Source of the DNA: a virus
Reading direction: 5' to 3' (one strand)
Length of the DNA: 23,197 nt
IMG/VR virus record: IMGVR_UViG_3300012920_000279
Span: 1-23,197 of that record
The number at the start of each line of letters is the position of its first letter. The stretch's first letter is position 1. The notes under the pieces are model-generated. The model saw nothing but the letters and a program-made list of their open reading frames with translations. It had not been told where the DNA came from and did not search any database. A program made the translations under genes and the position numbers. Positions 1-23,197 of the stretch are shown one piece after another.

Positions 1-471
1 ACCAAAACAAATATCTGCTGTTGAATTATCTATCGCATAAATCGAGTCTTCATAATTATCATCACATATCCATGGTAAGAATAACATACGACAACCACCT
101 ATTTCTACTTCTTTAGGACCTGTGTAGATAAATGGTTCGTTTACACCATCAAATGTTGTACATAATTCTTCTACTGAATTTACTTTGTTTGTATTTTTGA
201 AATAAGTATCGTGGTTACCGATTATGATATGTGTATCAATCTTCATATCCCATAATCTTTTCCAAAACTTTTCTCTAAAAACACTAGAAGTTTGAAAGTT
301 AATAAACTTTCTTCTATCAGTTACATCACCTAAATGTATTAAGTTTGTAATATTGTTTTCTATTAAGTATGGAAAAAATACTTCATCATAAAATTTAATT
401 TGATAATCTCTAAATGCTGGACTATCATTTCTCACACCAAAGTGTGTATCATTCAATAGGGCTATTTTCAT
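1..471 (-). CDS. gp47: gp47-like recombination nuclease subunit (SbcD/Mre11 family), N-terminal part
   Basis: This is a partial gene: the ATG is at 469-471 and the reading frame stays open for 157 codons to the window edge. The translation starts MKIALLNDTHFGVRND and carries calcineurin-like metallophosphoesterase motifs: DTH at residues 8-10, GDVTDRR at 48-54 and GNHD at 85-88. These would bind the two catalytic metal ions. In T4, gp47 pairs with the gp46 ATPase to resect DNA ends for recombination-dependent replication and to help degrade host DNA. The ATG lies two bases after the gp55 stop, so the two genes are almost certainly co-transcribed. I see no clear Shine-Dalgarno sequence. The family call is secure from the ordered motifs; the C-terminal part, and gp46 if present, lie outside the window. 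Confidence 0.93.
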   Translation of the reverse strand, partial: MKIALLNDTHFGVRNDSPAFRDYQIKFYDEVFFPYLIENNITNLIHLGDVTDRRKFINFQTSSVFREKFWKRLWDMKIDTHIIIGNHDTYFKNTNKVNSVEELCTTFDGVNEPFIYTGPKEVEIGGCRMLFLPWICDDNYEDSIYAIDNSTADICFG

Positions 472-473
472 AA

Positions 474-1013
474 TTATATAAAGAATTTAGACGACTTGAC
501 AGTTTTTTTCTTTCTTGGTTTCTTTTCTTTTTTAGGCTGCTCTTCCATTCTCAAATTCTTTTGTAAAAACTCTTTAAACTGATTAGTATATTCACCTTGT
601 TGATCTTGTGGTTGTAAGGCAAAATCATCTAAGTTATTATCCATAATAAGTTTATGTTTAATAGTAACTTGTTTCTTTTCTTTTTGTATTCTTCTTACAA
701 AAGCATAGAATATAATTTGTGTAAAATAAGCAAATGGATTCTTAGATTTTACAGGATCAAAATTATCTAGGTATTGTAAACAGTTTTCTATACCATCAGA
801 AATCATGTCGTCTCTAAAAGTATAATTTATAAAATTCGGTCTATATGATAAGTGATTCGCTATTTTTAGAAAACAACTGCCTAAGTAATTATCAACTGGT
901 GGTTTCTCTTTCTTCTCCCTCTTTGCCTTTCTACAAAGTTTTTTGTAGGCTTTCATCGCTTCTAAAAACTGTTTATTATCAACATAATGTTCTTTTTTTG
1001 TTTTTGTGCTCAT
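474..1013 (-). CDS. gp55: gp55-like late-transcription sigma factor
   Basis: The 179-residue product matches T4 gp55 (185 aa) in size and character. gp55 is the minimal sigma factor that directs host RNA polymerase, tethered to the sliding clamp, to TATAAATA late promoters. A sigma region-2-like segment spans about residues 66-114 and includes FDPVKSKNPFAYFTQI followed by VRRIQKEKK, a pattern typical of marine T4-like gp55. The N-terminus and the tail are Lys-rich, and the protein ends in SKFFI; a short hydrophobic C-terminus is where T4 gp55 contacts the clamp, but equivalence here is inference. The gene has its own sigma70-like promoter whose predicted start falls on the ATG, so the mRNA may be leaderless. 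The next in-frame Met is residue 20. It sits just ahead of gp47 and supplies the factor for the late promoters seen elsewhere in the window. Confidence 0.9.
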   Translation of the reverse strand: MSTKTKKEHYVDNKQFLEAMKAYKKLCRKAKREKKEKPPVDNYLGSCFLKIANHLSYRPNFINYTFRDDMISDGIENCLQYLDNFDPVKSKNPFAYFTQIIFYAFVRRIQKEKKQVTIKHKLIMDNNLDDFALQPQDQQGEYTNQFKEFLQKNLRMEEQPKKEKKPRKKKTVKSSKFFI

Positions 1014-1019
1014 AGTATT

Positions 1020-1048
1020 AATATAACACCTTTCACTGAAATTGTCAA
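1020..1048 (-). promoter_or_regulatory. sigma70-like promoter for gp55
   Basis: On the minus strand TTGACA (1048-1043) and TATATT (1025-1020) are separated by exactly 17 nt, a near-consensus host promoter. Counting six bases past the -10 element puts the transcription start at 1013, the A of the gp55 ATG. It fits early or middle expression by unmodified host polymerase. The -35 hexamer overlaps an arm of an inverted repeat (1044-1076). Confidence 0.75.
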
Positions 1049-1076
1049 TGTTTTGGCGTGTTAAACCAACATTGAC
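1044..1076. repeat. 9-bp inverted repeat overlapping the gp55 -35 box
   Basis: GTCAATGTT (1044-1052) is perfectly complementary to AACATTGAC (1068-1076) across a 15-nt loop, and a second pairing TTGG/CCAA is possible with a two-base bulge. On the plus strand it is followed by six T (1077-1082), so it looks like a terminator in the direction in which no gene runs. On the minus strand it covers the -35 region of the gp55 promoter and could be an operator. Both roles are inference; the repeat itself is directly visible. Confidence 0.6.
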
Positions 1077-1134
1077 TTTTTTAAATTTTTATGTATAATT
1101 AGGCGTGTAGCCGTTTATAAAGTATTGCTTGGAG

Positions 1135-1569
1135 CTAATGGATCGTTTTAGGCTCATCTTTAAATTCATCAAATAAATCATTAATATCCTCATTTTCTTC
1201 ATCACTAAATTGTTCTCTTTTATATTTTCTATTATCTCGTTGTGGTATTTTTACACTGTCATAAGTGGTTGCCACCGTAGTGTAACTCTTCTTCATTTCT
1301 TCACTAGCATTTACAATGGTCATAATTTTATCTTTAGGAATGGTAACTATTGTATCGGGAGTATAGGCTGCCCATTTGATAAGTGCTACATAGTCTTTAA
1401 ATCCACCAGGTGTTAACTGAGGAACATATTTGACTTGTAATGGTTTTGATAATCTTAATAAAGGAGACTTATCAGGCAACTGATCGCTAGGCAATACACA
1501 TACTATATCATCGCCATTAATCAGTTTGATTATTTTTATACCGAGTAAATTTTCAGACTTTTGAGGCAT
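1135..1569 (-). CDS. Conserved small phage protein, possible Sm-like fold
   Basis: This 144-residue protein has no catalytic motif that I recognise. Residues about 8-90 carry IKLINGDDIVCVLP, then a hydrophobic strand pattern, VKYVPQ, ALIKWAAY and TIPKDKIMTIVNASEEMKKSY. This resembles the small Sm-like-fold proteins common in marine T4-like phages, where a G(D/E)(D/E)I strand opens the fold and a PKD-I strand closes it. The C-terminal third is very acidic (FSDEENEDINDLFDEFKDEP) and probably disordered. The ATG at 1567-1569 overlaps the end of uvsW by 17 nt, so it is translated in the same operon, with gp55 next downstream. RNA binding would be a guess from fold alone; function is unknown. Confidence 0.72.
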   Translation of the reverse strand: MPQKSENLLGIKIIKLINGDDIVCVLPSDQLPDKSPLLRLSKPLQVKYVPQLTPGGFKDYVALIKWAAYTPDTIVTIPKDKIMTIVNASEEMKKSYTTVATTYDSVKIPQRDNRKYKREQFSDEENEDINDLFDEFKDEPKTIH

Positions 1570-3046
1570 TTTTTAACTCTATGTTATGTATCTCATAATT
1601 AAATTCTTCACCACTGTATATATTTATCCTTTCTCTAAAATGAGCAAGTGTATAGTTTTCCTTGCCATTATAGGATAAATCGTCTGATATGTCGTATAAT
1701 GTAGCGTTTAGATTGTTGTCTTTTAGTCTTAAACCTCTACCAATACTTTGTAAAATCCTTATAGGACTTTTACTAGGGCTACTAAAAACAATATTGTGTA
1801 GATTACGGATATTGATACCAGTGCTAAAGGTGCCGTAAGAAGCGATAATAATTGCGTTATCCGACTTCTCTGTAATGGCTCTAACTTGTTCTCGTTCATT
1901 TGCTTCTACTCCTCCATAGATGAAAAATACTTTACGGTCTCCTGCTTTCTCTTCGATTAACTTCTTTAGGATTTCGCCGTGTTTTTCAACATATTGAAAT
2001 AGACAAAGTGAGTTGCCTCTTAATGATAAGCACAAATTCCGTATGTATTTATTCCTGGCAGTATTTGAAACGAGATAATCCATTTCTTCTTGGTATGTTT
2101 TGTCTTTGATAAAGTCTCTAGCAATCTTATCATGTTGTAATATTAGACACATAATTTTTAAGTCGGCAAGTTGTTTCTTTTCTTGTAGTTCACTTGTAGA
2201 TACAACTTTATTTACAGTGCCAAATAAACCCTCTAATACTAGTTTATGTGTCTTTGTACCATCTAAAGTACCTGTCAAACCTACTCTGTATTTACACGTC
2301 TCTAATTTAGTCATTATTTTAGATAGACTAACTGCCTTAAATAAGTGTGCTTCGTCACCTACGATCATGCCAAACTGTTTAAACCATACTTTTGGCAACT
2401 TGTAGATAGACTGCCATGTAGATATTATTACTCTTTTATTTGTGTCTTTTTCGTGTCCTTGATATATTTTATGTACGTTTCTTTCACTATTATAACCATA
2501 ATCTTTAAAGTCTTTGAACAATTGTTCTACTAAAGATGTTGTGGGTACTATAATTAAAATCTTATCTTGTTTAGTATCTTTTAGTCTTAACAAGTTAAAG
2601 ATTAACATTAAGTATATGATAAGTGATTTACCTGAAGCAGTAGGCGAGACTAGTAAACAACGATTTTTTTCTATCGAGTGTTTAAATGCTTCTCTTTGAT
2701 AATCTCTGACTTCATGTGGTAGTTTAAGTGCTTTGATTAGATTATCTAATTTAGTATCATCTATTTTTGTATCTTGTATCTTAGTACCATCAACTACTTG
2801 TACGTCATTTTCTTTACACCAGTTTAACACATAAGGATATAAACCTGTGTATATTTGTCCTGTCGCATATGAAAACAATCTAATTTTACCGTCCCATACT
2901 CTGTTTCTAAACTGTGGCATAAATTTAAAACCAGGTACTTCAAACGTAAAGTATTCACCTAACTCTCTTCTAATATCAGCGTCTGCTTCTATTTTGAGAT
3001 AGACTTCGTTTTTCTTATCTATGATTAAATATCTAGTTGTCGTCAT
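1553..3046 (-). CDS. uvsW: UvsW-like superfamily 2 DNA/RNA helicase
   Basis: The 497-residue protein is close in length to T4 UvsW (about 500 aa), which unwinds R-loops, migrates Holliday junctions and shifts replication from origin-initiated to recombination-dependent mode. An N-terminal small domain (1-110) precedes the helicase core. Motif I is SPTASGKS at 134-141, motif II DEAH at 231-234, motif III GLTGT at 256-260 and motif VI QSIGRGLR at 433-440 with its arginine fingers. The ATG at 3044-3046 overlaps the preceding oxygenase gene by 14 nt and the small downstream gene starts inside it, so translation is coupled. The position in the uvsY-uvsW block fits marine T4-like phages. Identification is secure. 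Confidence 0.95.
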   Translation of the reverse strand: MTTTRYLIIDKKNEVYLKIEADADIRRELGEYFTFEVPGFKFMPQFRNRVWDGKIRLFSYATGQIYTGLYPYVLNWCKENDVQVVDGTKIQDTKIDDTKLDNLIKALKLPHEVRDYQREAFKHSIEKNRCLLVSPTASGKSLIIYLMLIFNLLRLKDTKQDKILIIVPTTSLVEQLFKDFKDYGYNSERNVHKIYQGHEKDTNKRVIISTWQSIYKLPKVWFKQFGMIVGDEAHLFKAVSLSKIMTKLETCKYRVGLTGTLDGTKTHKLVLEGLFGTVNKVVSTSELQEKKQLADLKIMCLILQHDKIARDFIKDKTYQEEMDYLVSNTARNKYIRNLCLSLRGNSLCLFQYVEKHGEILKKLIEEKAGDRKVFFIYGGVEANEREQVRAITEKSDNAIIIASYGTFSTGINIRNLHNIVFSSPSKSPIRILQSIGRGLRLKDNNLNATLYDISDDLSYNGKENYTLAHFRERINIYSGEEFNYEIHNIELKNASKV

Positions 3047-3725
3047 TTATTAGAACATTATAATTTTTAAAGTAGCCAGGCATACCTAATCCAGGTCTGC
3101 CATCAAAGTGTGATATACCCTCTGGCTTCATTCTGTTATAGTGTAAAAATAATTGAGCATGATTTACACCTTTAAACTTTTCTCTCCAATGTTCTAAATC
3201 ACAACCTTTATAGACTAACATATCGCCTGGATTCATTCTTACAGGCATTTCTTTACCAGACTTCATCTTAACCCATATCGGCCAACTATAATCTGGATAA
3301 ACATTTTTATCTACGTTAGATACGTCATAACCTAAACATATTGTTGTTGAAAACTCACATGATGGTCTATCTTTATGTCTATCTAATTTTTGTTTTTCAA
3401 AGTACAATCTATAATAAGAATATGTTGGTTGTAATTTAGTTGATGTTATTTCTGATATTTTTTTATGACTTAAATCGCATAAACTATCCATAACAGGATC
3501 ACCGTACATTGAGAAAGCACCTGTAACTTGTTCATCATTAAAAGTACCAAACATTTTATTATCAGTTATTATATCTAAATTTTTATCTTTTCTTTCCATA
3601 ATTAAGGCTTGTCTTTGTGCCATAATTTTTACATGATGATATAATAACATCACTGTTTCATGTTGTAAAAAATTATTTACTACAACAAAACCTTCTTTGT
3701 CAAAGTGTTCTTTCATATTCATCAT
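3033..3725 (-). CDS. Fe(II)/2-oxoglutarate-dependent oxygenase-like protein
   Basis: I chose the ATG at 3723-3725 because it makes a 4-nt ATGA overlap with the stop of the preceding gene and sits about 9 nt after GGGAG; the frame is open back to a TTG at 3749, with another ATG at 3731. The product is 230 residues. It shows a jelly-roll signature: HKD at 117-119 as the HxD iron-binding pair, NPGDMLVYKG before CDLEHW, with His179 as the likely third ligand. Near the N-terminus, KEGFVVVNNFL resembles the opening of hydroxylase and phytanoyl-CoA-like enzymes. It is the middle member of uvsY-oxygenase-oxygenase-uvsW. Substrate is unknown; protein, nucleic-acid or small-molecule hydroxylation are all possible. 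The oxygenase assignment is fairly firm, while the exact 2-oxoglutarate-binding residue is unclear. Confidence 0.8.
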   Translation of the reverse strand: MMNMKEHFDKEGFVVVNNFLQHETVMLLYHHVKIMAQRQALIMERKDKNLDIITDNKMFGTFNDEQVTGAFSMYGDPVMDSLCDLSHKKISEITSTKLQPTYSYYRLYFEKQKLDRHKDRPSCEFSTTICLGYDVSNVDKNVYPDYSWPIWVKMKSGKEMPVRMNPGDMLVYKGCDLEHWREKFKGVNHAQLFLHYNRMKPEGISHFDGRPGLGMPGYFKNYNVLINDDN

Positions 3726-4477
3726 CGCCATGGTCTCCCTAAGAACCAAGCTACTAAAGAGTATCTAGTTCCTTTTGTAATTTTTTGTACAGAGTGTTTT
3801 TGAAATGACGGAAATACAATCATTGATCCTGCTTTTCTTATTTCATTTACTTTGTGAAACTGATCTGTTCTTTGTTGTCCCATATCAAACATTAAATCAC
3901 CACCTTCATATTCTGTGCCCTCATTTAAATTTATAGTACAACTAATTTTTCTAACTTTACCTACATAGTTTTCTGAAAAAACATATGAATATTTTTCTTT
4001 ATCAGTGAATTGTGTTACGCCTGGTACATTTAATTTATACTTCATATTATGGCATGAACCACCGTCTGTATGCCAACCATAAAATTGTCCTTCTTTATAA
4101 ACTGTAAATTGAGGTGCCTCGCAAAAATCAATATCCCAATGCCAACCTGTATCTGAGTTTGCCCTTTTGATTAACGGCCAAAGTATATCGTAAATAGATT
4201 GGTCATCTAAAAAAGCAATTTTACTATCTCTAACATAAGTTTTACTTTTAGCAGCCTCTGTGCCATATTCTTTTTCTATTTCTTGTATTGTTTTATTGCC
4301 TAACTCTACATCAAACCCTTTACTGCCTTTGTAATTATCACTATAAGTTACACCATCATTTGATTGACCTTTACGTCTGTTTTCTTCCATTTTATTAAGA
4401 CCCATAGCAATAACATCTGAACATTGTTGTTTTGTAAGGGCATTTTGATACCAGTAGTATTCATATTTTAAATTCAT
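3722..4477 (-). CDS. Fe(II)/2-oxoglutarate oxygenase, prolyl-4-hydroxylase-like
   Basis: The 251-residue protein is a clear member of the P4Hc/PKHD-type oxygenase group. YKEGQFYGWHTDGG places the iron-binding HxD at His136 and Asp138. The distal motif is VFPSFQKHSVQKI (His228), and Arg238 in KGTRYSLVAWF would hold the 2-oxoglutarate carboxylate. EGGDLMF at about 191-197 is the usual strand of the double-stranded beta-helix. The ATG shares its A with the last base of the uvsY stop codon and the stop overlaps the next oxygenase, so the genes are translationally coupled. Such enzymes are frequent in marine T4-like phages. Their substrates are not established; host or phage proteins, or nucleic acid, are candidates. 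Catalytic residues are all present, so it is probably active. Confidence 0.9.
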   Translation of the reverse strand: MNLKYEYYWYQNALTKQQCSDVIAMGLNKMEENRRKGQSNDGVTYSDNYKGSKGFDVELGNKTIQEIEKEYGTEAAKSKTYVRDSKIAFLDDQSIYDILWPLIKRANSDTGWHWDIDFCEAPQFTVYKEGQFYGWHTDGGSCHNMKYKLNVPGVTQFTDKEKYSYVFSENYVGKVRKISCTINLNEGTEYEGGDLMFDMGQQRTDQFHKVNEIRKAGSMIVFPSFQKHSVQKITKGTRYSLVAWFLGRPWR

Positions 4478-4905
4478 TAAATAGCACCACTAGTAAACTT
4501 ACGCCAATCAATTGCGTTTTTAATAGTAAATCCTCTGTTTGCGATTACTCTAATAGTTCTATCTAAAAAATCAACAACTGTTTCTAAGTAATCTACTTTT
4601 TGTTTTGATTTTTGTAATTCTAAATCTGACTCTAAGTATTTGTCAATATCTGTTTTTAATATTTTTAAATCAAATGGTTTTACAGCATAAACTTCAGCAG
4701 GTGCTTTGCCTGTATAATATTCCCATTTTTCTTTTTTCATTGTATAATAATCACCTTGAGCACGACTTAATAACAACTTAAACTTTGTTAAGTGTTTCAT
4801 ATATTTGTTGTGTAATTGAGGTGTTTTTAATGACTCTAAATCTAGTTCAGTATCATTTATCTTTAGGTCTTTTTCAGCCAAGTCTTGTAATTGTTCTAAA
4901 TCCAT
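4477..4905 (-). CDS. uvsY: UvsY recombination mediator
   Basis: The 142-residue protein matches T4 UvsY (137 aa) in length and along its sequence: an N-terminal MDLEQLQDLAEKDL, a central basic/aromatic stretch near DYYTMKKEKWEYYTG, and a C-terminal RVIANRGFTIKNAIDWRKF. UvsY loads the UvsX recombinase onto gp32-coated single-stranded DNA and forms hexamers through its C-terminal helices. It heads the block uvsY - two oxygenases - uvsW - small ORF. The start is backed by GGAG about 7 nt upstream and by a sigma70-like promoter immediately before it. No UvsX gene lies in the window. Confidence 0.93.
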   Translation of the reverse strand: MDLEQLQDLAEKDLKINDTELDLESLKTPQLHNKYMKHLTKFKLLLSRAQGDYYTMKKEKWEYYTGKAPAEVYAVKPFDLKILKTDIDKYLESDLELQKSKQKVDYLETVVDFLDRTIRVIANRGFTIKNAIDWRKFTSGAI

Positions 4906-4923
4906 AATAACTCCATAATATAT

Positions 4924-4952
4924 ATTATACTACAAAAACTTTAAAAAGTAAA
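4924..4952 (-). promoter_or_regulatory. uvsY: sigma70-like promoter for the uvsY operon
   Basis: Minus-strand TTTACT (4952-4947) and a perfect TATAAT (4929-4924) are spaced 17 nt apart. The predicted start near 4917 leaves a leader of about 12 nt containing GGAG before the uvsY ATG. There is no TATAAATA element here, so this operon is likely transcribed early or middle, before the structural genes. Confidence 0.65.
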
Positions 4953-4954
4953 GT
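4938..4954 (-). terminator. Weak hairpin after gp3
   Basis: On the minus strand ACTTTA and TAAAGT pair around a 5-nt loop and are followed by five T (4938-4934). It begins immediately after the gp3 stop. The stem is only 6 bp and AT-rich, so at best it is a leaky terminator; it also overlaps the uvsY -35 region. Confidence 0.3.
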
Positions 4955-5578
4955 CTAAGATGTAGTAATAGTTGTACTTGATGACCCTACTGTAGCAAAG
5001 TCATAAATTTGATATTGAAACTCAACAGTTGCCGTTAAGTAGTTAACATCTGTTGGTTGTTGTGTAAATTGTACACCAGATAATCCTGTAGGATATACGT
5101 CTCTAAATCTTACTTCTAAATTAGCATTGTTTTTACTAGACAGTGTTGTAAGTGTAGCGTCTGAATAAGTACCACCAACATTTTGAGCACCGTATTTTAC
5201 TTTACCTGGCTCTGTATTAACTGCTGTTGTACCACTAGGAAATCTATCATCACCAGAAGCAGCTAAATTTCTAAATTCAGAATTGTCTCTAGGAAAACCT
5301 AACCCTACTAACCAACCATGTATCTCTTGGTAGTTTTCATAATTTTCATCTATCATAAAAGTTAATGATAACGGACTGTATGTTAGATCATTACCAGGTA
5401 TAGGTATTTGTTTAAACTTTGTGTCCTGAGTTAATGCGTTAAGTGATATAGCAGGTATGTTTACCTCAGTACAAAAATATTCTACTTTAGGTAGTTTTAA
5501 AATACTAAATTTAAACTGCGTTGGCGACGCATAATCTAATTTTGTAGGTTGTCTTAAATAACTGTTAGTTGTTGTCAT
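4955..5578 (-). CDS. gp3: gp3-like tail tube terminator / tail completion protein
   Basis: The 207-residue protein begins with a tube-like strand pattern (LDYASPTQFKFSILKLP) and contains NIPAISL followed by LSLTFMIDENYENYQEIHGWL. That last stretch resembles T4 gp3, in which a similar (I/V)DE-(N)-W(L/M) element is found. T4 gp3 (176 aa) caps the tail tube and ends tail elongation. The location directly after gp23 and before uvsY is the usual gp3 site in marine T4-like phages. A TATAAATA late promoter ends five bases before the ATG, so its transcript would start on the start codon. No alternative Met is near. It is also distantly tube-like (gp19 fold), so baseplate-tube initiator gp54 is a less likely alternative. 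Confidence 0.78.
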   Translation of the reverse strand: MTTTNSYLRQPTKLDYASPTQFKFSILKLPKVEYFCTEVNIPAISLNALTQDTKFKQIPIPGNDLTYSPLSLTFMIDENYENYQEIHGWLVGLGFPRDNSEFRNLAASGDDRFPSGTTAVNTEPGKVKYGAQNVGGTYSDATLTTLSSKNNANLEVRFRDVYPTGLSGVQFTQQPTDVNYLTATVEFQYQIYDFATVGSSSTTITTS

Positions 5579-5583
5579 ACATA

Positions 5584-5591
5584 TATTTATA
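5584..5591 (-). promoter_or_regulatory. gp3: Late promoter (TATAAATA) for gp3
   Basis: Exact TATAAATA on the minus strand, ending 5 nt before the gp3 ATG. With T4 spacing (element at about -13 to -6) the start is at 5578, the A of the ATG. The element overlaps the TAA stop of the preceding oxygenase gene. Confidence 0.75.
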
Positions 5592-6213
5592 ATACCTTTG
5601 GAGACTGTCCTATATTAAAAGATATTATAATTCTATCGTTATCTGATTTACTAGGCGAAACATCATGTATTAACCAACCAGGGAAAATTAGACATTTTCC
5701 TGTGTGTGGTGTAAATTTCATACTAGTATAATTTAATTCGTGTAATTCTTTATCATTTGTATAGTGATGTGTTGTATGTGCTTGTAATCTAGGATCATAT
5801 AAATTTAAATTACCACTATCTTTATCTGCCTTTACATAATAAACACCAGACCATAAAGCATTTGTATGACTATGTGATGAATTATAATCATGTTTCTTAT
5901 TAATGATAGACCACATATTTGATATTTTTAAATAGTATTTGTTTGTATCATAATTAAGATTATTACCTAACGCATTAACAGATTCTAATATTGCGTTATG
6001 TATGTTTCTAAACTCAGGTCTATAATTTAAGTCGTCTGTACTATGCCAGCCACCTTCATTTGATCTTTGTAGATTATCTGTTTGTGAGTTTTGTAAATCG
6101 TAAATTTTAGGTAAAATATCGTTATTGATATTTTCATAATTTTTAAGGTATGTTTCTGCTACCTTAGTAGGAAAGTAATTATAAAGGTACATTTCACCTG
6201 TCGCATTATTCAT
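5587..6213 (-). CDS. Putative Fe(II)/2-oxoglutarate oxygenase (2OG-FeII_Oxy_5/TIGR02466-like)
   Basis: The 208-residue product ends with LIFPGWLIHDVSPSKS (His183) and DNDRIIISFNI (Arg194). Upstream it has HSHTNALWSGVYYVKA at about 114-129, the signature of a phage-rich oxygenase family in which an H-x-H/N motif stands in for HxD. The gene lies between the gp23 terminator and gp3. Its late promoter ends 5 nt before this ATG, which has no Shine-Dalgarno sequence. Either the mRNA is leaderless or translation begins at Met8 (6190-6192), which follows CAGGTGAA at very short spacing and would yield MYLYNYFPTKVAE, a more natural opening. The substrate is unknown. Late expression separates it from the two oxygenases in the uvsY operon. 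Confidence 0.82.
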   Translation of the reverse strand: MNNATGEMYLYNYFPTKVAETYLKNYENINNDILPKIYDLQNSQTDNLQRSNEGGWHSTDDLNYRPEFRNIHNAILESVNALGNNLNYDTNKYYLKISNMWSIINKKHDYNSSHSHTNALWSGVYYVKADKDSGNLNLYDPRLQAHTTHHYTNDKELHELNYTSMKFTPHTGKCLIFPGWLIHDVSPSKSDNDRIIISFNIGQSPKVL

Positions 6214-6218
6214 ACAAT

Positions 6219-6226
6219 TATTTATA
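6219..6226 (-). promoter_or_regulatory. Late promoter (TATAAATA) for the 208-residue oxygenase
   Basis: Exact TATAAATA ending 5 nt before the ATG at 6213, so the expected start coincides with the ATG. It lies 7 nt beyond the U-tract of the gp23 terminator, making a compact terminator-promoter junction. Confidence 0.8.
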
Positions 6227-6232
6227 CACGCT

Positions 6233-6262
6233 AAAAAAAAGGGGACCGAAGCCCCCTTTTTT
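6233..6262 (-). terminator. Strong intrinsic terminator after gp23
   Basis: On the minus strand GGGGGC (6256-6251) pairs with GTCCCC (6246-6241) around a UUCG tetraloop closed by C-G, preceded by six A and followed by eight T. The A-tract before the stem also makes it usable on the other strand. It begins about 20 nt after the gp23 stop and is the only GC-rich hairpin with a U-tract that I noticed in the window. Confidence 0.93.
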
Positions 6263-6282
6263 AGTATTCTTGGTCTGAAATA

Positions 6283-7635
6283 TTACATCAAGTTAGCAAC
6301 TTGTACTCTTCTGTAATATCTGTTTGCGTTAGCATTACCAGCACCATTGATAACAGCATTGTCGCCTGTACCAGCTTCAGCAAAAGGATTAGCTTGTAAG
6401 CCATATCTTGTTTTGAAACCGATTTTAGGTTGGAATGTGTCTTGTCCAACGGCTCTAACCATTTGTAGAGGAACGTATGGGCAGTAGAATAAACCACTGT
6501 CATAAGGTGAAGTACCTTTGTAACCTACTACAAAGTATTGCTTAGCAGCTTGGTTAGCAGCATAAGGATCAATGTACACTTTGTATCTACCGTTTAATAC
6601 ACCAGCAAATGTATTGCCAGAGTCGTCAACGTTTAGATTGTTGTTTAACGCAGGAGCGTAATCTAACACACCAGCCATTTGTAGAGCAGAGGCAACGTCT
6701 GATGAACAGATTATAATGTTACCTTTTCCTCTTCTTGTTCTTTGTGCGATAGTATTAGCTTCTCTTTCTACTTGGAACATAAGACCTTTAAATCTCTCAA
6801 CTGACCATCTACCGTTAGAGTCTGTGTCTAAGTCAAAGATTCCTTCAGTAGTTGTGTTGATAGTACCTGTGTTAGCAGAAGCACCTTTTTCAGCGTTGAT
6901 GTAAATTGTTCTTACAACTTCTCTGTTGATCTCAGCAAGGATCTCAGCAGATAGGATGTTAGCCAATTCAGTCTCAGCGTCTAAACCATGGATAGCTTTC
7001 AAGTCTTGTGCTAATTCCATTGTGTACTCAGCTTTTAGGGCTCTTGTTCTAGCAGTTACAGTTGACTTCTCAATTGAGAAAGCCATTTCAGCAAATGCGT
7101 TGTTAGATGAATCACCTAGGGCTTCACCGTAAGCTCTTGTCATACCTTGACCAGTTGAATACTCTTGTCCAGCTGTTGGGCTGTCGTTAAGTATCGCTGG
7201 GTTAGTACCTCTTTGCTCAGTAACACCAGTGTTTGTAGTTGAGTCACCAGCAGCATTTCTACTAGAGAAATCTGTATCAGCTTCGTCAAATAACGCTTCA
7301 GTTCCAGACTGAGTTGAGTATCTGCTTCTCATAGCAAATATTAAACCAGTTGGACCAGTCATTGGTTGTACTCCGCAAATGTCGTATGCGATAAGGTTTG
7401 GCATAGCTCTTCTAACTAATGAAATAAGGATTGGATCCCAATTGTCAACGTTAGAACCTGTTGCGTTAGCAGGAGCAGCCTCAGAGATGAAAGCTCTGTC
7501 TTCTTTTAGTGCGTTTTCTTGGTTTTCCAAGATCACACTTGTAACGGCACGTCTGTATGAATCCGTGATTTTTGGTAAATCAGGATGTTCTAAGACTGGC
7601 TGCCATTTTTTTTCTACTTGTTCAGATAAAAACAT
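6283..7635 (-). CDS. gp23: gp23-like major capsid protein precursor
   Basis: The 450-residue protein is the T4-family HK97-fold major capsid protein (T4 precursor 521 aa). It opens MFLSEQVEKKWQPVLEHPDL, typical of marine gp23. The delta domain is followed by FISEAAPAN at 49-57, where the gp21 protease would cut after Glu52, matching the (L/I)xE rule. Recognisable core segments include NWDPILISLVRRAMPNLIAYD, GTSPYDSGLFYCPYVPLQM and RYGLQANPFAE. A strong AGGGAG precedes the ATG. It sits in the invariant order gp21-gp22-gp23, with a TATAAATA-like promoter directly upstream and a strong terminator downstream, as expected for the most abundant virion protein. No gp24 vertex paralogue is in the window. 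Confidence 0.97.
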   Translation of the reverse strand: MFLSEQVEKKWQPVLEHPDLPKITDSYRRAVTSVILENQENALKEDRAFISEAAPANATGSNVDNWDPILISLVRRAMPNLIAYDICGVQPMTGPTGLIFAMRSRYSTQSGTEALFDEADTDFSSRNAAGDSTTNTGVTEQRGTNPAILNDSPTAGQEYSTGQGMTRAYGEALGDSSNNAFAEMAFSIEKSTVTARTRALKAEYTMELAQDLKAIHGLDAETELANILSAEILAEINREVVRTIYINAEKGASANTGTINTTTEGIFDLDTDSNGRWSVERFKGLMFQVEREANTIAQRTRRGKGNIIICSSDVASALQMAGVLDYAPALNNNLNVDDSGNTFAGVLNGRYKVYIDPYAANQAAKQYFVVGYKGTSPYDSGLFYCPYVPLQMVRAVGQDTFQPKIGFKTRYGLQANPFAEAGTGDNAVINGAGNANANRYYRRVQVANLM

Positions 7636-7661
7636 TTTGTTTTTCTCCCTCTATTGTATTA

Positions 7662-8804
7662 TTATTTAGACACCTTAATGTCTTTTGTTTTTTTAATAGC
7701 GGCGGTATAAGCAGCCATAGCATTCGATAAATCAACTGTTTCAGTTGGTTCAGCGCCTGCCGCTACATCATCAAAATTGTCATTACTTTTCACTTCTTCT
7801 TTAGCACCAAAGTAAGACTCTTTAAGAGTTTCTACTTTGTTTCTAAAATCTTTCTCTGTTGAATACTCAACTGCTTCTACTAAGCCATCGAATTTTTCTT
7901 TAGCAGTGTCAGCAAGGTCTTTTGACATTTCATCAATGATGTCTTGTCTTTTTAACTCGCCGTTGTGCTTGTGTAATTCAACGTTCTTTTCAATTTCTTC
8001 GTTAAGTTTTTTCTCTAAAGAATCAATTTTAGATGCTTGATCTTCCAAGACGTTATATTTTTCATCTGGAACATCAATGTAATGATCTTCAAATAGTTTT
8101 TTAAGACCACTGATAAAGTCTTCAGCAATCTCGCCTTTGATACCTCTCTCAATAGCGATTTCGTTTTCTTTCATCCACTCTTCTACAACGTAGTTCAAGT
8201 AAGAATCAACTTTTTCAACTAATTCGGCTTTTTGAGACTCAGTATTTTCTTCTAATTTCTTAGCGTATTCTTCTTCAAGTTTAGCTGTTTCAGCTTTAAC
8301 TTTAGATTTAATAGCAGCCTCGAAAATAGTAGCAGCTTTGTTTTTAAACTCTTCAGATAAATCAGAGTCGCCAACTAAAGCGTCAACGTCTGCCTTAACA
8401 TCATAAGACTCTTCAGAATTGTCAGCTTGTTCCATTTTGTAACCAGCTTTCATTTCTTTTTTCTTGTCTTCTTTGTCATGCATCATTTCTACTTTGTCGT
8501 CTTTTTCTGATTTCTCTGTGTCAGCAGTTTCTTCTTTTTTAGCCGTCTTCAAGTGTGATGGCTCAGCAGCCACTTGACTTGATTTCGACACAACGTCTGA
8601 AACTTGACCAACTTTTTTAGTTGCGTCTGGATTACTGTCAGTTGGTTTAACAACTGGTGCGCCTAGATCCTCAGCATCATTTTTCAATTTGCTTGGTTCT
8701 GCCGCTACAGCATTTTTCTTCGGAGCGTCTGCTTGTGGGTTAGCACTTGCTTCAGCCACCGCTTCTTTTTCCAACGCCTCTACTTGTTTTTCTGTTTCGG
8801 CCAT
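7662..8804 (-). CDS. gp22: gp22-like prohead scaffold (core) protein
   Basis: The 380-residue, Lys/Glu-rich protein is mostly predicted helix and coiled coil from about residue 130 onwards, between the protease and capsid genes as in T4. T4 gp22 (269 aa) forms the prohead core and is degraded by gp21 to peptides. This one is about 110 residues longer. The extra length is an N-terminal low-complexity region rich in Ala, Lys, Asp and Glu that holds two similar segments, AVAAEPSKLKNDAED and QVAAEPSHLKTAKKE. The C-terminal region (LSNAMAAYTAAIKKTK) resembles scaffold C-termini that contact the capsid protein. The ATG is preceded by AAGGAGA. The assignment rests on position and composition plus C-terminal likeness, and is firm. 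Confidence 0.9.
   Translation of the reverse strand: MAETEKQVEALEKEAVAEASANPQADAPKKNAVAAEPSKLKNDAEDLGAPVVKPTDSNPDATKKVGQVSDVVSKSSQVAAEPSHLKTAKKEETADTEKSEKDDKVEMMHDKEDKKKEMKAGYKMEQADNSEESYDVKADVDALVGDSDLSEEFKNKAATIFEAAIKSKVKAETAKLEEEYAKKLEENTESQKAELVEKVDSYLNYVVEEWMKENEIAIERGIKGEIAEDFISGLKKLFEDHYIDVPDEKYNVLEDQASKIDSLEKKLNEEIEKNVELHKHNGELKRQDIIDEMSKDLADTAKEKFDGLVEAVEYSTEKDFRNKVETLKESYFGAKEEVKSNDNFDDVAAGAEPTETVDLSNAMAAYTAAIKKTKDIKVSK
7663..7670 (-). promoter_or_regulatory. gp23: Late-like promoter (TCTAAATA) for gp23
   Basis: The minus strand reads TCTAAATA, one base from the late consensus, with a predicted start near 7657 and a 22-nt leader containing GGGAG. It overlaps the TAA stop of gp22. 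gp23 would be expected to have its own strong late promoter, but the mismatch lowers certainty. Confidence 0.5.
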
Positions 8805-8824
8805 TTGAGAAATCTCCTTTTTAA

Positions 8825-8840
8825 AATTTACTAGTAAATT
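8825..8840. repeat. 16-bp perfect palindrome in the gp22 leader
   Basis: AATTTACTAGTAAATT reads identically on both strands. It lies inside the predicted 48-nt leader of gp22, between the late promoter and the AAGGAGA ribosome site, and could fold into a 6-bp stem with a CUAG loop in RNA. It could act as a translational control or stability hairpin, or be chance in AT-rich spacer. Confidence 0.5.
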
Positions 8841-8857
8841 ATTCTCTTGTTACTAGA

Positions 8858-8865
8858 TATTTATA
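8858..8865 (-). promoter_or_regulatory. gp22: Late promoter (TATAAATA) for gp22
   Basis: Exact TATAAATA on the minus strand in the gp21-gp22 spacer, just before the end of gp21. The predicted start is near 8852, giving a leader of about 48 nt that contains a palindrome and AAGGAGA ahead of the gp22 ATG. Confidence 0.85.
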
Positions 8866-8868
8866 AAA

Positions 8869-9513
8869 TTAAAGTTTTTTAAGCATATCAGAGAATATAT
8901 TTAATTTCTTCTCTTCTAATGCTCGTCTTTTAGTTTTTATAAGCTCTAGTTTCCAAGCTTCTATGTCTCTTTCAACTAGAACGCCATTGTCCCATACCCA
9001 TTCTTTATTTTCCATGATACCTTCAACGAAAGCGTCTGGAGCGCTAGGGTCTGCTACAATGTCAGCGGCAGTGGCTAAGTAAAAATCGTCTTTTACATAG
9101 TTAGCACCACCTCTTTGTTCTAATGAACCCATTCCACGAGAAGATACTCCTAATTGGGCACCCTCATCTATAAGACCTTTTACAATCTTACCGTATGGTG
9201 TATTCATTATTTTTGCTTCACCAATAAAATTATCGCCTTCTGGATAAAGTCTTTTCACCATATGTGAAACTCTTTCTAGGTTGACAGTAGGACCGTCAGG
9301 ATGACCTAGTTCTCCAAATGCTCTATTTTTATTGATAAATTCTTGGTTATATCTTTTTACTTCTTTCATAAGTATATCTTTTGGATATACACGTCCATTT
9401 CTATTTTTTACATTTGATTGTAAAAAGATACCTTTAATCTTGTATTCTTTCTTGCCGTTTTTCTCTTCAACAAGATATTCTGCTTGTGATATTTCTTCCG
9501 ATATTAGCTTCAT
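8869..9513 (-). CDS. gp21: gp21-like prohead core protease
   Basis: The 214-residue protein equals T4 gp21 (212 aa) in length. It is the serine protease inside the prohead that cleaves scaffold and capsid proteins during maturation and then itself. Visible family motifs are NRNGRVYPKDIL (38-49), AFGELGHPDGPTVNLERVSH (65-84) and QLGVSSRGMGSL (120-131). His71 and Ser124 or Ser125 are the likely catalytic pair. It has its own late promoter 22 nt ahead of the ATG. The gp21-gp22-gp23 order confirms the call. Four small genes separate it from the gp67-like gene, more than in T4. Confidence 0.95.
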   Translation of the reverse strand: MKLISEEISQAEYLVEEKNGKKEYKIKGIFLQSNVKNRNGRVYPKDILMKEVKRYNQEFINKNRAFGELGHPDGPTVNLERVSHMVKRLYPEGDNFIGEAKIMNTPYGKIVKGLIDEGAQLGVSSRGMGSLEQRGGANYVKDDFYLATAADIVADPSAPDAFVEGIMENKEWVWDNGVLVERDIEAWKLELIKTKRRALEEKKLNIFSDMLKKL

Positions 9514-9535
9514 AAGTTTCTCTCTCTTACTGTAC

Positions 9536-9543
9536 TATTTATA
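9536..9543 (-). promoter_or_regulatory. gp21: Late promoter (TATAAATA) for gp21
   Basis: Exact TATAAATA on the minus strand, 22 nt ahead of the gp21 ATG, with the predicted start near 9530. It lies in the short spacer after the 130-residue gene. Confidence 0.85.
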
Positions 9544-9550
9544 CAAATTA

Positions 9551-9943
9551 TTATCTAAACTCAACAATAATCGTGTAATTATCACCAACAGCAAAGTTTT
9601 TTGTAGATAATAGTACATCACCAGTTGGTGTCGTAGCGTTGTTAATTATTTCACTGCCAGATGGTCTTAAATCAAAATGACCTTGTCCTGATAAAAACAT
9701 AGCAGTAGAATTTGTAGCACCATCCCAAATTAACTCAACACCAGACTTTGTACTTGCCGTGTTGATAGAAAACCATATTTTACTAATTTTTCTATTGCCG
9801 TCCTCTGTCATAAAAGTTAACTCTGAAGCGTCAACTTTATTGACTAAAGTTTCACCTGTACCATCTGAAAAGTTTGTTAGTTTTACTGTAAACTTTAAAC
9901 CAGATGTATCTGCTATAGTTTGACTAGTTACTGTATCAGCCAT
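9551..9943 (-). CDS. Small beta-rich protein, paralogue of its upstream neighbour
   Basis: I do not recognise a named family. The 130-residue product is rich in Ser, Thr, Asn and Gly, has few Lys, and alternates hydrophobic strands, as virion decoration or tail-associated beta-sandwich proteins do. Its C-terminal half (MFLSGQGHFDLRPSGSEI, then GDVLLSTKNF and YTIIVEF) aligns with the C-terminal half of the 121-residue protein encoded just before it. The ATG overlaps the preceding stop by 8 nt, so the pair is translationally coupled. Its place among the head genes suggests a capsid-associated structural protein, which is inference from context. Confidence 0.75.
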   Translation of the reverse strand: MADTVTSQTIADTSGLKFTVKLTNFSDGTGETLVNKVDASELTFMTEDGNRKISKIWFSINTASTKSGVELIWDGATNSTAMFLSGQGHFDLRPSGSEIINNATTPTGDVLLSTKNFAVGDNYTIIVEFR

Positions 9944-10301
9944 TAAAACCCTCTTCTTTATGTGTCTCTAAAATTATTGTGTAAGATGAAACATTACTAT
10001 CACTTGTTAGTAATACGTCACCTACTGTTTCTTTTATTTTACTCTCGCCTGGTTTAAGACCATAATTGCCTCTACCAGATAATGTAACTTTTTTTGTTGT
10101 ATCGTTTTCAAAAAATACGTCAATATTACCTGTACCTAAAATCTCGTAATAAAGATTTGCGATAGATACTTTAGGTTCTGAACTCGCATTTAGTAATTCA
10201 GATACATCAATAAATGTTTGATCTGACTCACTACCTACACCTTTTGCTGTTGTAATTGTTTTAAAACTATCATCAACAAGTGTTGTAGTTGATATTGTCA
10301 T
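9936..10301 (-). CDS. Small beta-rich protein, paralogue of its downstream neighbour
   Basis: This 121-residue protein has no named family that I recognise. It carries VTLSGRGNYGLKPGESKI, GDVLLTSDSN and YTIILE, matching in order the downstream 130-residue protein (LSG-G----L-P--S-I, GDVLL, YTII-E). The N-terminal halves diverge more. Composition (Ser/Thr/Asn/Gly rich, predicted all-beta) fits a virion surface protein. The ATG follows the stop of the 82-residue gene by two bases, with GAGGC just upstream. A role as head decoration is a guess from location between the prohead core gene and the protease gene. Confidence 0.75.
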   Translation of the reverse strand: MTISTTTLVDDSFKTITTAKGVGSESDQTFIDVSELLNASSEPKVSIANLYYEILGTGNIDVFFENDTTKKVTLSGRGNYGLKPGESKIKETVGDVLLTSDSNVSSYTIILETHKEEGFNG

Positions 10302-10303
10302 TA

Positions 10304-10552
10304 TTAGCCTCTAGGCGAACCAACAGCACTTGCTTTTGAAGTTGGGCAAGTAACCTTATCACCTGGATTTTTTTCTAAAATAACTGTATCGCCGTTCTCT
10401 AAGTAGAACTGACCTAATTGTGTATCGTCTGAATCTAATACTGTGCCTGTCGTGTCGGCAGTAGCAGTTACTCTAACAAAGTTTGCTCTACCAATATTAT
10501 TACCACTAGCATTAGTTACAACGTCACCTTTAACTATAAACGTTTGTGCCAT
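10304..10552 (-). CDS. Small beta-rich hypothetical structural protein
   Basis: The 82-residue protein (opening MAQTFIVKGDVVTNASG) consists of alternating strands, including FVRVTATAD and FYLENGDTVILEKNPGDKVT, with no catalytic motif. Similar short all-beta proteins occur beside head genes of marine myoviruses, but I cannot name a family. AGGAG lies just ahead of the ATG, which follows the preceding stop by one base, and the next gene starts two bases after its own stop. It belongs to the same compact cassette as the two paralogous proteins downstream and is probably virion-associated. Confidence 0.7.
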   Translation of the reverse strand: MAQTFIVKGDVVTNASGNNIGRANFVRVTATADTTGTVLDSDDTQLGQFYLENGDTVILEKNPGDKVTCPTSKASAVGSPRG

Positions 10553-10553
10553 T

Positions 10554-10793
10554 TTACACTCCTAATTGTTCGTTTGTTTCTTTTTCAATGTATTGATATA
10601 AAACTTCTTTATTAATATTCCGAAATTTAGCAACTTTTTCTACTGCGTTTTCAACATTTAGAATTATGTTACCTTTATTATTAATCAACTTAAACATATC
10701 TTTAACTGCCTCTTTCATAACAGGAGAAAGACTGTTAAAAGATTTAGAGTCGATTAATTTATTCTCTTCAAAAATTTTACTTACCTTCGTCAT
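10554..10793 (-). CDS. Small helical protein in the gp68 position
   Basis: I take the ATG at 10791-10793, 12 nt after GGAG; the frame also has an upstream TTG at 10805 that directly abuts the GGAG, which is too close. The 79-residue product is helical and Lys-rich (SLSPVMKEAVKDMFKLI, then VEKVAKFRNI and YIEKETNEQL). In T4 the gene after gp67 is the prohead core protein gp68 (141 aa). This is shorter, and I see only the LSP-x-K-E-x-V-x-x-x-F pattern common in phage scaffold proteins, so gp68 is a positional suggestion. It overlaps the preceding gene by 17 nt. Confidence 0.68.
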   Translation of the reverse strand: MTKVSKIFEENKLIDSKSFNSLSPVMKEAVKDMFKLINNKGNIILNVENAVEKVAKFRNINKEVLYQYIEKETNEQLGV

Positions 10794-11091
10794 TAGCAAT
10801 ATCAACTCCAGCTACTGACGGTTGGGTTAAATCTATATCTGCTTTACCGTCTGCTTTTGGTGTTACAGTACCATCTGGATTGAAAGTACCTGGATCAGCA
10901 ATTTCAGGTTTTGGATCACTAAAAGATTCTGGTTCAATTTGTCCATTAAACATATTAGCAGCAACTTCTTTTCTATGTTGATCTAATTGACTTCCTACTT
11001 TTGCTTTTAAAGCGTCTTTAAATGCTTCACCCGCTTGGTCATTTTTTCCGTCTGCCATTGCGTCAATAAAGTTTTTTACTTCTTCACTCAT
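10777..11091 (-). CDS. gp67: gp67-like prohead core protein
   Basis: The 104-residue protein directly follows the portal gene, where T4 encodes prohead core protein gp67 (80 aa). Its N-terminal half, with NFIDAMADGKNDQAGEAF and KEVAANMFNGQIEPE, follows the T4 gp67 pattern of an acidic helix with regularly spaced A and F residues, ending in a (N)-F-x-G-x-x-(E)PE segment. The C-terminal half is Pro/Asp rich (PEIADPGTFNPDGTV) and probably disordered. In T4, gp67 helps shape the prohead core and is cleaved by gp21. The match is by position and pattern rather than strong identity. Confidence 0.72.
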   Translation of the reverse strand: MSEEVKNFIDAMADGKNDQAGEAFKDALKAKVGSQLDQHRKEVAANMFNGQIEPESFSDPKPEIADPGTFNPDGTVTPKADGKADIDLTQPSVAGVDIANDEGK

Positions 11092-11101
11092 TTTTTATCT
11101 C

Positions 11102-12616
11102 CTATAAATCGTTGTTTTGGCTTTGTGCTGAAGGATCAGCAATAATACCATCATCAACTTCTTTTCTAATTTGTTTGTCCATATCTTCAATTTCTCTAGC
11201 GTTTTGTTTAAGTATGTTTTTTCTAACATAATCAACAGAGAAAAACTTACCGATATATTCTCTCATTTCACCTGCCAAAGCTATTCTTTCTCTTAACATT
11301 TCTGTTTGTTTTAATTCAGCAAAATGACCGTCTTGTAAAAAGTCGTAAGTTACAGAACCCATTACAGTCGGCCAATCTTCTTCAGCTATGACACCTTTTA
11401 ATATTAGTTGTGTTCTTAATAAGTCATTAAACAACTCAGTAAATTTTTTTCTAAGTCTTTGAACAAACTTAGTAAATTTCAACTCGTCTCTTGTAATCTC
11501 AGTTGATCTACCTAAGTTAAATCCAGATGAAGACTCTAATCTACTTACTGGTACGTTTAATGATCTATATAATTTCTTTTGAAAATACTCAATGTCAGCT
11601 ATCTCACCTAAGTTTTGACCACCAGGTAAAGTTGATATATCAGTACCTCTGCCACCCTCTCTACTAGGTAACCAAAAGTCTTCTAACATTGACATGTAGT
11701 TTCTATCGTCTCTTATTTCACCAGTAGAAGCATCATAAACAAGTTTGTTTCTATATCTTGCCATAACGTCTCTTAAATATTGTTCAGCTTTTTGTTTAGG
11801 TAAATTACCTACATCAATCTTAAATATTCTTCTTTCTGGTGCTCTTGCGATTCTGTAAATTACAGTTGCGTCTTCAATCATTCTTAATTGATTGACAGGT
11901 TTAATTGCCTTATGTAAATAAGATAAGACCATATTTTTATTCTGATCTATTAAACCACTAGCACAAAAAGCAATAGTGTCAGGTGCGATTTTAAGACCTT
12001 GTCCTGAAGTTGTACCTGTTACACCTCTTTCATTAAATAAAAAGTATTCAACATACTCATCAACAACAGATAACATATTAGGACCAGCACCCTCTGGTCT
12101 TTTCTTTCTTATTTCTCTTATCTTTTTGATTTTACGAGGATCAATGTATTTTAATTCAGTTATCCCCTTTTTAGGACTATTTCTATCAATAATCTTATGA
12201 TAAAACATTCTGCCATCAACATACCATCGTCTGAATATGTCATGTCCTTTTGTAGCAAAATTTAATAATTTTAATACAGTTTTAAATTCGTCTTCTATTT
12301 TATTTCTTACATCTTTACCGTAAGGCAAATTTTCTACATTTACTCTTACAGCGTCTTTCATTTCATTAGCAACAATTGCTTCATTGACAATATCCTCAAT
12401 AGCCATATCACACTCTGGATGGAGTGAGATTTCTCTGTATCTTCGGATTAAATCTGCCTCTGTCTTGGCAGTACCTTCCATGTCAAGGTACTGACCAAAA
12501 TAACCACCAGCGGCGACGGTTTGAGTACCGTCATCCGCTTGTTTGGTTGTAAAGCTTTGTTTTGGATCTTGTTGCTTTTTTGCTCTTGTAATACTAAATC
12601 CAAATAATTCAGCCAT
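11102..12616 (-). CDS. gp20: gp20-like portal vertex protein
   Basis: The 504-residue protein is the T4-family portal (T4 524 aa), the dodecamer that starts prohead assembly, conducts DNA and docks the terminase and neck. Typical marine gp20 segments are visible: LIRRYREISLHPECDMAIEDIVNEAIV near residues 57-83, RMFYHKIID, ELKYIDPRKIKKIRE, PERRIFKIDVGNLPKQKAEQYL, FWLPSREGGRGTDISTLPGGQNLGEI, and VPVSRLESSSGFNLGR. The ATG has AGGAGA upstream and a late-like promoter 23 nt away. It lies between the tail tube gene and the prohead core genes, as in T4. Confidence 0.97.
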   Translation of the reverse strand: MAELFGFSITRAKKQQDPKQSFTTKQADDGTQTVAAGGYFGQYLDMEGTAKTEADLIRRYREISLHPECDMAIEDIVNEAIVANEMKDAVRVNVENLPYGKDVRNKIEDEFKTVLKLLNFATKGHDIFRRWYVDGRMFYHKIIDRNSPKKGITELKYIDPRKIKKIREIRKKRPEGAGPNMLSVVDEYVEYFLFNERGVTGTTSGQGLKIAPDTIAFCASGLIDQNKNMVLSYLHKAIKPVNQLRMIEDATVIYRIARAPERRIFKIDVGNLPKQKAEQYLRDVMARYRNKLVYDASTGEIRDDRNYMSMLEDFWLPSREGGRGTDISTLPGGQNLGEIADIEYFQKKLYRSLNVPVSRLESSSGFNLGRSTEITRDELKFTKFVQRLRKKFTELFNDLLRTQLILKGVIAEEDWPTVMGSVTYDFLQDGHFAELKQTEMLRERIALAGEMREYIGKFFSVDYVRKNILKQNAREIEDMDKQIRKEVDDGIIADPSAQSQNNDL

Positions 12617-12639
12617 AATTTATTTCTCCTGTTACTTAA

Positions 12640-12647
12640 TACTTATA
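12640..12647 (-). promoter_or_regulatory. gp20: Late-like promoter (TATAAGTA) for gp20
   Basis: The minus strand reads TATAAGTA, one base from the late consensus. The predicted start near 12634 leaves an 18-nt leader that holds AGGAGA. It lies in the gp19-gp20 spacer, the place expected for a promoter. Confidence 0.5.
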
Positions 12648-12654
12648 TAGGATA

Positions 12655-13182
12655 TTAAGTAGTAGTATTTGATTCCATAAACTGGAATCTGAAAGTCACA
12701 CCAAAAGTTTGTATAGTATCTGTTGGAGCATAACTTAAATCAACAGCACCTATTGAAGTTGGAAAACAACCTCTCAAAGTGTATGATTTAATGTTATTAC
12801 CGTTTCTATCTAACTGATCTACAAATGCGTCTACCTGATAGTCAACAGGATTTGTTAATCCTTCGTTATCAGACATATTGTTGATACCGTTCTGCCATCT
12901 TTCCATCGCATTTCTAACTCTCATGTTAGTGTCGTTTAAAACAGTAATAGACCATGTATCAAATGATCTGTCTCCAGCAACATATATAGGTCTTCCTCTG
13001 AAGTTAATCGGCACTTCAGCGACTGTAAATCCAGGTACTGTTGTAGCAGTACACAAGAAAGCTAAGTCTTCGGTTTCTCCGCCTACTTGGGCATAGCCAG
13101 GAAAAGGCATTGTTACCTTATACTGATTATTTCTGACACCACCGCCAGCAAGTTTAGCTTTGAAGTCTGTTATGTTTGCCAT
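12655..13182 (-). CDS. gp19: gp19-like tail tube protein
   Basis: The 175-residue product matches T4 gp19 (163 aa), which polymerises as hexameric rings into the inner tail tube through which DNA passes. Typical elements include NQYKVTMPFPGY near the N-terminus, FLCTATTVPGFTV, the RGRPIYVAGDRSFDTWSITVL strand pair, NAMERWQNGIN, and a C-terminal SYAPTDTIQTFGVTFRFQF. It follows gp18 by 21 nt with GAGGAG in the gap and no promoter of its own that I can see, so it is probably read from the gp18 late promoter. Confidence 0.96.
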   Translation of the reverse strand: MANITDFKAKLAGGGVRNNQYKVTMPFPGYAQVGGETEDLAFLCTATTVPGFTVAEVPINFRGRPIYVAGDRSFDTWSITVLNDTNMRVRNAMERWQNGINNMSDNEGLTNPVDYQVDAFVDQLDRNGNNIKSYTLRGCFPTSIGAVDLSYAPTDTIQTFGVTFRFQFMESNTTT

Positions 13183-13203
13183 TTTTATTCTCCTCTTCTA
13201 TCC

Positions 13204-15135
13204 TTACCCAGCGACTTCTTCAAAAGCCACGCCAGTTCTTGTTGCTACAAATGATAATGTGATAAAGTTGATACTTCTTGCTGGTTTAATGAAAATCTCA
13301 GCAATAAATTCATTTCTATCAATTACTTCACCTGTATTGTTTGATTCATCACACACTACTAAAAAGTCTGTGATACCACGTCTACCTTGTACTTCTCTTA
13401 GGAAAGGTTCTACAATGTTTCTAAAGTTAGCTCTTGTAAATTCATCATTGAACTCAAAAAGTTGAAATTTAGAAGCAGTTGATATTGCCTTCTCTAATAC
13501 AATAAACAATCTTCTTACGTTTATTCTATCAAAAGCACTTGGTGATGTTAGACCTGTTTTGTCTCCGAATAATACAGTACCTTGACCTGGGAAGGTCACT
13601 ACTGGATTTATTCTTTTAACATACAATTGATCTCTTTGTGTTTTAGTAGGGTTGAACGCTAATTTAACAGCGCCTCTAATTACTCCTCTGTTGAAACCAG
13701 CAGGAGAGAACCATGAGTCTGCTACTAAATCTGTTCTAGCAGCCAAACCAGCTAAATCACCATTTAATGGTACATATCTGTAAACATCATTGTATCTGTC
13801 GTACATGTATTTGTAACCACTATCGAATACAACATATGAAGACGATCTTATGTTATCAAAGAAATCAATAACATTTGCTTTTTGTGTATGTGAGTTAGTC
13901 ACATTCACAACGTCTGCTCTCTGTGGAGAAGCAAAAACGACAGCGTCTTTTCTGTTTTCTGCGATTGTAATTACGTTGTCAACATGAGTTGTTGAACCTG
14001 ATGGTCCACACATTAACAATGAAACGTCTTCAATATCTGAATCAGTAAACTTCTCGTAAGCAGTTTTTAATTCACCAGCTGTAACGGCAGAACCGTCAGA
14101 ACCAGCGGATAATGATTCATTTGTTGGAGTATTAACTGCTGTAAAAGTTGTACTAGCAGATGTTGATCCCCAATTTGTACCTGAACTGTTGTGGTCTGTC
14201 CAGTAAATGTATTGAGACTTATTGTATAACACGTTAGGATAATAGTTATCATCACCTTGTGGTGTTTTAGCGTCTGAAGCTTTAGATAAGTTACTAAATG
14301 TTTCAATGATTGTACCAGGTTTGCCTGATATACCACCATCTTCATCTACTACAACAACGTGTATTTCGTCATTGCTACCTGATCTATCAGATACATAAGG
14401 TGAAGTACCTGGAGCACCGTCAACGGCGTCAAAGTATCTCCATCTTCTTTTTACTGTAGCATTATCTACAACAGCAGTTTGTAAACCACCTTGACCTAAA
14501 GGATGTTGAACTATTGTTAAAGTGTTTGTTGATATTCCTGTTATTCTATATTTTTCACCAGTTGTAAAGTCTGTTCCAGAAGCAGTTGTTGAGAACTCTA
14601 AAATGTCTCCTACGTTAAAAGATGTTCCGTCATCAACGTCAATAGTTGTGTCGCCAACGGCTGTTCCTGAACCTTCATTTACTAATGATGAAGAGTTTTC
14701 TTCAAAAGCAGTAGCACTAGGGCAAGTTGAAACTAATAAGTTATTTCCCCATGTTCCTGCTGTTCTAGCGGCGAAAGTTCCAATGTTTAATGAACCGTCC
14801 GCATAGTTGTCCTGATAGTCAGTTGTATTTTTAATCAACTGTGAACTACCACCTGTATTTGCGTTTGTTAATCCAGTGTTTTGTGCCCGAACTACCTTTA
14901 GAGCGTTAGAGTATTGTAAGAACGAAGCGGCAGTAAAAAAATATTCAAATGTTGAAGTATTTGGTTTACCGAACGTATCTACTAAATCTTGCTCACTAGA
15001 TACCGTGATTACTTCATCAAGTGGACCTTGAATTGCTTGTATAGCAACTCCTCCGATTGATGTTGACACGGCAGGAATGATTCTAGTTAAATCTCTTTCC
15101 TGTACGAGAACTCCTGGTGATACTTGAAATGCCAT
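13204..15135 (-). CDS. gp18: gp18-like contractile tail sheath protein
   Basis: The 643-residue protein is the contractile sheath subunit (T4 gp18 659 aa). The N-terminus SPGVLVQERDLTRIIPAVSTS and LDEVITVSSEQDLVDTFGKP are classic sheath motifs. The C-terminal domain shows RINVRRLFIVLEKAIS, FNDEFTRANFRNIVEPFL and RGITDFLVVCDESNNT, which form the conserved inner layer. The central part (about 130-400) is the variable surface domain and is rich in Ser, Thr and Gly. AAGGAGA precedes the ATG. The 78-nt leader from its late promoter holds a perfect hairpin. Downstream gp19 is the tube it surrounds. Confidence 0.97.
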   Translation of the reverse strand: MAFQVSPGVLVQERDLTRIIPAVSTSIGGVAIQAIQGPLDEVITVSSEQDLVDTFGKPNTSTFEYFFTAASFLQYSNALKVVRAQNTGLTNANTGGSSQLIKNTTDYQDNYADGSLNIGTFAARTAGTWGNNLLVSTCPSATAFEENSSSLVNEGSGTAVGDTTIDVDDGTSFNVGDILEFSTTASGTDFTTGEKYRITGISTNTLTIVQHPLGQGGLQTAVVDNATVKRRWRYFDAVDGAPGTSPYVSDRSGSNDEIHVVVVDEDGGISGKPGTIIETFSNLSKASDAKTPQGDDNYYPNVLYNKSQYIYWTDHNSSGTNWGSTSASTTFTAVNTPTNESLSAGSDGSAVTAGELKTAYEKFTDSDIEDVSLLMCGPSGSTTHVDNVITIAENRKDAVVFASPQRADVVNVTNSHTQKANVIDFFDNIRSSSYVVFDSGYKYMYDRYNDVYRYVPLNGDLAGLAARTDLVADSWFSPAGFNRGVIRGAVKLAFNPTKTQRDQLYVKRINPVVTFPGQGTVLFGDKTGLTSPSAFDRINVRRLFIVLEKAISTASKFQLFEFNDEFTRANFRNIVEPFLREVQGRRGITDFLVVCDESNNTGEVIDRNEFIAEIFIKPARSINFITLSFVATRTGVAFEEVAG

Positions 15136-15176
15136 AAGATTCTCCTTAATTAGCTATCATTTTTTTAATCAAAACT

Positions 15177-15192
15177 CGTAAGTTTTCTTACG
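15177..15192 (-). promoter_or_regulatory. Stem-loop in the gp18 5' leader
   Basis: CGTAAG and CTTACG form a perfect 6-bp stem around AAAA on the minus strand, about 20 nt after the predicted start of the gp18 late transcript. Copies of AGTTTTGA flank the region on both sides (near 15197-15204 and 15169-15176). No U-tract follows directly, so it is not a standard terminator. A 5' stabilising hairpin or translational control element is likelier. Confidence 0.5.
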
Positions 15193-15218
15193 CCCATAGT
15201 CAAAACTTTTTATACAGA

Positions 15219-15226
15219 TATTTATA
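15219..15226 (-). promoter_or_regulatory. gp18: Late promoter (TATAAATA) for gp18-gp19
   Basis: Exact TATAAATA on the minus strand in the gp17-gp18 spacer, with the predicted start near 15213 and a leader of about 78 nt, the longest in this window. Confidence 0.85.
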
Positions 15227-15237
15227 ATAACAGTAAA

Positions 15238-16866
15238 TTACAGTCCTTTTCTTGTAACTGGATGCCATACTGTACCATATTCGTCTGAAAATGACTGTTC
15301 TTCTTCAGGTGTACCGTCATCTATAAAACCAAATGGTGCCATATCTTGTTCTATGAGCTTTTCTTGTTCTACATAAAGTTGATTTCTAACGTTAGTATTG
15401 GTCATTTCTTTAAAATATGCTTGATTAGATAACCAACCAAATATAACTAAGCATGTAATTAAATCGTCATTACAACCATCTTCAGCTTGCCAACTATTAC
15501 CTCTTTTACTGAAAGTTGACATTTCTTCTATAATGTTAAAGTCATTTACAATTAACTTATCACTTTCGACTAATGTCTTAAAATTAGAACAACCTAGTTT
15601 TTTAATCTGTTTAGTCATTCTAACACCTAATGATGTACCTCTGCCACTAAATTGGGCACCTAATAGTTGACCTGCTCTACCTCTTTGAGTTGTCATTAAT
15701 AAATTATCATACTCTATTTCAAAATGTAAGGCGTCTGATATTTGTTGACCTAAATCATTTACTTCAACTAAAGTATGAGCAGTGTTATATGCTTTAGCAA
15801 CTTTAGCTATGATATTAGGAAAAACATATGGTTTGATTTCATTGTTTCTATATTTTGCTACAACTCTATAAGGCATTTGTGTTACATCAAATACTACAAA
15901 TGCTGAATAATCTTTAACTGTGCCTCTTGCTACGTCAACTGTACAAACATAAGTATGATTCTTTTTAGGTCTCTCGTATATATCAACACCTGCGTTTGAC
16001 TCAATAGGTGGTAAATGTGCTAATGCTTTAATTTTTGATGGTGAAATTAAAGTATCTACACTACCTAAAAATTCACACTCAAACTCTGATTGAAACTGCT
16101 CAGGACTTGTGTTTCTAATTGTTTCTTCTTTCCACTTTTCGTCTCTGCCAGGTACCTCTGACCAATGTACATCAATAGGTACATAATCATTTCTTTTGTT
16201 TTCAGCGTCAACCCATAACTTATAATACATATTCATTCCGTGTGGTGTTGATACTATAATCATTTTAGTTTTTTGACCAGATGAGATAGTAGGATAAACT
16301 GAACTAAAAAACATTTCTGCTATATTAGCAGGCACGAAAGCAAACTCGTCTAAAAATATAATGTTAAATGATCCACCTCGAATAGCACTTGAAGATGTAG
16401 CGGCTGCTACAATAGTTGATTTATTTTCTAATTCTATATTACCTTTATTCCAGTTTATAATACCTTGTTGTAACCATTTAGGTAAATTTTCATAGGCTAA
16501 TTGTAAACGACCTAATATATCTCTAGCAGTTGATGATTTGTTTGCTAATATGGCAATGTTAGAATTAGGATTAAATAAAGCATAATGTAAAAGATATGAT
16601 ACAGTTGTTGTTGATTTACCTGATTGTCTAGGTAGTTTACAAATAGTGAATCTATTATTATGTATTGTTCTTACAATATGTTTTTGAAAGTCATACATTT
16701 TAAAAGGTACAAGACCCTCATCTAAAGATACAATCTTCATATAGTTTTCCATAAAATATAATGGATCTTCAGCACACTTTTGATATTCTACTATTTGTTC
16801 TTTAGTAAACTCAACAGGTGTATTTACTTTTTTTAGATTTGGGTTACCTAAATATGCGTCAGTCAT
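15238..16866 (-). CDS. gp17: gp17-like terminase large subunit
   Basis: The 542-residue packaging motor protein is shorter than T4 gp17 (610 aa). The ATPase domain has the Walker A-like LPRQSGKST at 78-86, Walker B IIFLDEF at 169-175 and the coupling motif STPHG at 206-210. The RNase H-like nuclease domain carries its acidic residues in CTVDVARG (Asp311), LVEVND (Glu368) and GCNDDLI (Asp467/468). FECEFLGSVDTLISP links the two domains. It translocates DNA through the gp20 portal and cuts the concatemer. The ATG overlaps the ParB-like ORF by 8 nt. All catalytic residues are present. Confidence 0.97.
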   Translation of the reverse strand: MTDAYLGNPNLKKVNTPVEFTKEQIVEYQKCAEDPLYFMENYMKIVSLDEGLVPFKMYDFQKHIVRTIHNNRFTICKLPRQSGKSTTTVSYLLHYALFNPNSNIAILANKSSTARDILGRLQLAYENLPKWLQQGIINWNKGNIELENKSTIVAAATSSSAIRGGSFNIIFLDEFAFVPANIAEMFFSSVYPTISSGQKTKMIIVSTPHGMNMYYKLWVDAENKRNDYVPIDVHWSEVPGRDEKWKEETIRNTSPEQFQSEFECEFLGSVDTLISPSKIKALAHLPPIESNAGVDIYERPKKNHTYVCTVDVARGTVKDYSAFVVFDVTQMPYRVVAKYRNNEIKPYVFPNIIAKVAKAYNTAHTLVEVNDLGQQISDALHFEIEYDNLLMTTQRGRAGQLLGAQFSGRGTSLGVRMTKQIKKLGCSNFKTLVESDKLIVNDFNIIEEMSTFSKRGNSWQAEDGCNDDLITCLVIFGWLSNQAYFKEMTNTNVRNQLYVEQEKLIEQDMAPFGFIDDGTPEEEQSFSDEYGTVWHPVTRKGL

Positions 16867-17158
16867 TTACTATTATACCTTCTATATGGGTGTATCCCAT
16901 TTTTTTAGCAGTCGTAATTCTTTGACTACCTTTTAAAACAACTAAATCTTTTTCTGTATATCTAACACCTAAAGCACCTACTCTAGGATTAGGATTTATT
17001 TTTCTTTGTTCAACTTCAATAGGAGTTTGTAGCGTGTTTGATTTTAGTAAATCTTCTAATACTATATTATTTTTTTCATAGTATCTATCAAAGTGTAGAT
17101 CACTTATCGCTAGTATCTTCTTTTTCGGGTGTGATATTTTTGCTTTTAATATTTTCAT
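16859..17158 (-). CDS. Small ParB-like (ParB/sulfiredoxin fold) protein between terminase subunits
   Basis: The 99-residue protein ends with VLKGSQRITTAKKMGYTHIEGIIV (residues 74-97). This matches the G-x-x-R-x-x-A-x-x-x-x-G-x-x-x-I-x-x-I-(I/V) core of ParB-like domains, preceded by TPIEVE in the usual N-terminal strand position. The only ATG near the front (17156-17158) places the first 59 nt inside the gp16 gene in another frame; the far end overlaps gp17 by 8 nt. There is no helix-turn-helix or other DNA-binding extension. In plasmid partition this fold binds CTP; phage single-domain versions are uncharacterised or nuclease-like. A packaging-related role is inferred only from location. Confidence 0.72.
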   Translation of the reverse strand: MKILKAKISHPKKKILAISDLHFDRYYEKNNIVLEDLLKSNTLQTPIEVEQRKINPNPRVGALGVRYTEKDLVVLKGSQRITTAKKMGYTHIEGIIVND

Positions 17159-17558
17159 TTTTTAACATTTTCTGTAATTCAGCAGTAGAACCTACAAACA
17201 AAGCATTTTTAATTTGTGCGTTTGCTGTTTTAGGTAATTCTTTTAAATCTTTTAGTTTCTTTTGTAAGTCTTGTAATTTATCTACCGTTTGACCTACTTG
17301 TCCTATTAATTGACCAGCAACTTCATATGCTCTAGGATGTTGTCCTTCTCTAGCAATATCTAATATGCCGTCTATTGCTTCTTGTCCTCTTTCAATAAGA
17401 TTATAATAGTTTTCTCTACTATATTTGTAATCATTATCTACGTCTGGACTTTCTTTTTTTTCTATTCTAGGTACAGCAGGTTTAAATTCTTTTTGAACAA
17501 CAGGCTGTTTTGATTCTATGCCTAAAATTTCATTTACCTTATCTTCTAGTTTTGTCAT
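17100..17558 (-). CDS. gp16: gp16-like terminase small subunit
   Basis: The 152-residue protein fits T4 gp16 (164 aa) in size and location. gp16 forms rings that regulate gp17 and recognise phage DNA for packaging initiation. The middle (about 48-115) is predicted helical and coiled-coil: YNLIERGQEAIDGILDIARE, then VGQTVDKLQDLQKKLKDL, typical of the marine gp16 group. The N- and C-termini are charged and probably flexible. The last 59 nt overlap the small ParB-like gene. gp15 lies just upstream, with a two-base gap. Confidence 0.9.
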   Translation of the reverse strand: MTKLEDKVNEILGIESKQPVVQKEFKPAVPRIEKKESPDVDNDYKYSRENYYNLIERGQEAIDGILDIAREGQHPRAYEVAGQLIGQVGQTVDKLQDLQKKLKDLKELPKTANAQIKNALFVGSTAELQKMLKNENIKSKNITPEKEDTSDK

Positions 17559-17560
17559 AA

Positions 17561-18367
17561 TTACTCATCACTGTCAGTTGATGGATTATACTTTTTACCA
17601 TCTTCAAATTGACTTATTGTAGTTGTAAATCCAAAATCATCATCTGCGTCAGCACTTGTAGGATCAGGTGTAATCTCAATTCTAATTTCTCTTGCTTTGT
17701 CTGTTGTGTCGGTATCAGAATACAAATCTGATTGAACAGTTTTGATAACACTTTGAGTTGTAGCAGGACCATATAAGTAAGTTTTAGCAGTAAACCCTAA
17801 TGTATAAGTGACTGCTCGTCTTGTTGTATAATTACCTGTATAACTATCTTCATATTGAACACTATTTAAAACAATAGGCACGTCTCTCTTAATACTTAAA
17901 TTAGGTATAGCATTTATTGTTACTGTATAATCAGGTTGAAAGAAAGGTAGTATTTGTTCTATAATTTGTAAACCACCCTCAGCAGTTGCCGTAAAAGAAA
18001 ATAAATTAAAACTAATATTGTATGGCACAGGCATATAATTAAAATCCATAATTTTTCCTGTTTTGCCTGTTTTAACTCTTTTAAATTTTTGAACTCTGGT
18101 AAGTTTTCTAGTAGGATCATATTGTATACCTGAAATCTCAAAACCTAATCTAGGTAAAGTAACAGCAAATTCTCTATTATCTAAACTAGGTTGTTGATCT
18201 AATCTAGTTAAAAACTTTTCTTTAGGTCCATAACCTAATGGTACTCTAATAGATTGAACTGTATTACCACTAGAGTCTTTTCTTCTTATTTGTATATTGT
18301 TAAAAATTTGACCAAACGCAATGGTCATTTTTCTTAAACTTTGATTGTAAAAATAAGTACCAAACAT
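17561..18367 (-). CDS. gp15: gp15-like tail sheath stabiliser / tail terminator
   Basis: The 268-residue protein matches T4 gp15 (272 aa) across its length: MFGTYFYNQSLRKMTIAFGQ, FNNIQIRRKD, IRVPLGYGPKEKFL, and the signature GLQIIEQILPFFQPDYTVTI followed by KRDVPIVLNSVQYED. gp15 forms a hexamer on top of the completed tail, locks the last sheath ring and provides the surface for head joining. It follows the gp14 stop by one base and precedes gp16 by two, in the T4 order gp13-gp14-gp15-gp16-gp17. Confidence 0.96.
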   Translation of the reverse strand: MFGTYFYNQSLRKMTIAFGQIFNNIQIRRKDSSGNTVQSIRVPLGYGPKEKFLTRLDQQPSLDNREFAVTLPRLGFEISGIQYDPTRKLTRVQKFKRVKTGKTGKIMDFNYMPVPYNISFNLFSFTATAEGGLQIIEQILPFFQPDYTVTINAIPNLSIKRDVPIVLNSVQYEDSYTGNYTTRRAVTYTLGFTAKTYLYGPATTQSVIKTVQSDLYSDTDTTDKAREIRIEITPDPTSADADDDFGFTTTISQFEDGKKYNPSTDSDE

Positions 18368-18368
18368 G

Positions 18369-19160
18369 TTATAATCCGTTATCTACATCCCCAAAAGGAT
18401 TTCTTTCTGTGAAGTCTAATATATCGTCTGCTGTAGATGATGTATCAAAACCTGCTTCACTATCTAAGTCTGTGTTATCAGCATATGGTGATTGTGTTTG
18501 AAGAGCATAAGTTTCTAATAAGAAGTAATTTGCCTCATCATCAACACTATCGTTTTCTAATAATAATGAACCATCTTCATTTTCTAAAGTCATTTGATGA
18601 GCAAGTTGATCTAATGAGTATTTGTCTTCAGCAGCGTCAACACTAGCAACACCTGTGTCAATTCTTTCTGAACTATATTCCCAACGTGTAACTCTAAGTT
18701 TGTAAATAGGCAATTGACCTAATTGAAAGAATGGTTCCTGATCTTCAACAAATTGAATTTCAAAATAACTATTCATCAAAGGCATATAAATTATATCGCC
18801 TTCGTTTGGTCTGCCTGATTTTATTAGAGTAGCAGGATCATCAACTAAATCATTCCATCTTCTTTTAGCGATACAGAAAGTTGTATCTTCTCTGATCTCT
18901 AAACCAAACTTGTTAATAATTTCTTGTTCGCCAGCAAAACCATCTGTACTTTCAAAATACATTTCTGCTAAATAAGCGGCATTAAATTTAGACGCAACGT
19001 CTTCGCCTAAAATTAAGTCTTGGTTAACTAATGTTCTTGGTAAGTAATATACGTCATGTCCGTATATTTTAAGACCTTCTATGATTAGATTTTCATAAAG
19101 TCTTTTTTCGTTTGTCGAACCGATACCATCGCCGCCTTGAAAATAATGGTTAACTGGCAT
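18369..19160 (-). CDS. gp14: gp14-like neck protein
   Basis: The 263-residue protein matches T4 gp14 (256 aa). Shared stretches include EGLKIYGHDVYYLPRTLVNQD followed by LGEDVASKFNAAY, then EGDIIYMPLMNSYFEI and DQEPFFQLGQ, and the C-terminal RNPFGDVDNG, similar to the T4 SPFDND tail. gp14 with gp13 forms the neck that closes the filled head and receives the tail. It lies 4 nt after gp13 and 1 nt before gp15, so this is a tight three-gene unit read from the promoter ahead of gp13. Confidence 0.95.
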   Translation of the reverse strand: MPVNHYFQGGDGIGSTNEKRLYENLIIEGLKIYGHDVYYLPRTLVNQDLILGEDVASKFNAAYLAEMYFESTDGFAGEQEIINKFGLEIREDTTFCIAKRRWNDLVDDPATLIKSGRPNEGDIIYMPLMNSYFEIQFVEDQEPFFQLGQLPIYKLRVTRWEYSSERIDTGVASVDAAEDKYSLDQLAHQMTLENEDGSLLLENDSVDDEANYFLLETYALQTQSPYADNTDLDSEAGFDTSSTADDILDFTERNPFGDVDNGL

Positions 19161-19164
19161 GGCA

Positions 19165-19977
19165 TTATCCTATCATTATAGCTGGGTTTAACTCGTATGT
19201 TGTTCTTAATTCTTGTTCTAATTTATCTACGTCTGCTAATGCTTCAGTATATATTTGTTGACCATTTAATGTAACACCACCTAACATAGCGACACCATTA
19301 AATTTTGATAAGTTAGCGCCCCATTGTTTTTTAAATAAAGCAGTAACATATCTTTTCAAAAATATATCATTAAAAACATCCGTATATGTTGCTGGGTCTA
19401 ATTTTCTATAACATTCAATAACCAAATATTCATCTACTTGTAAATCATTACCCCAATCCATATCAATATATAATCTATTATCATGTTGATTAAATCTTAA
19501 TGGTTTTTCACCTACTAAAATATGATCTAAAAAATCTAGTTGTCTTAAAACAATGTCATAGTTAATTACACTAGTTGAAGAAAAATCATAAAGATCATTT
19601 AATCTTAATTGGTATCTTACATCAAATAAGTTTAGATTTCCTTTATCTGAAAAAGGAAACATATTGATTACAGATACTACTGATTCTGGTACGACAAGAT
19701 AATTATTATCTTCATTCCAAGTTGTTGTAGTAGAGCCTGAAGTAACTGATTCTGATTCAGGATTAATAGCAGACAAACGAGTTTTATCTGCCTCTGTTAA
19801 TTTATATTTTAGATATGTTCTTCTAATACCATCATAATGATATTGAGCATAATATTGTAGTGCTTCGTCCAATCTATCTTCTAGTTGGTCGTCATCTACA
19901 TTTATTTCTATAACAGGTTTCCCTAATGCTCTTAAAGCATATTCTTTTAAATTTGCTCTACTTGACGGTGTTGCCAT
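19165..19977 (-). CDS. gp13: gp13-like neck protein
   Basis: The 270-residue protein is shorter than T4 gp13 (309 aa) but keeps its pattern. The N-terminus (SSRANLKEYALRALGKPVIEINVDDDQLEDRLDEAL) is a typical head-completion helical fold, followed by YYAQYHYDGIRRTYLKYKLT. A central NMFPFSDKGNLNLFDVRYQLRLNDLYD segment and a C-terminal FLKRYVTALFKKQWGANLSKF complete the family signature. gp13 binds the portal after packaging. AAGGAT precedes the ATG inside an 11-nt predicted leader from the late promoter. Confidence 0.94.
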   Translation of the reverse strand: MATPSSRANLKEYALRALGKPVIEINVDDDQLEDRLDEALQYYAQYHYDGIRRTYLKYKLTEADKTRLSAINPESESVTSGSTTTTWNEDNNYLVVPESVVSVINMFPFSDKGNLNLFDVRYQLRLNDLYDFSSTSVINYDIVLRQLDFLDHILVGEKPLRFNQHDNRLYIDMDWGNDLQVDEYLVIECYRKLDPATYTDVFNDIFLKRYVTALFKKQWGANLSKFNGVAMLGGVTLNGQQIYTEALADVDKLEQELRTTYELNPAIMIG

Positions 19978-19993
19978 TGTTTATCCTTTTAAA

Positions 19994-20001
19994 TATTTAT
20001 A
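19994..20001 (-). promoter_or_regulatory. gp13: Late promoter (TATAAATA) for gp13-gp14-gp15
   Basis: Exact TATAAATA on the minus strand, 16 nt ahead of the gp13 ATG. The predicted 11-nt leader starts AAGGAT, so the ribosome site is at the very 5' end of the transcript. Confidence 0.85.
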
Positions 20002-20005
20002 ACTA

Positions 20006-21067
20006 TTAACCAAGCGCAATTGCTTGAGAAATAGAGAACGATTGTGTAGCAAGTGTGCCTGTTATTACAGGTAAAGTTAAAGTTACGTTACCTGAATATG
20101 TTGAGTGAGCTGCTGATTTCAATGAAGTATAGTGAGCATTACTTGACTCACAATAAAATCTTTGTTCGGCAACACTACCTGTTCCTGTTCTAATCTCAAT
20201 TAATCCATCTGTTACAGATACACCACCACTTGAACCATTACCATCTAAATTTACTTTACCTGATCCGTTAGGTAATAATTGTATATTAGCGTTTGACGTT
20301 GACACTATATCATTGCTGTTAACATCTAAATCACCACCTAATTGAGGTGTTGAATCTTCTACTATATTTGATATTGCTGAAGATGTGGCAAGACCAGATA
20401 CTAAAACTGATCTAGCAACTTTTTTAAGTCCACCACCTGAAGTATCAACTGCTAATAAAACGTCATCACTAGCAATTGTACTAATAGCACCTAATTCAGA
20501 TACAGCTTTTGAACTAAATTTAGAACCATCAGCAACTAAAATATTACCACTTGTATTTGTAGTTAAAGTTATGTCGTTAGAATTTACAGTTAAATCACCA
20601 TCTATTCTAACACTTTCGCCAAAATCTATTATACTAGAGTCAGCTGAAATAATTTGATTACCTGATATTGTAATACCACCAGATGTTATACTTGTAATAC
20701 CTGTAATAGTAGCACTTGAAAAATCTACAGCACTAGCAGGTACTCCAGCAAGTCCTGGACCTAATTGTGATACATTAATTCTTTTTTCTGTACCACCATC
20801 TGAAATAGCAACTTGATCGGTTGACGCAACAGTAATACTAGTACCGTCAGTCATGCCGTCTATATTTAAAACAGCCTCTACTGTACCAAATTCTAAGGCA
20901 CTAGCGCCTGAGTTAACTTTTAATACTTGACCAGCACTACCGATAGATAACGAAGCACCCAAGCCACCATGTGTTAATGCGATAAATTCACCCGATTGAT
21001 ATTCTGCCAAACCTGTGGCATTGTTATCATCATCAAATACGGTTCTTATCGGTGTTTTTGCTGACAT
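20006..21067 (-). CDS. Fibre-like virion structural protein
   Basis: The 353-residue protein is low in Lys, Arg and Cys and rich in Ser, Thr, Gly, Asp and Asn. It has repeated beta-helix-like phrases such as SIGSAGQVLKVNSGASALEFG, DLTVNSNDITLTTNTSGNILVADG and PQLGGDLDVNSNDI. The last is a hallmark of fibre and baseplate-periphery proteins in marine T4-like phages. The C-terminus (YSGNVTLTLPVITGTLATQSFSISQAIALG) is also typical of such proteins. It sits just ahead of gp13, where T4 has its gp10-gp11-gp12 tail periphery genes. I infer a tail fibre or short-fibre role but cannot tell which T4 protein, if any, it replaces. It has its own late promoter. Confidence 0.85.
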   Translation of the reverse strand: MSAKTPIRTVFDDDNNATGLAEYQSGEFIALTHGGLGASLSIGSAGQVLKVNSGASALEFGTVEAVLNIDGMTDGTSITVASTDQVAISDGGTEKRINVSQLGPGLAGVPASAVDFSSATITGITSITSGGITISGNQIISADSSIIDFGESVRIDGDLTVNSNDITLTTNTSGNILVADGSKFSSKAVSELGAISTIASDDVLLAVDTSGGGLKKVARSVLVSGLATSSAISNIVEDSTPQLGGDLDVNSNDIVSTSNANIQLLPNGSGKVNLDGNGSSGGVSVTDGLIEIRTGTGSVAEQRFYCESSNAHYTSLKSAAHSTYSGNVTLTLPVITGTLATQSFSISQAIALG

Positions 21068-21086
21068 AAAATCTCCTTAATTACAA

Positions 21087-21094
21087 TATTTATA
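21087..21094 (-). promoter_or_regulatory. Late promoter (TATAAATA) for the 353-residue structural protein
   Basis: Exact TATAAATA on the minus strand, 19 nt ahead of the ATG at 21067. The 14-nt predicted leader contains AAGGAGA. Confidence 0.85.
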
Positions 21095-21105
21095 TATATT
21101 CTCCA

Positions 21106-22644
21106 TTAGAATGAAAATAACTCTACTCTTCCTGCTGTTGTTCCATCTGCTTTTTTAAATGATGTAAATACGTTAGCTCCCTTACCAGATGTAGCAGCCA
21201 TTGTAAAAGTAGCGGCAGCAGTAGATAATCCACCAGAAGCAGTAAATAAAGGTACGTCTCTAGTAGCAACACCAGAAGCATCTGATTTTGCGATAGACTG
21301 TGAACCTACTTTTGATCCAGTAGGTAATACAACACCTGTGGATGCTATCGTTATTACACCTGTACCATCACCACTTATTTGAGAACCACCTAAATCAATC
21401 GTGTTGCCAGATAAAAATAATTCTTTCCATCTTTTATTTTGTGATCCTAAATTATATACCTCTGTTGTTAAAGGTTCTAAACTAGAAATAAATCTACCTT
21501 GAACATTAATAGTATCCTCAGTAGAATCACCTACGTTTTCTCCTAATTTAATATCACCTTTTAAAACAGCGTCATTTGAAACTTCTAAAGTTGAACCTGA
21601 AACATAAACATTTTTAAAATAACCATTGTTCCATTGTTTTGAAGTCGAACCTATATCTCTTGTTGCGTTTGCGTCTGGTAATATATTTTGATCTACAGCA
21701 GATAAATCTGAGGCTACTTCGCCAAAATCATATTTGCCTGTGGTCGCATTATATTTTAAAGCAAAACCGTCAGCTTGTGCTGAAGTATCTACGTCACCTA
21801 AATCTGCTAAATCACCAGCACCACCGCCACCTAGCGATTGTAGTTGTAAACTTGTTAATTGTTTAAATCTTGTAAACTCTTTTGTTAACTCTTCAATTGA
21901 TATACTACCACCATCTATTTGTTCTTTTAGGTCTTTTGCTTTTCGAGTTAGAGTTTTAGCAATGTCGTCTCTGTTTACATAACTTTCAGTAGGTTGAATA
22001 GATTCACCTACGTTAGTTTTAATATTTTGTTGTAAAACTTGTTTTGTTTGTTCAGTAACTCCTAGACCTGTAAAGGCTTTTACGTCTTCTACTAAACCAG
22101 GTTTAATAGGTTTATGATCCATTAAAGTTTTTATTTGTTCAGTTACAGATTCTACTTCTGGATATACTTCTTCTTTTGGTGGAAAATATGTATCGTTTAA
22201 AAACTTATCTATTTGTTGTACGAGTAAATCTTCACTAACAGGTTTCTTAGACTGTAAGAATTTTTTATAATCTGTTTCATCAATATCTAATTCAGATACT
22301 TTTTGTTTTTGATATTCTTCTACTGAACTTGATAATACTTTTAATGTTTCTTGTAATTCTGCTTCTGCTGTTGACGGTAAAACTTTATCTACTTCTTTTT
22401 TAGCAACTTCATTAAATTTAGGTAAACCAAATAATTGTTCTAAAGCAAAAAGTTTTTCACTTTCTGATAATTTTTGTTTTTCTTTTTCTTTGATTGCTAA
22501 TGTTTCTAGTTGTTCTTGTTTTTCTTTTTCTTCAGCAAGTTTTTTTAATTCAGCGTCTTTTTTTGCTTGCTCTTCATCTTTCATTTCTTGTAAGATGTCT
22601 TTGCCAGCGAGTTTGTTAAAAAAATCTTCTAATGAATTGGTCAT
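21106..22644 (-). CDS. Fibre-like protein with charged coiled-coil N-terminus
   Basis: The 512-residue protein has two different halves. Residues about 1-265 are highly charged and helical, with long Lys/Glu heptad-like runs near 20-65. A glycine hinge (GGGGAG at 272-277) leads into a beta-rich half. That half has two copies of a fibre repeat: LPDANATRDIGSTSKQWNNG around 322-341 and LEPLTTEVYNLGSQNKRWKE around 389-408, each followed by a V/L-SG element. Such repeats (P--x--DLGS--W) are widespread in tail and head fibres. The ATG shares one base with the stop of the preceding gene, so the two are coupled. It is probably a trimeric tail-periphery or fibre protein; receptor binding is inference. 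Confidence 0.85.
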   Translation of the reverse strand: MTNSLEDFFNKLAGKDILQEMKDEEQAKKDAELKKLAEEKEKQEQLETLAIKEKEKQKLSESEKLFALEQLFGLPKFNEVAKKEVDKVLPSTAEAELQETLKVLSSSVEEYQKQKVSELDIDETDYKKFLQSKKPVSEDLLVQQIDKFLNDTYFPPKEEVYPEVESVTEQIKTLMDHKPIKPGLVEDVKAFTGLGVTEQTKQVLQQNIKTNVGESIQPTESYVNRDDIAKTLTRKAKDLKEQIDGGSISIEELTKEFTRFKQLTSLQLQSLGGGGAGDLADLGDVDTSAQADGFALKYNATTGKYDFGEVASDLSAVDQNILPDANATRDIGSTSKQWNNGYFKNVYVSGSTLEVSNDAVLKGDIKLGENVGDSTEDTINVQGRFISSLEPLTTEVYNLGSQNKRWKELFLSGNTIDLGGSQISGDGTGVITIASTGVVLPTGSKVGSQSIAKSDASGVATRDVPLFTASGGLSTAAATFTMAATSGKGANVFTSFKKADGTTAGRVELFSF

Positions 22645-22994
22645 TACAGTTTAGTTGCTTCAGGATGTACTGTTATCAGACCATAATGTACTTTTTCTAA
22701 AGTAGAATCAGCTAGTCTTAATTCAACATCATACACATAACGTCCTGCGTCTATATCAGCAGTATCTTCATTTGTTAAAGTTAGTTTGTATATGCCACTT
22801 GTAGCAGTGACTATTGAAGCAGTAAATGTAGCAGTTGCTGTAGAAGAGTCATAGCCCTTTCTCATTTGAGCTTGTAGAGTTAAACCAGATATATCATATG
22901 CTGTAGAACCGTCTGTGGTTACTGTAAATTCTTTACTTAAATCAGCGCCTTGATCTATTGAAAAATTAACTGCTGTTTTTTGTGTGACTGCCAT
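22644..22994 (-). CDS. Small beta-sandwich structural protein
   Basis: The 116-residue protein has the phage beta-sandwich pattern seen in baseplate-upper-like N-terminal domains: FSIDQGADLSKEFTV, YDISGLTLQAQMRKGYDS, then IYKLTLTNEDTADIDAGRYVYDVEL and VHYGLITVHPEATKL. It has no catalytic motif or membrane segment. It begins the visible structural block, has a late promoter and an AGGAGA site, and is coupled by a one-base overlap to the 512-residue fibre-like protein, so a tail attachment or adaptor role is plausible. I cannot equate it with a T4 gene. Confidence 0.78.
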   Translation of the reverse strand: MAVTQKTAVNFSIDQGADLSKEFTVTTDGSTAYDISGLTLQAQMRKGYDSSTATATFTASIVTATSGIYKLTLTNEDTADIDAGRYVYDVELRLADSTLEKVHYGLITVHPEATKL

Positions 22995-23012
22995 ATTTCT
23001 CTCTCCTAAGTA

Positions 23013-23020
23013 TATTTATA
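23013..23020 (-). promoter_or_regulatory. Late promoter (TATAAATA) for the 116- and 512-residue proteins
   Basis: Exact TATAAATA on the minus strand, 18 nt ahead of the ATG at 22994. The 13-nt predicted leader contains AGGAGA. The element overlaps the TAA stop of the preceding gene. Confidence 0.85.
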
Positions 23021-23197
23021 AGAGGTTTTTCTGTATTTCTCTGTAAACTATTTTATCAGTCCTTGATTTAATAAATCTTTTATATCTGTTATATAATGGC
23101 ACCCATTTCTCCCAACCACTAGATTTTTCACAAGTAGATGACAAAGTATCTAGTTTTTTTGACATATGAAATCTTTTTAGATTAACTCTTTTATCAG
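23016..23197 (-). CDS. C-terminal end of an unrecognised gene
   Basis: Reading the minus strand from the window edge, one frame is open for 59 codons and ends at TAA (23016-23018). The visible peptide is basic and aromatic (it includes GWEKWVPLYNRYKRFI and ends REIQKNLL). An internal ATG at 23163-23165 could make a 49-residue product on its own, but no Shine-Dalgarno sequence is apparent, so I treat it as a fragment of a larger gene. I do not recognise it. The stop lies inside the next late promoter, consistent with a real gene end. Confidence 0.5.
   Translation of the reverse strand, partial: DKRVNLKRFHMSKKLDTLSSTCEKSSGWEKWVPLYNRYKRFIKSRTDKIVYREIQKNLL

Follow-up and report, generated by a model that had tools for sequence, protein, structure and literature searches.

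Genes and late promoter elements of the window

The region under study lies on the minus strand of the window, by which we mean the whole 23,197-nt stretch analyzed here (IMG/VR virus record IMGVR_UViG_3300012920_000279). It contains two consecutive genes, for a 2OG-Fe(II) oxygenase and a gp3-like tail tube terminator, each preceded by a late promoter element, TATAAATA. The features are as follows.

474..1013, minus strand: late sigma factor gp55 homologue (phrog_234, E 2.8e-63)
4955..5578, minus strand: gp3-like tail tube terminator, 207 aa, ATG at the predicted +1 (phrog_45)
5579..5583, minus strand: 5-nt spacer TATGT, read from the sequence, predicted -5 to -1
5584..5591, minus strand: late promoter element TATAAATA of gene 3, exact match
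5587..6213, minus strand: 2OG-Fe(II) oxygenase, 208 aa, ATG at the predicted +1 (PF13759, E 1.6e-25; phrog_81)
6214..6218, minus strand: 5-nt spacer ATTGT, read from the sequence, predicted -5 to -1
6219..6226, minus strand: late promoter element TATAAATA of the oxygenase gene, exact match, predicted -13 to -6
about 6233..6262, minus strand: terminator-like hairpin and T run after gene 23, read from the sequence
8858..8865, minus strand: for comparison, leadered late promoter of the scaffold gene (ATG 8804), predicted leader of 48 nt with the Shine–Dalgarno (SD) sequence AAGGAG

Among isolates, Pelagibacter phage Mosig has the closest gp3 (59.8%), and its gene order and base composition agree with those of the window. 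On the basis of these three features, the window is read as part of a pelagimyophage-like T4 relative, and the host of the phage would be SAR11. The HTVC008M counterpart of the gp3-like protein is annotated as a tail completion protein. The gp55 homologue of the window is expected to be the reader of its late promoters. Two 2OG-Fe(II) oxygenase genes are found in the head–tail/recombination region (window 3033–3749, 3722–4477, 5587–6213), and the PHROG matches of the gene adjoining them are annotated as ferrochelatase.

At both sites, the distance from TATAAATA to the ATG (6213 and 5578, minus strand) is 5 nt, and no SD-like tetramer was found at positions -16 to -5 of either start codon. Coordinates, sequence, and SD scan agree here with the preliminary description, which had reported this arrangement. 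The purine run closest to the gp3 start, AAAGG, is ~17 nt away within the 3' coding end of the oxygenase gene. The oxygenase stop codon TAA (5587–5589) falls within the gp3 promoter element, and the gp3 ATG is located 8 nt downstream of it. Since the terminator-like hairpin at ~6233–6262 lies directly 5' of the oxygenase promoter, the late promoter is the evident promoter of that gene. An out-of-frame ATG, 4 nt 5' of the gp3 ATG (window 5577–5582, minus strand), opens a 5-codon ORF; it would be part of a read-through mRNA but missing from a leaderless one.

The window has eight exact copies of TATAAATA, all of them on the coding (minus) strand with virion genes downstream. Shuffled versions of the window contained 4.3 copies on average on both strands, and at least eight in 7 of 100 shuffles; the motif count within the window alone is only weakly above chance. 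For the two genes under study, the predicted +1 is the start codon (spacing 5), whereas the remaining six copies are 16–83 nt from an ATG and give predicted leaders of 11–78 nt, which reproduces the figures reported earlier.

Predicted transcription start

T4 late elements span -13 to -6 (PMC1524935). We examined 58 leadered late promoters from the pelagiphage group (the window and three isolates); spacing 5 played no part in their selection. At the sixth base after the motif, 71% have A and 22% have G, which makes 93% purines; the corresponding values for T4 are 64% A and 14% G (n = 22). This purine peak suggests that the T4 start rule holds in the pelagiphage group, and the rule and the peak together would place +1 on the A of the ATG in promoters with spacing 5. 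Initiation 1–3 nt up- or downstream of the ATG, which would yield very short leaders or mRNAs without the A, is unlikely: variants at spacing 6 and 8 do occur (L051, L052, L006, and L359), but the sharp excess at spacing 5 (see below) and the purine peak at the sixth base favor a start on the A itself. No published 5' end map for any pelagimyophage was found in the literature searched, and the text of a 2025 pelagiphage transcriptome (HTVC022P and HTVC027P) makes no mention of promoters or start sites.

Spacing in related phages

The distance from the TAAATA core to the gp3 ATG was scored in 80 IMG/VR relatives. The core ends 5 nt before the ATG in 72 of them and 6 nt before it in two, and it is absent in six; the spacing noted in the window is thus constant for gp3 in the great majority of related phages. 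The gp3 upstream regions form 15 clusters, 13 of which have spacing 5. The clusters hold differing upstream genes, whose stop codon is often inside the promoter (AAATAG or AAATAA), and a terminator is located directly 5' of the gp3 promoter in six relatives (L021, L051, L060, L068, L078, and L079). Because of these varied upstream genes and terminators, the gp3 spacing is not simply inherited along with one upstream gene. In the six promoter-less relatives (L014, L015, L016, L019, L025, and L026), the upstream ORF overlaps the gp3 start; its stop is at offset 11 in the two loci checked. A distance of 225 nt to the closest late motif was found in the three loci checked for it. The layout is therefore not indispensable. 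In the L014 type, the upstream ORF is not fused in frame to gp3, as it ends out of frame just inside that gene.

These loci bear on another explanation, in which the promoter, although genuine, contributes only a minor or poorly translated ATG-start transcript, and most gp3 protein comes from translational coupling on a read-through mRNA. The short distance between the oxygenase stop and the gp3 ATG (8 nt), the stop codon inside the promoter in many relatives, and the L014 type, where the promoter is lost and the gp3 start overlaps the upstream ORF, are in line with coupling. However, no upstream gene can feed well those gp3 loci that have a terminator immediately before the promoter, and coupling would not require a conserved exact spacing. 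We consider this explanation rather improbable.

The gene for the DNA end protector gp2 has spacing 5 in 18 of 25 relatives, spacing 8 in six, and no motif in one. Spacing 5 at gp2 is also found in Mosig, HTVC008M, and Melnitz (3/3). The minor class with spacing 8 includes gp2 of L359 and L361–L365, HTVC008M gp13 (L092:9714), and Mosig gp25 (L093:39800). The leader of this class is predicted to be 3 nt long, and an in-frame ATT or GTT stands at the predicted +1.

The oxygenase gene behaves differently from gp3. A 99% relative, L001, keeps 5 nt, and L006, L081, and L082 have 6 nt. The homologues in L084–L087 have an SD-like sequence and a motif-to-ATG distance of 16–19 nt, and they start at the equivalent of Met1. 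As the spacing varies among the homologues, the leaderless state of the oxygenase gene appears to be a local feature. The preliminary description had offered Met8 (ATG 6192) as an alternative start. In that case, AGGTGA would precede the start codon and the leader would be 21 nt long. AGGTGA is located 1 nt upstream of ATG 6192, and GGTGAAATG is conserved in all relatives read. On the other hand, AGGTGA is very near this ATG, the promoter-proximal ATG is retained in L001, L006, L081, and L082, and the SD of L084–L087 points to the Met1 equivalent, which makes Met1 the better start. The distant homologues argue against a start at Met8, although the evidence falls short of exclusion, and we regard it as an unlikely one.

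Enrichment of late motifs at spacing 5

Genome counts were based on ATGs opening ORFs of at least 50 aa, and annotation was not used. In HTVC008M, NATAAATA occurs nine times at spacing 5, compared with an average of 0.32 at each other spacing (P 7e-11, Poisson), and the corresponding values are 6 versus 0.59 in Mosig and 3 versus 0.51 in Melnitz. No NATAAATA at spacing 5 was found in T4 (149 kb examined) or Syn9 (100 kb examined), and one was found in P-HM1 (100 kb examined). Cr30 and phiM12, alphaproteobacterial T4 relatives, have few motifs in the 50 kb examined of each. All 21 TAAATA-N5-ATG sites in HTVC008M, Mosig, and Melnitz are annotated gene starts, whereas none of the three such sites in T4 coincides with one. 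In the window and these three isolates, TATAAATA has 11 ORF-opening ATGs at spacing 5; for the 55 other arrangements of its letters (56 in total), the count never exceeds 5 at any spacing.

The collection scans drew on 2.9 million viral contigs, and the ORF-opening rates refer to samples among the matches listed. Among these, an ORF begins at the ATG of 101 of 118 TATAAATAGTATTATG sites and 106 of 119 TATAAATAGTAGTATG sites, which gives 86–89% at spacing 5. When the spacing was shifted by one base, the rate among the matches listed was 24–37% (spacing 6, 29/119; spacing 4, 45/122), and that of a random ATG is ~20%. In the same contigs, with the matched sites excluded, 16 TATAAATA were found at spacing 5 versus 1.6 per other spacing. 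A chance match was ruled out by the permutation, spacing-shift, and T4/Syn9 controls. What had been taken for an oddity of two genes recurs as a class of promoters in pelagimyophages and their relatives.

A compositional or codon artifact, in which AT-rich gene junctions yield TAAATA near an ATG by chance or through the stop-codon context, is extremely improbable. The genome is 67% AT and many sites do overlap the stop codon of the upstream gene. Nevertheless, the effect is specific to TATAAATA among the 56 letter arrangements and to spacing 5 as opposed to 4 or 6, TAAATA-N5-ATG is also present where no ORF ends, and T4 is likewise AT-rich without the spacing-5 effect.

The spacing-5 products in the collection (70 clusters) are chiefly baseplate wedge proteins, gp3-type tail tube proteins, the DNA end protector gp2, other baseplate proteins, a head–tail adaptor, and the portal. 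The major head protein and the sheath are absent among the 25 families listed for these products.

Two classes of late genes

AAGGAG-like SDs precede nearly all genes for the capsid, scaffold, portal, and sheath in HTVC008M, Mosig, Melnitz, and the window, and the late promoter of these genes, where one was found, is 25–83 nt upstream. SDs are retained by gp18, gp20, gp22, gp23, and mostly gp19. The genes with spacing 5 are mostly T4-type virion genes (gp2, gp3, gp25, and others), joined in some phages by gp4, gp48, gp13, and the tape measure gene. Spacing 5 without an SD leader is seen at gp2, at gp3 outside Melnitz, and, in HTVC008M, also at gp4, gp25, gp48, and the tape measure gene. Melnitz gp3 and gp25 are leadered.

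By the copy numbers known from T4, the spacing-5 products are mostly low-copy proteins. Dosage tuning through leaderless promoters, which the preliminary description had suggested for the tail terminator, would fit this split of the genes, with copy numbers taken from T4. A speculative extension, which we consider doubtful, is a two-tier late program: virion proteins needed in bulk would be made from SD-led mRNAs and low-copy assembly proteins from strictly leaderless ones, with a phage bS21 possibly shifting host ribosomes toward one tier. Genes for ribosomal protein S21 are present in Mosig (L091:9932–10141), HTVC008M (L092:41228–41431), and Melnitz (L102:35389–35661). S21 is located next to the anti-SD region and might be relevant to initiation without an SD. 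A bS21 query of bacterial genomes returned no Pelagibacter record.

Proposed mechanism

Here, we propose a mechanism in which the gp55/clamp-type late promoters of this pelagimyophage-like T4 relative would direct initiation ~6 nt after TATAAATA, so that the A of the ATG is +1. The resulting late mRNAs would lack both a 5' leader and an SD, and their translation would rely on leaderless initiation at a 5'-terminal AUG. gp3 might additionally be reached by reinitiation from the oxygenase stop on a read-through mRNA. Judging from the sequence comparisons, a conserved subset of late genes is probably transcribed from gp55-type late promoters into leaderless mRNAs, and SD leaders remain in place at the genes for the capsid, scaffold, portal, and sheath. 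Leaderless mRNAs had been suggested at the outset for both genes under study. For gp3, the prediction is well supported by the fixed spacing, the enrichment at 5 nt, and the purine peak at +1; for the oxygenase, the support is confined to near relatives. From these predicted transcripts we infer leaderless translation and any dosage effect.

Comparison with known systems

The elements of the window are members of the T4-type late promoters (gp55, gp33, and gp45 dependent), with which they share the 8-bp TATAAATA, the purine at the sixth base, the late virion genes, and a gp55 encoded by the phage. They differ in the predicted placement of +1 on the ATG as a recurrent class: the smallest spacing from NATAAATA to an ORF-opening ATG in T4 (149 kb examined) is 12 nt, whereas here a whole class is at exactly 5. 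In leaderless genes of Deinococcus-Thermus, the -10 element abuts the ORF (PMC12340547). A promoter element abutting the ORF and a leaderless mRNA, predicted in our case, are common to both systems, but the element is a cellular -10 in Deinococcus-Thermus and a phage late-sigma element in front of virion genes here.

No published description of a late-promoter class with +1 exactly on the ATG was found in the papers searched, most of them openly accessible. Late-promoter prediction failed in pelagimyophage genomes in an earlier study (PMC7029224), possibly because many elements span the stop codon of the gene before them and are not intergenic. Owing to the fixed promoter–ATG distance, leaderless translation of late virion genes becomes a testable and potentially widespread trait of abundant ocean phages. 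The distance also allows a comparison with T4, where the late elements sit further from the start codon, and provides a start-site rule for gene finders in these ocean phages.

The cyanophage late promoters (S-PM2 and Syn9) share the NATAAATA motif and the family Kyanoviridae, but at gp3 of the cyanophages checked, the motif is 9–15 nt from the start or there is none nearby. In Synechococcus phage S-SKS1 (L413), gp3 is preceded by a terminator-like hairpin and then CTAAATA, 9 nt from the ATG and with no SD, which corresponds to a predicted 4-nt leader in a cyanophage.
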